A stretch of DNA of 64,000 nt from the NCBI GenBank assembly GCA_003611875.1, contig RAYY01000020.1:1-64000 (forward strand), read 5' to 3'. Origin of the DNA: a bacterium D16-56. GTDB taxonomy: Bacteria; Bacillota; Clostridia; Lachnospirales; Lachnospiraceae. Of the stretch, positions 1-64,000 are shown one piece after another (position 1 is the stretch's first letter; every line of letters begins with the position of its first letter). Under the pieces are notes generated by a model. It saw nothing but the letters and a program-made list of their open reading frames with translations, was not told the origin of the DNA and made no database searches. The position numbers and the translations under genes are program-made.

Positions 1-8
1 ATGTCCAT
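1..8 (-). CDS. 5' end of an unidentified gene cut by the window edge
   Basis: On the minus strand an ATG at 8-6 is preceded by AAAGGAG (16-22) at seven bases, an excellent ribosome binding site. Only two codons and part of a third lie inside the window, so the product cannot be named. It would be downstream of the subtilase gene in the same direction. Confidence 0.55.
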
Positions 9-30
9 AGGTATTCTCCTTTATCTGGAT

Positions 31-64
31 TTAGAGTTTTTGGAGTGAACCCTAAAAACTCTAA
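31..64. promoter_or_regulatory. 11-bp perfect inverted repeat, operator or terminator
   Basis: TTAGAGTTTTT at 31-41 is exactly complementary to AAAAACTCTAA at 54-64, with a 12-base centre. It lies between the subtilase stop and the start of the next minus-strand gene, nine bases upstream of that gene's ribosome binding site. There is no T-tract after it on the minus strand, so an operator is as likely as a terminator. The symmetric TTAGAGT type of half-site resembles MerR-family operators, but this is only a resemblance. Confidence 0.5.
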
Positions 65-125
65 CCCTGATTTTACAGGAGAACGCCATATATTTCACTA
101 CACGTTCTTATTTGACGCTTACCCT

Positions 126-1487
126 TCACTGCTTCTCATATATCAGCGCTGCATATGCATCCACAACGCCCCCCGACACGATCTTGTCCTTTAATCCCTC
201 CAAGGGTCTGGCTGAGTTGAGCAAGGCTGCCTTCACATCCTGCAGACTAAAATCGGTCCGGTAAGAATACAGCATCGCTGCCACACCAGTCACCATAGGC
301 GCCGCCATGGAAGTCCCTGTCATAAATCCATAGGAGCTGCCTGCAGTTGTACTGACAATGTAGGTCCCCGGAGCTGCAATATCCACAAGATTTGCACTAT
401 AATTCGAACTTTTTGCCAGGTTTCCGTCAAACATCAGATTTGCCACAGAGATACTGTTATCCAGGTTAAATGCTGCCGGATAATCCGGGTTTGTGTCTGC
501 ATTCATGCCGATTCCATTCTTATCCCCATTACCGGCTGCACTGACAAATAGCATATTCGATTCCCGCATCACTTTCTCAAGATTTGGGTAATAAATTTCC
601 GTTCCAAAACTCAGATTGCAGATTGACGCACCGTTGGCCTCCGCATACCGGATCGCTTCAATCACTGCTGCTTCTTCTCCGATTCCAAGCTCAGTACCCA
701 GTGCTTTCAAAACCATGATTTTCACATACTTATTATCCGCTATTCCTGCTATCCCCAAAGACTTGCGGGCAGCTGCAATGGTTCCTACTGCATGGGTGCC
801 GTGATCATCCTCTCCTCCCACAAACACCTGGTTATTCTTGTGGAAAAAATTCCACCCATAAACATCATCTACATATCCATTCCCGTCATTGTCAATACCA
901 TCCCCGGGGATCTCATCCTGATTGATCCAGATTGCATCCTTAATATCCGGATGGTTAATATCCACTCCTGTATCGATCACAGCCACGATTACCTGACGAT
1001 GTTCCTGAGTGCTCTTATCATATAATTCCCAGGCCGGCTGTATATTAATGTCGATGCCCTTTACCGAATTGGTGGTCTGCACCTCATATGCGCTGGGTCC
1101 CTGCACCACCGGCGCAGGAATCCCCAACCGATTTGCCAGATCAATGGCATCCGCCAGCCTAGGATTACTGTCCTTGAAGCGGTTTACTACTTCCAGATAC
1201 TGTAGTTGTCCGTCATTCCTCAGCCCCCACTGATACTGTGCGTAAGGATCCCCTGAAGACAGGTTATCCACTCCGGGACCATATGCCCGCATAGAAAATC
1301 CTCGGTCTTCGGATGGATGTTTTTCGCCCTGAGACGCATCATCAGTCGTTTTCTGATTTTCCTTTGTTTCTGCCACAGTCTTTTCATATACCTTTGTCTG
1401 TGAACAATCCGCCATTGCTGATAATGGTACGCCTGCAATTGATATTCCACTCAATATCAGCGCTGCTGTTAATCTATAAAACTTCAT
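126..1487 (-). CDS. Secreted subtilisin-like serine protease (S8 family)
   Basis: The product is a 453-residue S8 peptidase. An N-terminal signal peptide (about residues 1-26, ending in a Ser-Ala-Met-Ala type site) predicts export. All three catalytic residues are visible: Asp172 in AVIDTGVD, His229 in DDHGTHAVGT and Ser393 in GTSMAAPMV. The oxyanion Asn is in SAAGN (residue 320). An Asp/Asn/Gly-rich loop near 194-208 looks like the calcium-binding segment common after the catalytic Asp. A region of about 140 residues between signal and catalytic domain may be a propeptide. The gene stands alone, with a weak GGGAG ribosome binding site. It probably degrades extracellular protein; the substrate is unknown. 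Confidence 0.9.
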   Translation of the reverse strand: MKFYRLTAALILSGISIAGVPLSAMADCSQTKVYEKTVAETKENQKTTDDASQGEKHPSEDRGFSMRAYGPGVDNLSSGDPYAQYQWGLRNDGQLQYLEVVNRFKDSNPRLADAIDLANRLGIPAPVVQGPSAYEVQTTNSVKGIDINIQPAWELYDKSTQEHRQVIVAVIDTGVDINHPDIKDAIWINQDEIPGDGIDNDGNGYVDDVYGWNFFHKNNQVFVGGEDDHGTHAVGTIAAARKSLGIAGIADNKYVKIMVLKALGTELGIGEEAAVIEAIRYAEANGASICNLSFGTEIYYPNLEKVMRESNMLFVSAAGNGDKNGIGMNADTNPDYPAAFNLDNSISVANLMFDGNLAKSSNYSANLVDIAAPGTYIVSTTAGSSYGFMTGTSMAAPMVTGVAAMLYSYRTDFSLQDVKAALLNSARPLEGLKDKIVSGGVVDAYAALIYEKQ

Positions 1488-1559
1488 CTATCTTAAACTC
1501 CCGACTTAAGGTTCAACAATTCCTTCTGTTTCATATATTATTTATTTCAAATCTTTTCT

Positions 1560-1568
1560 AGTATACCA
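1560..1568 (-). promoter_or_regulatory. Extended -10 promoter candidate of the subtilase gene
   Basis: The minus strand reads TGGTATACT here, an extended -10 element (TGnTATACT) about 75 bases upstream of the ATG. No good -35 hexamer is seen 16-18 bases further upstream, which is tolerated in extended -10 promoters. Confidence 0.45.
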
Positions 1569-1675
1569 TATATTTTTCCAAAGCTGTTTGAAAATTGTGT
1601 GAAATTTAACTTACAATTTTGTAAAAATATTTCACTGTATTTATCTAAGTCAATACCACCCGTAAAACAGGCAGC

Positions 1676-1831
1676 TTACTTATGTATGGTGGCTTCATTT
1701 AACCCTACTGTGCTTATGTAGTATCCTTCTGATCAAAAGTGTCTATTTCCGAACTTGTACTTTAGATTTGCATGTGGATCAAACATTTTCAACGCACTTT
1801 TTCCCTTTGGATCCTTTCTTTAATAGTGGTT
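1676..1831 (-). pseudogene. Remnant of an IS200/IS605-family TnpA transposase
   Basis: Translating the minus strand in one frame gives KGKSALKMFDPHANLKYK, then FGNRHF, a TGA stop, and SEGYYISTVGLNEATIHK before a TAA at 1676-1678. This matches what I know of the C-terminal half of IS200-type TnpA (a LKGKSALMIF, NLKYK, GNRHFW, GYYVSTVGLNE pattern). The stop falls exactly where the family has Trp, so TGG has mutated to TGA. A second stop lies upstream at 1820-1822, the N-terminal half with the catalytic HUH motif is gone, and the usual C-terminal helix with the catalytic Tyr is missing. It is a dead fragment. Confidence 0.75.
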
Positions 1832-1842
1832 TGGACACCTCT

Positions 1843-1898
1843 GTTATACACGGAAAGGTGATTTTTGTATAACATCTGTCGCGAACCCGCATGGCGGG
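1843..1898. repeat. Two short inverted repeats beside the TnpA remnant
   Basis: GTTATAC (1843-1849) pairs with GTATAAC (1867-1873), and CCCGC (1886-1890) pairs with GCGGG (1894-1898) around ATG. They may be leftovers of the IS200/IS605 end hairpins, since they sit on the upstream side of the remnant. The rest of the 1488-2018 spacer, apart from the promoter, remnant and terminator listed separately, shows nothing else I recognise. Confidence 0.4.
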
Positions 1899-1980
1899 CG
1901 GTTGTTTGTTTCACATGTCTCTGTTTTTCGGAACAACGAAAAACTCCAACATACTCAACAGGCTAAAGCCCATAAAACAA

Positions 1981-2007
1981 CAGGGTATTTCTTGAAGAAA
2001 CACCCTG
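1981..2007 (-). terminator. Rho-independent terminator after the 199-residue hypothetical gene
   Basis: CAGGGTATTTCTT and its partner AAGAAACACCCTG form a stem of about twelve pairs with a single A-C mismatch. On the minus strand the stem is followed by TTGTTTTATG. It lies 11 bases past the stop of the gene ending at 2019. Confidence 0.8.
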
Positions 2008-2018
2008 TCCAAATAATG

Positions 2019-2618
2019 TCAATTACATAGTTTATCAATATTATACTTTTCTATCCAAAATAACATATCTGCGTAGCCAAGTACATCAAATTCATTCCCA
2101 TATACATCATTCAATGCTAATGCTTTTATGCGCCCTAACACATAAGAATCATGTCCCCAGTTTGTTTCTGGAAACAGAAAAGCTGCCTGTTCCTTCAATT
2201 TATTATAATATTCTTCCTTCCCCTCTTTCGCAAAATCAGATAACAAGAAAAGGTATAGAACACTAATAGCCGATAAAAAGGCTAATGCATAATTGGAAAG
2301 CACAATCTGAACAGGAACCTGACCTTTATCCATTTTATAAGTAATCATCTGTACATTCAATAATGCCCCTGTAATGCATGCACATATTTTATGGCCATCT
2401 ATTTTATTTTCATCATTATTGCCAGTATTAAAATATTTGTCCCGTACCTCTTTCCGAATACTATCATATTGCTCATAAAGCTTCCTGCACATCGAATCAG
2501 AGATATCAAGTGTAACAGCGTAGTCTTTCCGTAACACATCAGGAATTTCATCCATTACATTCTGTGCTGTCTTAGCAATTCCCTGTGTCCACAAATACTT
2601 AAATGCCTCAAATTTCAT
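2019..2618 (-). CDS. Hypothetical protein, 199 residues
   Basis: I do not recognise this family with confidence. The protein starts MKFEAFKYLW and contains a central IDGHKICACITGALL segment in which a His-Lys pair sits before a hydrophobic helix; another hydrophobic helix (about residues 125-148) follows. No signal peptide is visible. The ATG directly abuts the TAA of the upstream 62-residue gene, which implies translational coupling. Codon use and base composition are clearly more AT-rich than in the neighbouring housekeeping genes. A terminator follows the stop. Together with the two upstream genes it looks like a small accessory operon, possibly acquired. Confidence 0.75.
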   Translation of the reverse strand: MKFEAFKYLWTQGIAKTAQNVMDEIPDVLRKDYAVTLDISDSMCRKLYEQYDSIRKEVRDKYFNTGNNDENKIDGHKICACITGALLNVQMITYKMDKGQVPVQIVLSNYALAFLSAISVLYLFLLSDFAKEGKEEYYNKLKEQAAFLFPETNWGHDSYVLGRIKALALNDVYGNEFDVLGYADMLFWIEKYNIDKLCN

Positions 2619-2807
2619 TTAGTATTCACCTACTCTTACCTTAAACTCTGATATAAAACCTTTATCTTGTAATCGCTTAACCTTTTCTTCAACGGGTTCA
2701 CTTTTATTATTTAACTTAAAACTACTTTTCATCGTAGATGTAAACTCACGGTAGATTGTCTCCTGCCGATATTCTTTTGTAAACACCTCGCGCACCTTCT
2801 CCAGCAT
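2619..2807 (-). CDS. Small hypothetical protein, 62 residues
   Basis: The chosen start MLEKVREVF has AAAGGAG (2816-2822) eight bases upstream; a longer reading frame beginning near 2855 has no such site. The product is small, charged and predicted soluble (Lys/Glu-rich, C-terminus FKVRVGEY). Its stop codon touches the ATG of the 199-residue gene, so the two are almost certainly co-translated. Function unknown. A small partner encoded directly upstream of a larger unknown protein is a common arrangement for a two-component complex, but nothing in the sequence proves this. Confidence 0.7.
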   Translation of the reverse strand: MLEKVREVFTKEYRQETIYREFTSTMKSSFKLNNKSEPVEEKVKRLQDKGFISEFKVRVGEY

Positions 2808-2926
2808 AGTGATTTCTCCTTTATAATAATCCTGCCAAACATTTTCAATAGCCAAACTTTTTAACCATTGACTTTCTCATTAGTTATTAAAAATCATTGT
2901 TGCTTCCCTTAATAATATCTGTATGA

Positions 2927-3322
2927 TTATTTACTTGATTTCATATATTTAAAAAATACAAACACATAGATTATTGAAGCAATAGCCATCAATATCGTTG
3001 TTGCCAGGCAGTATCGACTCGCATTAAAAACTGCTACCGCACCATATACAGCCGTCGCGATAATTGTTAATGAAATCCACCTTCGGGATAAACCCGATTT
3101 TTCTTCCTGATTTTTTCTCGCAGAAAAATATTGATAGGCCATACATATCACCATGGATATATATGTAGAAAAAGTATTACTGTTAAATATGTCTATATAA
3201 TCAATTATATGAATATCATTTCCCGTTTGATACAATTTTCCTACAGATAATATAATGCAAACCAACCAAAAAATTACTGGAATAATAGTTAGCCATTCAA
3301 ATGCTTTATCTTTTTGCGCCAT
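2927..3322 (-). CDS. Hypothetical four-helix membrane protein, 131 residues
   Basis: The ATG at 3322 (MAQKDKAFEW) is preferred over a TTG six codons upstream, because GAAGGG lies about ten bases before it. Four hydrophobic segments are visible, at roughly residues 13-30, 52-67, 82-100 and 106-124, with a short basic loop (SARKNQEEKSG) between the second and third and a Lys-rich C-terminus. The family is not recognised. It lies 119 bases upstream of the 62-residue gene in the same direction and shares its AT-rich composition, so I read all three as one accessory unit. Confidence 0.7.
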   Translation of the reverse strand: MAQKDKAFEWLTIIPVIFWLVCIILSVGKLYQTGNDIHIIDYIDIFNSNTFSTYISMVICMAYQYFSARKNQEEKSGLSRRWISLTIIATAVYGAVAVFNASRYCLATTILMAIASIIYVFVFFKYMKSSK

Positions 3323-3431
3323 AACCCCTGTTCCCTTCAATTCAGCAAGATATCAAGGAACATGATATCAGTTTATTAAAATGACAAGTATTAGTATAAA
3401 CTATCACTTTTACCTGTGTATTTCAAAAAAG

Positions 3432-3460
3432 CCCCTCAAGAAATACATATCCTTGGGGGG
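3432..3460 (-). terminator. Terminator of the str operon
   Basis: On the minus strand CCCCCCAAG and CTTGAGGGG form a GC-rich stem with one wobble pair, immediately followed by CTTTTTTG. It lies just past the tuf stop codon. Confidence 0.9.
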
Positions 3461-3482
3461 CCGTTATCATCTTCCTGCAGGA

Positions 3483-4676
3483 TTATTCCACAATCGAAAC
3501 CACTCTACCAGAACCAACCGTTCTGCCGCCTTCACGGATAGCAAAACGAAGTCCCTGCTCCATAGCTACCGGATGGATCAGCTCAACGCTCATCTCTACA
3601 TTATCGCCAGGCATACACATCTCGGTGCCGGCCGGCAACTCACAAACGCCAGTAACGTCAGTTGTTCTGAAGTAGAACTGCGGACGATAGTTGTTGAAGA
3701 ACGGAGTATGACGTCCGCCCTCGTCCTTGGTCAGAACGTACACCTGAGCGGTGAACTTGTGATGGCACTTAACAGAGCCGGGTTTTACCAGAACCTGACC
3801 ACGCTCGATCTCGGTTCTCTGAACGCCACGCAGCAAAGCGCCGATGTTATCACCAGCCTGAGCCTCGTCCAGAAGCTTCCGGAACATCTCGATACCAGTA
3901 ACAACGGTCTTTCTGGTTTCTTCCTTGATACCAACAATCTCAACCTCATCGTTCAGATGCAGTGTACCACGCTCTACACGGCCGGTAGCAACCGTACCAC
4001 GGCCAGTAATGGTAAATACGTCCTCAACAGGCATCAGGAACGGCTTGTCGGTCTCACGCTCCGGATCCGGAACCCAAGAGTCAACAGCATCCATCAGCTC
4101 CAGAACCTTGTCACCCCACTCGCTGGACGGATCCTCAAGAGCCTTCAGAGCAGAACCCTGAATGATCGGGGTATCGTCGCCCGGGAACTCATACTCGTTC
4201 AGCAGCTCACGGATCTCCATGTCAACCAGCTCCAGCAGCTCAGGATCGTCAACCATATCGCACTTGTTCATGAATACAACGATATAGGGAACACCTACCT
4301 GACGGGAAAGCAGAATGTGCTCTCTGGTCTGAGCCATAACACCGTCAGTAGCAGCAACTACCAGGATCGCGCCGTCCATCTGAGCAGCACCAGTAATCAT
4401 GTTCTTAACATAGTCAGCATGTCCTGGGCAGTCAACGTGTGCATAGTGTCTGTTATCGGTCTCGTATTCAACGTGAGCCGTGGAGATGGTGATTCCACGC
4501 TCTCTCTCTTCTGGAGCCTTATCAATGTTCTCAAATGCCACAGCTTCACCGGTTCCCTTTCTCTCATGCAGGGTCTTGGTAATAGCAGCGGTCAGTGTGG
4601 TCTTACCATGGTCAACGTGGCCGATGGTACCGATGTTGCAATGCGGTTTGTTTCTCTCAAATTTTGCTTTTGCCAT
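3483..4676 (-). CDS. tuf: Elongation factor Tu
   Basis: The 397-residue product is EF-Tu, the GTPase that delivers aminoacyl-tRNA to the ribosome. The GTPase motifs are all present: GHVDHGKT (P-loop), DCPGHADY (G3), NKCD (G4) and SALKAL (G5). Domains 2 and 3 follow, with the conserved [10 protein letters not shown] segment. Length is typical. AAGGAGG precedes the ATG. It is the last gene of the rpsL-rpsG-fusA-tuf operon on the minus strand, but a consensus promoter in the 170-base spacer after fusA suggests additional independent transcription. A strong terminator follows. Confidence 0.98.
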
Positions 4677-4744
4677 TTTAAAACGTCCTCCTTAATTTGG
4701 CCACAATGGGCTTTCCTTATTATAATATTATATAGGCTGTCCTT

Positions 4745-4773
4745 ATTATATGCGATTTATATAATATTTTCAA
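4745..4773 (-). promoter_or_regulatory. Sigma-A promoter of tuf
   Basis: The minus strand has TTGAAA (4768-4773), a spacer of exactly 17 bases, and a perfect TATAAT (4745-4750). It lies in the fusA-tuf spacer, about 70 bases upstream of the tuf ATG. Confidence 0.85.
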
Positions 4774-4846
4774 GCCTATTTTCCCACTCTCTTAGCGCTT
4801 ACGGGAATCCAGTTACCCGGAAAACCGGAACGAATCCTCCGCCGCA

Positions 4847-6964
4847 TCAACGCTTATGCTCAGAAATAATCTTCTCCTGCACAGACTTGGGAACCGGCTC
4901 ATATTTCTCAAAGAACATGGAATAATTGCCTCGCCCCTGAGTCTTGGAACGCAGATCCGTGGAATACCCGAACATCTCGGACAGCGGAACAAATGCTCTC
5001 ACAATCTTGCCGCCGCCTAAATCATCCATGCCTTCGATACGTCCGCGACGGGAATTAATGTCTCCGATCACGTCACCCATATACTCCTCGGGCATAGTCA
5101 CCTCCACCTTCATGATCGGCTCAAGAAGAATGGAACCTGCCTTCTGCATAGCATCCTTAAACGCCATGGATCCGGCAATCTTAAATGCCATCTCGCTGGA
5201 GTCAACTTCATGGTAGGAACCGTCAAATACGGTAGCCTTCACACCCAGCACCGGGAATCCGGCCAGCACTCCGCTCTTGGCTGCCTCCTCAATTCCCTCT
5301 CCGACAGCAGGAATATATTCCTTGGGAATGGCGCCGCCCACAACAGAAGATTCAAACCTAAAGGTCTCCTCTGCATTGGCGTCCATGGGTTCAAAGTGTA
5401 CCTTACAGTGACCATACTGACCGCGGCCGCCGGACTGCTTGGCATACTTACTGTCCACATCCACTGCCTTGGTAAAGGTCTCTTTATAGGCAACCTGGGG
5501 CGCACCCACATTGGCCTCCACATTAAACTCGCGAAGCAGACGGTCTACGATAATTTCCAGATGCAGTTCGCCCATACCGGAAATAATAGTCTGCCCGGTC
5601 TCCTGATCGGTCCGTGCACGGAAGGTCGGATCCTCCTCAGCAAGCTTTGCCAAAGCCTCGCCCATCTTGCCCTGACCGGCCTTGGTCTTCGGCTCAATCG
5701 CAATATCAATAACCGGCTCCGGGAACTCCATGGACTCCAGAATAACCGGATGCTGCTCATCGCAGATCGTATCGCCGGTAGTGGTCAGCTTAAAGCCTAC
5801 CGCTGCAGCAATATCGCCGGAATACACCTTATCCAGCTCCTGCCGCTTATTGGCATGCATCTGCAGAATACGTCCTACCCGCTCCTTTTTGTTCTTAGTG
5901 GCATTCAGAATATAAGAACCGGAATTGAGCGTTCCGGAATATACCCGGAAGAATGCCAGCTTTCCCACAAAGGGATCTGTCATAATCTTAAATGCCAGTG
6001 CAGAGAATGGCTCCTCGTCAGAAGAATGACGCTCAATTTCATTGCCCTCCATATCCACGCCCTTAATGGACGGAATATCCGTAGGCGCCGGCATATATTC
6101 CAAAATTGCATCCAGAAGCTTCTGGACTCCCTTGTTCCGATAAGCGCTGCCGCAGCATACCGGAACAGCCGTACACTCACAGGTAGCCTTTCTCAGAACC
6201 TTCTTCATTTCCTCAACAGACGGCTCCTCGCCTTCCAGATACTGCATGGTCAGATCATCGTCCAGCTCACAGACCTTCTCCACCAGCTCGCCGCGGTACA
6301 GCTCAGCCTCATCCTTCATATCATCCGGCACATCTACAATAGTAACATCCTCACCCTTATCATCATTGTAAATATATGCCTTCATCTCAAACAAGTCAAT
6401 GATTCCCTTAAACTCATCCTCTTTGCCGATGGGAAGCTGCAGACAAATTGCATTCTTCCCCAGACGCTCACGGATCTGATCCACTGCGCCGAAGAAATTG
6501 GCACCTAAGATGTCCATCTTATTGATAAACGCCATACGGGGTACATTGTAGGTGTCCGCCTGACGCCATACATTCTCGGACTGCGGCTCCACGCCGCCCT
6601 TGGCACAGAACACGCCGACAGCGCCGTCCAGCACACGCAGGGAACGCTCTACCTCAACCGTAAAATCCACGTGTCCGGGAGTATCGATAATATTGATTCG
6701 ATGCTCCAGAGCGCCTTTTTTCGGTTTGCAGTCCTCCTGCATGGTCCAATGACAGGTCGTAGCCGCTGAAGTGATTGTGATACCACGTTCCTGCTCCTGA
6801 GCCATCCAGTCCATGGTAGCAGTACCTTCATGAGTATCACCGATTTTGTAGTTTACACCAGTATAGTACAGGATACGCTCAGTCAATGTAGTCTTGCCTG
6901 CATCAATGTGAGCCATAATCCCGATATTCCTGGTTCTCTCTAACGGATATTCTCTTCCAGCCAA
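4847..6964 (-). CDS. fusA: Elongation factor G
   Basis: The 705-residue translocase EF-G moves tRNA and mRNA after peptide bond formation and helps recycle ribosomes. The N-terminus reads [15 protein letters not shown] (P-loop), followed by DTPGHVDFT (G3) and NKMD (G4). The C-terminal domains IV and V are present with the GGRGQYGH and MPEEYMGDV segments. Length is typical for the canonical factor. It sits 15 bases downstream of rpsG in the str operon. Nothing unusual was seen. Confidence 0.98.
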
Positions 6965-6979
6965 AGCTTTGTCCTCCTA

Positions 6980-7450
6980 TTAGAATCTAAAATGGGAGAA
7001 GGCCTTATTAGCCTCTGCCATCTTATGCATATCTTCTTTACGCTTCACAGATGCGCCGGTATTATTCGCTGCATCCATGATCTCATTCGCCAGTCTCTCC
7101 TCCTGAGTCTTTTCATTCCTCTTGCGGGAGAACATGGTGATCCAGCGAAGCGCCAGGGTCTGACGTCTCTCTGGTTTTACCTCAATCGGTACCTGATAGG
7201 TGGCGCCGCCGATACGCTTTGCCTTAACCTCCAGAACCGGCATAATATTGTTCATAGCTTCCTCGAAAACCTCTACTGCCGGCTTTCCGGTCTTGTCCTC
7301 TACACGGGCAAAAGCACCGTATACGATCTTCTGGGCTACGCCTCTCTTGCCGTCTAACATAATATTGTTGATCAGCTTGGTTACAATCTTATTGTTGTAT
7401 AAAGGATCCGCTAATACGTCTCTTTTCTGAATATGTCCTTTACGTGGCAC
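6980..7450 (-). CDS. rpsG: 30S ribosomal protein S7
   Basis: The product is S7 (156 residues), which nucleates assembly of the 30S head. The start is a GTG at 7450-7448, read as fMet before [12 protein letters not shown], because AAGGAGGG lies just upstream and the length then matches the family. A longer reading frame extending into the rpsL spacer is not supported. The C-terminus carries the usual [16 protein letters not shown] segment. The rpsL-rpsG spacer of 229 bases is long for a str operon and contains no feature I can name. Confidence 0.97.
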
Positions 7451-7679
7451 GTTACTTCCCTCCTTAATCATGGTGCAGGCTGCCGCGGGGCAGACTGTCA
7501 TCCTGCCTTCTGCATTTGCTTGCTGCCTGCGAAAATTAATTCATCGGTACTCACATGTTTCCATAAAATGTGTTCGCGCTCGGTCGTTTGATCTATTCCT
7601 GCAACCTACAGGTCAATATCACCGGCACTACAATCACTTTACTGCCGTTAGTGGTACTTCGTTCACTGCTTATACCCTG

Positions 7680-8102
7680 TTACTTCTTAGCAGCTTTCGG
7701 CCGCTTCGCGCCATATTTGGAACGAGCCTTTTTGCGGTTAGCAACTCCGGCGGTATCCAAGGTACCACGAATAATATGATATCTTGTACCTGGCAGATCC
7801 TTAACTCTTCCGCCGCGGATCAGCACCACGCTGTGCTCCTGCAGATTATGTCCCTCTCCAGGAATGTAGCTGGTAACTTCGATTCCGTTGGAAAGACGTA
7901 CTCTGGCAATCTTACGAAGTGCAGAGTTCGGCTTTTTCGGGGTAGCAGTCTTAACCGCAGTGCAGACGCCTCTTTTCTGAGGGGAAGAAATATCGGTAGC
8001 ACGCTTGCGCAGGGAATTGTAACCTCTCTGCAGAGCCGGCGCTGTGGACTTCTTCACCGATGTCTGTCTTCCCTTTCTTACTAACTGGTTAAATGTTGGC
8101 AT
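7680..8102 (-). CDS. rpsL: 30S ribosomal protein S12
   Basis: S12 (140 residues) lies at the decoding centre. The [11 protein letters not shown] segment carries the unmodified Lys whose substitution gives streptomycin resistance in other bacteria, so the sequence looks wild type there. The [12 protein letters not shown] loop is also intact. It is the first gene of the str operon, preceded by an A/G-rich ribosome binding site and a consensus promoter. Length and C-terminal basic tail are ordinary. Confidence 0.98.
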
Positions 8103-8194
8103 TCCTTTTCACCTCCTGTGATATTGTCTGTTGGTTGCTGTAAGTTGTCAGCTTTTTGCACACAAAAAATATAACGTGTTTTGCACGCCATATT

Positions 8195-8223
8195 ATTATA
8201 TCTGGATTGTAAATCTGTGTCAA
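8195..8223 (-). promoter_or_regulatory. Sigma-A promoter of the str operon
   Basis: A perfect TTGACA (8218-8223 on the minus strand), a 17-base spacer and a perfect TATAAT (8195-8200) lie about 90 bases upstream of rpsL, as expected for a very highly expressed operon. Confidence 0.92.
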
Positions 8224-8316
8224 GGGAATTTTTACTATATTCTCTTTGTTTTTTGATGCATGTACCGCAAAATCATAACATAAATATAGAACAAACCTGT
8301 ACAAGAAAGGAATTTT

Positions 8317-8682
8317 ATGGATATTTCTAAATCCAAGGTATTGCTGCGTTCTCTGATGATGGCATATCTTTTGTCCGGCATTCTGCTCCTTGCCCTGTCC
8401 TTTGCCCTTTACCGGCTGAAGCTGGGAGAGCAGCAGATTAATGTTGCTGTGTACGGCGTTTATGTGATCGCCTGCCTGTTCGGAGGCTTCTTAGCAGGCA
8501 AAGCTTCTCTTTCCCGCAGATTTTTCTGGGGAATGCTCACCGGGATTCTGTACTTTGCCGTGCTGTTTGCCGTCTCATGGCTAATGAACCGGGAAAGGAT
8601 GCCAATACCGGATCTTACCCAGGCAGCCACTGTGCTGGCCTGCTGCGCTGTAGGAGGAACCGCAGGCGGGATGTTCAGTTGA
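8317..8682 (+). CDS. TIGR04086-type small membrane protein
   Basis: The 121-residue product has four hydrophobic helices (about residues 9-29, 41-60, 67-89 and 102-120) and little else. It resembles the TIGR04086 family of Firmicutes membrane proteins, whose function is unknown. AAGGAATTTT precedes the ATG. It is transcribed away from the str operon. The last codons and the stop lie inside a terminator hairpin. Assignment to the family is from general appearance, so moderately sure. Confidence 0.75.
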   Translation: MDISKSKVLLRSLMMAYLLSGILLLALSFALYRLKLGEQQINVAVYGVYVIACLFGGFLAGKASLSRRFFWGMLTGILYFAVLFAVSWLMNRERMPIPDLTQAATVLACCAVGGTAGGMFS

Positions 8683-8692
8683 ACATCCCGCC
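8665..8692 (+). terminator. Terminator overlapping the stop codon of the upstream gene
   Basis: GGCGGGATGTTCA and TGAACATCCCGCC form a perfect 13-bp stem around two bases. It is followed by CTGCTGTTTTTC. The stop codon TGA (8680-8682) lies at the tip of the hairpin, so the last residues are encoded by the terminator itself. Confidence 0.85.
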
Positions 8693-8739
8693 CTGCTGTT
8701 TTTCATCCTATACTATTTTCTTAATGGAAAGACCGCCGC

Positions 8740-9198
8740 TTATCCCCGGCTCCACCCAAACTTCAGAAAAATTCCCAGTATCACCAAAGCGCTTCCTCCG
8801 GCCAAAACCGCCACATGCTTCATGGCAATGCTGTTTGCCTGATCATAGCTTTTCTGATCCTCTGCCACCATAAACTCATTGGGATTATCTAAATTATACC
8901 GAATTTCACAGACCTGGCCAATATCAAACCCTGTGATCTGATCCGTAAAGAGCCGGCTCCTTTTTTCATACTCCACGCCCTTTATCTCATAGTGAAATAC
9001 AGGCCAGTAATAAATCCTTCCTCCCAGAAACACTTCCTCCTCGACCCGTATCACCCGGGCCTTTGTTGTTCCGGTATAGAATTTGCGTGCTTTTTTAATC
9101 TCTGCCTTTAATTCCTCACAGCTTTCCAAAACCGTCTGAAAGCTGACTACTGCCGTCACAATTCCCATTACAAGATTTACCAGCCAATTACCTATCAT
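8740..9198 (-). CDS. DUF3592-like membrane protein
   Basis: The start MIGNWLVNLV at 9198 is chosen because GAGGGG lies just upstream; a longer frame has no such site. The 152-residue protein has a hydrophobic helix at each end (about 4-20 and 128-146) and a beta-rich middle with YYWPVFHYEIKGVEYE and CEIRYNLDNPNEF. This matches the DUF3592 pattern, in which a small beta domain is exposed on one side of the membrane. Function unknown. It lies between the minus-strand CNNM transporter gene and the terminator of the TIGR04086 gene. Confidence 0.75.
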   Translation of the reverse strand: MIGNWLVNLVMGIVTAVVSFQTVLESCEELKAEIKKARKFYTGTTKARVIRVEEEVFLGGRIYYWPVFHYEIKGVEYEKRSRLFTDQITGFDIGQVCEIRYNLDNPNEFMVAEDQKSYDQANSIAMKHVAVLAGGSALVILGIFLKFGWSRG

Positions 9199-9251
9199 AG
9201 TAACCCCTCTTTCATATATGATGGAACTGAGAAAACGCGGCATGGAAGACT

Positions 9252-10598
9252 TCAGGATGCCTGGCTCTCTGCTCCAGCCGGCTCATCTTTCCCCTGCTGC
9301 TCTTTTTTGTCCTTACCATCCACCTCTTTCATTTCATCTTCTTCACTTAGAATATACAGGTGAATCTTCTCAATCCGATTTTTCTCTACACTTTCCACCA
9401 CGAGGCGGAGCCCTTCATGGCACACTTCCTCCCCGGCTTCAGGCAAATGGTCTAAAAGGCCGATCACCAACCCGCCTATAGAGTCATATGCCTCTGATTC
9501 CAGCTTCAGATTCAGCCATCCATTTAAGTCATCCAGCTTCATGGAACCGCTGACCAGATATTCGTCCGCCGCAATCATCTTGAGTGCATCTTCCTCATCC
9601 TCATCGTACTCATCCCGGATTTCTCCCACAATCTCCTCCAGCATATCCTCCAAAGTGACCATGCCGGCTGTAGCGCCGTACTCATCCAGCACAATGATAA
9701 AATTATTAAAGGTCTTACGCATTTCCACCATCAGCTCCGCTGTCTTTTTGTACTCATAGGTATACAGAGGCTGCCTTAAAAAGTCTCGAATGGTAAATGC
9801 CTTCCGCTCGGCCAGCAGAAAATCCTTTACATTAATAATACCGATTACATTATCCGTAGTTCCCTCATACACCGGAAACCTGGTAAACTTTTCCCGGCGG
9901 AAAATCTCCATCAATTCCTCAAATGTTGTGTCCACATCCACCATAACCATGTCAATCCGGGGCACCATCACATCCTTTGCCACCGAATCTCCAAAGTCAA
10001 ACACATTATTGATCATCTTCTTTTCTTCTGTCTCAATCACGCCCTCCTCGTGGCTTACCTCCACAATTGTCCGCAGCTCATCCTCTGTAATGGCTTCCTG
10101 CTTCTTATTCGGGTCCACCCGCAAAAGCAGTAAAAATCCAAGGGAAAGCTGATTGATACAAAAGATTACCGGCGTCAGCAATGTCATCATCAGGTAAATA
10201 ATTCCTGCATACTGCAGAGCCAGCCGCTCAGAGTGAATCGTGGCAAGGGTTTTGGGAGAAATCTCACCAAAAACCAAAATCAACAGTGTCAGGATACCGG
10301 TTGCCGCTCCCACTGCTTTACTTCCAAATAGCTGCAGGGTCAAGGTCGTCATAAGAGAAGACGCTGACAGGTTCACAATATTATTTCCCACCAAAATGGT
10401 GCTCAGCATCTTTCCTGGATTCTCAATCACCTTTGTCAAGGTGATCGCCTTCTTATCTCCTGACTCCGCCAGAGTCCTCACCCGCATGCGGTTAACCGTA
10501 GTAAGAGCCGTCTCTGCAGAAGAAAAAAACGCAGAGAGGCAAAGCAGCACAACAACCGTACAGATCTGTATGCCTGTACTGTCTCCCGAATCTAACAT
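9252..10598 (-). CDS. CNNM/HlyC-CorC family transporter with CBS domains
   Basis: The 448-residue protein has the CNNM (DUF21) transmembrane domain at about 10-190, with FFSSAETAL and the VGNNIVN motif. A pair of CBS domains follows at about 205-325 (VPRIDMVMVD, FTRFPVYEGTTDNVIGIINVKD), and then the HlyC/CorC C-terminal FAD-PCMH-like domain. Homologues are implicated in magnesium and cobalt efflux and in membrane ion homeostasis. The tail is rich in Glu, Lys and Gln. It lies downstream of the lspA-like gene on the minus strand. The old annotation as haemolysin is not supported by anything here. Confidence 0.93.
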   Translation of the reverse strand: MLDSGDSTGIQICTVVVLLCLSAFFSSAETALTTVNRMRVRTLAESGDKKAITLTKVIENPGKMLSTILVGNNIVNLSASSLMTTLTLQLFGSKAVGAATGILTLLILVFGEISPKTLATIHSERLALQYAGIIYLMMTLLTPVIFCINQLSLGFLLLLRVDPNKKQEAITEDELRTIVEVSHEEGVIETEEKKMINNVFDFGDSVAKDVMVPRIDMVMVDVDTTFEELMEIFRREKFTRFPVYEGTTDNVIGIINVKDFLLAERKAFTIRDFLRQPLYTYEYKKTAELMVEMRKTFNNFIIVLDEYGATAGMVTLEDMLEEIVGEIRDEYDEDEEDALKMIAADEYLVSGSMKLDDLNGWLNLKLESEAYDSIGGLVIGLLDHLPEAGEEVCHEGLRLVVESVEKNRIEKIHLYILSEEDEMKEVDGKDKKEQQGKDEPAGAESQAS

Positions 10599-10764
10599 AA
10601 AATACTATTAATCTCCTTTCCAATCTATACAATACTGTACCAGTGTCGTGCCAACGCAGCAATCCCGGTATCCCATGAACGCTTACGTGCCGACAACATT
10701 AAATTGCCTACGATTCTACAATATTTCCTGTTCCTTGTCAATCTCTATTTCTTCCGCGGTACTG

Positions 10765-11241
10765 TCACTCCTTTTTTCCAATCTCTTTTATTGCTGCCGG
10801 AAATCTGACTGCCTGAAGACCAGAACCCAAGAAAATAAAAATATCTCCCAGATTAAACACAACCTTTTTCAGAGGACCAAACCGAAGGCTGAAATAATCC
10901 ACCACATAGCCGCGCACATACCGGTCATACAGATTACTCAGAGAACCGCCGATCACCAGAGCCAATGACAGCTTATCCATATATTTTCCTTTTGTCTTCT
11001 CCTTCTCAATCAAACATCCTCCTAAAATCGAGGTCAATACCAAGGGAATCAGACGCACCAGCTCCTCATGTCTTTTCATAAAGCCAAAAGGAAAACCTGG
11101 ATTATGATTCTGGTAAATCCATATACGGTCTCTGCTGCCTTCCAAGGGCTTAGGAAACGATTCTGGATCCTGCGCTTCGATCCTGTGCTTCAGCCACTGG
11201 TCTCCGCCTGCCAGCAGCATAATCAATGCCATATATGCCAT
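10765..11241 (-). CDS. lspA: Signal peptidase II (prolipoprotein signal peptidase) homologue
   Basis: The product is 158 residues with four hydrophobic segments, as expected for LspA, which cleaves the signal peptide of prolipoproteins in the membrane. Both catalytic aspartates are visible, in SNLYDRYVRGYVVDY and FNLGDIFIF. Two motifs deviate: the usual NxGxAFG reads NPGFPFGF, and the GGxxGN segment reads GGSLSN. Start MAYMALIML at 11241 has AAGGAGGG upstream and is preferred over a longer frame. Likely active, but a divergent paralogue cannot be excluded. Confidence 0.85.
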   Translation of the reverse strand: MAYMALIMLLAGGDQWLKHRIEAQDPESFPKPLEGSRDRIWIYQNHNPGFPFGFMKRHEELVRLIPLVLTSILGGCLIEKEKTKGKYMDKLSLALVIGGSLSNLYDRYVRGYVVDYFSLRFGPLKKVVFNLGDIFIFLGSGLQAVRFPAAIKEIGKKE

Positions 11242-11284
11242 TCTTATACCCTCCTTAAAAAATAGTGCATAAATCCATGCTTTT

Positions 11285-11313
11285 ATTATACTATTTTTTC
11301 GGACAATAATCAA
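11285..11313 (-). promoter_or_regulatory. Sigma-A promoter of the lspA-like gene
   Basis: TTGATT (11308-11313, minus strand), a 17-base spacer and a perfect TATAAT (11285-11290) lie about 45 bases upstream of the ATG. The opposite strand here carries a possible forespore sigma promoter for the divergent protease gene. Confidence 0.8.
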
Positions 11314-11365
11314 ATACATACCCAAAATCATATCTTTATTTTAAAAGAATAGACGGAGATTTTTC

Positions 11366-13099
11366 ATGCCTGTCTGCCAATATGCTCCTTCTTCTGATAA
11401 TTATATGGATTTTATTGTACATTACTCCGCCCGTTCCGTGTCGGCCTTCTATGATCTGGCACAGACCCAGTGTGTCAATTTCATCAGCCGTGAATTTGCC
11501 GTCGTGTATGCCCTGAAAGACAGGATTGCCCCTTTAAGCATCTCCCAATACTCCTACAGCAGCATTCCCAAACTGTTCGGTCTGCTGGACACTACGGTTT
11601 TAGAAAGCAGCGGAATCCTTCCGGTCTTTGACCAGCCTGCCCTTCAGGCAGACGGAACCGGGGTAATCATCGGAATCGTAGACACAGGTGTAGATTACAC
11701 CAATCCTTTATTTCGCAATCCTGACAACACCAGCCGGATCATAGGCATTTGGGACCAATCTATTGAGTCTGAGGAAATGCCCCGGGAAATCTCTGGTTTT
11801 CAACCCTTTTACGGCACAACCTACACCCATGAACAGATAAACCAGGCCTTTCAGGCAGAAGACCCCTACACCGTTGTCCCCAGCCGTGATACAGACGGCC
11901 ATGGCACCTTCATGGCAGGCGTTGCTGCCGGCAATCGGATTGACCGTCCTGTGCCCTTTTCCGGAGCTGCACCCAATGCAGCCCTGGCCGTGGTTAAGCT
12001 AAAGCCTGCCAAACAATATCTGAGGGACTTTTTTCTTGTCCATACAGACGACCCTGTATTCCAGGAAAATGATATTATGGCTGCAGTCAGCTATCTGCTG
12101 AGCCTGGCCAGTGAATACCAGCGTCCCCTGGTCATTTACCTGGGCGTTGGCACCAACCAGGGCAGCCATGAAGGCAGTGGCCCTTTAAGCCTGCAGTTGG
12201 AAAGCCTCAATAGTTACGCTGGTTTTGCCGTGGTTGCCGGAGCCGGAAATGAAATGGGCTATCATCATCATTTCAGAGGAAATCTGCTGCCTGACCAGGA
12301 GTTTGAAGACATTGAAATCCGCGTGGCCCCTGATGAAATCGGCTTCTGCATGGAATTGTGGTCTCTGAAACCAGAACTCTATACCATCGGCGTAGTATCG
12401 CCATCCGGGGAGGCCATTGACAGCATTTCCCCCCGCCTGGGCTCTGAGACTGTGATTCCTTTCCGTTTAGACTCGTCTGTGCTGACAGTCAGTTATCAGA
12501 ATTTTGAAAGCGGCTCCGGAGGACAGTTGATCTTTATCCGCTTTGAAGCCCCTTCCTCCGGAATCTGGCGAATCCGTGTCTACCCGGCCTTGTACATCAC
12601 CGGACAGTTCCATGCATGGCTGCCTATGCATGGCTTTATATCGGATCAGACCATCTTTCTGCGCCCGGATCCCAACAACACCACCATGGATCCGGGAAAT
12701 GCCTCCATGCCCCTTACGGTTGCAGCCTACAACCACAGCAACAACAGCATATACATCCACAGCAGCCGAGGATACACTCCTCTCGGACGGATAAAACCGG
12801 ATATTGCTGCCCCTGGCGTTGACGTTCAAGGCCCCGCCACAGGTGCCGCAATAGAAAGCCAGCTCCGCTTCACCCGGCGCTCCGGCTCCTCTATTGCAGC
12901 CGCCATCGCGGCAGGCGCCGTAGCTGATATTTTCACATGGAGCTACATTCAAAATAACGATCAGGGCCTGAGCAACACTGCCCTGACCTCCATGCTGATC
13001 CGCGGCGCTGACCGGAATCCGGCCTTTACCTATCCCAACCCTATCTGGGGCTACGGCACTCTGAATCTCTATCAGACCTTCCGCCGGGACCAGCAATAG
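11366..13099 (+). CDS. Csp-like subtilisin-family protease
   Basis: The 577-residue protein is an S8 peptidase of the type found in clostridial spore formers and related to the Csp germination proteases, which activate the cortex hydrolase SleC in species that use that pathway. The catalytic triad is intact: Asp106 in GIVDTGVDY, His179 in DTDGHGTFMAG and Ser509 in SGSSIAAA (GSSIA instead of the usual GTSMA). The oxyanion Asn lies in AGAGNE near residue 295. A large insert (about 300-440) splits the catalytic domain, as in Csp proteins. There is no signal peptide, consistent with a forespore or cytoplasmic precursor. Its role in germination is inferred from the family only. Confidence 0.85.
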   Translation: MPVCQYAPSSDNYMDFIVHYSARSVSAFYDLAQTQCVNFISREFAVVYALKDRIAPLSISQYSYSSIPKLFGLLDTTVLESSGILPVFDQPALQADGTGVIIGIVDTGVDYTNPLFRNPDNTSRIIGIWDQSIESEEMPREISGFQPFYGTTYTHEQINQAFQAEDPYTVVPSRDTDGHGTFMAGVAAGNRIDRPVPFSGAAPNAALAVVKLKPAKQYLRDFFLVHTDDPVFQENDIMAAVSYLLSLASEYQRPLVIYLGVGTNQGSHEGSGPLSLQLESLNSYAGFAVVAGAGNEMGYHHHFRGNLLPDQEFEDIEIRVAPDEIGFCMELWSLKPELYTIGVVSPSGEAIDSISPRLGSETVIPFRLDSSVLTVSYQNFESGSGGQLIFIRFEAPSSGIWRIRVYPALYITGQFHAWLPMHGFISDQTIFLRPDPNNTTMDPGNASMPLTVAAYNHSNNSIYIHSSRGYTPLGRIKPDIAAPGVDVQGPATGAAIESQLRFTRRSGSSIAAAIAAGAVADIFTWSYIQNNDQGLSNTALTSMLIRGADRNPAFTYPNPIWGYGTLNLYQTFRRDQQ

Positions 13100-13168
13100 C
13101 ATCCTGCTGGCACATTTGGCATCCCTGATTTAAAATCGCCTTCGGCGACAGGACTTTTGCAATAAAAG

Positions 13169-13202
13169 TCTCACTGCAGGCCATATTCCGTCTGCAGTGA
13201 GA
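13169..13202. terminator. Hairpin terminator between the convergent protease and clpX-like genes
   Basis: TCTCACTGCAG (13169-13179) pairs perfectly with CTGCAGTGAGA (13192-13202). On the minus strand it is followed by CTTTTATTGC and serves the clpX-like gene; on the plus strand ACCATTCTTTTA follows, so it may act in both directions. A second small hairpin (GACTTTT and AAAAGTC, about 13152-13170) adjoins it. Confidence 0.8.
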
Positions 13203-13211
13203 ACCATTCTT

Positions 13212-14660
13212 TTACCCTCTCATCCGGATAACCGGGCCTCCTCGTTTTTCCAGATAAGCCCGTGTCACCATCACCTCTCCAATGTTAGGATCCTTTGGAA
13301 TCTCATACATAATATCCAGCATATATTCCTCCAAAATAGCCCGCAGGGCCCTTGCCCCGGTCTCTCTTTTGATCGCCTCCCCGGCAATCCATTCCAAAGC
13401 CTTGTCCTCAAACACCAGCCTTACCTCATCCATATCCAACAGCTTTATATACTGCTTGAGAATGGCATTCTTAGGCTCCTTTAAGATCTTCACCAGCAGC
13501 TCCTCTGAAAGCCTCTCCAAGGTCACCGTCACAGGCAAGCGTCCCAAAAACTCAGGAATCATCCCAAATTCCCGCAAGTCCTTATTGACCACATGACTTA
13601 GAATATGAGGATCATCTTCATATTTATCCTTAAGCTCTGCCCCAAAGCCCATGGAAACCGTCTTGTTAAGCCTCCTCTTAATAATCCTTTCCAGATCCGG
13701 AAATGCCCCGCCGCAAATAAATAATATGTGGTCTGTATTGATCGTTTTTAATGGAGTCAGCGCATTTTTCTGGTTAGAACCCACCGGCACCTCCACCCGG
13801 CTTCCTTCCAAAAGCTTCAGAAGCTCCTGCTGCACGGATTCTCCACTTACATCACGGGTGTTGGTTTCCCGCTTCTTGGCAATCTTATCAATCTCGTCAA
13901 TAAAAATAATCCCATGCTCTGCCTGTTCCACGTCGTTTCCTGCCGCAGTTAAAAGCTTTGAGACCACACTTTCAATATCATCCCCAATATATCCGGCCTC
14001 TGTCAGAGACGTAGCATCTGCAATGGCAAGAGGCACATCCAAAAGCTGTGCCAGAACCCGCACCAGATAAGTCTTCCCGCTTCCGGTAGGCCCGATCATC
14101 AGAATGTTGGACTTTTCTATGGCAACCTCCTCCTGATCCGCAGCCACACCCTCCTTTTTTTCCATCTGCCTTATGCTTTCTGCATACACCCGCTTATAGT
14201 GATTATAAACCGCTACCGATATCACCTTTTTTGCCCGGTCCTGCCCGACCACATACTCATCCAGACGGCTCTTAATCACATGGGGAGCCGGAATGTCCTT
14301 CAGCTCAAAGCCCGGTCCGGCGTTTTTCTTCTTTTTTACTTTTTGGCTTTTGGGAATCTGTACATTTTCCATTTCTGCTGCATTTCCTGCAGGCACAAAG
14401 TTCAGATTCATAAAAGGCATTCCTGAAAGACGGGAAAAATCCATTTTGGAGAAATCCATCCCTCCTCCCATAACAGAGTCAAATGCTTTCTGCATACAGT
14501 CGTGACACAGACACATATTTCCCGGCATAAGGATCATATTGCCTGCTTTGCTTTCCGGTCTGTGGCATATATAGCAGATCTTTTCGTACTCCTGCTCCTC
14601 CTCTTTTGATTTGTCTTCCTGTGTGGTACCTGTCTGCTGCTCTCTCTCCTTCTCGTCCAC
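13212..14660 (-). CDS. ClpX-like AAA+ unfoldase, divergent paralogue
   Basis: The GTG at 14660 (VDEKEREQQ) follows GAGGAAGG and gives 482 residues, about 60 longer than ordinary ClpX. A Glu-rich leader precedes a zinc finger with CxxC pairs near residues 29-32 and 52-55. A Met/Asn-rich linker follows, then the AAA+ module: GPTGSGKT (Walker A), IIFIDEIDKI (Walker B), GYIG pore loop and a sensor-2 GARALR. The ClpP-docking IGF tripeptide of classical ClpX appears here as MGF in SMGFGAEL. No clpP lies nearby. I infer an ATP-dependent unfoldase, with pairing to ClpP uncertain. Confidence 0.85.
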   Translation of the reverse strand: MDEKEREQQTGTTQEDKSKEEEQEYEKICYICHRPESKAGNMILMPGNMCLCHDCMQKAFDSVMGGGMDFSKMDFSRLSGMPFMNLNFVPAGNAAEMENVQIPKSQKVKKKKNAGPGFELKDIPAPHVIKSRLDEYVVGQDRAKKVISVAVYNHYKRVYAESIRQMEKKEGVAADQEEVAIEKSNILMIGPTGSGKTYLVRVLAQLLDVPLAIADATSLTEAGYIGDDIESVVSKLLTAAGNDVEQAEHGIIFIDEIDKIAKKRETNTRDVSGESVQQELLKLLEGSRVEVPVGSNQKNALTPLKTINTDHILFICGGAFPDLERIIKRRLNKTVSMGFGAELKDKYEDDPHILSHVVNKDLREFGMIPEFLGRLPVTVTLERLSEELLVKILKEPKNAILKQYIKLLDMDEVRLVFEDKALEWIAGEAIKRETGARALRAILEEYMLDIMYEIPKDPNIGEVMVTRAYLEKRGGPVIRMRG

Positions 14661-14678
14661 TTCGCTTCCTTCCTCTCT

Positions 14679-14707
14679 GTTACAACAAATACTCAGCGTA
14701 CTGTCAA
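14679..14707 (-). promoter_or_regulatory. Sigma-A promoter of the clpX-like gene
   Basis: TTGACA (14702-14707, minus strand) is separated by 17 bases from TGTAAC (14679-14684). The predicted start of transcription would leave a leader of only about 10-15 bases before the GTG, so the ribosome binding site would be at the very 5' end. Confidence 0.55.
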
Positions 14708-14777
14708 AAGTACTCTGAGTATCTGCCCTTTTCTTTCTTGTCTTTACTATATTTCTATTTCCCCAAAAATGCAAGCA

Positions 14778-16241
14778 TTAATTGGTTTCTTCTTCTGGTT
14801 TGTATCCTAATGTGATCTCCACGGTTCTTTCCACATACTCGCCATTCTCTAAGGAGCTGACTGTCAATTCCACCGTGCTGCCGCCCTCATAATAAGTAAG
14901 CATCTCCTGCAGATCTGCCATAGAGCGAACGGTCTGCTTGTCAAACTTGGTAATAATATCCTTCTCTCTCAATCCGGAGGAAGCCGCAGCGCCGCCCTCC
15001 ACAATCTTGTACACATAAATGCCTCTGGGCATACCATACATGGCAGCCGTCATATCATCCACATTGGTTCCCTGGATTCCCAGATACCCCCTCCTGCTCT
15101 CCTCTACCTCTATCCGGGTCTTCCGGTTCATCAAATCATTGATAATATCCTGCGCTTTAGAAATAGGAATGGCATATCCCATACCCTCAACCTCTGTAGA
15201 GGAATACTTGGCTGCATTGATTCCGATCACCTCTCCTCTCATATTCAACAGAGCGCCGCCGCTGTTTCCCGGATTAATGGCTGCGTCAGTCTGAAGCAGG
15301 TTTCTGCTGACCTCATTCTGTGTCCTGACCTCCCGGTCTAAGGCACTCACATAGCCTACCGTCACGGATTGGCCATATCCTAAGGCATTACCGATAGCAA
15401 TCACGCCCTCTCCAACCTTTAAGGCGTCGGAATCTCCCAAAGTTGCTGCCTTCACCTTTTCCATGGTCTCAGCATCAATATCAGACAGGGGAATGGCTAT
15501 CACGGCCAGATCACTTTCTGAATCTGTACCCTTGATGGTGGCAGACACAGACGATTCGTCAATAAAGGTAACTGTCAGATCCTTGGAACCCTCTACCACA
15601 TGGTTGTTAGTCACAATCAGCAGCTCGTCATCATTCTGTCCCACGATGATTCCCGAACCACTGCTGGGCACCTCATATCTTTGGCTGGAGCCGAACCAGG
15701 TCCGCTGCTCTAAAACCATAGTATTCGTGATGGCAACCACAGAAGGCATTGCTGATTCTACAATGGAAGACACGTCGGTTTGAAGGGCAAAGGACGCATT
15801 CACAGTCGCAGACGGCGTTTCCTCTGGTTCAGGCGCCTTTGCCGTGGCTACACTGACCTGAGTCTCCTCCTTCGGCGCACGCTGCGCACGAAGATACTCT
15901 CCTGCTGTATTGACACCGAACATGGTTCCTCCGGCCACAGTGCCAAACAGCAGTGCGGCTGCGGTAATACCCGCCACCTTACCGGCCATAGAACCTTTCT
16001 TCTCTGGCTTTTTCACAGGCTCCTGGGGAATATGGGACATATTCATCCGATTATACTGTGTCCCCGCATCATACTGCTGCCACTGGTTTTCCTGGTGTTG
16101 CTCATAGCTGTTCTGATACCTCTGTTCTTCATTATGCCTTTGGTCATTCTCACTGCCCCACCCTGACTGCTGTGCATAGGTTCTTTCTTCCAGTCTGCTG
16201 TCCTGTTCTTCTCTATTTTCTCTATCATTCTCGTACATCAT
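14778..16241 (-). CDS. Membrane-anchored HtrA/DegP-type serine protease
   Basis: Start at 16241 (MMYEND), six bases after AAGGAG, gives 487 residues. A Gln/Asn/Glu-rich cytoplasmic tail (1-80) precedes one transmembrane helix (about 86-110). The trypsin-like domain has His214 in TNNHVV, Asp244 in SESDLAVI and Ser327 in NPGNSGGAL. A single PDZ domain follows (about 395-475). The family degrades misfolded proteins outside the membrane under stress. The gene lies upstream of the clpX-like gene on the same strand, which has its own promoter, so a shared role in protein quality control is plausible but not shown. Confidence 0.93.
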   Translation of the reverse strand: MMYENDRENREEQDSRLEERTYAQQSGWGSENDQRHNEEQRYQNSYEQHQENQWQQYDAGTQYNRMNMSHIPQEPVKKPEKKGSMAGKVAGITAAALLFGTVAGGTMFGVNTAGEYLRAQRAPKEETQVSVATAKAPEPEETPSATVNASFALQTDVSSIVESAMPSVVAITNTMVLEQRTWFGSSQRYEVPSSGSGIIVGQNDDELLIVTNNHVVEGSKDLTVTFIDESSVSATIKGTDSESDLAVIAIPLSDIDAETMEKVKAATLGDSDALKVGEGVIAIGNALGYGQSVTVGYVSALDREVRTQNEVSRNLLQTDAAINPGNSGGALLNMRGEVIGINAAKYSSTEVEGMGYAIPISKAQDIINDLMNRKTRIEVEESRRGYLGIQGTNVDDMTAAMYGMPRGIYVYKIVEGGAAASSGLREKDIITKFDKQTVRSMADLQEMLTYYEGGSTVELTVSSLENGEYVERTVEITLGYKPEEETN

Positions 16242-16290
16242 CACAATCTCCTTCCCTTGTGCTGTTTTTTTGTTCATGACTACAATATAA

Positions 16291-17451
16291 TCATGAATTG
16301 TGATGAAATTGTGATAAATTTATTATTTTACTGTGAAAGCGGCACCAGTTTAAGCACCACTGGAATCCTAGAGGAACTCCGATACCTGCAAAAAGATAAA
16401 ACACCTTAAACTGCGTCATACCCCTGGGCAGATAGCAATAGTAAAAGTCTGTCTGATATCTTGCAAAATCAAAGCTCTGAAATATTCCTGTTGCCAAAGC
16501 CAGATAAGCATATATAGAATTGATCAGGAAAAACACCATCATATGGTGCATCATCACTCCATAAGTATTGCGGCCCAAAAACCGGATCAGCGGGTGATTT
16601 CCAAATGCCGGAGCCAGAATCCTGGCTGCTCTCAGCCAGAAGGCAATCCCCACAAACGCTGACACATAAGGCAGTACATATCCCGGAATATCCCGGCAAT
16701 TCCACAATCCATAAATAAGCTGTCTGCCTGACAGGGTAAGAATCATGGCTATACACAAAAGCACGGAAAAATACCAGACACTTTTTATGGTATCTGCCCT
16801 TTCTAATTTCTCCCTGTAAAGATTTCCCATGCCATAGAACACCAGCAGAAACAAAACCCTGACAGCCATCAGCATAAATTCTTCTGTCCCAATGGTCCTG
16901 GATATGCACACTCCTGCCCATGAGATCAGCAGGTATAGTCCTGTCCGGATATATGCCTCATAGTATAAGGCTTTCTCCCAATAGGAAGAAAGCCTTATAA
17001 ACCCTTTGTGGATCCCCTTATCCAGCACTGCATTTACCAGCTCCACCAAGAACAAGGTCGGTACAAACCAAGCTACATGATTTAAAACAAACTGATAACC
17101 CATGCGAAAGGGTTCTACAAATAATGTCACAAAATTCACCGGAGCGCCAAAGGCAAAACCATGAGTCCGAAGCACCTGGGCTGTCAGGCCGTATATCAGG
17201 TTCCAGATAAAATATGGAATCATCAGACGCCGAAACTTCCGTACACCATACCTGATTATCCCTTCCTGGCATCCCTTATAAAAATAGCCTGAAATAAACA
17301 CAAACATCTGCATATGGAAGAAATTATACTGAAGCAGTCCGCCTATATCAAGAAAACAGCTTCCTCCCAGATGCCCATCCACCACCATAAAAATCCCCAT
17401 TGCAGACAACAGACAAAACTGGGTATTGTTCTTTTGCAGCTCAAGTCCCAT
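16291..17451 (-). CDS. Acyltransferase family 3 membrane protein
   Basis: The 386-residue protein has about ten hydrophobic segments and the AT3 (OafA/NolL-type) pattern: an N-terminal VVDGHLGG, where family members have a conserved His, and FVFISGYFY shortly after. Such enzymes O-acetylate or otherwise acylate surface glycans. It is the last gene of the polysaccharide operon, 166 bases after the LCP gene, and so probably decorates the polymer made by that operon. Substrate unknown. Confidence 0.85.
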   Translation of the reverse strand: MGLELQKNNTQFCLLSAMGIFMVVDGHLGGSCFLDIGGLLQYNFFHMQMFVFISGYFYKGCQEGIIRYGVRKFRRLMIPYFIWNLIYGLTAQVLRTHGFAFGAPVNFVTLFVEPFRMGYQFVLNHVAWFVPTLFLVELVNAVLDKGIHKGFIRLSSYWEKALYYEAYIRTGLYLLISWAGVCISRTIGTEEFMLMAVRVLFLLVFYGMGNLYREKLERADTIKSVWYFSVLLCIAMILTLSGRQLIYGLWNCRDIPGYVLPYVSAFVGIAFWLRAARILAPAFGNHPLIRFLGRNTYGVMMHHMMVFFLINSIYAYLALATGIFQSFDFARYQTDFYYCYLPRGMTQFKVFYLFAGIGVPLGFQWCLNWCRFHSKIINLSQFHHNS

Positions 17452-17564
17452 TTGTTTTCTAATTCCTTTTCCTTATTGTAGAAATCCCGGATCCTTGCTG
17501 TAGGTCTGCGCAGGATCTGCCCCAGCAAAGCGAGAGTTCTGACTGCGCTGACCGTATAACGTGC

Positions 17565-17589
17565 CAAAATGCCCGCTTTTGGCATTTTG
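17565..17589. repeat. Hairpin between the LCP and acyltransferase genes
   Basis: CAAAATGCC (17565-17573) pairs perfectly with GGCATTTTG (17581-17589) around a seven-base loop. No T-run follows on the minus strand, so it may be a processing or partial attenuation site within the operon rather than a terminator. Confidence 0.45.
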
Positions 17590-17617
17590 TGTGCGTCCGC
17601 TGCCGGGGACATGAAAG

Positions 17618-19738
17618 TTACTGTCCGGGTCCTGCGACCACTCCGCTCCCGGCCCCTCCGGGACTCTGCCCCCCGATATCAAGGACTCCGTTATTGCTTC
17701 CCGGTGCCGGGCTGCCGGGAGCATTCTGTCCTCCGCCCGGCCCCTGACTCCCTGTCCCCGGATTTACCGGATTGGTACCCTGGCTGCTTCCATTGGGAGA
17801 TGGAACCGGCGACGGATTAACTGCCTCTGTAGGCCCTGTCGGGCTGCCTGCGCCTCCTGGACCGGTCTGTGTATTGTTCTGTGTGCCGGGCGAATCCGAC
17901 GTCCTTCGAGAAGTTTCGGTCTCTGCCAGGGTAGGACGTGTACTGGGCCGCTGTTCATTTGCACTGGTGGTAGAGGTAGGTCCTGGTCTGGCTGCGCTGG
18001 TTCCGGGAGATGGCTCTGTCAGGTGATGGCTCCCGGATGATTCCACCGGATTCCCATTGCTATCCGTCTCAACTGCTGTGGCAGTTCCGCCTGGCCGGTC
18101 GGAAAGGCTGCTCTCCTGGGTACTGCTCTGGGTGCTGCTATTCCTGCGGCGCACCAGCTCCCCATCTTCATCTAGCATCCACCGGATGGCCACTCCATCC
18201 TCATCGGTCTCCTGCTTAACATAATTTCCAGAGCTGTCTGTCTCACGCGGAATCCGCTTCTTCACCTTCTTTCCGCTGGAATTAAGCACATAAATGTATT
18301 CATACTTATCATCGTCATCTTCCTCCGTAGTCTTGGCCTTTGTGGTCTCTGCCGCTGCTGCCGTGGTCTTGGGAGGCTGAATCACACCGCCGTCCGTATT
18401 CACGCTCTTAACATAATTACCTTCTTTGTACATCCCCGTATCGGCAGCAATCTTCTTGCTGATACTCTTCACAGTCTCGGAAGGGGTATAGTCCTCTGTA
18501 TCAAATAAAAACTGATGGAGCTTAATCACATTGCTCTCTAAGGTCTGAGGAATCACGCATGCGCCCTTTTTGCCCATATTGGCGTCTCCTCTTGCTTCCG
18601 GAAAGCCCATGGTCTCACCCAGATGATACTTATTAATATTCTTCAGGCTGACATAAAGATCATCAATCCAAAGGCTGGTGTAGGTCTGGGGAAACACGGT
18701 GCCCAAAACCCGGTACAGGGTATCAAAATCTGCGGTCTTTGCCTTTTCAAAGGCCAGCTTAATCACCTTTCTCTGTCGCTCTGTCCTGGCATAATCCGTG
18801 TCCATCAGACGCAGCCGTCCATAGGCCACTGCCTGTACTCCGTCCAAATGATTCATCCCTGCCTGCTTGAGATGATGGGAGCCAATCCCGGTCACCTCCA
18901 CAGTCTCCGTAATAAAGGAATTTATATAATAAAATTCCGCCTTGCTCAGTTCAACATCCACACCGCCCAAAATATTGATAGCATCTGCCACAGCCTTCCA
19001 GTTAAATGTCACATAATCCGTAATATTTAAATCCAAATTCCGATTCAGCGCAGACATGGCTTGCTCCGGTCCGCCTACAAAGTAAGCTTGATTAAACTTA
19101 TTGTAAGTTCCTTCTTTTGAAATATTCAGGTACGTATCCCGAAACAGGGAAACCAGCTTAATCTCTCCTGTCTCCAGATTAATGTTGCAGATAATATTTA
19201 CATCGGAGTTGGTTCCCTTTTCCAACGCATTGCCTCGGGCATCCACCCCGAATACGGCAATCGTCCAGTAGCCCTTAAGCTTTTCCATGGTAACTACATC
19301 CAAATCCTGATTCTGTACCTGCTCCATGTCGATCTCCGGACGTTTTACCTGATTCATCAGCCTGGCCACATAAGCATACCCAAAAATAAACATCAATGCA
19401 AAGCACTCTGCGATGATCATGCCGATAATGCGGCGGCGCCTTCGGTTCCGTGCCAGATCTGCCTCCTTGCGAAACGGCGCACTTGTCCTGCCGTTGGCTC
19501 CCGCTACGGTTGCAGCAGTCTGTGACGATGCTCTGCGCCGTCCCGAGGTTCCGGCCCGCTCCCCTGTCCTTCTTGCAACCGGATGTACAGAGGAATCATT
19601 CATTACCTTCAGGCCGTCCGTCTGCCTGCGCCGTTCCCCATACACCGGCTGTCCTGGTCTTGTCTGTCTTGCTGCCCTTGGGTTTTTCCGGCTCTTGCGC
19701 TCCGAATACCCCATATCTTCATCATACTCTCGACTCAT
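17618..19738 (-). CDS. LytR-CpsA-Psr (LCP) family cell-wall glycopolymer ligase
   Basis: The 706-residue protein has a basic, disordered cytoplasmic tail (1-100), one transmembrane helix (about 104-126) and an LCP domain with the hallmark segments SLFRDTYLNI, LGGVDVEL and YGRLRLMDTDYARTERQRK. LCP enzymes transfer lipid-linked glycopolymers onto peptidoglycan. The last 230 or so residues are a low-complexity tail rich in Ser, Thr, Gly, Pro and Gln, presumably spanning the wall. It follows the sugar phosphotransferase gene in the operon, which fits attachment of that operon's polysaccharide to the wall. Confidence 0.92.
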   Translation of the reverse strand: MSREYDEDMGYSERKSRKNPRAARQTRPGQPVYGERRRQTDGLKVMNDSSVHPVARRTGERAGTSGRRRASSQTAATVAGANGRTSAPFRKEADLARNRRRRRIIGMIIAECFALMFIFGYAYVARLMNQVKRPEIDMEQVQNQDLDVVTMEKLKGYWTIAVFGVDARGNALEKGTNSDVNIICNINLETGEIKLVSLFRDTYLNISKEGTYNKFNQAYFVGGPEQAMSALNRNLDLNITDYVTFNWKAVADAINILGGVDVELSKAEFYYINSFITETVEVTGIGSHHLKQAGMNHLDGVQAVAYGRLRLMDTDYARTERQRKVIKLAFEKAKTADFDTLYRVLGTVFPQTYTSLWIDDLYVSLKNINKYHLGETMGFPEARGDANMGKKGACVIPQTLESNVIKLHQFLFDTEDYTPSETVKSISKKIAADTGMYKEGNYVKSVNTDGGVIQPPKTTAAAAETTKAKTTEEDDDDKYEYIYVLNSSGKKVKKRIPRETDSSGNYVKQETDEDGVAIRWMLDEDGELVRRRNSSTQSSTQESSLSDRPGGTATAVETDSNGNPVESSGSHHLTEPSPGTSAARPGPTSTTSANEQRPSTRPTLAETETSRRTSDSPGTQNNTQTGPGGAGSPTGPTEAVNPSPVPSPNGSSQGTNPVNPGTGSQGPGGGQNAPGSPAPGSNNGVLDIGGQSPGGAGSGVVAGPGQ

Positions 19739-19769
19739 GCAACATACCTCATCTCATTATGCAATGCAT

Positions 19770-21185
19770 TTAATAAGCGTTCTTATTAATAAAACCCTTA
19801 AATACTGTCAGAAACAAAATCTTAAAATCAAATCCCAATGTCCAGTTCTCAATATAATACAGATCGTGTTCAATTCTTTTTTCAATGGAGGTGTCTCCCC
19901 GATAGCCGTTGATCTGAGCCCATCCGGTCATACCTGGCCGGACCTGATGCTTGATCATATAGCGAGGGATCTCCTCCTTGAACCGCTCCACAAAAAACGG
20001 TCTTTCCGGTCTTGGCCCCACCAGGCTCATGCTTCCTGCCAGCACGTTAAAAAGCTGGGGAAGCTCGTCAATACTGGTTTTCCGGATAATTCTGCCCACC
20101 GGCGTCACTCTTGGATCATGGGGGGTAGTCCACTTCCCCTTGTCCTGTCCTGGAGGCTGAACCTCCATGGAGCGGAACTTATACATTTTAAAAGGACGGT
20201 TGTGAAGCCCCACCCGCTCCTGGCTGTAAATAATCGGCCCTGGAGATGTGATTTTAATAATCGCTGCCGTAAGTGCCATAATCGGAGAAAACAAAATCAA
20301 AGCCGTCACCGCTCCGGCTAAATCCATTCCCCGCTTCATTGTGGCATTCAAAAGGTCATTCAGCGGCACATGGCGGATATTGATCACCGGAAGTCCCTGC
20401 AGATCCTCGGTATAAGGCTTGGTCGGAATAAACCTATTGTAGTCCGGAATAAACTTTGTATGCACACCGGATTTTTCACATTCCGCCACCATTTTTTCCA
20501 GGCCGGCATAATCGCGGATACTTAAGGTTATGGCAATCTCATCTAACAGATTCATATCTAAAATGGTTTTCAGGTCACTGGTAGCCCCAATGACCCGGAT
20601 TCCTCTGTACTGGTCTCCTCTATGCTTGTGGTCGTCTAAAATTCCCCGAATCTGGTAGCCCCACTCCGGATTTGCCGCCACCCGGTCAATATAGCTCTCT
20701 GCTGCCCGGCTGTATCCCACCAGCAGCACATGCTTCTGATTATATCCTTTAGACCGCATGGATCGAAGACAGGTACGGATCAGATTCCGTTCCAGAGTCT
20801 CTGCTGCAATATTCACCACAAAGAAAAACATCACCAGCACACGGGAAAAGTGCTGAAAATAAGGGTTTTTCCCCCCCAGATACAGCACCATGCCAAACAG
20901 CAGAAGCCCCAGCATATTCGCCTTAAAAATATTAGCAAACTCCTGCCTGCGCCCCTGTACCCGTTTCGGTGTAAACAAATGAAAAACCGTATACAAAAGC
21001 AGATAGACCGGTATGATAATAGCCAGGACCCCCAGATAAATCTCCGGACCCAGCACCTGATTCGCCGCACGATACCAGCCGCTTCCAATGATGATATACC
21101 AGCTCAGGACATATGCCGTCCCGATCACCAGCGCATCGATCACCACATGGAGACGGTTAAATCTTTTTTGATTGTCCTTTATCAT
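19770..21185 (-). CDS. Polyprenyl-phosphate sugar-1-phosphate transferase (WbaP/CpsE type)
   Basis: The 471-residue protein starts with four to five membrane helices (about 13-120), followed by a Rossmann-like CoA-binding domain (VLLVGYSRAAESYIDR, about 145-250). The C-terminal bacterial sugar transferase domain has the motifs SPGPIIYSQERVG, YKFRSM, RKTSIDELPQ and SLVGPRPE. It loads the first sugar phosphate onto undecaprenyl phosphate, the priming step of surface polysaccharide synthesis. The sugar (glucose or galactose in known enzymes) cannot be read from sequence. A TATAAT at 21245-21250 could give it a promoter of its own within the operon. Confidence 0.93.
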   Translation of the reverse strand: MIKDNQKRFNRLHVVIDALVIGTAYVLSWYIIIGSGWYRAANQVLGPEIYLGVLAIIIPVYLLLYTVFHLFTPKRVQGRRQEFANIFKANMLGLLLFGMVLYLGGKNPYFQHFSRVLVMFFFVVNIAAETLERNLIRTCLRSMRSKGYNQKHVLLVGYSRAAESYIDRVAANPEWGYQIRGILDDHKHRGDQYRGIRVIGATSDLKTILDMNLLDEIAITLSIRDYAGLEKMVAECEKSGVHTKFIPDYNRFIPTKPYTEDLQGLPVINIRHVPLNDLLNATMKRGMDLAGAVTALILFSPIMALTAAIIKITSPGPIIYSQERVGLHNRPFKMYKFRSMEVQPPGQDKGKWTTPHDPRVTPVGRIIRKTSIDELPQLFNVLAGSMSLVGPRPERPFFVERFKEEIPRYMIKHQVRPGMTGWAQINGYRGDTSIEKRIEHDLYYIENWTLGFDFKILFLTVFKGFINKNAY

Positions 21186-21334
21186 AATGTTTTACCACCA
21201 TCCGAAACCCCATCCGTCTATAGCATAACCCCTTACCGGTAACGATTATACACGAATTTTTCTTATTGTACTATTAAATTTCTCTTAAATCTGGAATGCA
21301 CCTTTTTACAATTTTTTCCTGTTCTCTTGATATT

Positions 21335-22333
21335 TTACAGGTCTTCTGGATTTTTCAGTTTTTTGTGAATCTGACGTCTTGAAAACTCATAAATATACAA
21401 TACCGTTCCATAGATCAGCTCCCACTGAACCGCAAGATAATTGGTAAGATTTTCAGGCCGGTAAGGAACCTTTTTCGTGCTTCTGACTGTGCAGATTCCC
21501 TCCCATATACCGGAAAGATACTCCTTTTCAAAACCGATTTTCTTAAAAAAGAAATATTTCCCCACAATCCCGGCCCCAATAGGAAGAAGGTTAACCAGAA
21601 GCTGAGGCAGGGGCATATTTTTATAGTTCAGATATACATTGTTGCGGGCTGTCAGCCGGACCTTAAAAGCATTATACTTGGAGCCGCTGGTGCCGCTTCC
21701 TACATGGTATACAACGGCGCCGGGACAATACCGGTTATAATATCCGGCAATTTTGGCACGATATCCCACATCAATGTCTTCTAAATAGGCAAAATGGGCC
21801 TCGTCAAAATACCCGATCTTCTCAAATACACTTCTGCGGTAGATGGCGCCTCCTGCGCAGGCTGAAAAAATATGACAGGGCCGGTTATAGCGCCGAGCTC
21901 CCTGGCCTACCCCCCGCTGATAAGCCCATCCCATCAGACTATACATATCGCCTGCATCGTCGATCACATCCTTACAGCCCATCTTTAGCATCTTGGGACT
22001 GACCGAAAAAATACGGGGAGACACCTGGATCCCGCAAAGCAGCTCCTCCACATAAGAAGGCTCCGCCTCTGTATCATTGTTAAGAAGAATCACATAAGGA
22101 GAACAGGCAGCGCGGATCCCTACATTGACTGCGCCGGAAAATCCCAGATTCCCAGGAAGAAAAATAGAGGGAACCTGCTGCTCCTTCAGCCATTGTACAC
22201 TGCCGTCCTCCGAACCATTGTCCACCACCAGAATATCAAAATCCTGAAAGGTCTGGCGTGACAATGCCTTCAGACAAGCCGGGAGAAATTTCAGTCCGTT
22301 GTAGTTTGGAATAATAATGGTTATCTTTTTCAA
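21335..22333 (-). CDS. GT2 glycosyltransferase, rhamnosyltransferase-like
   Basis: The 332-residue protein is a GT-A fold GT2 enzyme: IIPNYNGLKFL at the N-terminus, VVDNGSEDGS, the ILLNNDTEA metal-binding motif and YLEDIDVGYRAK with the catalytic ED. A hydrophobic segment near 250-270 may associate with the membrane. The pattern is closest to WbbL-type rhamnosyltransferases, but the donor is not certain. Its ATG overlaps the stop of the 732-residue transferase by four bases. Confidence 0.88.
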   Translation of the reverse strand: MKKITIIIPNYNGLKFLPACLKALSRQTFQDFDILVVDNGSEDGSVQWLKEQQVPSIFLPGNLGFSGAVNVGIRAACSPYVILLNNDTEAEPSYVEELLCGIQVSPRIFSVSPKMLKMGCKDVIDDAGDMYSLMGWAYQRGVGQGARRYNRPCHIFSACAGGAIYRRSVFEKIGYFDEAHFAYLEDIDVGYRAKIAGYYNRYCPGAVVYHVGSGTSGSKYNAFKVRLTARNNVYLNYKNMPLPQLLVNLLPIGAGIVGKYFFFKKIGFEKEYLSGIWEGICTVRSTKKVPYRPENLTNYLAVQWELIYGTVLYIYEFSRRQIHKKLKNPEDL

Positions 22334-24528
22334 AGCTTTACCTCCAGCTTATACGGCTCCCCAATTTTTTCCTTTAACAGATCCCGAAGGGCAAAATTGG
22401 ATTTCCTAAGAGTCAGGTTGGGATTGTAGTACGGATCTCCCTTTGCCAGAATATCCGGCCAGCGGCGGGCAAAAACAGCAATCTCCCGGTTAAACCGCGC
22501 CACCTTCTCCGGCGTATCCTCCAGCCCCCGCGACTTGGATTCATAGTGGTACATAAGGGCATAAGGCGCATACACTACCAAAAGCCCCAGCCTGCGTACC
22601 TTCATGCAATAATCAATATCATTAAAGGCCACCGCCAGCTCCTCCGTAAAGCCGCCGGCTCTTTGGAATACGGATTTTTTCGTCATCATACAGGCTGCTG
22701 TCACCGCGCTGTAATCCTGGGCACACATGGCCCGGTGAAAATAGCTGTTCTCTGCCTGGTGAAGCCCAATAAACGTATGTCCGGCAATCCCTCCGAATCC
22801 TACCACCACCCCTGCATGCTGAATCGTATCATCCTGGTACAAAAGCCGCGCCCCCACAGCGCCCACATCCTCTCGCTGGCAAAAGCCCAGCAGCTCCTCA
22901 AACAAACGTGGTTCAATCACCTCTGTATCATTGTTCAAAAAGAGCAGATACTCTCCTTCTGCATAGGAAGCGCCGAAATTATTGATGGCCGAATAATTAA
23001 ATTCCCGATCCCAGGTTACGATCCGAACCTGTGGAAATTCTTTTTTAATCGCCTTGTAATAGGAAAACGTCTCTTTCTCCCTGCTGTTGTTTTCTATAAT
23101 GATAAACTCCAGATTTTTGTAGACAGCACGTTCTAAGATAGAGCGGATACATAAATCCAGATCCTTTACATGATCCTTGTTGGGAATGATCACCGACACA
23201 AGCGGCTCCCCCTTTATCCGGAAAAAGGTATGATAAATCCCGTAATCCACCCCCTTTTCCACCTTTTCGGCCTCTATGCCGCACCGCTCATAATGAGCCA
23301 TAATTGCCCGTGATCCTGCCTCAAAGGCATACAGCTTGCTTTCCGGATTGCTGGCCGTAGAGCCCTGATGGCAGCGCCAGTGATACAGCACCTTGGGAAT
23401 ATGGTAAATCCCCTCTGCTGCCTCCGTACACCGGAAAATAAAATCATAATCCTGGGCTCCGTCAAACTCCTGCCGGAAGCCGCCTGCCCGCTCCAAAAGC
23501 TCCCTCTTTACGGTAAGAAGATGGCAGATATAATTCACACTCGTCAGAAGATCCGGGTTAAAATCCGGTTTAAAGTGCGGATCAAACAAAGCTCCCCCAT
23601 CCATGTCTAATTTATCCTCATCCGAATAAATCAGATCACACTCCGGGTGCGCATTCACTGCCGCCGCCACCTCATACAAGGCGTACTCCGGCAATGTATC
23701 ATCATGGTCCGCAAGTATAATGTAATCTCCCCTTGCCATCTGAATCGCCGCATTGGTATTGCCTGCGATTCCCCGGTTTCCGCCCAGATTTTCATACCGG
23801 AAACGTCTGTCCCGCTTCTGATACCAGCTCATGACCCGCGCCGCCCCTGCGCCTTCCCCCTGAGGGCTTCCATCTGCCACACACACCTCCCAGTTCTCAT
23901 AGGTCTGGGCTAAAAGGGAATCCATCATCTCTCTGAGATACTTTTCCGGCGTTTTATATGCAGGTATCACAACGGAGAAAAGGGGAGAGCTTGGCAGCTT
24001 TTCCTGCTTTTGCCGGTTCAGCTCCTCCTGATCCGGTTTTGTCAGATCATACCATTCCTTATAATCATAATCATTGTCCAGTCCCTGAAGCTTGTGCTTT
24101 GATTTTAAAAACAGGGCCTTTAATCCATGCTTTTTTCCAAATTCCATGGCCACACGCACGGTCTCCATATTCATTAAATCATGGATCTTTTCCAAACGCT
24201 TATAAGCCACACTGGAACGTTTCTCAATCAGCCTTTCGTTATATTTGATTCTGGCAATCCGATTGTCACACTTAATCAGCAGCCAGTAGGTGCGTCCGCG
24301 CTCATAAGGAAACTGAATATCAAAACCAAAATCCCGGTCATAAACCTTCTTATAATAAATCTGACTCACATCATCTCTGCGGGTAGACACATGACGGAAC
24401 TTAACCGGCTTTTTCTCCTCATCCAGAATCCTGAACGCCGCCTTGGACTGCGGCGTCTTCCCTATAACCCAGCCATTAAGGGTAATGGAATTTTCTCGGA
24501 TTCTCACTACATCAATTTTATATTTCAT
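22330..24528 (-). CDS. Two-domain GT2 glycosyltransferase
   Basis: The 732-residue protein has an N-terminal beta-rich domain of about 110 residues (MKYKIDVVRIRENS) of a type often seen before such transferases. Two GT2 modules follow. The first (about 185-420) has SVVIPAYKTPEKY, ILADHDDTLP and IYSDEDKLD; the second (about 440-700) has SVIIPNKDHVKDL, FLNNDTEV and FNDIDYCMKVRRLG. Such bifunctional enzymes add two sugars or alternate linkages. It overlaps the upstream GT2 gene by 11 bases and the downstream one by four. Confidence 0.9.
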   Translation of the reverse strand: MKYKIDVVRIRENSITLNGWVIGKTPQSKAAFRILDEEKKPVKFRHVSTRRDDVSQIYYKKVYDRDFGFDIQFPYERGRTYWLLIKCDNRIARIKYNERLIEKRSSVAYKRLEKIHDLMNMETVRVAMEFGKKHGLKALFLKSKHKLQGLDNDYDYKEWYDLTKPDQEELNRQKQEKLPSSPLFSVVIPAYKTPEKYLREMMDSLLAQTYENWEVCVADGSPQGEGAGAARVMSWYQKRDRRFRYENLGGNRGIAGNTNAAIQMARGDYIILADHDDTLPEYALYEVAAAVNAHPECDLIYSDEDKLDMDGGALFDPHFKPDFNPDLLTSVNYICHLLTVKRELLERAGGFRQEFDGAQDYDFIFRCTEAAEGIYHIPKVLYHWRCHQGSTASNPESKLYAFEAGSRAIMAHYERCGIEAEKVEKGVDYGIYHTFFRIKGEPLVSVIIPNKDHVKDLDLCIRSILERAVYKNLEFIIIENNSREKETFSYYKAIKKEFPQVRIVTWDREFNYSAINNFGASYAEGEYLLFLNNDTEVIEPRLFEELLGFCQREDVGAVGARLLYQDDTIQHAGVVVGFGGIAGHTFIGLHQAENSYFHRAMCAQDYSAVTAACMMTKKSVFQRAGGFTEELAVAFNDIDYCMKVRRLGLLVVYAPYALMYHYESKSRGLEDTPEKVARFNREIAVFARRWPDILAKGDPYYNPNLTLRKSNFALRDLLKEKIGEPYKLEVKL

Positions 24529-25480
24529 CTGTCTCTGATTCCTTTTTTGTAAAATTCAAACGCTCCTCCTCAATCACAAGAGGCCGCTTCATCAATCTCT
24601 GATTGATGGACAAAACATACTCCCCCACCATCCCGATAAAAAAGATCTGCACAGATCCTAAAAACAGCATTCCAAGCAGCATAGGCACCATCCCGGCCGG
24701 AAAGCGGTCCCACCAGATCAGCTTCATCACCAGATAGGCAAATGCCACTGCCAGGCTCAGCCCACAGCTGATCGCTCCCACAAAGGTGGCCAGGCGCAGT
24801 CCTGCCTTGGTATAAGAGGTAACACTTAACATGGCCGCATCATACAGACGATAAAAATTATTGTGAGTCTTTCCCGCCCGGCGTTTCGGCTGTTCATAAG
24901 GAATCTCCTTCCTCTTATATCCCAGCTCCGCCACAATTCCTCTTAAAAACGGGGTAGGATCATCCAGCTTCCGCAAAACCTCAATACATTCCCGGTCATA
25001 AAGCCCGGAACCCGTAAAATGCTCGATCTGCTCCACATCAGACAGCTTTCGGATCGTCTTATAATAACAGCTCCGAAGCCAGTACATCACCGGATTCTCC
25101 TTGCTGCTTGTCTTGATTCCGATCACGATCTTATAGCCTTCCTCCCATGCCTTTACATACTGGGGAATCAACTCCACCGGATCCTGAAAATCCGCTACCA
25201 TCGCAATAACGCAATCTCCCGTCACCTGGAGAAGTCCATGGTAAGGCGAATTAAACTGCCCGAAATTTCTGGCATTAAAGATTGCCTTGATTCTGGGATT
25301 CTCCCCGCACAGACGCCTTAAAATCCGTCTGGTATTATCCTGAGAATCATTGTCAATAAAAACTAGTTCATAATCGTATTGGGGCAATTCCTTTGACAGG
25401 ATTCCTGTCACTGCCCGGGCAATGGGCTCCACGTTTTCTTCTTCATTATAACAAGGTATCAGTACACTTATTGTCTTCAT
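24518..25480 (-). CDS. GT2 glycosyltransferase with C-terminal membrane helices (GtrB/DPM1-like)
   Basis: The 320-residue protein has an N-terminal GT2 domain (SVLIPCYNEEENV, VFIDNDSQDNT, MVADFQDPVEL) and two C-terminal transmembrane helices (about 232-255 and 267-290). This is the architecture of GtrB and dolichol-phosphate-mannose synthase homologues, which make polyprenyl-phosphate-linked sugars for later transfer outside the cell. Its product could supply a side-chain sugar. No GT-C partner was seen in the window. Confidence 0.88.
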   Translation of the reverse strand: MKTISVLIPCYNEEENVEPIARAVTGILSKELPQYDYELVFIDNDSQDNTRRILRRLCGENPRIKAIFNARNFGQFNSPYHGLLQVTGDCVIAMVADFQDPVELIPQYVKAWEEGYKIVIGIKTSSKENPVMYWLRSCYYKTIRKLSDVEQIEHFTGSGLYDRECIEVLRKLDDPTPFLRGIVAELGYKRKEIPYEQPKRRAGKTHNNFYRLYDAAMLSVTSYTKAGLRLATFVGAISCGLSLAVAFAYLVMKLIWWDRFPAGMVPMLLGMLFLGSVQIFFIGMVGEYVLSINQRLMKRPLVIEEERLNFTKKESETDEI

Positions 25481-25504
25481 CCCAACCTCCGCGCCGCCAC
25501 TTTA

Positions 25505-26446
25505 TCACAGCTCGCTTTCCTTAAGCATATTCTGTATTCCCCTGGAAAAAGTCACACACTCGTCCCAGGTTCTGTCGGTAAGTTCTTTTAATACCTCCAC
25601 TGTAGGGCAAAGAGACAAGGCGCCCTCCTTTGCCTGTACAAAGCTTCCATACTCCAGCTTCCCTCTTTTTCCGCACAGCTCGTAAATCTCCTCCACAAAG
25701 GAACGAAGCTGCCTGGTATCTGTGCTGGCCACATTAACCACATGAATCTGCCCTTCTCTCGCTTCACTGCGGCGGTACAGCTCTGCCACTGCTCTGGCCG
25801 CATCCGAAATCTCCATAAAATTCCACTTATGAAGACAAGCGCTTAAAGACACGGTCTGCCCCTTGGGCAGCTCCCTTACCAGGGTTGAAATAATAGACCA
25901 GGGATGATCCCCTATCCCATAAACGCTGAAAAAACGCAGATGATAATATGTCATGGACCACTGCCGGCAAAGCACAGCCGCCTGACGGTAAAATTCCAGC
26001 TTTGCCCTGCCATACTCATTAACCGGACAGCATTCCATTTCCTCTGACATCACGCCGTTCTCTGTGATTCCATATTCTACTCGGGAGCCTGCATCCATAA
26101 AAATCCTGCAGCCCAATTGCCTCGCCGCCCTCAGACACTCTAATGAGCCGGCAATATTCTCCTCCTGTACAGACCTGGAATCAATCTCTCCCCGGTTCAC
26201 CCCGCCCCAGGCAAAGTGAAAAAAAGCATCTGCAGCCTGTACCTGCTTCAGTACCGGCGCCGCCTCCCTTAGAGAACCATACAGAATATGAAAATGCTTA
26301 TGCTTGGGAAGACAATCCTTTTTTGCAGACGAGGTTCGCACCAGGCCATAAACCTCTGCCCCCTGCTCCAAAAGCAGCTCTGCCACGTGTCTTCCAATAA
26401 ATCCTGTGACCCCGGTCATCACGATCCTATTTCCTGCAAACTCCAT
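25505..26446 (-). CDS. NAD(P)-dependent nucleotide-sugar epimerase/reductase (SDR), copy B
   Basis: The start at 26446 (MEFAGNRIVMTG) follows GGGAGGAAAAG. The 313-residue extended SDR has the Rossmann motif TGVTGFIG and the catalytic YxxxK in NEYGRAK. A SVYGIGDHPWS segment and HKWNFMEISDAARA are closely similar to the corresponding segments of the SDR encoded at 27633-28580, so the two are paralogues. It lies directly after the sugar C-methyltransferase gene, which points to reduction or epimerisation of a nucleotide-linked keto-sugar. The exact substrate is not deducible. Confidence 0.85.
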   Translation of the reverse strand: MEFAGNRIVMTGVTGFIGRHVAELLLEQGAEVYGLVRTSSAKKDCLPKHKHFHILYGSLREAAPVLKQVQAADAFFHFAWGGVNRGEIDSRSVQEENIAGSLECLRAARQLGCRIFMDAGSRVEYGITENGVMSEEMECCPVNEYGRAKLEFYRQAAVLCRQWSMTYYHLRFFSVYGIGDHPWSIISTLVRELPKGQTVSLSACLHKWNFMEISDAARAVAELYRRSEAREGQIHVVNVASTDTRQLRSFVEEIYELCGKRGKLEYGSFVQAKEGALSLCPTVEVLKELTDRTWDECVTFSRGIQNMLKESEL

Positions 26447-26488
26447 CTTTTCCTCCCAAATCATCCTGATAGCCTGTTGTTCCCTTCC

Positions 26489-27685
26489 CTACAGCTTTTC
26501 AATGTGCTTGGTCCGCAAAGTCAGAATCTCAACCTGTCCTCCAAACCGTTCCCGGATAGTTCCGGCAATCTCATCCGAATACCCTGGCGCAGCAATCAAA
26601 ACCGCATCTACCGGTTCCTCAAAAAAATGCTCCGGCGCCGTGATCGGCAGATGAGATGCCGGGGCATACCTTCCCTGCTTAAAAGGCGCAGAATCGATCA
26701 TGTACCGGGCTGCAGCCCCCAGCCTTGTAGTGGCTGCAAGTGTAAATCCCTGATGGCTTGCCCCCCACACAGCCAGGCTTTTCCCTTTTTTTTCCAGACG
26801 ATCCAAAAGCTCCTCCATCTCCTGGTTTGTCACTCTGTATCCTTCTGTCAGCGAATCTGTGGAAATCATCTTTTCCGAAAATTCCTCTGTACCCTCTTTC
26901 CAGCCCGGATTTTTCTTTACCACAGCCTCTATGGTATCCCGGTTTATGATCTGCTCCTCCAAAACCGTAAACCCGTTTCTCTCCATAAGATTTTTCAGTG
27001 TGCCAAAAGAATAATAGGCAATATGGTCCCGCAAAAGCTCATAATAGCTTCCCTGCTCCAAAATATATTCCAGCGCCGGCACAGTCACAAGCCCCATTCC
27101 GTCCTCTGACAGATTATTCCAGATTGCCCTGAGCATCACATCCGGCTCTGGCTGATGCTCCAAGAAATTAAAAGACAAAAACACGTCAAATGACTTTGGC
27201 AGGTCTGCCTCAAGCTTACTGAAGCGGCCAAATACCTGATCCGGCGTGTCAGGGAACTCCTGCCACACCAAAAGCCCCGCCTTTCTGGCCTCCTCTGCCA
27301 GCTTCTGCTGGTGCTCCATCCCATAGATCTTCACCGGAAATTCCTTAAGCACTCCCAGAAATTCCCCTCTGCCGCAGCCCACCTCCAGGAAATGCCTTCC
27401 CTCCAGACAATACGTCTCAATCAGATGCTTGTATTGACGGCGGCGCAGTTCGGTCATGGTAGTGGAAAATCCTCCGGCCCGGATCACGTCCCTATAGTAG
27501 GAAACCGGCTCGCAGTCAAACTGTACCAGCCCGCAATGGCTGCACTGGTACAGTCTTAGCTCCATGCCTTTATCCTTCCTTCGCCCCTCTTTATCCGGAA
27601 TATTCTGGGCAGACGCCGGAGCATTCTCCAGCTTAAATATGGGTTTGTCCGGAATCTGCTTCCGGCAAAGAATGCAATGTTTCAT
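26489..27685 (-). CDS. Sugar C-methyltransferase (TylCIII/TcaB9-like)
   Basis: The start at 27685 (MKHCILCRKQ) has GGAGGGAAT upstream, giving 398 residues. Three parts are visible: a zinc-binding N-terminus with CILC and CSHC pairs, a SAM-binding core (HFLEVGCGRGEFL), and a C-terminal domain with LAVWGASHQGFTLAA and VLIAAPGYSDEIA. This order matches C-methyltransferases that methylate C-3 of dTDP-4-keto-deoxysugars. The gene overlaps the upstream SDR gene by 53 bases. Its presence predicts a C-methyl-branched sugar in the surface polysaccharide, which is inference from family. Confidence 0.85.
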   Translation of the reverse strand: MKHCILCRKQIPDKPIFKLENAPASAQNIPDKEGRRKDKGMELRLYQCSHCGLVQFDCEPVSYYRDVIRAGGFSTTMTELRRRQYKHLIETYCLEGRHFLEVGCGRGEFLGVLKEFPVKIYGMEHQQKLAEEARKAGLLVWQEFPDTPDQVFGRFSKLEADLPKSFDVFLSFNFLEHQPEPDVMLRAIWNNLSEDGMGLVTVPALEYILEQGSYYELLRDHIAYYSFGTLKNLMERNGFTVLEEQIINRDTIEAVVKKNPGWKEGTEEFSEKMISTDSLTEGYRVTNQEMEELLDRLEKKGKSLAVWGASHQGFTLAATTRLGAAARYMIDSAPFKQGRYAPASHLPITAPEHFFEEPVDAVLIAAPGYSDEIAGTIRERFGGQVEILTLRTKHIEKL

Positions 27686-28580
27686 AGATTCCCTCCGCAA
27701 ATGGCGTTTTCGGCTCCCAGCCGGTGTGTGTGCGGATTTTGGTAATGTCAGGAAGCAGATTGGCCTGCCCCTCCGCATTCTGGGGCCTTGTCCCATAAAC
27801 ATAGCTTCCCTGACTGCCGCACAGCCTGTACATTTCCTCCACAAATTCCCGCAGGCGGCGCGTATCGCATCCCGCCACGTTATAGGTACCCGGCTCCCCC
27901 CTCTCAAGCAGACTTATAAGGGCAGACGCCGCATCTTCGATATAAAGAAAGTTCCACCATTGGGTACATTCCCCCAGCTTCATCTCTCCTCCCCTGCTCC
28001 AGGTCTTAAGGCAGGACTGCACCAGGGACCACGGGTGATCCCCCGGTCCGTATACGCTGAATATTCTTCCATGAATATAATCCAGGGCAAGGCTTTTGCA
28101 AAGCTCCTCAGCCTCCACTGCAAAGACCCTTTTTGCCTTCCCATACTCCGATACCGGATTGCAGGGCATATCCTCTGTGATGAGCCTGCTGCAAATGCCA
28201 TATTCTGCCTGAGAACCGGTAAAAAGGAAACGCCTGCAGCCCATCCCAAACGCTGCCCTTACCGCCTTTAAAGAGCTTTCCACATTAGACTGCTGCACGT
28301 CCCGCAGGGTTCGGTTGTCACTGCCCGCCCCTTCCCAGCAGGTGTGAATCCAGGCATCCGCAGAAGCAGAATCCCGATTCTGAATTTCTTCGATCCTCTC
28401 CATCTCCAGCTCGGTTATCTGTACCTGAGAACAAACCTCCTTTGGCACATGATCCTTTAAAGCCTTAAGCCGTTTAGAGCCTGGCCGTACCACTGCCTGT
28501 ACCTGGTGTCCTTTTAATAAAAGCTGGCGAACGGTCACAGCACCGATAAAGCTGGTAGCGCCTGTCACTACTACTCTCAT
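27633..28580 (-). CDS. NAD(P)-dependent nucleotide-sugar epimerase/reductase (SDR), copy A
   Basis: The 315-residue protein has TGATSFIG for the dinucleotide, YxxxK in SEYGKAK, and a SVYGPGDHPWS segment shared with copy B. It follows the TPP-enzyme gene by seven bases and overlaps the methyltransferase gene. Its probable job is reduction or epimerisation of the sugar nucleotide intermediate formed by its neighbours. The two SDR copies flank the methyltransferase gene, suggesting that a pair was split or that the enzymes act on successive intermediates. Confidence 0.85.
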   Translation of the reverse strand: MRVVVTGATSFIGAVTVRQLLLKGHQVQAVVRPGSKRLKALKDHVPKEVCSQVQITELEMERIEEIQNRDSASADAWIHTCWEGAGSDNRTLRDVQQSNVESSLKAVRAAFGMGCRRFLFTGSQAEYGICSRLITEDMPCNPVSEYGKAKRVFAVEAEELCKSLALDYIHGRIFSVYGPGDHPWSLVQSCLKTWSRGGEMKLGECTQWWNFLYIEDAASALISLLERGEPGTYNVAGCDTRRLREFVEEMYRLCGSQGSYVYGTRPQNAEGQANLLPDITKIRTHTGWEPKTPFAEGIYETLHSLPEADSGQTHI

Positions 28581-28587
28581 CCTGTCA

Positions 28588-30636
28588 TCACTCCGTTCCC
28601 TTGATCCGGGGGATAATCATCATCTCATCCATTTCTTCCTCCGGCAGGAAGGGTGAAAGGTCTTCCAGCGGCGGGGAAATCATGGTTCCGTCCGGCAGCC
28701 GCTTTGCCGAGGATTTGGGCTCAAAATTCTGGTCCGTTGTCACAAATGCCTCACAGATGGCAGGTCCTGTAAGCGCCAGTGTCCTTTCAATGGCAGCCGC
28801 CAGTTCTTCATTGTGACGGGCAGCTTCATAGGGCAGCCCATATGCTGCTGCCAGCTTCTCCATGTCCGGAAAGCTTAAATCATGACTGTCGATCCCAATT
28901 CCCACCAACGGCTCTCCAAAGAAATTTCTCTGGGTCTGGCGAATGGAATGGTATCCCCCGTTGTTAATCAGAAAAATCTTGACGGGAATCTTGTGATGAA
29001 CAATGGTCTGCAGCTCCTGCAGATTCATCTGAATGCTCCCATCCCCTGTCAGAAGGATAATTTCCTCCTTCGCTGCCGCCCAGGCCCCGATGGCAGCCGG
29101 CAGATCATACCCCATAGCCGCAATAGCCGAATTGCTGATAAAGCGCTGTCCCTTCTTTATGATATAAGAGTGACCGCCTGCCACACAGGCAGAACCATTT
29201 CCCACCACGGTTATCTGCCCCTCCTTCAGCCGGCTGCTCAGCTCCTTAATAAAGGCATAGACATTGGCCGCCTTTTCATGATCCGGACAGCAATGCTCCG
29301 GCCGGATCACCGGATATCGCTCTTTCCACATACGGCAGGTCTCATTCCAGGTCATGCCAGAAAGCCCCTCCCCTCCGCCGAATATGGTCTTTTTTTCCGT
29401 ATATTCCTTTTCCAATACCCGTAACATGGTTTCCAGAAGATTCCTTGCGTCGGCATGAACCCGCATATCTGCATGAACACTGGGCTTTTTTAATTCCTCC
29501 TGATCCACGTCGCTGAAGATCACATAAGCCTCTCTTGCCCATGTCTCATAATTATACCCCACCTGACGAATGCTCAAACGGCTTCCCACAGAAAATACAA
29601 GATCACTGTTCTGAATGGCAAAATTACCCGGTCTGTCGCCCATGTTTCCGGCTCGTCCCACATACAAGGGGTGTATGTCCCAGATACAATCCTGACTGTT
29701 CCAGCCGGTTACTACCGGAATCCCCAGCCGCTCTGCCACCTTCATAAATGCCTCATGAGCCCCGGCGATCCGAATCCCGTTGCCTGCGTTAAAAACCGGT
29801 CTTTGGGCCTGGCCGATTTTTTCAATAATCCTTCTGGCTGTGTCCTCTGAAACCGGATGGGGAAGCTTCTGCCGGCATTCTCCCTTTCCTGCATAGTCCT
29901 CGTCAATGGCATGAGGCGGCTCCTCCACAATCAGGGGTCTCTCTCCCCGGCTTCCTGCCAGCACTGCCGCCTTTAGGCTGTCCTTGGGGCAGCCGGCCAC
30001 CACAGGCGTACCAGAAGTATGGTCCACTCCCACAGCATGTACGGCCCAGCCGCTTCCTCCTGTCTCATAGTCCGCCGCATCAAAGCCAGCCAGATGCTCC
30101 GTATCCACATAAGCTCCCTGTACGTCCAGAGGGATATCCAGCCAGCATGGTCCCGGCCTTCCGGAATATGCCAGATACAACGCCTTTTCCAGACAATACC
30201 GGATCCGCAGCGGATCCACCACCATTTCGCTATATTTGGTCATACAGGCTACGGCCTTCACAATGTCAAATTCCTGATCTCCCATGGCACGGATTCCCAC
30301 TCCTGACCAGCGGGCCGTAGTATCATACCTTACCTGCCCTGACAAAACCAACATGGGAATCGAATCCAGCCAGCCTCCCACCACACCGGTAATGGCATTG
30401 GTGCCGCCTGGACCTGTGGTCACACACAGCACGCCGATTTTATTATGAATCCGGGCATACGCCTCCGCCGCCATGGCACAAGCCTGCTCATGGTGCTGAT
30501 ACAAGGAATGAAGCCCCGGCTGATGACCCAGAGCGTCATTAAGATGCATGGCCCCGCCGCCTGTGACCGTAAACACCTGGCTGATCCCTGCCTCTACCAG
30601 CTTTTGTGCAATATAATTGGACACCTTTATCTTCAT
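28588..30636 (-). CDS. TPP-dependent enzyme of the acetolactate synthase family, polysaccharide-linked
   Basis: The start at 30636 follows AAAGGAG. The 682-residue protein has the N-terminal TPP domain with catalytic Glu50 in HHEQACAMAAEAYAR, a central domain, and a C-terminal TPP-binding motif TGDGSIQMN with its NNGG end. An insert of about 70 residues (near 195-265) is not usual in acetolactate synthase. No small regulatory subunit or other branched-chain amino acid gene is nearby. As first gene of the sugar operon it more likely attaches a two-carbon unit to a keto-sugar, as YerE does in yersiniose synthesis, but this is inference from context. Confidence 0.85.
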   Translation of the reverse strand: MKIKVSNYIAQKLVEAGISQVFTVTGGGAMHLNDALGHQPGLHSLYQHHEQACAMAAEAYARIHNKIGVLCVTTGPGGTNAITGVVGGWLDSIPMLVLSGQVRYDTTARWSGVGIRAMGDQEFDIVKAVACMTKYSEMVVDPLRIRYCLEKALYLAYSGRPGPCWLDIPLDVQGAYVDTEHLAGFDAADYETGGSGWAVHAVGVDHTSGTPVVAGCPKDSLKAAVLAGSRGERPLIVEEPPHAIDEDYAGKGECRQKLPHPVSEDTARRIIEKIGQAQRPVFNAGNGIRIAGAHEAFMKVAERLGIPVVTGWNSQDCIWDIHPLYVGRAGNMGDRPGNFAIQNSDLVFSVGSRLSIRQVGYNYETWAREAYVIFSDVDQEELKKPSVHADMRVHADARNLLETMLRVLEKEYTEKKTIFGGGEGLSGMTWNETCRMWKERYPVIRPEHCCPDHEKAANVYAFIKELSSRLKEGQITVVGNGSACVAGGHSYIIKKGQRFISNSAIAAMGYDLPAAIGAWAAAKEEIILLTGDGSIQMNLQELQTIVHHKIPVKIFLINNGGYHSIRQTQRNFFGEPLVGIGIDSHDLSFPDMEKLAAAYGLPYEAARHNEELAAAIERTLALTGPAICEAFVTTDQNFEPKSSAKRLPDGTMISPPLEDLSPFLPEEEMDEMMIIPRIKGTE

Positions 30637-30678
30637 AATGGAAACTCCTTTCCTTCCCGGAGGGGAGGTTTTCTTTCG

Positions 30679-30687
30679 ATTATAGCA
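30679..30687 (-). promoter_or_regulatory. Extended -10 promoter of the polysaccharide operon
   Basis: The minus strand reads TGCTATAAT, a perfect extended -10 (TGnTATAAT) about 45 bases upstream of the TPP-enzyme ATG. No clear -35 hexamer is seen. Confidence 0.55.
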
Positions 30688-30780
30688 CATCCTGGGAAAA
30701 AATCCTACTCCCTAAAATCTTACGCTTTCCGGGATACCCCTCCCTCCCCACCTACTTCCAACTCTGCCAGCAACCTTCAC

Positions 30781-30809
30781 TTTTCAAAATCAAATGAATC
30801 AGCTATAAT
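30781..30809 (+). promoter_or_regulatory. Sigma-A promoter of the wall-binding repeat protein gene
   Basis: TTTTCA (30781-30786), a 17-base spacer and TATAAT (30804-30809). A five-pair hairpin (GGGAC 30854-30858, GTCCC 30865-30869) lies in the leader shortly before the ribosome binding site. Confidence 0.65.
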
Positions 30810-30898
30810 CGCAGAGTAATGCAAATATGGATTTTCGGCCAACAACCAACAACGGGACAGACAAGTCCCCGCATATTAAAAAGGAGAGAATTATATTT

Positions 30899-32293
30899 AT
30901 GAAAAAACAATCACAATTTCTGGCTGTATTATCCGCTGCGGCAGTAATGGCTGCAGTAACCCCTAACCTGATCAACACCCCTTTCGGCACTGCCGATGTT
31001 GCTTTTGCGGCTTCCAAAGCCGGATGGGTTATGGAAGACGAAAACCTTCGCTATTTGGATTCTGACGGATATCCTTTGACGGACACCTGGAAGAAAAAAG
31101 ACAATGACTGGTACTATCTGAATGAGGACGGCTATATCGCCCGCTCTGCTATGATCGATGAGTATTATGTAGACGAAAATGGCAAGCGTGTGTACAATAC
31201 ATGGATCCAGGCAGAGAATGATGACTGGGATGACGACATTTCAGAGGATAGCTGGTATTATTTTGGAAACGACGGCAAATATGCTGTCTCCAAATGGCAG
31301 ACTATTGACAACAAAACCTACTACTTTAACGAAGAAGGCCATATGCAGACCGGGAAGCTGGAGCTTGACGGATATACCTACTATCTGGGCGGCGAGGGCG
31401 ACGGTGTCATGAAAACCGGATGGGTGCAGCTTGAAAACGAAGACGACTCCCTTGATCTGGATATGATCTGGCACTATTTTGACAGCAAGGGAAGAATGGT
31501 AGTCAATCAGATCGACCGTAAGATCGACGGACATTACTACACCTTTGAGAACGGCATCATGCAGACCGGATGGTATAAGCTTCCTGCCGTACAGGATACC
31601 GCACAGGCAGAAGAAGGCTCTGAGGCTGCTGCTGCCGATTCCAATGCAGCAGAGGAAGCACCGGCCATCGCTTTATCTGTAGGAGACTTCCAGTATTATG
31701 AGGAGGACGGAAAGCGTGCAGAAGGATGGCACAGAATTGAGGGGGCGCCTGGCATCAGCGAGGAAGGCGAGCTCTTTACCTTCTACTTTAAAAAAGGAAG
31801 CCCCTATCATGCCTCTGCCGGAATCCAGACCTTTAACATTGATTCCAAACGCTATGGCTTTAACACCAAAGGCGAGATGGTAACTGGACTTCAGTCTGTG
31901 ACTACAGAAGACGGCCGTACTGTTAACTACTACTTTGATGAGGAAGGCGTAATGAAAACCGGCAAGCAGGTCATCTATAACGAGGATTTAGACGAGAATC
32001 AGACCTGGTTCTTCCTGACTGACGGCGGCAACAAGGGACAGGGCTTCCACGGAGTCCGCGACAACAATGTATACCGTCAGGGTCTGCGTCAGGATGCAGA
32101 ACGGGATCTGCGCTATGCCCCGGTTGAATTAGACGGCGTCCGCTATCTGGTCAATGCCTCCGGAACCATCCAGAAGGCATCATCTTCCTCCAAATCTGAC
32201 GAAATGCCGGAGCTGGGAAAAGGATTTAAAGATATTAAAGATGCCAATGACAAGATCTGGACCGTAGATACCAATGGTATCATCCAGCAGTAA
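30899..32293 (+). CDS. Secreted cell-wall-binding repeat protein
   Basis: The start at 30899 has AAGGAGA upstream and yields a clear signal peptide (MKKQSQFLAVLSAAAVMAA, cleavage near residue 37 after VAFA), so the longer frame from 30827 is rejected. The mature 430 residues consist almost entirely of aromatic repeats such as WYYLNEDGY, YYFNEEGHMQTG, WHYFDSKGRM and YYFDEEGVMKTG, about nine or ten copies of the choline/glucan-binding type. No enzymatic domain is seen. Such proteins stick to wall glycans. It is divergent from the polysaccharide operon and may bind its product. Confidence 0.88.
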   Translation: MKKQSQFLAVLSAAAVMAAVTPNLINTPFGTADVAFAASKAGWVMEDENLRYLDSDGYPLTDTWKKKDNDWYYLNEDGYIARSAMIDEYYVDENGKRVYNTWIQAENDDWDDDISEDSWYYFGNDGKYAVSKWQTIDNKTYYFNEEGHMQTGKLELDGYTYYLGGEGDGVMKTGWVQLENEDDSLDLDMIWHYFDSKGRMVVNQIDRKIDGHYYTFENGIMQTGWYKLPAVQDTAQAEEGSEAAAADSNAAEEAPAIALSVGDFQYYEEDGKRAEGWHRIEGAPGISEEGELFTFYFKKGSPYHASAGIQTFNIDSKRYGFNTKGEMVTGLQSVTTEDGRTVNYYFDEEGVMKTGKQVIYNEDLDENQTWFFLTDGGNKGQGFHGVRDNNVYRQGLRQDAERDLRYAPVELDGVRYLVNASGTIQKASSSSKSDEMPELGKGFKDIKDANDKIWTVDTNGIIQQ

Positions 32294-32392
32294 GCAGCAG
32301 TTTCGAAATTCAATTAGACTCACAAGTATCACTGCAGCCCTGTTAATAGAAGAATAATGCAAATGAGAAAGCATCCGTTCAAATGCTGATAT

Positions 32393-32414
32393 GGCAGGCG
32401 CATCTGCGCCTGCC
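32393..32414 (+). terminator. Terminator after the wall-binding protein gene
   Basis: GGCAGGCGCA and GCGCCTGCC form a stem of nine pairs with a short loop, followed by TGATTTATACTT. The T-run is weak, so efficiency is uncertain. Confidence 0.6.
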
Positions 32415-32485
32415 TGATTTATACTTAAGAACACTTTGATTCAAGAGCATATCTATTTGCCAAAGGATTGAAAGCTGTTCTGCTG

Positions 32486-34588
32486 TCAGCTTCTGTCTGA
32501 CATCTGCATCTCACTCCTGAAATCTCCGGCTCCCACAGAAAACAACACTGCCGAACATCCCGGCAGCTCCAGGGCAAGCTTCCCGTCCTTCACTTCATAA
32601 TCCTCAATCCCGGCATTATACCCGTCTCCATAGCTTAACATAAGCCGACGCATCACCTGCCCGTCACAGACTCCCAGCTCCCACACCGGAAGTTCCACCT
32701 GTAATGCGCCTTCCCTGTTATTGACTGCCACTACACACCGGTTTGTCCGGTACATCCGGCCATAGGCAATCAGCTGTTGGCCTGCCAAAAGCTGTTTTAG
32801 AGATCCGTATCGCAAAGCAGGAAGATTCTTGTGAAGGGTAATCATATAGCGGTGAAATTCGATCAGCTCATAATCTTCATTTCCCCAAGGATAGGTCCGC
32901 CTGTTGTCCGGATCTGTCCAGCCGCACAATCCTGCCTCATCGCCATAATACAAGGTCGGAGCTCCGGGCCATGTCATCTGAATCATCACAGCCTCCCGTA
33001 GCACACTCTTTTTCACCCCTTCATTTGCCCTCTCCGCTCCCACAGTGCCGATTCTTCCCACCATTTGATTGGTACGGGTAAGAAACCGGCTGTGGTCATG
33101 ATTCGAAAGCTGGTTCATGGCTACCATTAAAGACGGGGTCTGCATCCGGCTCATATGATAAAACATGGCTCTGAAAAAATTCTCCCCATCGCCATACAAA
33201 TCCCCGTTATACTCGTCGCTGTGCTTTTCCATGCCTGTTAAAAACCAGGTAAGCGGCTCCATAAATGCATCATAATTCATAACAGAATCCCACTGATCCC
33301 CCTGAAGCCAGCTTTTCGGATCTCCGTAATGCTCTGCCAATATCACAGCCTCTGAATTGGCCTTTTTCACATTCTCCCGAAAATCATGCCAGAACTTGTG
33401 GTTAAATTCACTGCTGTGTCCCAAATCCGCCGCCACATCCAGACGCCATCCATCCACATTATATGGCGGAGACACCCATTTGCGGGCAATGGCCATAATA
33501 TACTCATAAAGCTTGGGAGACTCCTCGTAGTTCAGCTTAGGCAGCGTATCATGTCCCCACCATCCGTCGTAATTATGATTATAAGGCCATGCATCTTCCT
33601 TATAAAACTTAAAAAAGGTACGGTACGGACTGTCCTCCGACTCATAAGCCCCTGGCTCATACATCCCCTGGCGGGAATAAATCAGCTCCCTGTCCAGCCA
33701 TTTATTAAAAGAGCCGCAGTGATTAAAGACCCCGTCTATGATCACCTTCATGCCGCGCCTGTGAACCTCCTCCATAAATCTGGCAAAAAAGGCATCGCTT
33801 GCTTCCAGATTCTCTAAATCTGCAGTACGGATTTGGTAGCGGGTAGCGCTCTCATTGCCGGCAGCATTCTCTGCCACCAGGTCCCCTCCGTCTTTCACAA
33901 TCACCCCGAAATGAGGATCAATGTGATCATAATCCTGGGTATCATACTTATGATTGGAAGGCGATACAAATAACGGATTAAAATAGATCACCTCTACTCC
34001 CAAATCCTGAAGATAATCCAGTTTGTCCCAGACTCCCTGCAGGTCTCCTCCATAAAAGCAGCGCACATCCATAGAAGACGGATTCTGTCCCCAATTCTCG
34101 ATTCGCTGAACCGGTTCCCCAATGTAAACATATTCCCGGGACTGCACGTCATTATCATAATTCCCTCTGCAAAAGCGGTCCACAAAAATCTGGTACATGA
34201 CCGCTCCCTTGGCCCACTTAGGCGTATGGAATCCAGGGGTAATACAAAACGCGTACTGGTCGTCATGCTCCTCCGACGGCCCCATGCGGTTATAGCAACA
34301 GATTTCCTGGTTCTTTATTACCTTAAAATAATAACGTCTTGGCTTTTTCCCGGCCACAATCACATACTCAAAATAATCAAACATCTTGTCCGAAGACGTT
34401 TTCCCCATCCTGGCAACGAGCTTTCTTTCTTCTTCTATATAAAAAACGGCATCCGCATTGTCTTTTGCTGTCCTGAACCGAATCAGCACCCGATCTCCCT
34501 CGTCCGGCTCCTCCGGCCTTCGGTAATCAGAAGTCTCATCTGCAAACAATGCTCTCCAGTTCAATTCTCTGTTCTGTTCATCCCTCAT
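32486..34588 (-). CDS. Alpha-amylase family (GH13) enzyme, neopullulanase/cyclomaltodextrinase-like
   Basis: The 700-residue protein has an N-terminal CBM34-like beta domain (about 1-120) and a complete GH13 barrel. All key residues are present: DGVFNH (region I), nucleophile Asp384 in GWRLDVAAD, acid/base Glu419 in VILAEHYGD and Asp498 in LSNHDHSRF. A C-terminal beta domain completes it. There is no signal peptide, so it acts in the cytoplasm on imported maltodextrins or on glycogen. It stands alone on the minus strand. Precise specificity cannot be read. Confidence 0.92.
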   Translation of the reverse strand: MRDEQNRELNWRALFADETSDYRRPEEPDEGDRVLIRFRTAKDNADAVFYIEEERKLVARMGKTSSDKMFDYFEYVIVAGKKPRRYYFKVIKNQEICCYNRMGPSEEHDDQYAFCITPGFHTPKWAKGAVMYQIFVDRFCRGNYDNDVQSREYVYIGEPVQRIENWGQNPSSMDVRCFYGGDLQGVWDKLDYLQDLGVEVIYFNPLFVSPSNHKYDTQDYDHIDPHFGVIVKDGGDLVAENAAGNESATRYQIRTADLENLEASDAFFARFMEEVHRRGMKVIIDGVFNHCGSFNKWLDRELIYSRQGMYEPGAYESEDSPYRTFFKFYKEDAWPYNHNYDGWWGHDTLPKLNYEESPKLYEYIMAIARKWVSPPYNVDGWRLDVAADLGHSSEFNHKFWHDFRENVKKANSEAVILAEHYGDPKSWLQGDQWDSVMNYDAFMEPLTWFLTGMEKHSDEYNGDLYGDGENFFRAMFYHMSRMQTPSLMVAMNQLSNHDHSRFLTRTNQMVGRIGTVGAERANEGVKKSVLREAVMIQMTWPGAPTLYYGDEAGLCGWTDPDNRRTYPWGNEDYELIEFHRYMITLHKNLPALRYGSLKQLLAGQQLIAYGRMYRTNRCVVAVNNREGALQVELPVWELGVCDGQVMRRLMLSYGDGYNAGIEDYEVKDGKLALELPGCSAVLFSVGAGDFRSEMQMSDRS

Positions 34589-35055
34589 AGCTCCAATATA
34601 TCCTCTCGCTTTTCCTATTCCTATTGCCCATAATAGCTATCTGTCTAAACAACGTAAAAACGCTAATACTCCTATTTTATCTGATTCCTATTCAAGATAC
34701 AACTAATTTCTTCACTTTTTTCAAAAATGCAGCTATTGCCACCCTAAACATCCTTTGAACAGTTCCATACAGTACATATCTGCCAAAAGCTTTCCCTTTT
34801 CAAGACACAAATTCCTCATAAAAGGACAAAGTGAAAGAGCCGACGGGGTAGTCGGCTCTTTCAGGAGAAGGTATTTCGTTTCTTATGGGGTGTAGCAAAA
34901 ACTATATAATGTATTGGGGGGTTACGTCTATTATAATAGCATATACCAAGAAATAAGTCTGCACAAACTTCTATTTTTTTTCAATATTTTTCTGTGCATA
35001 TTCACATCACATCTTCTCTTTCCCCTAAAAATCCATGGAACTTTTCCACAGCTCT
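34589..35055. other. Intergenic region between ftsH and the GH13 gene
   Basis: This 467-base spacer holds a strong hairpin (34832-34863, listed separately). Next to it, 34864-34985 is a stretch with G-runs on the plus strand (GGAGAAGG, TATGGGGTGTAG, TATTGGGGGG) and two TATAAT-like hexamers. On the plus strand a 23-residue open frame, MGCSKNYIMYWG onwards, begins 13 bases after AGGAGAAGG. No known family fits. The remainder (34589-34830) shows nothing I can name. Confidence 0.4.
34832..34863 (-). terminator. Terminator downstream of ftsH
   Basis: TGAAAGAGCCGA (34832-34843) pairs perfectly with TCGGCTCTTTCA (34852-34863) over 12 bp around an eight-base loop. On the minus strand it is followed by CTTTGTCCTTTTATG, moderately T-rich, about 190 bases after the ftsH stop. 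Confidence 0.7.
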
Positions 35056-36873
35056 CTACACTTCTGCCTCAAACAAGGCCTCAAATTCCTTCTGTCCGAT
35101 CTTCTCTTTTTCAATCAGCAGCTCACAGCATTTGTCTAAAACCCTTCGATTCTGCCGGATAATATTCTGTGCTTTCTGATAGCACTCATCAATGATCCGC
35201 TTCACCTCTGCGTCAATCGCCCCGGCTACACCCTCGCCATAGCTTCTGGCATGTGCCAAATCCCGGCCGATGAATACCTCATCCTCATCGCTGTCATAAT
35301 TAATCATGCCCACGGATTCTGACATGCCATATTTCGTCACCATGGCCCGCGCAATCTTACTGGCCTGCTTAATATCCTGAGATGCCCCGGTCGTCACATC
35401 TTCAAATACAATCTCCTCTGCAATCCGTCCGCCTAAGGAAACCATAATATTCTGCAGCATCTTTCCCTTAGTGTTGAACATCTCATCCTCTGCAGGCAAA
35501 GGCATGGTATAGCCTGCCGCACCGATTCCTGTGGGAATAATGGAAACCGTATGGACTGGTCCTACATCCGGAAGAACATGGAATAAAATGGCATGGCCTG
35601 CCTCATGGTAGGCTGTAATCCGTTTTTCCTTCTCTGAGATAACACGGCTTTTCTTCTCTGCGCCGATTCCCACCTTCACAAAGGACTTGTCAATGTCAAC
35701 CTGGCGGATATAAGAATGATTCGTCTTAGCCGCATGAATCGCCGCCTCATTCATCAGATTCTCCAGATCCGCGCCTGTAAATCCGGAAGTAGTCCTGGCT
35801 ACCCGTGCCAGATCCACATCCTCAGCCAAAGGCTTTTCACTGGAATGGACCTTTAGAATCTCCTCCCGCCCTTTCACATCCGGTCGTCCCACTGCTACCT
35901 TCCGGTCAAAACGCCCTGGCCTTAAAATAGCCGGATCCAAAATATCTACCCGGTTTGTGGCAGCCATCACAATAATCCCCTCATTGACGCCAAAACCGTC
36001 CATTTCCACCAAAAGCTGGTTCAAGGTCTGCTCCCGCTCATCATGCCCGCCGCCCATACCGGTACCTCTGCGTCTGGCCACCGCATCAATCTCGTCAATA
36101 AATACGATGCAGGGAGCATTTTTCTTGGCATCTTCAAACAAATCCCTTACCCGGGACGCACCTACGCCTACAAACATCTCCACAAAATCCGAGCCGGAAA
36201 TACTAAAGAACGGCACTCCTGCCTCTCCGGCCACTGCCTTGGCAAGCAGCGTCTTACCGGTCCCTGGCGGCCCTACCAAAATGACTCCCTTGGGAATCCG
36301 GGCTCCCACACTGGTATACTTATGGGGATTTCGAAGAAAATCCACCATCTCCTCCAAATCCTCTTTCTCCTCCTGCAGACCGGCTACATTCTTAAAATTC
36401 ACCCGGCTGCTGTGTGTCATCCGGGCGCGGCTCTTTCCAAAATTCATCATTCTGGAATTGGTCCCTCCGCTGGCGCTGGCCCGCATGTTCATCATGACAA
36501 TCAGAACCACTGCCATAACCACGGAAATCCCTACCGGCAGAATCACACTAAGCCAATAATTTCCCTGAGGCACATTGTTCATCAAATAGTCAATGTCACG
36601 GCTCTCCAAAAGTCTCTTGGCCTCATTCACATCCGACACATAGACTGTATATTCCTGATCGCCGATCAAAAGAAGCACCTCACCGGTAGGCGCCTGTTCA
36701 TTCTGATTGATTACAGCCTCGGAAATCTCCGCATTGTCAAGAACCTGTAGAAAGGTCTGATGAGTCAGCCGCTGCTGGCCTCCGCCCTGCAGCGCCTGGG
36801 TAAACCACAGCATTGCCACCAAAAACAATGCCAAAAGCAGAATCCCGGTACCTCTGAATGTCTGTTGTTTCAC
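35056..36873 (-). CDS. ftsH: ATP-dependent zinc metalloprotease FtsH
   Basis: A GTG at 36873 (read [10 protein letters not shown]) is preceded by AGGAGG at nine bases and gives 605 residues. An ATG ten codons upstream has AAAGG directly adjacent and is less likely. Two transmembrane helices (about 12-28 and 105-127) flank a small external domain. The AAA+ module has GPPGTGKT (Walker A), FIDEIDAV (Walker B) and an SRH region, and the protease domain has zinc motif HEAGHA. FtsH degrades membrane and regulatory proteins. It closes the conserved tilS-hpt-ftsH group. Confidence 0.97.
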
Positions 36874-36993
36874 TGAAAATTGCCTCCTCACTGTCTGCCC
36901 CATCCTTTCTGGAACAGCACTCTTATACAGCCCCCTGCCAGGCGGCTGCTCTCACCTTCTGACAGCAGTTCCCTAACCTAAACCGCCGCCTCT

Positions 36994-37518
36994 TTACAGC
37001 TCCACCACTCCGATATAGGGCAGATTCCTGTACTTCTGCGCATAATCCAGCCCATATCCTACTACAAATTCATCTGGAATCGTAAAGCAGGTATAATCCA
37101 CCTTCACCTGTTTCTTTACCCTGCGCTCCGGCTTATCCAAAAGCGTACACAGACGAATGCTGGCAGGCCCCCTCTGCTTTAGCACCTCCATCAAATAAGA
37201 CAGGGTTCTGCCGGAATCAATGATATCCTCCACAATCAGTACATGAAGATCCGTCAAGGGCTCATCTAAATCCTTTACGATACGGACCACACCGCTGGAT
37301 TTGGTATCATCCCCATAGCTTGACACAGACATAAAATCCAGACTGACCGGCACGGTCAGCCGCTTTGCCAGCTCACAGGTAAAGAACACTCCGCCTTTCA
37401 AAATGCAGATCAGATGGACTGCCTTCCCCTCATAATCTTTACTGATCTGGGCTGCCACCTGGCTGATTCTTGTGTTTACCTCTTCCTCTGACAATAATAC
37501 CCGAATCTTATCTGCCAT
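36994..37518 (-). CDS. hpt: Hypoxanthine phosphoribosyltransferase
   Basis: The start at 37518 (MADKIRVLLS) follows GGAGGAAAAGC and gives 174 residues. The PRPP-binding motif appears as VLIVEDIIDSGRTL, and CILKGGVFF and FVVGYGLDYAQKYRNLP are typical of the enzyme, which salvages hypoxanthine and guanine to IMP and GMP. The gene overlaps the end of tilS by 11 bases, as in many Firmicutes, so the two are translated together. Confidence 0.96.
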   Translation of the reverse strand: MADKIRVLLSEEEVNTRISQVAAQISKDYEGKAVHLICILKGGVFFTCELAKRLTVPVSLDFMSVSSYGDDTKSSGVVRIVKDLDEPLTDLHVLIVEDIIDSGRTLSYLMEVLKQRGPASIRLCTLLDKPERRVKKQVKVDYTCFTIPDEFVVGYGLDYAQKYRNLPYIGVVEL

Positions 37519-38950
37519 ATGCTTTTCCTCCGTAAAAATCCACCTGCAATATTGTATGTGTATCTTCCGCAATCTTATAATATTCGCTGATCCGGTATCC
37601 GACCACCCACAGCACCTGATTTCCTTCTGCCAGCACCAGAATCTGATCCCGCACCTCTCTGGGAACCTTCTGATCTATCAGAAACCGCTTCAGCGTTTTA
37701 CGTCCGCCTCCCGGCAATACCAGATAATCTCCCGTCCGCCGATATCGAACGGATAGCGTATCTTTTATTCTATCATAATCAAACCATTTCGTATACTCTT
37801 TTTTGGTAATTTCTGTCCCTTTCTTCCAGGAAAACGCCTGAAATTCCATATTCCCCACCCTTACCGGCCCTTTTAACACCTCCGGCAAAAACACCCTGCC
37901 TTCTTCCCTATCTTCGAGCTCCTGTCTGTTTCCTTTTTCTTTGCCGCTGCAGATCTCAATGACAAGCTCCTCATAGGTTCTCCTGGCCTGCAGACTTCCC
38001 GGAAGATCACATCTCCCCCCCACCGGCCCCTGCACCAGGCGCTCAATCTGTTCAAAATGCTTTGCCGTAATATTTTTATGTCCTGGCGCCGTTATATCAA
38101 GCATAAGACGGATCAGATAAGACCGGATAATCGGCTCCTGCCCTAAGAACACCCTGCTCCCTATGGATACCCCAAAATTCATCCTTTGCCCGGCATCCTC
38201 CCACACCTTCTCTGCCTGTCCCCTCAAATACCTGTCTGCCTGTCCAATAAGCCCTCCTGCATGCAGGATATTCTCCGGCGTCCTTTCATTCACATACCGG
38301 ATCATATACGGAATCAGATCCCCTCGAATCCGATTGCGCGTATACGCCTTTTCCCCATTGCTGGAATCCTCACACCAGCCAATCCCTCTTTCCTCCAGGT
38401 ATTCCACAATCTCCTGTCTTCTCACCCCCAAAAGCGGACGAACCCGGTTCCCCTGCACCGGCTGCATGCCCGCCAGCCCCCGAAGCCCGCTCCCTCTCAG
38501 AAGATGGTGAAGAATCGTTTCTACATTATCATCCTGATGATGGGCCACTGCAATCCAAACCGGCCTTTGTCCAACCCCCTCTATCCTTCTGCTCTCCTCC
38601 TCCCATTCCTGTGCGGCTCTCTCCAGGGCCTCATACCGCAGAATCCGTCCTGCCTCCTCCACTGAAAGCCCCTGCTCCCTGGCATACCCTGCCGCATCCC
38701 GATACACTGCCTCAAAAGGCACACCAAGCTTCTGGCAAAGCGCCCCGACAAACTCTGCATCCCGGTCTGCCTCTTTCCCTCTCAGCCCATGATGCACATG
38801 CACCACCCGAAGCCGCAGCTCTCTATCATTTTCTGCCATCACTGTCAAAAGACACACAGAATCTGCCCCTCCCGACACCCCCAAAATCACCCGGTCCCCT
38901 TCTCCAAACATTCCGTTCTTTTCCGCAAACTCCCAAACCCTTTTCCACAT
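37508..38950 (-). CDS. tilS: tRNA(Ile)-lysidine synthetase
   Basis: TilS converts the wobble cytidine of the AUA-reading tRNA to lysidine with ATP. The PP-loop motif is LGVSGGADSVCLL, followed by VHVHHGLRG and VAHHQDDNVET. The C-terminal TilS domain is present (KTLKRFLIDQKVPRE). I chose the ATG at 38950 (MWKRVWEF, 480 residues) with GGAGGGATTGT upstream. An in-frame ATG at 39121 with an even better GGGAGGAAAAT would add 57 residues of no known domain, but a consensus promoter lies downstream of it, inside the extension. Which start is used is uncertain. Confidence 0.93.
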   Translation of the reverse strand: MWKRVWEFAEKNGMFGEGDRVILGVSGGADSVCLLTVMAENDRELRLRVVHVHHGLRGKEADRDAEFVGALCQKLGVPFEAVYRDAAGYAREQGLSVEEAGRILRYEALERAAQEWEEESRRIEGVGQRPVWIAVAHHQDDNVETILHHLLRGSGLRGLAGMQPVQGNRVRPLLGVRRQEIVEYLEERGIGWCEDSSNGEKAYTRNRIRGDLIPYMIRYVNERTPENILHAGGLIGQADRYLRGQAEKVWEDAGQRMNFGVSIGSRVFLGQEPIIRSYLIRLMLDITAPGHKNITAKHFEQIERLVQGPVGGRCDLPGSLQARRTYEELVIEICSGKEKGNRQELEDREEGRVFLPEVLKGPVRVGNMEFQAFSWKKGTEITKKEYTKWFDYDRIKDTLSVRYRRTGDYLVLPGGGRKTLKRFLIDQKVPREVRDQILVLAEGNQVLWVVGYRISEYYKIAEDTHTILQVDFYGGKAYGR

Positions 38951-39065
38951 ACAATCCCTCCGCAAATCCGCCTTTATCCCTGTGGATCCAATGATTTCCC
39001 ACACATTCCCGCCATTCCAGCGCCATTTACTGTCATTTGGCAAATAAGTACGCGCCTCAAGTATA

Positions 39066-39094
39066 ACTATACCTGTATCCCCCCTATCATGCAA
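39066..39094 (-). promoter_or_regulatory. Sigma-A promoter of tilS-hpt
   Basis: TTGCAT (39089-39094, minus strand), 17 bases, then TATAGT (39066-39071). It follows the terminator of the spoIIE-like gene and gives a leader of about 110 bases before the tilS ATG at 38950. Confidence 0.7.
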
Positions 39095-39183
39095 GCCATT
39101 TCCCTGCTCTTTTTTTATCATATTTTCCTCCCGTTCCCCCTTTGCGGATTCTTGTGCTTTGAGCAAAAAGATTTAATAAAAAA

Positions 39184-39199
39184 GAGCGCCCCAGCGCCC
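39184..39199 (-). terminator. Terminator after the spoIIE-like gene
   Basis: On the minus strand GGGCGC pairs with GCGCTC around TGGG (one G-T pair), flanked by AA and TT and followed by CTTTTTTATTAA. It lies just ten bases past the stop codon. Confidence 0.75.
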
Positions 39200-39208
39200 T
39201 TTTCTCCT

Positions 39209-40615
39209 TCATCTCCTCCATATTCCTCCCACCAGCACCATCATATCGTCCCTGGGTTCCTCCTCCCTGCATGCAAACTGCAGAAGCTCCTCTGCCATTT
39301 CCTGTACGCTATGTACCTCCATTCCTTCAATATACTCCCGCATACTTCCTTCTTTATCCTCCCCCGGACATGCCTCCAGGACTCCGTCCGTCACCATCAC
39401 CACCCGGTCTCCGTCCCAAAGCTTCCGTGACAGCAGCACCGGCTCCACCGTGCCGATCACCCCGGCAGGAACCTCTCCGGCCTCCAGCACCTCCACCCCG
39501 TTTCCACTCAGTACAAAGGTAGCCACTGCCCCCAGCTTCATGGCCTCCAGTACCCCTGTGTGCAGATCCACACAGCACAAATCCAAAGTGGCCGGATGCT
39601 GCTCTGCTCCTACTAACATCAGCACCGTATTCACCATCTTTAAGGTAGCTCTTGCCGAAAAGCCTGTCTCCAAAAGCTGCTGAGCCAGCTCTACCACCCG
39701 CCTGCTCTCCAAGGATGCCTGTTCCCCGCTTCCCATGCCGTCGGAAACGCTCATAATCACCTGCCCCGGTACTTCCTCTGAATAAGTAAAATTATCTCCG
39801 GAAAGATTTTCCCCTTCTCTCGGTATTCTGGCTATTCCGTACATCATCCGGTATCGCCCTGCCTCGGAAAAATGAATTGTGGCAGTCTGCCTTGTCACCA
39901 GCGCCCTGGTGTCCTTTGGCGCATACCACCCGCGGTTTCCCATGGCCTGTCCCAGAATTTCCGCCGCCTCCCGGGCTGTCACACACTTTCCATTGGTGGT
40001 CCGCACCGTCAGGTATGCCTCTCTTTGCCGATTTTCATACTCCAAAAGCAGCAGATTCTCCACCAGCATATGGTGTTGGCGGAACATTCGTTTTACAGTC
40101 TCTCCCTTCTGCTCCGTAATATCTGACGCCTGCTCCATCTGGTGGGCAAACTCCTCCAAAATCACTGCCAGCTCCCGAAACTGCACCATCACAGTATCCC
40201 GGCTTTCCAGAAAGCGGTTTTTCCACTCCAGATTCATTGTAGCACGTCCCAGATTCCGGTTCAGCTGTGCCAGATAATCTTCCCGCCTGCGGCAGGTCTC
40301 CATAAAGAAACGAGGCATGTCCTCATACTCAATCTGCCCTTTTTGCTCAAAGGTCCGTAAAAGATAATGAAGATAATAGCTGCCGTCCTTCTCACTGTCA
40401 TGATACAGATTGCACCGTCCGCAGTCTCCGCATACCATAGCCGCCGACATCTGCATAGCTGCAAGTGCGTCCTCCTTCGTCAGCCCTCGTTTATTTTCCA
40501 GGTCGTCCTGGCAGGATTTTGCCAGCACACTCAAAGACCGGGCCATTTCTCCCAGTCTGCTGGCTGTATACATATTTACATCCGCCATATCCCGGCGTTT
40601 TGACCGTCTCCACAC
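39209..40615 (-). CDS. Short SpoIIE-like PP2C phosphatase without membrane domain
   Basis: A GTG at 40615 (VWRRSKRRDM) follows AGGAGGGG and gives 468 residues. The C-terminal half (about 250-468) is a SpoIIE-type PP2C domain: VSDGMGSGEQAS, VELAQQLLETGF and VVMVTDGVLEA with the metal-binding aspartates. The N-terminal half has a VCGDCGRC cysteine cluster like the central region of SpoIIE but no transmembrane helices, whereas SpoIIE of Bacillus has ten. Location between divIC and tilS matches spoIIE in Bacillus. It may dephosphorylate an anti-sigma-F antagonist, inferred from family. Confidence 0.85.
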   Translation of the reverse strand: MWRRSKRRDMADVNMYTASRLGEMARSLSVLAKSCQDDLENKRGLTKEDALAAMQMSAAMVCGDCGRCNLYHDSEKDGSYYLHYLLRTFEQKGQIEYEDMPRFFMETCRRREDYLAQLNRNLGRATMNLEWKNRFLESRDTVMVQFRELAVILEEFAHQMEQASDITEQKGETVKRMFRQHHMLVENLLLLEYENRQREAYLTVRTTNGKCVTAREAAEILGQAMGNRGWYAPKDTRALVTRQTATIHFSEAGRYRMMYGIARIPREGENLSGDNFTYSEEVPGQVIMSVSDGMGSGEQASLESRRVVELAQQLLETGFSARATLKMVNTVLMLVGAEQHPATLDLCCVDLHTGVLEAMKLGAVATFVLSGNGVEVLEAGEVPAGVIGTVEPVLLSRKLWDGDRVVMVTDGVLEACPGEDKEGSMREYIEGMEVHSVQEMAEELLQFACREEEPRDDMMVLVGGIWRR

Positions 40616-40674
40616 AAAAATCCCCTCCTAAACCACATTATATGCGGCAGGAAGGGATTGTATTCATATTCCCG

Positions 40675-41013
40675 TCAATTCTTGGTATTGGGCTTTAACA
40701 GAATCTCGTCCGGCTTCACCAGTCCCAACTTCTGCTTTGCCACTTCCTCTATGTACTGCTTGGTCTGAACATATACTTGATATTCCTTCAGCTCCTCAGC
40801 CCGATTCGTCTCCTGGTCATACTGCTGCTGTAAAAATGCCTCTCTCTCCTGGTATTCCAGATTCTTCTTCTTCATGGATGCGCTTTTTACGTTGACCACT
40901 ACCCCCAGGCTGAACACTACCAGAGTAATGCCGATGATCGCCATCCGGTTGCCCCAGCGGTCTTTTCGCTGCTTTTTTATTCTTTTTCCGGTACCGCTGC
41001 TATACCTTTCCAT
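40675..41013 (-). CDS. divIC: Septum formation initiator DivIC/FtsB-like
   Basis: The 112-residue bitopic protein has a basic N-terminus, one transmembrane helix (about 24-42) and a coiled coil (about 48-90), then the conserved QKLGLVKPDE segment. This is the DivIC/FtsB pattern: these proteins form a complex with FtsL and DivIB/FtsQ at the division site. It follows yabQ and precedes the spoIIE-like gene, the same order as in Bacillus. DivIC and FtsB cannot be distinguished by sequence alone; context favours DivIC. Confidence 0.9.
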   Translation of the reverse strand: MERYSSGTGKRIKKQRKDRWGNRMAIIGITLVVFSLGVVVNVKSASMKKKNLEYQEREAFLQQQYDQETNRAEELKEYQVYVQTKQYIEEVAKQKLGLVKPDEILLKPNTKN

Positions 41014-41062
41014 AAATCTACCCCGCTGTTTTCTGCCTTAGTAAGGAACTGTTCCTAAAAGT

Positions 41063-41404
41063 TCATCGTTTTCGTTTTAATATCTTTATTCTAATGCATC
41101 TGACAATCTTTTTCAACATCTTTCGAAAAAAAGCGCTGCACAGCCGGTCATACACCACCATGGAGAGAAGCACTGCCCCAATGACATACAGCCGCAAAGC
41201 CCCGTCATTTTCCCGATACAACAGGTAAAAGACACTAAATCCGGCAAATATCCAATATATCAGATCCTCAAGCCCTACCCACAGCCAGCCGTGACGCACC
41301 ACTGCACGGAACACCCGAAGCAGGTCATACAGAGCCATCAGACATGCGCCTGCAGTGATTCCCATCATCAGCAGCCTGGCTTCAAAATGAATGTTGGGAC
41401 TCAT
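41063..41404 (-). CDS. yabQ: Spore cortex biosynthesis protein YabQ
   Basis: The 113-residue membrane protein has three hydrophobic helices (about 10-30, 43-61 and 68-88), the conserved LYDLLRVFR after the first and EDLIYWI before the second, and a Lys/Arg-rich C-terminus. This matches YabQ, which is needed for cortex formation and localises to the forespore membrane. It is 15 bases downstream of yabP and therefore shares its promoter. Confidence 0.9.
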   Translation of the reverse strand: MSPNIHFEARLLMMGITAGACLMALYDLLRVFRAVVRHGWLWVGLEDLIYWIFAGFSVFYLLYRENDGALRLYVIGAVLLSMVVYDRLCSAFFRKMLKKIVRCIRIKILKRKR

Positions 41405-41419
41405 TCCCCCGCCCCTTTC

Positions 41420-41704
41420 CTACCGGAATAACCGGACAAAAAATGACTGTCCCGCCTTGCGGTAGGCTTCATTGGAGGAATAAGCCATGCTGTCCACGGT
41501 TCCGGTTACATCCACCTCTCCTTTTTCCACCGAGAGCCTGCTTACATGCAGATCCTTCCCTTTTAATGTCAAAAGCCCAAGATCCGTATCCATGACCACC
41601 TGATTTTCGTCAAAAGATACTACCTCCCGCACTCCTGTCAGGTTAGCTGCAGCCCGGTTCTGCAGAAAACAGGAATGAGGACGACTTCCCGATTTTTCCT
41701 CCAT
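41420..41704 (-). CDS. yabP: Sporulation protein YabP
   Basis: The 94-residue protein matches YabP: a beta-rich core with the pattern ...GVREVVSFDENQVVMDTDLG (shortened), LTLKGKDLHVSRLSVEKGE and VDVTGTVDSMAY. YabP is a mother-cell protein required for sporulation in Bacillus, biochemistry unknown. GGAGG lies seven bases before the ATG, and a sigma-E-like promoter lies directly upstream. The yabP-yabQ pair is a standard marker of endospore formers. Confidence 0.92.
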   Translation of the reverse strand: MEEKSGSRPHSCFLQNRAAANLTGVREVVSFDENQVVMDTDLGLLTLKGKDLHVSRLSVEKGEVDVTGTVDSMAYSSNEAYRKAGQSFFVRLFR

Positions 41705-41718
41705 AAAAAAGACCTCCT

Positions 41719-41747
41719 GCTATACGAAACACCTGGTTTCAATATAT
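41719..41747 (-). promoter_or_regulatory. Sigma-E-like promoter of yabP-yabQ
   Basis: The minus strand has ATATATT (41741-41747), exactly 14 bases, then CGTATAGC (41719-41726), close to the Bacillus sigma-E consensus (ATATT, 14, CATACA-T). The genes served are sporulation genes under sigma-E control in Bacillus. Confidence 0.5.
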
Positions 41748-41827
41748 GAAGAGATCCTTTTCATTATGCCGCTTTCTTTTTTAATCAGACGATTTCCGTC
41801 AAATAAGGAACAATGCCTTACATGCTC

Positions 41828-42067
41828 TTACAGATACCGGTACAGCTCCTTGGCATCATCCTTTCGAACCGTTTCCTGAACATCTAACACCTCTACCCTC
41901 ACAGAGCTGGTGCCAAACTGTATTTCTATAATATCTCCCACCTTCACGTTCACGGACGCCTTGGCAGGCTTATCGTTCACCAGGACCCGCCCCGCGTCGC
42001 AGGCTTCGTTGGCTACAGTCCGACGCTTGATCAGGCGGGATACCTTCAAATATTTATCCAATCTCAT
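41828..42067 (-). CDS. rqcP: S4-domain RNA-binding protein RqcP (YabO)
   Basis: The 79-residue protein consists of one S4 domain (MRLDKYLKVSRLIKRR, DAGRVLVNDKPAKAS, VKVGDIIEI). In Bacillus this protein, encoded between mazG-like yabN and yabP, works with RqcH on stalled 50S subunits to add C-terminal alanine tails. The same neighbours are found here, so the assignment is firm. It is four bases downstream of hup on the same strand. Confidence 0.9.
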   Translation of the reverse strand: MRLDKYLKVSRLIKRRTVANEACDAGRVLVNDKPAKASVNVKVGDIIEIQFGTSSVRVEVLDVQETVRKDDAKELYRYL

Positions 42068-42071
42068 CCTA

Positions 42072-42347
42072 TTATTCGTTTACCATATCCTTTAATGCTT
42101 TGCCTGGTTTGAACTTCGGGCTCTTGCAGGCGCTGATGGGCATCGTCTCACCGGTGCGGGGATTCCTGCCCTCTCTTGCCGCCCTCTCAGAAACCTCAAA
42201 TGTGCCAAATCCAACCAACTGTACCTTATCGCCATTCTTTAACGCAGTAGACACAACATCGGCAAATGCCTTCAACGCTGCTTCCGCATCCTTTTTGGAA
42301 ATCTCCGCCTGTTCTGCAATCGCTGCTACTAATTCAGTCTTATTCAT
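42072..42347 (-). CDS. hup: HU-family DNA-binding protein
   Basis: The 91-residue protein is a standard [24 protein letters not shown], the [11 protein letters not shown] core and the DNA-binding arm with RNPRTGE and its Pro-Ile tip. It forms dimers that bend and compact DNA. AGGAGG precedes the ATG. It has its own strong promoter, whose -35 box contains the stop codon of mazG, and a leader with an eight-pair hairpin. Confidence 0.97.
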
Positions 42348-42371
42348 GATTATTTCCTCCTAAAATCATTT

Positions 42372-42394
42372 GGCAGCAGCCTTGTACTGCTGCC
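42372..42394. promoter_or_regulatory. Leader hairpin upstream of hup
   Basis: GGCAGCAG (42372-42379) pairs perfectly with CTGCTGCC (42387-42394) in the short hup 5' leader, ending about 17 bases before the ribosome binding site. It could stabilise the mRNA or act in translational control. Confidence 0.5.
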
Positions 42395-42415
42395 TCGAAA
42401 TAGTGTACTCTACAA

Positions 42416-42444
42416 TTTATATCCGTTTTGCTACAGTTTGTCAA
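42416..42444 (-). promoter_or_regulatory. Sigma-A promoter of hup
   Basis: A perfect TTGACA (42439-42444, minus strand), 17 bases, then TATAAA (42416-42421). The -35 hexamer overlaps the mazG stop codon TGA (42443-42441). Confidence 0.88.
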
Positions 42445-42821
42445 GGTTTTTCGTTTTTTTCCTGCTTTTTAATGTCATTCCACAAATCCAGACTTTCCTC
42501 TGCTGATAACGACTTCGGATCCCCAAACACATGAGGATGGCGGCGTATCATTTTTTCACATACGCCATCCACCACATCCTTCAGATCAAAATACCCGTTC
42601 TCCTTGGCGATCTGGCTGTAAATCAGCACATTAAAAAGCACATCTCCCAGTTCCTCGCATAGATTGTTCATATCCTGCTTGTCAACCGCTTCCGCTACCT
42701 CCCTGGCCTCATCCAGCAGGCAGGGCTTTAAGCTTTCAAAGGTCTGCTTTCTGTCCCAGGAGCAGCCCTGCTCGGAACGCAGGGTCTCCACCACAGACAT
42801 CAGCTCCTCAAATGTATGCAT
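42441..42821 (-). CDS. mazG: MazG-family nucleoside triphosphate pyrophosphohydrolase, single domain
   Basis: The ATG at 42821 (MHTFEELMS) lies eight bases after GGAGGGG and directly behind the stop of the GlgX-like gene. The 126-residue product is one MazG domain with the magnesium-binding EAREVAEAVD and EELGDVLFNV motifs. The Bacillus homologue YabN has an additional N-terminal methylase-like domain and a second MazG half, which are absent here. It probably hydrolyses non-canonical NTPs. Confidence 0.92.
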   Translation of the reverse strand: MHTFEELMSVVETLRSEQGCSWDRKQTFESLKPCLLDEAREVAEAVDKQDMNNLCEELGDVLFNVLIYSQIAKENGYFDLKDVVDGVCEKMIRRHPHVFGDPKSLSAEESLDLWNDIKKQEKNEKP

Positions 42822-42823
42822 AG

Positions 42824-44698
42824 TCACCCCTCCTTTGGTGATTTCTTTTTCCCGATCATCACCAGGATCGTCCTGGCCTTTGCCATAAGCTGCTTCTGGT
42901 TCTCTGCCTCCGGTTCCGATCCCGGTTCAAAATATCCGTTATGCTCCCGGTCTCCCGTGTTAAAAGCCACATGCCATGTCATTCCCTTCGGAAGATGAGG
43001 CAGGGCAAACTCATGAGGTTCCCAATGCATGTTGTATGCCACAAAGAAATAATCATCCTCTGTACCGTCCGGTCTTTTCCCATAGCTTCCGCAGTACAGA
43101 ATGCCTAACTGCCTTCTGAACGGGTCAAATTCAGGAGCCCAGGCTTTCACGCCATGATATGACACATCCGGAAACCCACATGCCTCATAATCCATCAGCC
43201 GCGGCTCCCTCTTTCCATGAAACACCGGATGAGCCTTCCGAAAAGCAATCACTGCCTTCACAAACTGCAGCAAATCCCCATTGGTTCTTGTCTGGTTCCA
43301 GTTCAGCCAGGAAATCTCATTGTCCTGGCAGTAAGCATTATTATTGCCCTTCTGGGAATTGCCAAACTCATCCCCTGCCATAAAAAGAGGAGTGCCCTGG
43401 CTTAGAAACAGCAGAAGAAAGCTGTTGTAAAGCTGCTGTCTGCGAAGCTCTACCACCTTTTTTTTGCGCACAGGCCCTTCCACTCCGCAGTTCCAGCTAT
43501 AATTCTGACTAATGCCATCCTGATTCCTTTCGCCGTTTTCTTCATTATGCTTCTGCTCATAGCTGACCAGATCCATCAAGGTATACCCATTGGTATTTGC
43601 CATATAATTGATGATTCCGCAGCCTGCCGGGTTGCATCTGCTTCTGTAGGCAAGGGCATTCATCTGCCCCTCATCCCCTTTCAGAACCCGGCGCATATCT
43701 GTCAGAAAGCCGTCGTTATACTCTCCCAGATGGCGGTCTCCCTTCACCGGCGTATCCCGCTCATCCCAATAAGAGGCCCACAGCTTTGTCCCTGCCAAAT
43801 AAGGATCCCTGGCTAAAAGCTCCGTGGGCGCTGCACCCACCAGGTGAACGCCGTCCAAGTGATATTCCCTGACCCAGCGCCTTACCATATCCAGCACAAA
43901 TACCGATGATTCCTGCCCGGTAAAGAATAATTCTGCAACCAGTTCGATTCCTGCCTGATGAAGCTCTTTCACCAGATTCTTAAGCTCTAAAACCGGACTG
44001 CGCCGCTTTCCCGCATACGCAACCTTGGGCGCACCGTGAAAGGCCCGCCCATATCCCCAATAATTTATTTTTCCTGTCAATACCTCCCTGCCGGCAGGAT
44101 CTCCTTCGTTCCTTGCAGTCATAACCTCGGAAAACTCTGCTATGGGCATTAACTCCAAAGTAGTGATCCCCAATTCCTTCATATAGGGAATCTTCTCAAT
44201 AATCCCCCGAAAGGTTCCCTTATCCTTTACCTTTGAAGAAGAATGTCTTGTAAATCCCCGCACATGGGCGCGGTACACAATACAATCTTCATAAGGAATC
44301 CGCAAAGGCTTATCCCCTTCCCAGTCAAATTCCTCCTGACAGACCGGACTCCGCAGAAGTCTATGTACCTGTTCTGCATCTCCCCACTCTCCGCAGCCTG
44401 TAAAAGCATATCCATAAGGATCAGGAAAGTACTGTCCGTCTGCCTCAAAAGCATACTGAAGACGATACAAATCTTTTCCCGTCACAGTCATCTCCCAAAC
44501 ATTACCGGTTCTTCCTTCTTCTGGAAACATAATGCGAACCGGTTCCGGATCCATCTGATGCGGCGCCGACGGAGCAAACAAAAGCAGGCTACACTGCTTT
44601 GCCTCTGCTGTCACAGAGACATGTATTCCTCCCTCCACATTTGTGAGACCAAATGGATATGCTTTCCTGTCATTGTTGTCAATCCTGTACTGCCGCAT
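42824..44698 (-). CDS. GlgX/isoamylase-like GH13 protein lacking catalytic residues
   Basis: The start MRQYRIDNND at 44698 gives 624 residues. A CBM48-like N-terminal domain (about 5-110) and a GlgX-type barrel are present (VYRAHVRGFT, GYTLMDLVSY, FMAGDEFGNSQKGNNNAYCQD). The catalytic positions are changed: Val287 stands where the nucleophile Asp of GFRFD should be (GVHLV), Ser309 where the acid/base Glu should be (LWASYWDE), and Asn370 where the third Asp should be (ANTNGYT). Region I is also lost (LVAELFFTG). The frame is intact, so this is probably a non-catalytic, perhaps glycogen-binding, protein. Confidence 0.85.
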   Translation of the reverse strand: MRQYRIDNNDRKAYPFGLTNVEGGIHVSVTAEAKQCSLLLFAPSAPHQMDPEPVRIMFPEEGRTGNVWEMTVTGKDLYRLQYAFEADGQYFPDPYGYAFTGCGEWGDAEQVHRLLRSPVCQEEFDWEGDKPLRIPYEDCIVYRAHVRGFTRHSSSKVKDKGTFRGIIEKIPYMKELGITTLELMPIAEFSEVMTARNEGDPAGREVLTGKINYWGYGRAFHGAPKVAYAGKRRSPVLELKNLVKELHQAGIELVAELFFTGQESSVFVLDMVRRWVREYHLDGVHLVGAAPTELLARDPYLAGTKLWASYWDERDTPVKGDRHLGEYNDGFLTDMRRVLKGDEGQMNALAYRSRCNPAGCGIINYMANTNGYTLMDLVSYEQKHNEENGERNQDGISQNYSWNCGVEGPVRKKKVVELRRQQLYNSFLLLFLSQGTPLFMAGDEFGNSQKGNNNAYCQDNEISWLNWNQTRTNGDLLQFVKAVIAFRKAHPVFHGKREPRLMDYEACGFPDVSYHGVKAWAPEFDPFRRQLGILYCGSYGKRPDGTEDDYFFVAYNMHWEPHEFALPHLPKGMTWHVAFNTGDREHNGYFEPGSEPEAENQKQLMAKARTILVMIGKKKSPKEG

Positions 44699-44811
44699 GC
44701 TCCAGCCACCTTTCTTCTCCCAGCCAATCTTCTTTTGTCCGTAACTGTTCAAAGCCTCACAGTTACTTCTGTCCTACCTCTTTTGACGACCTGAATGATT
44801 CACATTCATTA

Positions 44812-45759
44812 TCAACCCTGATCCTTTAACTGCCTCATCCCTTTATACAGATTTTCCTTATATACCCCCTGCTCCACAAGACCGCGGATTGCCGCCTCCA
44901 CTGCAGCTTTATCCTCCTGATAGGTCACGCCAAACCATCTGTCACGGGTTTCCAGCACCTTCACTCGGGCTTTCCCTGCCTGAATCAAATCATCGATTAC
45001 CCCAGGCAGAAGATATTCCGCCTTGAGATTTCCTGCATGGCTGTCTAAAAAAACCGGAAACCTCCGCTCCAGCTCCTCCAAAAAGGCCGGAGGCGCTCCC
45101 CACATATTCATTGATACATGCTGATCTGCATGGACTGACACAGGATTTCCCTTTTCATCCTTTGCCGCAATTCCATGTTCCTTTTGCTCAATGTCATAGG
45201 TCTCTGTCACCTGTTTTAGGCTCCCGTCTTCCCCCAGCCTGCAGATTCCTCTTGTAACGGACCCGTTCTCACTTAATGTATTTGACAGGATAAAGCCGGC
45301 CATACACATATCGTATACATCTGACTCTGTGTCCATGGTCTCTGTCATATAGGCGTGAATGCTGCGGAAAGCCTCCTTTCCATAATAATCGTCTGCATTG
45401 ATGACCACAAACGGCTCCTTCACAATCCCTCTGACCGACAACACCGCCTGACCGGTTCCCCAAGGCTTTTTCCTGCCCTCCGGCACCTGATAACCCTCGG
45501 GGAGATCCGCAAGCTCCTGATAAGCATAGACAACCGGAGCCACCTGCTCGATCCTCTCCCCGATAATCCGTTTAAAATCCTGCTCCAGATCCTTTCGAAT
45601 AATAAATACCACTTTATTAAATCCTGCTTCCAGTGCATCATGAATCGAATAATCCATAATGATCTCACCGTTTGGCCCTACTGGCTCCAACTGCTTGATC
45701 CCGCCGCCAAACCGGCTCCCCAATCCTGCCGCCATAATTACCAAGGTTGTGTTTCTCAT
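44812..45759 (-). CDS. Sugar nucleotidyltransferase
   Basis: The 315-residue protein has the nucleotidyltransferase signature MAAGLGSRFGGGIKQLEPVG, in which Gly-rich loop and Lys bind the NTP, and a metal-binding INADDYYG. The central part (GTGQAVLSV) is also typical. Related enzymes activate sugar-1-phosphates, but sequence does not allow the nucleotide or sugar to be named; it is not a close match to GalU. It lies between lepB and the GlgX-like gene on the same strand. Confidence 0.82.
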   Translation of the reverse strand: MRNTTLVIMAAGLGSRFGGGIKQLEPVGPNGEIIMDYSIHDALEAGFNKVVFIIRKDLEQDFKRIIGERIEQVAPVVYAYQELADLPEGYQVPEGRKKPWGTGQAVLSVRGIVKEPFVVINADDYYGKEAFRSIHAYMTETMDTESDVYDMCMAGFILSNTLSENGSVTRGICRLGEDGSLKQVTETYDIEQKEHGIAAKDEKGNPVSVHADQHVSMNMWGAPPAFLEELERRFPVFLDSHAGNLKAEYLLPGVIDDLIQAGKARVKVLETRDRWFGVTYQEDKAAVEAAIRGLVEQGVYKENLYKGMRQLKDQG

Positions 45760-45857
45760 TTTCTGCTATCCTTTCTGCCGCCAGTCCTTCTCCACACGGC
45801 AATCCCATTTTCTCACAGCACTGTGGTGCATTTTCCCGGCACACTGCAGCCTTATGG

Positions 45858-46481
45858 CTATTGAATCCTTCCGATCCTCGGATAATACCGAAATAGCACC
45901 TTTGCTATGATCTTCTCCTTCTTTACATAGGTATTTGTCCAAAATCTTGCATCCTTTGAATAATTCCGGTTATCCCCCAGCATAAAATAGCAATCCTCCG
46001 GCACCTCAAAATGCATGGGAATCTCCGGAAGCATAGGCTCCCGAATATAGTCCTCCTGAAGGGGCTCCTCAGATCCGTTCAGATAAACATGTCCTCCATA
46101 AATATCCACGGTGTCCCCCGGAAGGCCGATCACCCGCTTTACAAAATAAATCTTCTCGTCATCCGGATAATGAAAGATCACAATATCCCCCCGCTTTGGA
46201 TCTGCAAACAGATAAGAAAGGCGGGAGCCGATTACCCGGTCATTGGTCATAATAGTATTTTCCATGGAACCGCTAGGCACCTTACTGTTGGCTATAATAA
46301 AATTGTTCAACACCAGAGCAATGACTGCTGCCGATACAATAATCTTGAGCCATTCCCAGATTTCCTTTTTCCAGTTGACCTTTTCCTTTTGGAAATCTTC
46401 CTTCTCTATATCTCCTGCATGCCTCAGGCTTTCACCTTTCCTATCCTCCCCCAATTCTCCGTAATCCTTTTCTTCACTCAT
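45858..46481 (-). CDS. lepB: Signal peptidase I
   Basis: The start at 46481 (MSEEKDYGEL) with GGAGGAAAAG upstream gives 207 residues. A charged cytoplasmic tail (1-50) precedes one transmembrane helix (about 54-72). Catalytic Ser is in PSGSMENT and catalytic Lys in YFVKRVIGLPGD; GDNRNYSKDARF forms the last conserved box. It removes signal peptides from exported proteins. The ribosome binding site belongs to a 65-bp tandem duplication, and the ATG overlaps the stop of a 22-residue mini-ORF. Confidence 0.95.
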   Translation of the reverse strand: MSEEKDYGELGEDRKGESLRHAGDIEKEDFQKEKVNWKKEIWEWLKIIVSAAVIALVLNNFIIANSKVPSGSMENTIMTNDRVIGSRLSYLFADPKRGDIVIFHYPDDEKIYFVKRVIGLPGDTVDIYGGHVYLNGSEEPLQEDYIREPMLPEIPMHFEVPEDCYFMLGDNRNYSKDARFWTNTYVKKEKIIAKVLFRYYPRIGRIQ

Positions 46482-46483
46482 CT

Positions 46484-46613
46484 TTTCCTCCAAGTCATGC
46501 ACACTTTACAGCACATAATGATATGGGTGAATTGCTTTTCTTTCACCCTTTCCTCCAAGTCGTGCACACTTTACAGCATATAATGATATGGGTGAATTGC
46601 TTTTCTTTCACCC
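46484..46613 (-). repeat. 65-bp tandem duplication carrying two overlapping mini-ORFs
   Basis: Positions 46484-46548 and 46549-46613 are two copies of the same 65 bp, differing at two positions. Each contains GGAGGAAA, an inverted repeat GGGTGAA/TTCACCC and a 22-residue open frame starting GTG AAA GAA AAG and containing a CCxxC motif. The first frame (46611-46543) ends in a TGA that overlaps the GTG of the second; the second (46546-46478) ends in a TGA that overlaps the lepB ATG. Confidence 0.8.
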
Positions 46614-46621
46614 TTTCCTCT

Positions 46622-47791
46622 CTACCTCCGGTAAGCATCTACAAGCTTATGAATCCTTTTTGCAGGATCCAGCAGTTCGCTTAAAGAATCATCATGATTC
46701 AAATTGTCAATGATCAGGGCAATATACTTGCTCATATCCACATTGATGTAATAGGGACGAGATAGAAGCTCCGGGCTCTGGTACACCAGGTTCGTGGTCA
46801 GAATCCGGTCAATAATACCATTGGCATAATACTCGTCAAACTTCACTAAGCCATTGGTAAACAGGCCGAAGGTAACGCAAACAAATACCTTTCTTGCCTT
46901 TCTCCGCTTTAACTCTTTGGCCACATCCAGCATACTCTCTCCTGAAGATATCATATCGTCAATGATCAGCACATCCTTTCCCTCTACGCTGGATCCCAGA
47001 AATTCATGTGCCACAATGGGATTTCTGCCGTCCACAATACGGGTGTAGTCGCGGCGCTTATAGAACATTCCCATATCCAGCCCCAGCACATTAGCAAAAT
47101 ATACGGCACGGCTCATACCGCCCTCATCCGGGCTGATCACCATCATGTGGCTGCTGTCAATCTCCAGCTCTGTCTCTGCCCTCAGCAGATATTTGATAAA
47201 CTGGTAAATAGGCTGAACCGTCTCAAACCCTTTCAGCGGAATAGCATTCTGCACCCTTGGATCATGAGCATCAAAAGTAATGATATTCTCCACTCCCATG
47301 TTAGTCAGCTCCTGCAGGGCTAATGCGCAGTCTAAAGACTCTCTGCCGGATCGCCGGTGCTGACGGCTCTCATACAAAAACGGCATGATCACATTAATTC
47401 GACGGGCCTTGCCTGCCGCAGCGGCAATCACCCTTTTTAAATCCTGGAAATGGTCATCCGGAGACATCCGATTGGTCATACCACACAGGGAATAGGTCAG
47501 ATTATAGTTGCACACATCAACCATGATATACAGATCATCCCCCCGAATCGACTCCTCAATGGTACCCTTTCCCTCGCCGGAACCAAAACGGGGTGTTCTG
47601 GCCTCCACAATATAAGAATCTCTCTGATAGCCGGAAAAGGCGATCGTGGATTTGTGCTCGCTCTCCCGCTCCTTTCTCCACGCTACCAGCCAGTCATTCA
47701 CCTTTGCCCCTAATTCTGCACAGCTTTTCAACGGAATCAGTCCCAGTGGGCCTACAGGAATAGTCTCAATCGTCTTTTCTTCGTATATCAT
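46622..47791 (-). CDS. prs: Ribose-phosphate pyrophosphokinase, long form
   Basis: The 389-residue protein makes PRPP from ribose 5-phosphate and ATP. The PRPP-binding loop is VLIIDDMISSGESM, and FDAHDPRVQNAI and MPFLYESRQHRRSG are recognisable catalytic segments. At 389 residues it is about 70 longer than the usual enzyme; the extra length lies in the N-terminal 80 residues and some internal loops. The start has GGAGG upstream. It precedes lepB by the tandem duplication. Confidence 0.88.
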   Translation of the reverse strand: MIYEEKTIETIPVGPLGLIPLKSCAELGAKVNDWLVAWRKERESEHKSTIAFSGYQRDSYIVEARTPRFGSGEGKGTIEESIRGDDLYIMVDVCNYNLTYSLCGMTNRMSPDDHFQDLKRVIAAAAGKARRINVIMPFLYESRQHRRSGRESLDCALALQELTNMGVENIITFDAHDPRVQNAIPLKGFETVQPIYQFIKYLLRAETELEIDSSHMMVISPDEGGMSRAVYFANVLGLDMGMFYKRRDYTRIVDGRNPIVAHEFLGSSVEGKDVLIIDDMISSGESMLDVAKELKRRKARKVFVCVTFGLFTNGLVKFDEYYANGIIDRILTTNLVYQSPELLSRPYYINVDMSKYIALIIDNLNHDDSLSELLDPAKRIHKLVDAYRR

Positions 47792-47886
47792 GTTTTTCCT
47801 CCATGTCTCGTGATTATTGAAGTCTGGTAATTCGGTATACGATACAACTCATAACGATTCTTTTATATCATTATGCTTCGCGCAAG

Positions 47887-48885
47887 TCAAGTTAATCCCC
47901 TGAAGTTTTTCTTTTTCATGCGGATATCCCCTCCATACAGGGGAACCGCGGCATAGTGGCTCATAATTCGGGATGCAACCCGGTCTGAATAGGCATCCCG
48001 CAGCATTCCGATGGACAGATTGGTCGAAATAATCGTGCCCTTTTGGCGGTTGATCCGCTCGTTAATACAATAAAAAAGCTGAGAAGACACAAAGGTATTG
48101 TTTACCTCTGTGCCCAGGTCGTCTAAAATCAACATCTCACAATCTAAAATGTGACGATAGCCGTCCTCTGCTTCCTCCTGGCTGTCCCGGCCGAACTTAT
48201 ACCTGGACAAAAGCTCAAACAAATCCTGAGAGGTAAAATAAATCACAGAAATATAACGATCAATCAATGCCTTGGCAATACAGTTGGTAAGAAAGGTTTT
48301 CCCCACCCCGGTACTGCCGGTAAACAAAAGATTCTTTCCTTTTCCGGGAAATTCCTCGGCAAACTCCTGACAATTGCGGATTACCATGCGCATATAGGCA
48401 AGCTCTGTCATGCCAAGCTGCCCGATTGTTTTCTCATCGTCATACCACTCATAAGAAAGCATGGAAAAATTCTCCTGCATCAGCACCTGCCGGATGTTGG
48501 ACTGATCATACAGAATCCGGCTTCTGGCCTGCTCAAAGCACTGACATTTACGGCCCTGGGCATAACCGGTATCCCGGCACCGGGGACACCTATACCGCAT
48601 CTCCATATAATCCGGCGGATATCCTGCTGCTGCCAAAAGCACCTGTTTCTGCTCTCGCAGATCCTGGAGCCTTTGCCGGAACTGGTATTTGGCAGCCTCG
48701 TCTCCCTGCAGAGCCTGTCTGGCACAGGCCGCTCCCCGTGTGCGGATTTCCTGATCCAGCTGCCGTATCTGGGGAACCCGCTCGTAGACCTCCTCAACAC
48801 GGCGCTGCTGCTCATAGCGGTTCTTTAACTGCTGCTGCTCATAATCCCTCATAACCTCATTATACTGAGAATTTGTGAGTGCCAT
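47887..48885 (-). CDS. DnaC/DnaI-type helicase loader ATPase
   Basis: The 332-residue AAA+ protein has a coiled N-terminal half, a CPRCRDTGYAQGRKCQC zinc-binding segment (about 100-116), Walker A GSTGVGKT and Walker B MLILDDLGTE, and an arginine finger segment near the C-terminus. This is the DnaI/DnaC pattern, loading the replicative helicase onto DNA. It is 18 bases downstream of the DnaD-domain gene, the usual partner. Confidence 0.9.
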   Translation of the reverse strand: MALTNSQYNEVMRDYEQQQLKNRYEQQRRVEEVYERVPQIRQLDQEIRTRGAACARQALQGDEAAKYQFRQRLQDLREQKQVLLAAAGYPPDYMEMRYRCPRCRDTGYAQGRKCQCFEQARSRILYDQSNIRQVLMQENFSMLSYEWYDDEKTIGQLGMTELAYMRMVIRNCQEFAEEFPGKGKNLLFTGSTGVGKTFLTNCIAKALIDRYISVIYFTSQDLFELLSRYKFGRDSQEEAEDGYRHILDCEMLILDDLGTEVNNTFVSSQLFYCINERINRQKGTIISTNLSIGMLRDAYSDRVASRIMSHYAAVPLYGGDIRMKKKNFRGLT

Positions 48886-48903
48886 ATCTCCTCCCCGCCG
48901 ATC

Positions 48904-49896
48904 TTAACGAACAGACTCCGTACCGATCCAGGATTTCACCTGATCCAGCACCATAGCATCATAGTCTGTATCCCTCTGCTGAAAATTGTGGAACTGGTTA
49001 GACGCCTTCTTCACGGTACGCCTGTCCTTTCTGGTTTGATGCTTTTCATCTAACAGCTCAATATCCCGTACTGTCCTGACTCCTGCCTTTTTCCACTCCT
49101 CCAGAATCTTGTCTGCATAGCGGAAGCTGGGAGAATGAATGGCTGCCATAGTCCGGTTGCATGCCTCTAGCACTACCTCCAGAGAAAAGCCATAGCCGGA
49201 CAGCCACTTTTCTATCATCTGCTTTTCTCCGTCCCCCGGTTTTCTGTCCGTCAGGCCAAAGCAGCGCATAACGGCAAAGGAGGATTTGGTAAAGCTGCCG
49301 GCGTAAACCCTGGCCTCCTCCACGGTCCTCAAGCCTTTTTCATGCCAGTTCAGCCCTACGGTCTCTATGTAGCGAATACTGGTATGCCCGCTCTGAACAC
49401 AATACTCCACCAAATATTCCAACAGCTCTGCCGGCATATGGAGCTCGTCATAAAGATAGGCAAACACCTGGCACTCTCTGGAAGTAAAGATCTTATTCAT
49501 ATACTTTTGAGCAATGTAAAGAAGCTGGGTAAAATCCTCATCCTCTGCCAACCGGTCTATCCGTTCCTGGCCGTCCTTTTCGTTAGTCAGCTCCCGAGCT
49601 GCTTCCTTGCCGGTCAAATTCTGCTCCTGCGCAGGAAGCTTTTCCTGCACTGTTTTTTCTTCCCTGTCAGAAATAAGCGCTCCCATCCTCTCCCAGTATG
49701 CAAGAGCCCGCCTTACATCTGCCTCTGTGTGGTTTAAATCGTCTGCAATCCTTTCCACATCCACATTGTCCTGCTGATGCCGCAGCAAATACAGGTACAC
49801 CTTTACATACTCCCCATTGGCAGCCGCCATATAGCTGTCAATAAATTCATTGGCCACCAAGGTCACTTCGGTCCGAAAACTGCAAATCATATCCAT
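48904..49896 (-). CDS. dnaD: DnaD-domain replication initiation protein
   Basis: The start at 49896 (MDMICSFRTEV) gives 330 residues. The N-terminal winged-helix part (about 15-75) has VANEFIDSYMAAANGEYVKVYLYLLRH in family form (abridged here by necessity), and the C-terminal DnaD/DnaB2 domain lies at about 220-290 with KWLSGYGFSLEVVLEACNRT. DnaD proteins help DnaA recruit the helicase loader. It heads a two-gene operon with the helicase loader, preceded by DnaA boxes. Confidence 0.9.
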   Translation of the reverse strand: MDMICSFRTEVTLVANEFIDSYMAAANGEYVKVYLYLLRHQQDNVDVERIADDLNHTEADVRRALAYWERMGALISDREEKTVQEKLPAQEQNLTGKEAARELTNEKDGQERIDRLAEDEDFTQLLYIAQKYMNKIFTSRECQVFAYLYDELHMPAELLEYLVEYCVQSGHTSIRYIETVGLNWHEKGLRTVEEARVYAGSFTKSSFAVMRCFGLTDRKPGDGEKQMIEKWLSGYGFSLEVVLEACNRTMAAIHSPSFRYADKILEEWKKAGVRTVRDIELLDEKHQTRKDRRTVKKASNQFHNFQQRDTDYDAMVLDQVKSWIGTESVR

Positions 49897-49978
49897 CACT
49901 TCCCATCCTCTCCATTGATTTCTATTTTAACACATCCTTTTTCAAAAAGAAATAGCTGCATTTATCCACCAAACGGAT

Positions 49979-50005
49979 TGTGGATAATGTGGATAAAGTG
50001 GATAA
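49979..50005 (-). promoter_or_regulatory. Three directly adjacent DnaA boxes upstream of dnaD
   Basis: On the minus strand TTATCCACA occurs at 49979-49987 and 49988-49996, and TTATCCACT at 49997-50005, contiguous 9-mers in one orientation. The consensus is TTATCCACA. A further near-consensus copy (TTATCCACC) is at 49962-49970 in the opposite orientation. Confidence 0.85.
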
Positions 50006-50013
50006 TTTGTCAA
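49984..50013 (-). promoter_or_regulatory. Putative dnaD promoter overlapped by DnaA boxes
   Basis: TTGACA (50008-50013, minus strand), an 18-base spacer, and CATTAT (49984-49989). The DnaA boxes cover its spacer and -10. An alternative extended -10, TGTTAAAAT, lies nearer the gene, about 25 bases before the ATG. Confidence 0.45.
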
Positions 50014-50144
50014 CATAACTGCCACAAAATTTGTCTGAAACTGTCATTTCCTGCTAAAATCCTGGAATTAGAGACTTCCAAGCATTCTCTTTTATGTAAA
50101 TCAAAAAATCCACATAGTCCCCAGTGTGAAAAAGTGGAAAACTA

Positions 50145-50162
50145 TGTGGATAATGTGGATAA
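50145..50162 (-). promoter_or_regulatory. Two adjacent perfect DnaA boxes beside the murC stop
   Basis: TTATCCACA is repeated back to back at 50145-50153 and 50154-50162 on the minus strand, directly next to the murC stop codon. With the upstream group they make five boxes in one orientation within 184 bases. Confidence 0.85.
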
Positions 50163-51542
50163 CTATTGTCCAAGAAGCCTTTCCCCAACCTTTACAATAT
50201 CTCCGGCACCCATAGTTATCAACAAATCGCCTGGGGAACAATTTTTTAAAATAAATGTTTCAATCTCATCAAAGGTAGAAAAACATCTTACCGGCACCCC
50301 CGTCGCCTGAATCCTTTCTGCAATATCCTCTGAGCTTACGCCTAGAGTGTCCGTCTCTCTTGCCGGATAGATCGGCGCAAGGACCACTTCATCTGCCTTT
50401 GCCAGCTCTCTTGCAAAATCATCCAAAAAAGCCTTTGTCCTGGAATAGGTATGGGGCTGGAACACGCACCACAGCTTTTTATGAGGAAAATGCTTTGCGG
50501 CTGTCAGTGTAGCCGCGATTTCCTGAGGATGATGGGCATAGTCGTCAATGATCGTCACATCTCCTATCTGGCCTTTTTTCTCAAACCGGCGCTCTGTGCC
50601 TGCAAATCCCTCCAGCCCCCGCCGAATCCCTTCCATGGATACTCCCAGAGCCTCTGCAGCCCCGATGGCTGCCAAAGCATTGTACACATTATGCTCTCCT
50701 AATACCCCGAGGCGGATTCTTCCGCAGGAGACTCCTTTTTTCATCAAGGTAAAGGAAGGGCGTCCCGTCTCATCATAAGCCACCTCTGCGGCCCCGTAGT
50801 CTCCATCCGCTCCATGGCTCACCGTTACCACCCGGCATGTAAGTCCCTCTGTGATTTCCTCCGGCGCAGCAATATTCCCATCTAGTATTAAAAGACCATC
50901 CTCCGGAAGCCTTCTGGCAAATTCCCGGAAGGATCTTCGGATGTCCTCCAGATCCTTAAAAAAATCCAGATGGTCTGCTTCAATATTCAGGATAATCTCC
51001 ATGGTGGGAAAAAATGACAGAAAACTGTTGGTATACTCACAGGCTTCTGTCACAAACAATTCCTTCCCGCCCACACGAATATTTCCTCCGATCGAATGAA
51101 GAATCCCTCCCACGGAAACCGTAGGGTCCAGCCCCTCTGCCAGCAGAATCTCCGTAACCATTGAGGTGGTAGTAGTTTTTCCGTGGGTGCCTGCTATGGC
51201 AAGGGCATGACCGTAATTTTTCATCATCTGTCCCAAAAGCTGGGCTCTGCTGAGAATGGGAAGCTGCAGCGCCACCGCCTGTGCATACTCCGGATTATCT
51301 TCATGAACCGCTGCAGTATACACTGCCAGCTGTACATCTTCCCCTATGTTTTCTGCTCTCTGCTCATAAAATATCCTGGCTCCCAGACTTTCTAAGCGCT
51401 TTGTAAGAGCCGTCTGTTTGGTGTCGGAACCGCTGACAGAAAATCCTTCTCTTATGAGGATTTCTGCCAGTCCGCTCATGCTGATTCCGCCGATCCCGAT
51501 AAAATGAACGGCCATGGGCGTTTCAAAATCAATCTGATACAT
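50163..51542 (-). CDS. murC: UDP-N-acetylmuramate-L-alanine ligase
   Basis: The start at 51542 (MYQIDFETPM) gives 459 residues, the normal MurC length; a longer frame to 51653 lacks a ribosome binding site. MurC joins L-alanine to UDP-MurNAc in peptidoglycan synthesis. Motifs: FIGIGGISMSGLAEIL (UDP-MurNAc site), AGTHGKTTTTSM (ATP loop), EACEYTNSFL, and DDYAHHPQEI. It lies downstream of the YitT gene and immediately before the DnaA-box cluster. Confidence 0.96.
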   Translation of the reverse strand: MYQIDFETPMAVHFIGIGGISMSGLAEILIREGFSVSGSDTKQTALTKRLESLGARIFYEQRAENIGEDVQLAVYTAAVHEDNPEYAQAVALQLPILSRAQLLGQMMKNYGHALAIAGTHGKTTTTSMVTEILLAEGLDPTVSVGGILHSIGGNIRVGGKELFVTEACEYTNSFLSFFPTMEIILNIEADHLDFFKDLEDIRRSFREFARRLPEDGLLILDGNIAAPEEITEGLTCRVVTVSHGADGDYGAAEVAYDETGRPSFTLMKKGVSCGRIRLGVLGEHNVYNALAAIGAAEALGVSMEGIRRGLEGFAGTERRFEKKGQIGDVTIIDDYAHHPQEIAATLTAAKHFPHKKLWCVFQPHTYSRTKAFLDDFARELAKADEVVLAPIYPARETDTLGVSSEDIAERIQATGVPVRCFSTFDEIETFILKNCSPGDLLITMGAGDIVKVGERLLGQ

Positions 51543-51621
51543 GATCACTTCGTCCTTTTCTTCTACTTTGTAATATAATATAGTATCCATATCAGCCGCT
51601 TCCCGTGACGGGATCGTTTCC

Positions 51622-52494
51622 TCAATCAATGGGCGCCTGATAAAAACCTCCATAGAAATTCTCTGTTTTTATCATATTCACAATAATATGAGGATCCTGC
51701 TGACGCATCAACGCCACGATCTCCGGCACCTCATAGGAGGATACCACCGTGTGAAGCAGATGCATCTTCTTATGGCTGTAGCCTCCCACTGCCTCCACAT
51801 AAGAAACCCCGTGGCGAAAGTTAGTCACATAAGCCCGGATAACATCCTCTGCTTTTGTGGTGGTAATCTGCAGAGTCACCCGCTCATAGCGATGATGAAA
51901 TGCAGAAATGGTCTTTGTTGATACAAACTGGAACAGAATGGAATATCCTGCATAAAGCCACCCGAACATGTAACCGAATATGCACAGGATCATTACATTT
52001 CCTGCAAAAACATACTCCCAAATAGACTTTCCTGTCTTGGTTGATACATACAGAGCAATAAAATCCGTACCGCCGGTGGAGGCATTCCCCCTAAGGGCAA
52101 GAACAATGGAAATTCCGTATAAAAATCCGCCGAATATCACATTCAGCATCAGATCGTCAAATAAGGGCTGAAAATGAAAAATCTTTAAAAACAAGCTGGC
52201 CAAAAACACCTGAATCATAGAATAAAAGGTGAAACGCATGCTGATGCTTCTGCTGCACATCACTGCTACCGGAATATTCAGCACCAGAATCCCCAAGGAG
52301 GTGGAAAAGCTTTTTCCATACAAAGAAGCAATGTCATCAATCAGAATCGCCACCCCGGTAAATCCGCCAGACAAAAGCTGTGCCGGACGGATAAAGGACT
52401 GAATCACAAACGTCTGCAGAAGAGCCGACAAAAACACTGCAAGGATGGTTATCCCCCTCCTTACCGCTATATTATGTTTATACTTGTCTTTCAT
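51622..52494 (-). CDS. YitT-family membrane protein
   Basis: The 290-residue protein has five to six hydrophobic helices in the first 180 residues (RRGITILAVFLSALLQTF, GGFTGVAILI) and a soluble C-terminal DUF2179 domain of about 80 residues (ITTTKAEDVIRAYVTN, GVSYVEAVGGYSHKKM). This is the standard YitT/DUF161 architecture. Function is unknown; the family is very common in Firmicutes. It lies 79 bases upstream of murC. Confidence 0.9.
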   Translation of the reverse strand: MKDKYKHNIAVRRGITILAVFLSALLQTFVIQSFIRPAQLLSGGFTGVAILIDDIASLYGKSFSTSLGILVLNIPVAVMCSRSISMRFTFYSMIQVFLASLFLKIFHFQPLFDDLMLNVIFGGFLYGISIVLALRGNASTGGTDFIALYVSTKTGKSIWEYVFAGNVMILCIFGYMFGWLYAGYSILFQFVSTKTISAFHHRYERVTLQITTTKAEDVIRAYVTNFRHGVSYVEAVGGYSHKKMHLLHTVVSSYEVPEIVALMRQQDPHIIVNMIKTENFYGGFYQAPID

Positions 52495-52537
52495 AAAAAA
52501 TCCGCCTCACTGTTTTCTACTTGCTCCTCTGTGCTTC

Positions 52538-53764
52538 CTAGACATCCTGGCATCCCTGAAGGGGAATTCCCAAAAGCCGTCTCATCAGGCTGCAGCCATG
52601 CTCCTCATACCGCCCGGTTCCTGCTGCTGCAGCCTCCGTATAACTGTTGATTCCTGAAGCCTGTCTGTCTGTGCTTCTGTACAAAAGATAAGGAACCGGG
52701 TCCGCAATATGAGTCTTAAGAGAAAGGGGCGTTGGATGATCCGGCATCACCAGAATGGAATATTCTTCCCCTGCCTTTGCCAGCCCGTCCAGCAAAGGAC
52801 CTACAATATCCTGATCGATCCGCTCAATGGCCCGAACCTTTCCCTCCACGTCCCCATGATGCCCGCATTCATCCGGCGCTTCCACATGAATATAGACCAA
52901 ATCCTGGCCTTCTAAAAGGGTTTCTAAAGCTGCCTGTCCCTTTCCTTTAAAGTTCGTATCAAGATTACCGGTGGCGCCTTCCACCTCAATCACCTTCATA
53001 CCGGCACAGATTCCGATGCCTTTAATCAGGTCTACTGCAGAAATCACAGAAGCCTTTACCCCATATGCCTTCTCAAAACCAGTTACCCCCGGACGGGTTC
53101 CCTCTCCCCAAAGCCAGATAGAGTTAGCCGGATTCAGCCCCTTCGCCCGGCGGGCTTCATTGACCGGATGTCTGTCAAGCACATGAAAGCTGCGGCACAT
53201 CAGATCCAAAATCATCTCATTTCCCGGCAGATATTGGGTGATCCTTCTGTCAGAAATATCATGGGGAGGAGTAAGGTCAAGCCCTACGGGACCCTTATGC
53301 CAAATCATGCAGTGACGGTAGCTGATCCCCGGATAAAAGACAAGTTCATCTGTAGACAGCTCCTGAGCGATTGCCTGAATCAGCTCTGATGCTTCTGCTG
53401 TTGTGATCTCCCCGGCGCTGTAATCTGCCATGACCTTATCCTCATATGGTCCTTCCCCAGACAGGGTGACAAGATTACAGCGAAATGCCACATCCGTATC
53501 TGACATATTAATGCCGATACTAACTGCCTCCAAAGGGGAACGGCCCGTATAACAGCTTGCCGGGTCATAGCCCATGGCTGCCAGGTTTGCCACATCGCTT
53601 CCCGGCTTCATGCCATTGGGAACCGTTTTTACCATTCCCAGCTCTCCATATTGCGCCAGCCCGTCAATATTTGGTTTCTCGGCTGCCTCCAGCGGGGTCC
53701 TGCCCCCCAGCGCCTCCAGCGGATAGTCTGCCATTCCGTCTCCCAGCATTACGATATATTTCAT
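52538..53764 (-). CDS. apgM: Cofactor-independent phosphoglycerate mutase (ApgM type)
   Basis: The start at 53764 (MKYIVMLGDGMADY) follows TAAGGAGG, giving 408 residues. The N-terminal alkaline-phosphatase-like metal motif is LGDGMADYP, followed by SDVANLAAMGYDP, which carries the phosphorylated Ser in the family, and C-terminal DHPTPLSLKTH. It interconverts 3- and 2-phosphoglycerate. Some family members have been proposed as homoserine kinases, so that alternative remains possible. Confidence 0.9.
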   Translation of the reverse strand: MKYIVMLGDGMADYPLEALGGRTPLEAAEKPNIDGLAQYGELGMVKTVPNGMKPGSDVANLAAMGYDPASCYTGRSPLEAVSIGINMSDTDVAFRCNLVTLSGEGPYEDKVMADYSAGEITTAEASELIQAIAQELSTDELVFYPGISYRHCMIWHKGPVGLDLTPPHDISDRRITQYLPGNEMILDLMCRSFHVLDRHPVNEARRAKGLNPANSIWLWGEGTRPGVTGFEKAYGVKASVISAVDLIKGIGICAGMKVIEVEGATGNLDTNFKGKGQAALETLLEGQDLVYIHVEAPDECGHHGDVEGKVRAIERIDQDIVGPLLDGLAKAGEEYSILVMPDHPTPLSLKTHIADPVPYLLYRSTDRQASGINSYTEAAAAGTGRYEEHGCSLMRRLLGIPLQGCQDV

Positions 53765-53853
53765 AATGTCCTCCTTAGATCTTTCTTTCCTGGTTTTCCA
53801 TCCGGCCGGAGAAAAGCTTCCGACTGAATGGAACATCCATAATTCCGTCAAGC

Positions 53854-54363
53854 TTAATTGCTGTTATCCTTTAGTATTCTGCGCAGCTCATCCACCGCTG
53901 CCCCTGGTCCTCTGCCCTCCTCGCTGATGGTAATGTCCGCATACCTTTCATACAAAGGAACCCTCTCATCATACAGCCCACGCAGCGTCATCCCCGGCCT
54001 GATAGCCACTCCCCGGTCTGTAAGGTCCCCCAGCCGCTTTTCCAATTCCTCATAGCTCAGCTTTAAATATACCAGCCGGCTGATCTCCCTTAAATGGGCC
54101 ATGGCCTGTTCCCCATATATAACGCTGCCTCCCGGGGCAATAACCGAATGCTTTGCCTGCAGTCCCTGGTTTATCTGCTCCTCGAGCTTTAAAAAGCCGT
54201 CGATCCCCTGCTCTGCCATAATCTCCCTCAGCAGCTTTCCGGTCTTTTCCTGGATCACAATATCCACATCTACAAATGAATAACCAAGACGCTTTGCCAG
54301 CAGCACACCAATCGTACTCTTCCCAGAACCCGGCATTCCGATCAGGGTAATATTTGATTTCAT
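53854..54363 (-). CDS. aroK: Shikimate kinase
   Basis: The start at 54363 (MKSNITLIGMPGSGKST) gives 169 residues, the usual length. The P-loop is GMPGSGKST, and DVDIVIQEKTG carries the shikimate-binding Asp. APGGSVIYG and the lid Arg (RGVAIRPG) follow. It phosphorylates shikimate on the way to chorismate. Its ATG overlaps the stop of the flavin reductase gene by four bases. No other aromatic biosynthesis gene is nearby. Confidence 0.93.
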   Translation of the reverse strand: MKSNITLIGMPGSGKSTIGVLLAKRLGYSFVDVDIVIQEKTGKLLREIMAEQGIDGFLKLEEQINQGLQAKHSVIAPGGSVIYGEQAMAHLREISRLVYLKLSYEELEKRLGDLTDRGVAIRPGMTLRGLYDERVPLYERYADITISEEGRGPGAAVDELRRILKDNSN

Positions 54364-54989
54364 TTCCGTGGTTTCCCGTCCTTTCTTACGGAGTATCCAA
54401 AGCTTCCCAGCCTTTCTCCCAGCGCAAAATATTCTCCATGAGAATATGCGGCCAGCCCGCAGCGGTTTAAACAAAACCTGCCGTTCTTATCCAGGTATCG
54501 GCCATCCACTGACACCCCTACAATGTCAGCCAGAAACAGATCATGGCTGCCTAAGGGAATCTGCCTGGCCACCCTGCACTCCAGACTTACCGGACTCTGT
54601 GCAATGCCAGGCGGAGCTACATGGCAGGAGGGCAAAGGCTCTAGCTTCAGGTCTGCAAACTTATCCACATCCCTCCCGGATCTGACTCCGCAGAAATCTG
54701 CCGCAAACACCAGTCCTCGGTTCACCAGGTTAACCACAAATTCACCGCTGTCCTGAATCAGCCCGTAAGAGTACCGCTCTTTTCTGACGGATATGGACAG
54801 CATAGGCGGATCCGAGCAAATAGTTCCAGCCCATGCCACGGTAATGATATTGGGTCTTTCCCCCGGACACCCGCAGCTCACCATCACGGCCGGCACAGGA
54901 TACAGCATATTGCCCGGCTTCCACATCTCCCTCTGTGAACGGATCGTCTGGGTCCTGTTTTGCTTTTTTCGTATCGGTCTCTCCTTCAT
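54360..54989 (-). CDS. Flavin reductase-like FMN-binding protein
   Basis: The 209-residue protein has the split-barrel FMN-binding fold of the flavin reductase family: VMVSCGCPGERPNIITVAWAG in abridged form, PPMLSISVRKERYSY and GEFVVNLVN. Such proteins reduce flavin with NAD(P)H or act as redox partners. A basic N-terminal tail (KERPIRKKQNR) precedes the domain. It sits between the Mn-dependent pyrophosphatase and shikimate kinase genes, overlapping the latter. Confidence 0.85.
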   Translation of the reverse strand: MKERPIRKKQNRTQTIRSQREMWKPGNMLYPVPAVMVSCGCPGERPNIITVAWAGTICSDPPMLSISVRKERYSYGLIQDSGEFVVNLVNRGLVFAADFCGVRSGRDVDKFADLKLEPLPSCHVAPPGIAQSPVSLECRVARQIPLGSHDLFLADIVGVSVDGRYLDKNGRFCLNRCGLAAYSHGEYFALGERLGSFGYSVRKDGKPRK

Positions 54990-54994
54990 GGATC

Positions 54995-56665
54995 CTATGC
55001 CTCACATGCAATCATAATGGCCGGGATCAGCTGCTTTTTCCTTGACACAACCCCAGGCAAGTCTACAAAACCGTCAGAAGAAGCTTTTCCATCCGCGGTG
55101 TCCATATGGAACGCGCCTCGTATCAGCAGCTCAGCCCCATTTCCATCGCAGAGCAGCTCCGTAGATTCCGTAAGAATATTGGTCAGCATAAAAAACAGCA
55201 TATCTACCTTGTGTTCTTCCCTTGCCTGCTTCAGGTAAGGAACCATCCGCTCCTTAAGACCTGCCAGCTCGTCTGCGTTTAAAGAACTGATCTGTGCCAC
55301 CCCAAAAGATATTTTCCCGGCAGAAAACCGTTTAAAATCCTGATAAAAAATCTCCTCATCGCTCTTCCCCCTCAGATTGCTGCCTGCGGCAAACATGTCT
55401 GCCGCATACTGGTCAATCTGAAGCCCTGCCTGCTTTGCCAGGGCAAGGGCTGCAAGCTGATCGATCTGGGTGCAGGTAGGAGAGCGAAACAGCAGGGTAT
55501 CCGAAATAATCGCACTGCATAAAAGTCCGGCTGTGGTCTTATCAATCTCTATGTTATTTTCATTATACATCTGATAAATAATGGTGGCCGTACATCCTAC
55601 CGGCTGATTGCGGAAAAACACTGGTGAAATAGTTTCCACGGTTCCCAGCTTATGGTGGTCAATAATTTCCAGAATTTCTGCATTTTCAATTCCTTCTACT
55701 GCCTGATTCCGCTCATTATGATCCACCAGCACGATCTGCTTCCCCTTTGCACCCAGCAGATTTCTGCGGGAGATCATCCCTTTATACCTGCCGTTCTTGT
55801 CCAGAATCGGAAAATCCCGGTGGCGCTTGCTGGTCATAACATCCTTGATCTCATCAATATAATCCGTGTCCTCAAAGGTAATCAGATTCTCCGTGCGCAT
55901 AAAATAGCTGATAGGCATGCTCTGATTGATCAGACGGGCCGCCGTGTAGGTGTCATAAGGCGTAGTAAGAACCGTACACCCCCGCTCCTGCGCCAGCTTG
56001 CGGATGGTCATGGACACTGCCGCGCCCTCGCACACAATGATGCAATCTGCCTCCATCTCAATGGCACAAAGCTGTGACTCATAACGATTGCCCAGAATAA
56101 CCAGGTCGTGAGGAGAAATATAATACTCCATCATATCCGGGTTGGCAGCAGCCACCAGCACCTTTCCCTCCTGGAAATATTCCGTGTCATCTCCCACCAC
56201 CAGAGCCCCCTCCAGTGTCTCAATAATATTGCTGTATTGAGTCTTTGCCTTAGACAGGATACTGCTGTCATAAACATTCATATAAGACTTGGTAATATCG
56301 CCTACAGTAATCAGCCCTTCCAGCGCTCCCCAGGGATTGACCGCAGGAAGAGTGACCACATTGGCATCCTGCATCAGATTCCATGCTTTTTTCAGGGAAA
56401 TGCTTCTGTCCACCCCTTTTGTCTCCCGAATATCAATATCCTTAACCTGGGTTTTCACATTCTCCACAAGCTGAGGCGCCTCCACACCGAAATAATTCAA
56501 TACAAACTGTGTTTCCTCGCTGATATGGCCCGCCCGCCCCGGCTCATATTCCCTGCCTGTAGCCTGGCGTTTCAGCCGGGCATAGCAGATGGCGGAGCAA
56601 ATGGAATCCGTATCCGGATTCTTATGGCCGATCACGATGGTTTTCCTTACTCTTTCCTCTGACAT
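54995..56665 (-). CDS. Mn-dependent inorganic pyrophosphatase with CBS and DRTGG insert
   Basis: The start at 56665 (MSEERVRKTIV) follows GGGAGGA and gives 556 residues. The DHH-type metal motifs are GHKNPDTDSICSA, VLVDHNERNQ and IIDHHKLG. Between the first motif and the second lies a regulatory insert with a pair of CBS domains and a DRTGG domain (about 70-300), which in this family II pyrophosphatase class senses adenine nucleotides. It hydrolyses PPi in the cytoplasm. Regulation by AMP or diadenosine polyphosphates is inferred from family. Confidence 0.92.
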   Translation of the reverse strand: MSEERVRKTIVIGHKNPDTDSICSAICYARLKRQATGREYEPGRAGHISEETQFVLNYFGVEAPQLVENVKTQVKDIDIRETKGVDRSISLKKAWNLMQDANVVTLPAVNPWGALEGLITVGDITKSYMNVYDSSILSKAKTQYSNIIETLEGALVVGDDTEYFQEGKVLVAAANPDMMEYYISPHDLVILGNRYESQLCAIEMEADCIIVCEGAAVSMTIRKLAQERGCTVLTTPYDTYTAARLINQSMPISYFMRTENLITFEDTDYIDEIKDVMTSKRHRDFPILDKNGRYKGMISRRNLLGAKGKQIVLVDHNERNQAVEGIENAEILEIIDHHKLGTVETISPVFFRNQPVGCTATIIYQMYNENNIEIDKTTAGLLCSAIISDTLLFRSPTCTQIDQLAALALAKQAGLQIDQYAADMFAAGSNLRGKSDEEIFYQDFKRFSAGKISFGVAQISSLNADELAGLKERMVPYLKQAREEHKVDMLFFMLTNILTESTELLCDGNGAELLIRGAFHMDTADGKASSDGFVDLPGVVSRKKQLIPAIMIACEA

Positions 56666-56728
56666 AACATCCTCCCTGACCAACACAATCTTATTATCGG
56701 ATGAACCGTTACAATCTATTTACACTAT

Positions 56729-56747
56729 GTTCATATGTTGTTCATAT
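56729..56747. repeat. Two direct repeats 11 bp apart upstream of the pyrophosphatase gene
   Basis: GTTCATAT occurs at 56729-56736 and again at 56740-56747, one helical turn apart, about 65 bases before the ATG of the pyrophosphatase. The spacing suits a dimeric regulator on one DNA face. Confidence 0.4.
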
Positions 56748-56829
56748 ATTATTTTTATACTAAATGTATAGAAATTCAAAGATACAACATAGTTCACTAG
56801 TCAATTTGCACATAGATTTTTCATAATTG

Positions 56830-56856
56830 CCCCGGTTGGACGAAAGTCCTCCGGGG
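56830..56856 (-). promoter_or_regulatory. Hairpin downstream of the glucokinase gene
   Basis: CCCCGG (56830-56835) pairs with CCGGGG (56851-56856), and inside it GGAC pairs with GTCC around a four-base loop. It follows the glucokinase stop on the minus strand but has no T-run, so it may be a 3' stabiliser rather than a terminator. Confidence 0.4.
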
Positions 56857-56883
56857 TCTCCTCATGCGGGTCTGACCGCTCCT

Positions 56884-57828
56884 TTATCCCAAAACCAGCC
56901 GTGCCGCGCCATAAATCCCGGCATCATTTCCCAGTTTGGCCAGCCCCACCTTTCCCTTATTTTTTGAGATAGGAGAATAATGGTCGTAGTATTTCTCGAT
57001 CCGATCCAGCAAAAACTGCCCGGCACGGGATACTCCGCCTCCGATTACAAACATTTCCGGATCTACCGTCATCGCCACCTGAGCCATCATCAGCCCCAGG
57101 TAATGTCCCACAAGCTCCACCACATCTAAAGCCATCTCGTCTCCTGCCTTGGCTTCATCCAGTACATCCTTTGCCGTGATTTCGTCCCCATACCTGCGCA
57201 TGGAGGAAGGCGCCGATGATCCTGCCATCTTTCTCCGTGCCTCTCTTGCTATGCCGGTGGCGCTTGCAATCTGCTCCACGCATCCCACCCCGCCGCAATT
57301 ACAGCGCTCCCACTCCTGGTCCCGCACATGAATATGTCCAATCTCTCCTCCCAGGCCATGCTTCCCGGCAACAATCTTTTCTCCGATAATCACGCCTCCG
57401 CCTACACCGGTTCCCAAAGTCACCATCACAATATCTGTATAGCCTTTGCCGCCTCCCTGCCACATCTCTCCCAAGGCCGCCACATTGGCATCATTACCGC
57501 TTACCACAAAAAGGCCGTCCAAAAGCCTGCTTAACTCCTGCTGCGGATTCAAATCCCGCCATCCCAGATTCACACAAACCTCCACATAGCCGTCTGGCAT
57601 CACCGGTCCTGGCACTCCCATGCCTGCGCCTGCTATATCGTTCCTGTCAATTCCCTTTTCCTCCAGAACCGTCTTAATGGAAGCAGCCACATCCGGCAAG
57701 ATAAATTTTCCTCCCTCCTCCGTTCTGGTAGGCACCTCCCATTTATAGAGCAGCTCTCCTGCCCTTGTAAAAAGCCCCAGCTTTACACTAGTACCTCCAA
57801 CGTCAATGCCAATACATATTTTTTCCAT
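56884..57828 (-). CDS. glk: ROK-family glucokinase
   Basis: The start at 57828 (MEKICIGIDVGGTS) follows GGGAGAGG, giving 314 residues. GIDVGGTSVKLG is the phosphate loop, GNDANVAALGE the sugar-binding stretch with catalytic Asp, and CNCGGVGC the zinc-binding ROK signature. This type phosphorylates glucose with ATP. It lies after the transketolase terminator and has no clear operon partner. Confidence 0.92.
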   Translation of the reverse strand: MEKICIGIDVGGTSVKLGLFTRAGELLYKWEVPTRTEEGGKFILPDVAASIKTVLEEKGIDRNDIAGAGMGVPGPVMPDGYVEVCVNLGWRDLNPQQELSRLLDGLFVVSGNDANVAALGEMWQGGGKGYTDIVMVTLGTGVGGGVIIGEKIVAGKHGLGGEIGHIHVRDQEWERCNCGGVGCVEQIASATGIAREARRKMAGSSAPSSMRRYGDEITAKDVLDEAKAGDEMALDVVELVGHYLGLMMAQVAMTVDPEMFVIGGGVSRAGQFLLDRIEKYYDHYSPISKNKGKVGLAKLGNDAGIYGAARLVLG

Positions 57829-58010
57829 GGTTTCCTCTCCCTTTCTCCTGAATAATAACAATCTTACAGCCAAGGCTTCTGCCGCAGTCCAGACAGAACC
57901 GTCCATACAGAATCAGCTTCCGCAAAACCTACGCTCCATAAGCTGTCGAATACTTGTAGTATAAAAGAAAGTATATTTGATTGCAAGCAAAAGCTGGAAA
58001 AAAGACAAAA

Positions 58011-58052
58011 AGCGTCCGAACCTTCACCCTTCCAGGCCAAAGTCCGGACGCT
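58011..58052 (-). terminator. Terminator of the transketolase operon
   Basis: AGCGTCCG (58011-58018) pairs with CGGACGCT (58045-58052). On the minus strand the stem is followed by TTTTTGTCTTTTTTCC. Confidence 0.88.
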
Positions 58053-58114
58053 GTTTTCCTGCTGCGGTCCGCTAATACTGCTTTCCAGAATCCTCGCAAA
58101 CCGCTGCTTCTTGT

Positions 58115-60106
58115 CTATAATGCTTTTGCTGCTGCCACTACATGGTCCACCGTAAATCCAAAATGCTCAAACAGCTTTCCTGACGGTGCGCTTGCCCCAA
58201 ACCCATCCATGGTTATCAAAGTACCGTCCAGTCCCACATAGCGATGCCATCCAAAGCCGCTTAACGCCTCGATCGCCACCCGCTTTCTCACGGTCCCGGG
58301 AAGCACGGACTCTTTATATTCTGCTGTCTGTTCCTCAAATACTTCCATGGAAGGCATGGAAACCACCCGCACCTTCCGCCCCTCCTTCTCAAGCTCTGCC
58401 TTGGCCTTCACAGCCAGTGCCACCTCAGAGCCGGAAGCCATTAAAATCAATTCCGGCGTTCCCTCGCAGTCACCCAGGACATAGGCTCCCTTCTCTGCCT
58501 CCCTGCTTGTACCCTCCACAGCCGGAAGATTCTGCCGGCTCAGCACAAGAGCCGTAGGGGTCTTCTCTGATTCGACAGCGCTGCACCATGCTGCTGCCGT
58601 CTCCACCGCATCGCAGGGACGAAACACATGAAAGTTTGGAATGGAACGGAACATGGCAAGCTGCTCCACCGGCTCATGTGTAGGACCATCCTCTCCCACA
58701 CCGATGCTGTCATGGGTAAACACAAAGGTAAGAGGAACCCTCATAAGCGCAGACAGCCGGGCCATGGGCTTTGTGTAATCACTGAACACAAAGAAGGTAG
58801 CTACATAAGCCCGCATTCCTCCATGAAGCATCAGCCCGTTGCCAATCGCTGTCATGGCCAGCTCCCTCACTCCGAAATGAAGATTTCTCCCACCTGGTTC
58901 CCTGGCAGAATAATCTCCCGCTCCGCTCATAATCGTCTTATTGGACGGACCTAAGTCTGCAGAACCCCCCATAAGATTAGGCAGAACCTCCTTCAGGCGG
59001 TTTAAAATTCTTCCGGAAGCACTTCTTGTAGCCTCCGCCTTGCCGCTGCTGATCCACAAATCAGCTTCTGCTTTCAATGTCTCTGCCGCCTTTTTTGCAC
59101 CTTCCCCATGGTACTGACGCCACAAAGCCTCCAGCTCAGGATATTCCCCGCAATAAGCGGCAAACATTACCTTCCAGGCTGCCTCTGTCTCTGCCTTCTC
59201 CTCAGCCGCCTGTTCAAAATGCCGGTAAACCTCCTCAGGAACATAAAAAGCTTCCGGATATTGCCACCCAAGAGTCTCTCTTAAAGCAATGACATTTTCT
59301 TCTCCCAAAGGCTCTCCATGAGAGCTTGCCTTTCCCTGCTTTGCAGGGCATCCATACCCGATCTTCGTCCGGACCGTAATAAAAGATGGGCGGGACTGGT
59401 CTGCCTTTGCCTCCTCTATGGCCTTCCCGATGGCCTCCAGATCATTACCATCCTCTACCAAAAGGGTCTGAAAGCCAAAGGCTTCCATTCTTTTTGTCAC
59501 ATCCTCACCAAACACCATGTCTGTATCGCCTTCAATGGAGATCTGGTTGGAATCATAAAACACAATCAATTTGCCTAATCCCAGAGTGCCTGCCAGAGAA
59601 AGAGCCTCAGAAGAAATTCCTTCCATCATACAGCCGTCTCCACCTAAAACATACGTATAATGATCTACCACCGGGTAATTCTCCCGGTTAAATACCTGGG
59701 CAAGGTGACTCTCCGCAATGGCCATGCCTACTGCCATGCCAAGGCCGGCTCCCAATGGCCCTGTAGTCGCTTCCACGCCAATGGTGTGTCCATATTCAGG
59801 ATGACCCGGTGTCTTAGATCCAAGCTGCCTGAACTCCATCAAATCTTCCCTTGACAATCCGCCATACCCAAACAAATGCAGCAACGAATAAAGCAGCATG
59901 GACGCATGACCGCCGGATAACACGAAACGGTCCCTGTTTTCCCACTCCGGATCTGCCGGATTGTGGCTCAAATGGTTCATCCACAATTCATAGGCCAAAG
60001 GTGCGCAGCCTAACGGCATGCCCGGATGACCAGAATTGGCCTTTTGAATGGCATCTGCTGATAATACACGAATCGCATTCACTGACAACTTGTCTAACTG
60101 GCTCAT
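58115..60106 (-). CDS. tkt: Transketolase
   Basis: The 663-residue protein is a full-length transketolase of the pentose phosphate pathway. N-terminal SGHPGMPLGCAPLAYELW, the TPP motif GGDGCMMEGISSEA with ending DSNQIS, and the C-terminal pyrimidine domain with FVFTHDSIGVGEDGPTHEP are all present, including the catalytic Glu in FGVRELAM. AGGAGGA precedes the ATG. It lies 40 bases after the DUF5711 gene, suggesting one transcript with the upstream genes. Confidence 0.97.
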   Translation of the reverse strand: MSQLDKLSVNAIRVLSADAIQKANSGHPGMPLGCAPLAYELWMNHLSHNPADPEWENRDRFVLSGGHASMLLYSLLHLFGYGGLSREDLMEFRQLGSKTPGHPEYGHTIGVEATTGPLGAGLGMAVGMAIAESHLAQVFNRENYPVVDHYTYVLGGDGCMMEGISSEALSLAGTLGLGKLIVFYDSNQISIEGDTDMVFGEDVTKRMEAFGFQTLLVEDGNDLEAIGKAIEEAKADQSRPSFITVRTKIGYGCPAKQGKASSHGEPLGEENVIALRETLGWQYPEAFYVPEEVYRHFEQAAEEKAETEAAWKVMFAAYCGEYPELEALWRQYHGEGAKKAAETLKAEADLWISSGKAEATRSASGRILNRLKEVLPNLMGGSADLGPSNKTIMSGAGDYSAREPGGRNLHFGVRELAMTAIGNGLMLHGGMRAYVATFFVFSDYTKPMARLSALMRVPLTFVFTHDSIGVGEDGPTHEPVEQLAMFRSIPNFHVFRPCDAVETAAAWCSAVESEKTPTALVLSRQNLPAVEGTSREAEKGAYVLGDCEGTPELILMASGSEVALAVKAKAELEKEGRKVRVVSMPSMEVFEEQTAEYKESVLPGTVRKRVAIEALSGFGWHRYVGLDGTLITMDGFGASAPSGKLFEHFGFTVDHVVAAAKAL

Positions 60107-60146
60107 TAGTATCCTCCTGTATTCTGTATGTAAATCCAGTCAAATG

Positions 60147-61415
60147 TTACTTCAGTTTAATCTCCCGCATCTCCTGGGGACCCATGACCAACAAAGTGTT
60201 GGGCATACGCCCTCTGCGGATCTTGGTAACTGCAAAATCAAAAACAGTATCCAGCTTCTCTACCCCTGCCATATTAAAAACCTTGCACGAGTTATCATTA
60301 TACAGAAAGATCAGTTCCTCGTCAATATCTGCGTGAACATAATCATAGGTAAATTCCTTCTCAAACACCAGGCTCCCATCCGCCTGGTATACCTGCAGAC
60401 GTTTTTCCCCCTCTCCTGTATTATTCCACAAAATGATCCCCACATACTCATCGGAATAAAATACTCCGGATATTAGATTTTCTTCCATAGAAACATCCTG
60501 AATAAGCTGAGGCTTTGCCAGGTTTTTGGAAGAAAAAAACACAGGCCCGCTGCTTCCGAACGCACAAGAATACGGCTCCTTTAAATACGCCACCCTAGGT
60601 ACAACAGCCTTATCAAAAGGATCGTCAAACCCTCCTACCACCCTTGTAGGCACATTTTTTCCGATCTCGGAAAAGTCATAAAACACTACACGGTTCTTGG
60701 CCTCCCCGCCTGATAAACGGACAAAAGAACATATCATCTGCGTTCCGTCACGAGACAGACATAGATCCAGAGGATAGCCGTCTCCCTCCATATTCGTCCT
60801 GATTTTCAGCTTTAGCTCTACGCCGTCCTTCCGGAAAAAATAAATATAGCTGGAAGTAGAATCCTCCAAAACCACTGCCGCCATTCCAAGGCCAGACACT
60901 GCCACCCTGGTAATAGGAAGGACTGTGGCCGCCTGCCCCACCTTGCCGTCCGGCCCGCAGATAATAAGCGTATTTCCCTGCTGATCCGCTATAGCCGCAA
61001 AATCACCGTTAACAGAAACTATGGGCATCTTCATCTCATAGCTTTCCGTCCATACGTTTTCCCCATGGCTGTTAATATAAGACGCCCCGTCACGAGTATA
61101 CTTCAGCACATTGCTGCCAAAATCCTCATATCCTACCAGGCTCCCCTCATTCAGCGGAATCTGGCGAATGGTCTCATAGCTGGTATACCGATGGAAGCGC
61201 TGATAATAAAACCAGAACCCGGTTCCTGCCAGAATCAGCGCCAAAGCCAAAATTCCGACCGTAATTTGTCCGCGTCGAAATTTCTTCCGGATCCTGCTGC
61301 TTTCTTCCTCATCTATCCAATTCTCCAGAGAAGAATTATCCTTTCCTGGCGTGATCATCTGGCTGCGAAGCTTTTGCTTTTTTCGCTCTCTGCTCATGGA
61401 ACTCATATCACTCAT
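60147..61415 (-). CDS. DUF5711-family membrane protein
   Basis: The start at 61415 (MSDMSSMSRERKKQ) follows AGGAGA and gives 422 residues. A basic cytoplasmic tail (1-50) precedes one transmembrane helix (about 54-72). The large extracellular part consists of beta-propeller-like repeats (FAAIADQQGNTLIIC, YIYFFRKDGVEL, GIILWNNTGEG), which resemble DUF5711 proteins of Lachnospiraceae. Function unknown. It lies between the LysM membrane protein gene and transketolase. Confidence 0.8.
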   Translation of the reverse strand: MSDMSSMSRERKKQKLRSQMITPGKDNSSLENWIDEEESSRIRKKFRRGQITVGILALALILAGTGFWFYYQRFHRYTSYETIRQIPLNEGSLVGYEDFGSNVLKYTRDGASYINSHGENVWTESYEMKMPIVSVNGDFAAIADQQGNTLIICGPDGKVGQAATVLPITRVAVSGLGMAAVVLEDSTSSYIYFFRKDGVELKLKIRTNMEGDGYPLDLCLSRDGTQMICSFVRLSGGEAKNRVVFYDFSEIGKNVPTRVVGGFDDPFDKAVVPRVAYLKEPYSCAFGSSGPVFFSSKNLAKPQLIQDVSMEENLISGVFYSDEYVGIILWNNTGEGEKRLQVYQADGSLVFEKEFTYDYVHADIDEELIFLYNDNSCKVFNMAGVEKLDTVFDFAVTKIRRGRMPNTLLVMGPQEMREIKLK

Positions 61416-61514
61416 GGCCTTTATCTCCTGCAAATGATGCTGTAAACAGTGATGGTTCAGAATTTCAGTATACATCATCCATGAAGGTTCCGTCAACCGC
61501 TCTCATCTTCACTT

Positions 61515-63011
61515 TTATTTCACCGGCGGCAGGTACAGCTCCTGTCCGGCAGTAAGGCGGTTTTCATCCGTAATCTGGTTCCACTGGCAGATCTGAGGAA
61601 GATTGTTTACGCTATGATAGTATTCCAGGCAAATTCCATAAAGCGTATCTCCATCGCGGACAACGTGGACAATGGCATTTGCCGGCACCTGAACCGGCTC
61701 TGCTTTGGACTCCTGATCCCTTTCCATGTTTCCTGATTCCTCCGGCTGACTTATCGTCCCTGCTCCTCCGGCTGACGCAGCCTCACCTGCGGCCCCGGCT
61801 CCGCCGGATGCTCCTTCCCCTGACTGATCTGCAAGCCCGGCCCCGTCTGAGGATCTTATCTGGCCTGCTGACTCAGCAGGCATTGTCTGACCCCCTGCCA
61901 TGGCTGACGATTCCTGATTCTCGGCTCCTGACGCACCTGTTCCTTCCGTCTCCTGACCAGGCTCTCCAGTGCCAGGATTCGTTTCCGATGCCTGCCCGGC
62001 CCCCTGCATGGCATCCCCCGGCAGCAGGCCTGCCGTCTGCCCTTCAGAGCCTGTCCCGCCATAACTGCCTTCTCCCCCCTGTCCCGCTACTGGCGGAAAG
62101 CTTTCCGGCTCAATCATAATCCCGTCCTTTGCAGGATACACCTCTCCCGGCACCTCCTCAAACATCAGATCTTCTCCGCCCTTTACCGAATCCTCCTTGC
62201 CAAGTAAGTCCGACCACTTCTGATTCATCCCCTCCGGCAATGCAGACGCAATGACGGATTCCATTTCCTTCATCCGGTGATAATTATTAAACATGGCAAC
62301 ACCGCTTGCAAGCACCAGCACAGACAATACCCCGCATGCCATCTTCAGGCTTCCTAAAGTAGAGCTGCGCTTCCGGGCTTCTTCCTGATTGTCCTCCATC
62401 TTCTGCCGGAAATCCTGAATTACCGTGTCCTTGCTTCCCGTCTCCACCCGGCGGGCATCCTTCCTGGACACCATATAATCCTGCATCATCTGGTTTCTTT
62501 CATAATAAATGCAGTAACCCCGCAGCTTATAGAAGCCATCCTCAGACGCCACATAGACTGCTTCCTCTCCCTCTAAGCCGCAGCTTAAATACATAAGCTG
62601 ATTTTTCTCCGGAAAATACCTGCCATGCTGCTTCCAATAATTTAACGGACTTAATACCCGGTCGGGTCCGCTGCATATAAACCACCCCAGCACAGTCCTT
62701 TTGGGAAACATCTGTTCAATCGAGTGATAGGCCCGGCTCCACGCTTCTTCGGTAAATTCTATTTTTTCCCCGCCCTGAACCACATGATCCATTTCCAGAG
62801 CGCCGTCGGCAAAAAGATACGGCATCCCTTCCTGATTTCTGGATTCTCCCAGCAAAAGGCCAACCCGCAGGTCTTGTCCACCGGCCGGATACAGACGTTT
62901 CAGATATGTATTGACATAATCCTCCACATATAATTTTACATTCGAATCCCGCTCTCCGATCTGCCGGATATTTTTCGGCAGCTTTGGGTACGGAGCATAA
63001 ATTTCTCCCAT
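61515..63011 (-). CDS. Membrane protein with C-terminal LysM and MPN-like N-terminus
   Basis: The 498-residue protein has a cytoplasmic N-terminal domain of about 220 residues, one transmembrane helix (about 222-243), a long low-complexity Gly/Ala/Glu/Ser-rich spacer (about 290-445) and a C-terminal LysM domain (VVRDGDTLYGICLEYYHS, LTAGQELYLPP) that would bind peptidoglycan outside. The N-terminal domain has a VGLLLGE strand and VLGWFICSG, the layout of an MPN/JAB domain but without the metal-binding histidines. This reading is tentative. Confidence 0.75.
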   Translation of the reverse strand: MGEIYAPYPKLPKNIRQIGERDSNVKLYVEDYVNTYLKRLYPAGGQDLRVGLLLGESRNQEGMPYLFADGALEMDHVVQGGEKIEFTEEAWSRAYHSIEQMFPKRTVLGWFICSGPDRVLSPLNYWKQHGRYFPEKNQLMYLSCGLEGEEAVYVASEDGFYKLRGYCIYYERNQMMQDYMVSRKDARRVETGSKDTVIQDFRQKMEDNQEEARKRSSTLGSLKMACGVLSVLVLASGVAMFNNYHRMKEMESVIASALPEGMNQKWSDLLGKEDSVKGGEDLMFEEVPGEVYPAKDGIMIEPESFPPVAGQGGEGSYGGTGSEGQTAGLLPGDAMQGAGQASETNPGTGEPGQETEGTGASGAENQESSAMAGGQTMPAESAGQIRSSDGAGLADQSGEGASGGAGAAGEAASAGGAGTISQPEESGNMERDQESKAEPVQVPANAIVHVVRDGDTLYGICLEYYHSVNNLPQICQWNQITDENRLTAGQELYLPPVK

Positions 63012-63084
63012 ACTTTCACCCCGCTATTATAATTTCTTCCACAATATACAGATAAATCATAACACACGGAGGGTGCTGATTTTG

Positions 63085-63684
63085 TCAAACCAAAGCTGCT
63101 CTCTCTAAAAATTGTTCGACAAGAAATACGCTTTCGCAAATATAATCTGCCATTCTCATCACCACAGACAAACGTACACTCTGCAGCATCAGCGGGTCGT
63201 AATTCCCATAACCACCCACAATACCCGTGATAAAAATATCTCCCACTGCCTGCAGATCCTTACATACCCCTAGTCCCGGACGCAACGCCCCTTTCCCTAA
63301 TGTGATGCATCCCACATGATCCTGGTTTCCCACCGAGGCATCCACTGCTATAATTACATGATTGGGATACCGAAGCCGGATCATAGCCATGGACTGCTCT
63401 AAATTCATGGCATGAACCGGTCGTTCCAAAGTCCCTATAATCTGAATCCGGCTCACCTGCTGCTCTTTCAATTTATATCCGGTCAAAGGCCCCAGACTGT
63501 CTCCCGTGGAACGGTCCGTGCCGATGCACAGAACTAATACCCCATTCTTTCCCTTCTCCTCCATGATGTCACAAATCATTCCATGAAGTCTCCAGGCAAA
63601 TTCTTCTGTCTCAAAGTCTCTGCCTGAATCAAAGTAATAGATTTTTCTGCCCAGCCTCCACTTTTTGCGCCAATCTGTCCTCAT
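63085..63684 (-). CDS. yyaC: Spore protein YyaC-like
   Basis: The 199-residue protein matches YyaC of endospore formers: VLCIGTDRSTGDSLGPLTGYKL, GTLERPVHAMNLEQ and VDASVGNQDHVGCI. The fold is that of the hydrogenase-maturation/GPR-related proteases, with the conserved GTDRSTGD and GTLxxPVHA segments. It is made during sporulation in Bacillus; substrate unknown. GGGAAGT precedes the ATG. Confidence 0.9.
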   Translation of the reverse strand: MRTDWRKKWRLGRKIYYFDSGRDFETEEFAWRLHGMICDIMEEKGKNGVLVLCIGTDRSTGDSLGPLTGYKLKEQQVSRIQIIGTLERPVHAMNLEQSMAMIRLRYPNHVIIAVDASVGNQDHVGCITLGKGALRPGLGVCKDLQAVGDIFITGIVGGYGNYDPLMLQSVRLSVVMRMADYICESVFLVEQFLERAALV

Positions 63685-63739
63685 ACTTCCCTGCCTGTAC
63701 TTATTTTGTTATTCCTATTATAAGCACATATCAGAGATT

Positions 63740-64000
63740 TTATACCTGGCTCTTATACACCGAAATTGCTTCGCTTATATTGGACGCTTTTTGGGCTCTC
63801 ACAAGATCACATAGCTCCATAATCTTTTGAGAGTCCATAAACTCGTTCCCCAGATAAGTCCCATACTGGCTTGTGACAGAAAGCTGCTTCTCCTTTCGGT
63901 GCTGTCTGACCCTCCGAAGCTCCTGGGTCGCTCTTTGATATTCTTCCTCCTCCTGCTCCAGCTTTGCCTTATAGTTATGCTCGATCTCATCCGTAAGAAT
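63740..64000 (-). CDS. 3' part of a coiled-coil protein gene cut by the window edge
   Basis: An uninterrupted minus-strand frame runs from the window edge to a TAA at 63742-63740, encoding at least 86 residues. The first 45 are a charged coiled coil (KAKLEQEEEEYQRATQEL), the rest reads GTYLGNEFMDSQKIMELC and ends VYKSQV. A separate 63-residue frame in this place is a shadow. Product not identified; a YyaC-linked sporulation role is only a guess from location. Confidence 0.65.
   Translation of the reverse strand: MLTDEIEHNYKAKLEQEEEEYQRATQELRRVRQHRKEKQLSVTSQYGTYLGNEFMDSQKIMELCDLVRAQKASNISEAISVYKSQV

Follow-up and report, generated by a model that had tools for sequence, protein, structure and literature searches.

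A GlgX-type GH13 protein without a catalytic triad is maintained across the Lachnospiraceae

The window analysed here, by which we mean the whole stretch of 64,000 nucleotides, encodes a GlgX/isoamylase-type GH13 protein that we regard with high confidence as a maintained, catalytically dead pseudoenzyme. The protein is lineage-wide and single-copy, and it is commoner in the Lachnospiraceae than the active enzyme from which it derives. Its catalytic residues and active-site loops had disappeared by the time of the common ancestor of a Lachnospiraceae clade, and since that ancestor purifying selection has kept the protein, which occurs in single copy and is predicted to fold. A maintained pseudoenzyme is what the original prediction, made from the sequence of the window, had proposed; clade-wide loss of the catalytic residues, purifying selection, presence in 122 of 150 genomes and a confident fold now support that proposal strongly. 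The best explanation overall, a maintained pseudoenzyme that works without catalysis by binding glucan, has in our view an even chance.

Results

The catalytic regions of the window protein are degenerate

The features discussed below are collected in Table 1. The reading frame runs on the minus strand through 624 codons without interruption, and its TGA is followed by CT and then by the ATG of mazG (TGA-CT-ATG); both the open frame and the two-base distance had been predicted. An alternative mazG start, a GTG, overlaps the pseudoenzyme stop. Against the NCBIfam GlgX model (TIGR02100) the window protein scores 313.8 bits and does not reach the cut-off of 640.9, below which some active Lachnospiraceae GlgX proteins also fall slightly (610-635 bits). 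Pfam yields a short alpha-amylase match alone (30.7 bits), CBM_48 remaining below threshold in the window protein, and the best relatives in a PDB sequence search are plant isoamylase 1 and GlgX-TreX.

Table 1. Features of the window discussed in the text (coordinates in the window; residues of the pseudoenzyme).
Feature	Coordinates	Strand	Remarks
GlgX/isoamylase-type GH13 pseudoenzyme	42824..44698	(-)	624 aa; ATG 44698, TGA 42824-42826
mazG, single MazG domain	42441..42821	(-)	two bases downstream of the pseudoenzyme stop
Sugar-nucleotidyltransferase-like gene	44812..45759	(-)	directly upstream of the pseudoenzyme; a relative lies upstream in most genus loci
Degenerate GH13 region I	43916..43933	(-)	residues 256-261, ELFFTG versus DVVFNH in active enzymes
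Degenerate GH13 region II	43838..43855	(-)	residues 282-287, DGVHLV versus DGFRFD in active enzymes; nucleophile Asp is Val287
Degenerate GH13 region III	43772..43774	(-)	acid/base Glu is Ser309
Degenerate GH13 region IV	43589..43594	(-)	His-Asp is Thr369-Asn370
Post-beta7 segment	43463..43570	(-)	residues 377-412; KHNEENGERNQDG and SWNCGVEG; retained
Beta8 segment	43289..43399	(-)	residues 434-470; contains GDEFGNSQKGNNNAYCQDN; largely retained
Barrel/C-domain junction	43064..43222	(-)	residues 493-545; more conserved than in active GlgX
MalZ/neopullulanase-like GH13	32486..34588	(-)	about 8 kb from the pseudoenzyme; catalytic motifs intact, including AEHYGD and NHD

The window protein was aligned with 107 relatives, including two GlgX paralogues encoded by the same genome. 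Both paralogues keep all eight diagnostic letters (DVVFNH, GFRFD, AEAWD and CHDGFTL). In the window protein, by comparison with them, region I has changed from Asp to Glu256, from Asn to Thr260 and from His to Gly261; region II from Arg to His285 and from the nucleophile Asp to Val287; region III from Glu to Ser309; and region IV from His to Thr369 and from Asp to Asn370. Neither the Asp/Glu/Asp triad nor regions I-IV of GlgX are found in it. The three triad substitutions (Val287, Ser309 and Asn370) are exactly those that had been read from the sequence of the window, and the statement that region I departs from DVVxNH is borne out by residues 256-261.

Loss is not confined to side chains. Regions I and II are separated by 23 residues, compared with 67-69 in active enzymes, and regions II and III by 21 residues, compared with 36-38; about 44 and about 15 residues, respectively, are gone. 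When the strands are taken from an AlphaFold2 prediction, the deletions fall on either side of beta4, one between it and beta3, the other between it and beta5, and part of the active-site surroundings has therefore been lost as well.

The prediction itself, obtained with a 38-sequence alignment, is a confident and complete barrel (mean pLDDT 90.6, pTM 0.92, all eight strands), and the model contains the N-domain, the (beta/alpha)8 barrel and the C-terminal beta domain of the GlgX/isoamylase fold. Isoamylases and GlgX are its best PDB matches; by Foldseek, TMq values are 0.83 for rice ISA1, 0.82 for Streptomyces venezuelae GlgX, 0.82 for TreX, 0.77 for Escherichia coli GlgX and 0.76 for plant ISA2. 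The rest of the fold had been described as intact. That description stands for the eight barrel strands, which are predicted at the confidence just given, but not for the stretches between regions I and II and between II and III, which are shortened.

Triad loss defines one clade

An alignment of 190 rows was sorted by the eight diagnostic letters: 65 rows have all of them, 124 do not, and one (L010), which is without region IV, was set aside and is excluded from the 124. Four loci with no single ORF of at least 560 aa (L074, L105, L106 and L108) were excluded from the alignments; L177, a partial copy at a contig end, is counted within the 124 and was left out of A2. In a FastTree tree the 124 form one clade with a support of 1.0. 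None of the triad residues is kept in 90 members, one is kept in 31, two in 3 and three in 0, so that a survey of homologues for the canonical residues found no clade member with the full triad (0/124). Since every one of the 124 has fewer than three triad residues, chance loss is excluded. The nucleophile Asp survives in a single member (L115, which has a gap at its region III Glu), the region III Glu in 15 and the region IV Asp in 21, while at the nucleophile position 16 different residues occur across the clade. Short spacing is common to all 124: region II follows region I after 22-23 residues, and 21-22 separate it from region III. Eighty further loci, taken from 80 genomes of the family, all score as the same group (80/80), and 42 columns are invariant over 80 sequences from 80 genomes.

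Assignment of the family genomes to the Lachnospiraceae is based on named relatives (Anaerocolumna and Ca. Lachnoclostridium stercoripullorum). The search for named relatives retained the best 80 of at least 597 candidates. Some of the named relatives without a triad carry other labels (for example Eubacterium sp. or Clostridia bacterium), and these are mostly metagenome bins.

The clade is found in most Lachnospiraceae genomes

A clade profile was run at E<=1e-140 on 150 Lachnospiraceae genomes (149 genera; completeness 90% or more). The 122 carriers have one match each; a few matches are partial, and some are flagged for an internal stop. Of these carriers, 88 were also checked residue by residue, and 80 of them, the window genome included, made the profile. 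In a sample of the order (196 genomes), 33 of the 35 Lachnospiraceae genomes match the clade profile; in the other families of the order, 19 genomes give weaker matches, either in pieces or with the C-terminal half alone. We considered that these might be hidden clade members and read six of the 19, all of which are canonical (6/6). In a sample of the phylum (299 genomes) only two matches were found at E<=1e-120, both in Lachnospiraceae. The clade was thus not found in the other families covered by the order and phylum samples.

All but one of the 24 genomes of the genus carry the pseudoenzyme, and 5 of the 23 copies (in G015, G017, G018, G019 and G020) are split, stopped or in overlapping pieces. 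The broken copies lie at loci L105, L106/L074, L107, L108 and L114 and reflect either decay or assembly error; the pseudoenzyme may be dispensable in places.

Constraint has moved from the active site to the barrel/C-domain junction

In pairwise comparisons by the NG86 method, dN/dS is 0.08 when the window gene is set against its nearest congener (dS 1.22), and the two closest copies in the genus give 0.084. Of 171 pairs, 104 have dS<3, and their median is 0.13; many pairs are near saturation and the values are rough. The direction is clear: at about 0.08-0.13, the gene is under purifying selection.

Which parts of the protein are constrained was examined in 32 genomes that have both copies, by comparing column entropies at aligned positions in 14 segments. 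This same-genome design was adopted because the 65 active rows of the larger alignment come from much wider taxa. The pseudoenzyme is less conserved overall, with a mean identity of 0.43 against 0.60 for the active enzyme, and its identity is the lower of the two in 487 of 496 genome pairs. Relaxation is greatest at beta5 (+1.76 bits), beta4 (+1.21), beta7 (+1.09) and beta3 (+0.88), and the N-terminal domain, over 109 positions, has lost much of its constraint too (+1.11 bits). The post-beta7 segment, on the other hand, is conserved to the same extent as in active GlgX (+0.13 bit, p 0.14), and beta8 shows slight relaxation (+0.39 bit, p 0.0007).

In only one of the 14 segments, the junction between barrel and C-domain (residues 493-545), is conservation significantly higher in the pseudoenzyme (-0.59 bit, p 3e-5); in the C-terminal domain the gain is not significant in these 32 genomes (-0.18, p 0.07). 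Among the 124 clade rows, S513, H515 and W520 never vary, D503 is present in 121 of 124 rows and P510 is nearly invariant; W occupies the position of W520 in 27 of the 65 active rows. Relaxation at beta3-beta5 together with the gain at 493-545 indicates that one constrained surface has been swapped for another. Judged by these conservation patterns, such a swap would be the trace expected of a retained non-catalytic binding function, although increased constraint at 493-545 would be just as compatible with an interface to another protein.

Neighbouring genes differ between the genus and the rest of the family

In the genus, the pseudoenzyme gene lies between the nucleotidyltransferase-like gene and either mazG or hup. 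Coupling to mazG was considered as a functional clue and discarded: mazG is the next gene in 14 of 22 informative genus loci only (a count that includes L108, where it follows the second piece of a split copy), hup without mazG is found in the other 8, and outside the genus a tblastn search (E<=1e-8) found no genes of the division/sporulation block next to clade members. The predicted placement inside a conserved division/sporulation block holds in this genus, though with mazG missing next door in those 8 loci, and was not seen beyond it.

For the wider family, neighbours were compared in 100 loci (the 80 loci L117-L196 and 20 others), with eight representatives identified by Pfam and the rest by eye. 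The representatives are DUF5662, TraX, DUF1292, a sugar-binding protein, an ABC-F ATPase, UvrD, LuxS and an exonuclease. Among loci L117-L196, 40 have DUF5662 downstream on the strand of the pseudoenzyme (28 of them immediately so), 29 have TraX immediately downstream in the same orientation, and 13 have a gene for a sugar-binding protein directly upstream. No glg gene was recognised among the first 40 neighbour clusters listed (at least 4 loci each; 100 loci); the clusters also contain shadow ORFs from the other strand, and the counts just given are those obtained on re-examination. A glycogen operon context was rejected for want of any such cluster, though two loci (L167 and L182) hold a nearby active GlgX gene.

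These neighbourhoods are where a function unrelated to glycogen, for example that of a structural or signalling protein reusing the fold, finds its argument: mazG, hup and the division/sporulation block adjoin the gene in the genus, and DUF5662, TraX and others do so elsewhere. Against this stand the post-beta7 segment, as conserved as in GlgX, and beta8, which is nearly so. Glycogen synthase is also near-universal in carriers, though equally common in non-carriers; GlgA was found in 149 of the 150 family genomes, and co-occurrence of the pseudoenzyme with glycogen synthesis is therefore uninformative (in the sample of relatives, GlgA was found in 55 of 61 and GlgB in 56 of 61). We consider a glycogen-unrelated role unlikely.

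Active GlgX is absent from most carriers

Canonical GlgX was counted by hand in 44 of the 150 family genomes (E below 1e-99). In 40 of the 44 the copy was read and is intact at all eight positions; in G083 and G088 it consists of fragments. Both proteins are present in 41 genomes, the pseudoenzyme only in 81, canonical GlgX only in 3 and neither in 25, so that 3 of the 28 genomes without the pseudoenzyme have active GlgX.

The distribution bears on the possibility that the pseudoenzyme is a subunit that pairs with a catalytic GlgX paralogue and tunes it as ISA2 does ISA1 in plants. The plant pair is itself a precedent, and the window genome has two intact GlgX paralogues (C111, at 8704-10926 of locus L086, and C146, at 8358-10508 of L087), although the larger ORFs up to about 8 kb from either include no recognised glycogen gene. 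Nearly all genomes with active GlgX also have the pseudoenzyme (41/44; Fisher p 0.02 over the 150 genomes, uncorrected for phylogeny). In two genomes about 2 kb separates the pseudoenzyme gene from that of active GlgX (G158, contig 6, L182; G163, contig 30, L167), on the same strand in one case and on opposite strands in the other; about 0.09 such cases are expected by a rough estimate (p 0.004). What speaks against an obligate pair is that 81 of 122 carriers are without active GlgX, and that three genomes of the genus (G003, G009 and G011; completeness 94-99%) have the pseudoenzyme alone at E<=1e-20. A GlgX subunit thus seems to us quite unlikely. Because of the 81 carriers, the partner of the pseudoenzyme is probably not obligatorily GlgX.

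The pseudoenzyme does not track the gap in known debranching enzymes

Type I pullulanase was found above cut-off in 37 of the 150 genomes and GDE_C in 27. Pullulanase (TIGR02104) was counted above its cut-off only (E<=1e-150), and more divergent forms may have escaped the count. In 76 genomes neither GlgX nor GDE_C nor an above-cut-off type I pullulanase was found, 58 with the pseudoenzyme and 18 without it.

One reading of these 58 genomes is that the protein is a still-active enzyme with an unorthodox active site which supplies debranching where the known enzymes are missing. A set of invariant acids in the clade (D282, E390, D394, E407, D443, E444 and D459, to which D503, conserved as noted above, can be added) could be cited in its favour. 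Most of these acids, however, are equally invariant in active GlgX and are thus not replacements for the triad; moreover, the nucleophile column is unconstrained and the residues between beta3 and beta5 are gone. The pseudoenzyme does not track the debranching gap either, as 18 of the 28 genomes that lack it are also without all three families.

A simpler candidate for branch removal is at hand. The MalZ/neopullulanase-like GH13 of the window scores 412.7 bits against the maltodextrin glucosidase model, under the cut-off of 568, and a relative 54-73% identical to it was found in all seven GlgX-less carriers whose GH13 proteins were inventoried (G003, G009, G011, G031, G035, G108 and G167). Five of the seven are among the 58 genomes; G003 and G011 are outside the 150-genome sample. 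All seven relatives have the DGVFNH, RLDVA and SNHD motifs, and six have AEHYG. It is possible that the MalZ/neopullulanase-like GH13 removes glycogen branches in Lachnospiraceae, for which it is a reasonable candidate. A still-active enzyme with an unorthodox active site strikes us as very improbable.

That the window gene is decaying, or is an annotation or assembly artefact, is very unlikely to the point of being negligible, given its selection and distribution: the 5 broken copies among the 23 of the genus might suggest it, but dN/dS of 0.08-0.13, family-wide retention, the 42 invariant columns and a high-confidence fold are against it.

Discussion

A non-catalytic glucan-binding protein as the preferred reading

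If the pseudoenzyme is indeed a non-catalytic glucan-binding protein, an alpha-glucan (glycogen or maltodextrin) would be bound by the retained face of the barrel together with the junction at 493-545. Thus bound, the pseudoenzyme might position other glycogen enzymes, modulate them or sense on their behalf, with branching enzyme or the MalZ/neopullulanase-like GH13 as candidate partners. The proposal of an alpha-glucan-binding scaffold or regulator that organises glycogen enzymes, which draws on the conservation patterns and on the precedent of plant ISA2, falls a little short of an even chance in our judgement. A glycogen sensor or scaffold, as first suggested from the sequence of the window, is plausible. 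Several points count against glucan binding: the recurrent neighbours include no recognised glycogen gene, 28 of the 150 genomes manage without the pseudoenzyme (3 of these have active GlgX), CBM_48 stays below threshold, the N-terminal domain is strongly relaxed, and some copies in the genus are broken.

Relationship to known proteins

The active enzymes closest to the pseudoenzyme are the GlgX/TreX-type debranching enzymes (TIGR02100), which we take to be GH13_11 of CAZy. The name GH13_11 is applied to isoamylase-type enzymes (PMC12516185). The pseudoenzyme is homologous to GlgX/TreX over nearly its full length and has the same fold, with TM-scores by query length of 0.77-0.82 to the E. coli, S. 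venezuelae and Sulfolobus enzymes, and it shares their conserved post-beta7 and beta8 segments; it differs in being without all four catalytic regions and in its shorter I-II and II-III spacings.

A probable functional parallel is found in plants. ISA2 is described as a GlgX-type paralogue that has lost its catalytic residues, the nucleophile included, and is kept in the whole lineage (PMC12510319). This non-catalytic protein raises the activity of ISA1, and its C-terminal segment binds glucose residues (PMC12510319, PMC12892837), four of them according to a review, which also places a further glucan site of ISA1 at the interface between the catalytic and C-terminal domains (PMC12892837). Like ISA2, the clade reported here is without GH13 catalytic residues across its lineage. 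Unlike ISA2, the bacterial protein often has no catalytic partner paralogue at all. Nor is ISA2 its closest relative: the profile match to ISA2 is weaker than that to active ISA1 (E 8.9e-72 versus 4.4e-133) and also weaker than that to GlgX, and both profile and fold favour ISA1/GlgX, ISA2 being absent from the tree. As the pseudoenzyme matches ISA1/GlgX above ISA2 in sequence and fold, the resemblance more likely reflects a shared principle than shared descent; the two are probably functionally comparable and of independent origin.

The newly constrained junction may be compared with an enzyme that is regulated through its C-terminal region. S. venezuelae GlgX is allosterically activated by c-di-GMP, the binding of which moves residues 579-593 among others (PMC9530166). 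The moving segment aligns to residues 494-506 of the pseudoenzyme and adjoins the newly constrained stretch 503-520. S. venezuelae GlgX is catalytic, however, and its c-di-GMP ligand Arg579, the one checked of four arginines named, is His494 in the pseudoenzyme.

Beta-amylases are a different enzyme family, and no homology is claimed in comparing the pseudoenzyme with two of their members. BAM4 and BAM9 are plant non-catalytic beta-amylases with roles in starch turnover (PMC12892837), and are thus inactive homologues of glucan hydrolases too. No non-catalytic bacterial GlgX was recognised in the open-licence literature, as far as the titles and the beginnings of abstracts among the matches listed go.

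Implications

A gut species with two glgX homologues is on record (PMC10395257). Surveys of glgX in gut Lachnospiraceae that proceed by similarity may count the dead copy. In 76 of the sampled genomes the three known debranching families counted here all stay below threshold, although GlgA is present in nearly all genomes of the family.

A tentative view, which we hold with less than even confidence, is that an ancestral and widespread non-catalytic homologue of GlgX shapes or senses glycogen without a debranching partner of its own type. It would represent an independent bacterial version of the ISA2 principle, present in more genera than the active enzyme. For plants, work on maize ISA1/ISA2 in The Plant Cell describes the continued selection of a non-catalytic isoamylase as not understood (PMC12510319). 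With a bacterial non-catalytic isoamylase-type protein that often occurs without a catalytic paralogue, the question of why such proteins persist would become testable by gene removal.
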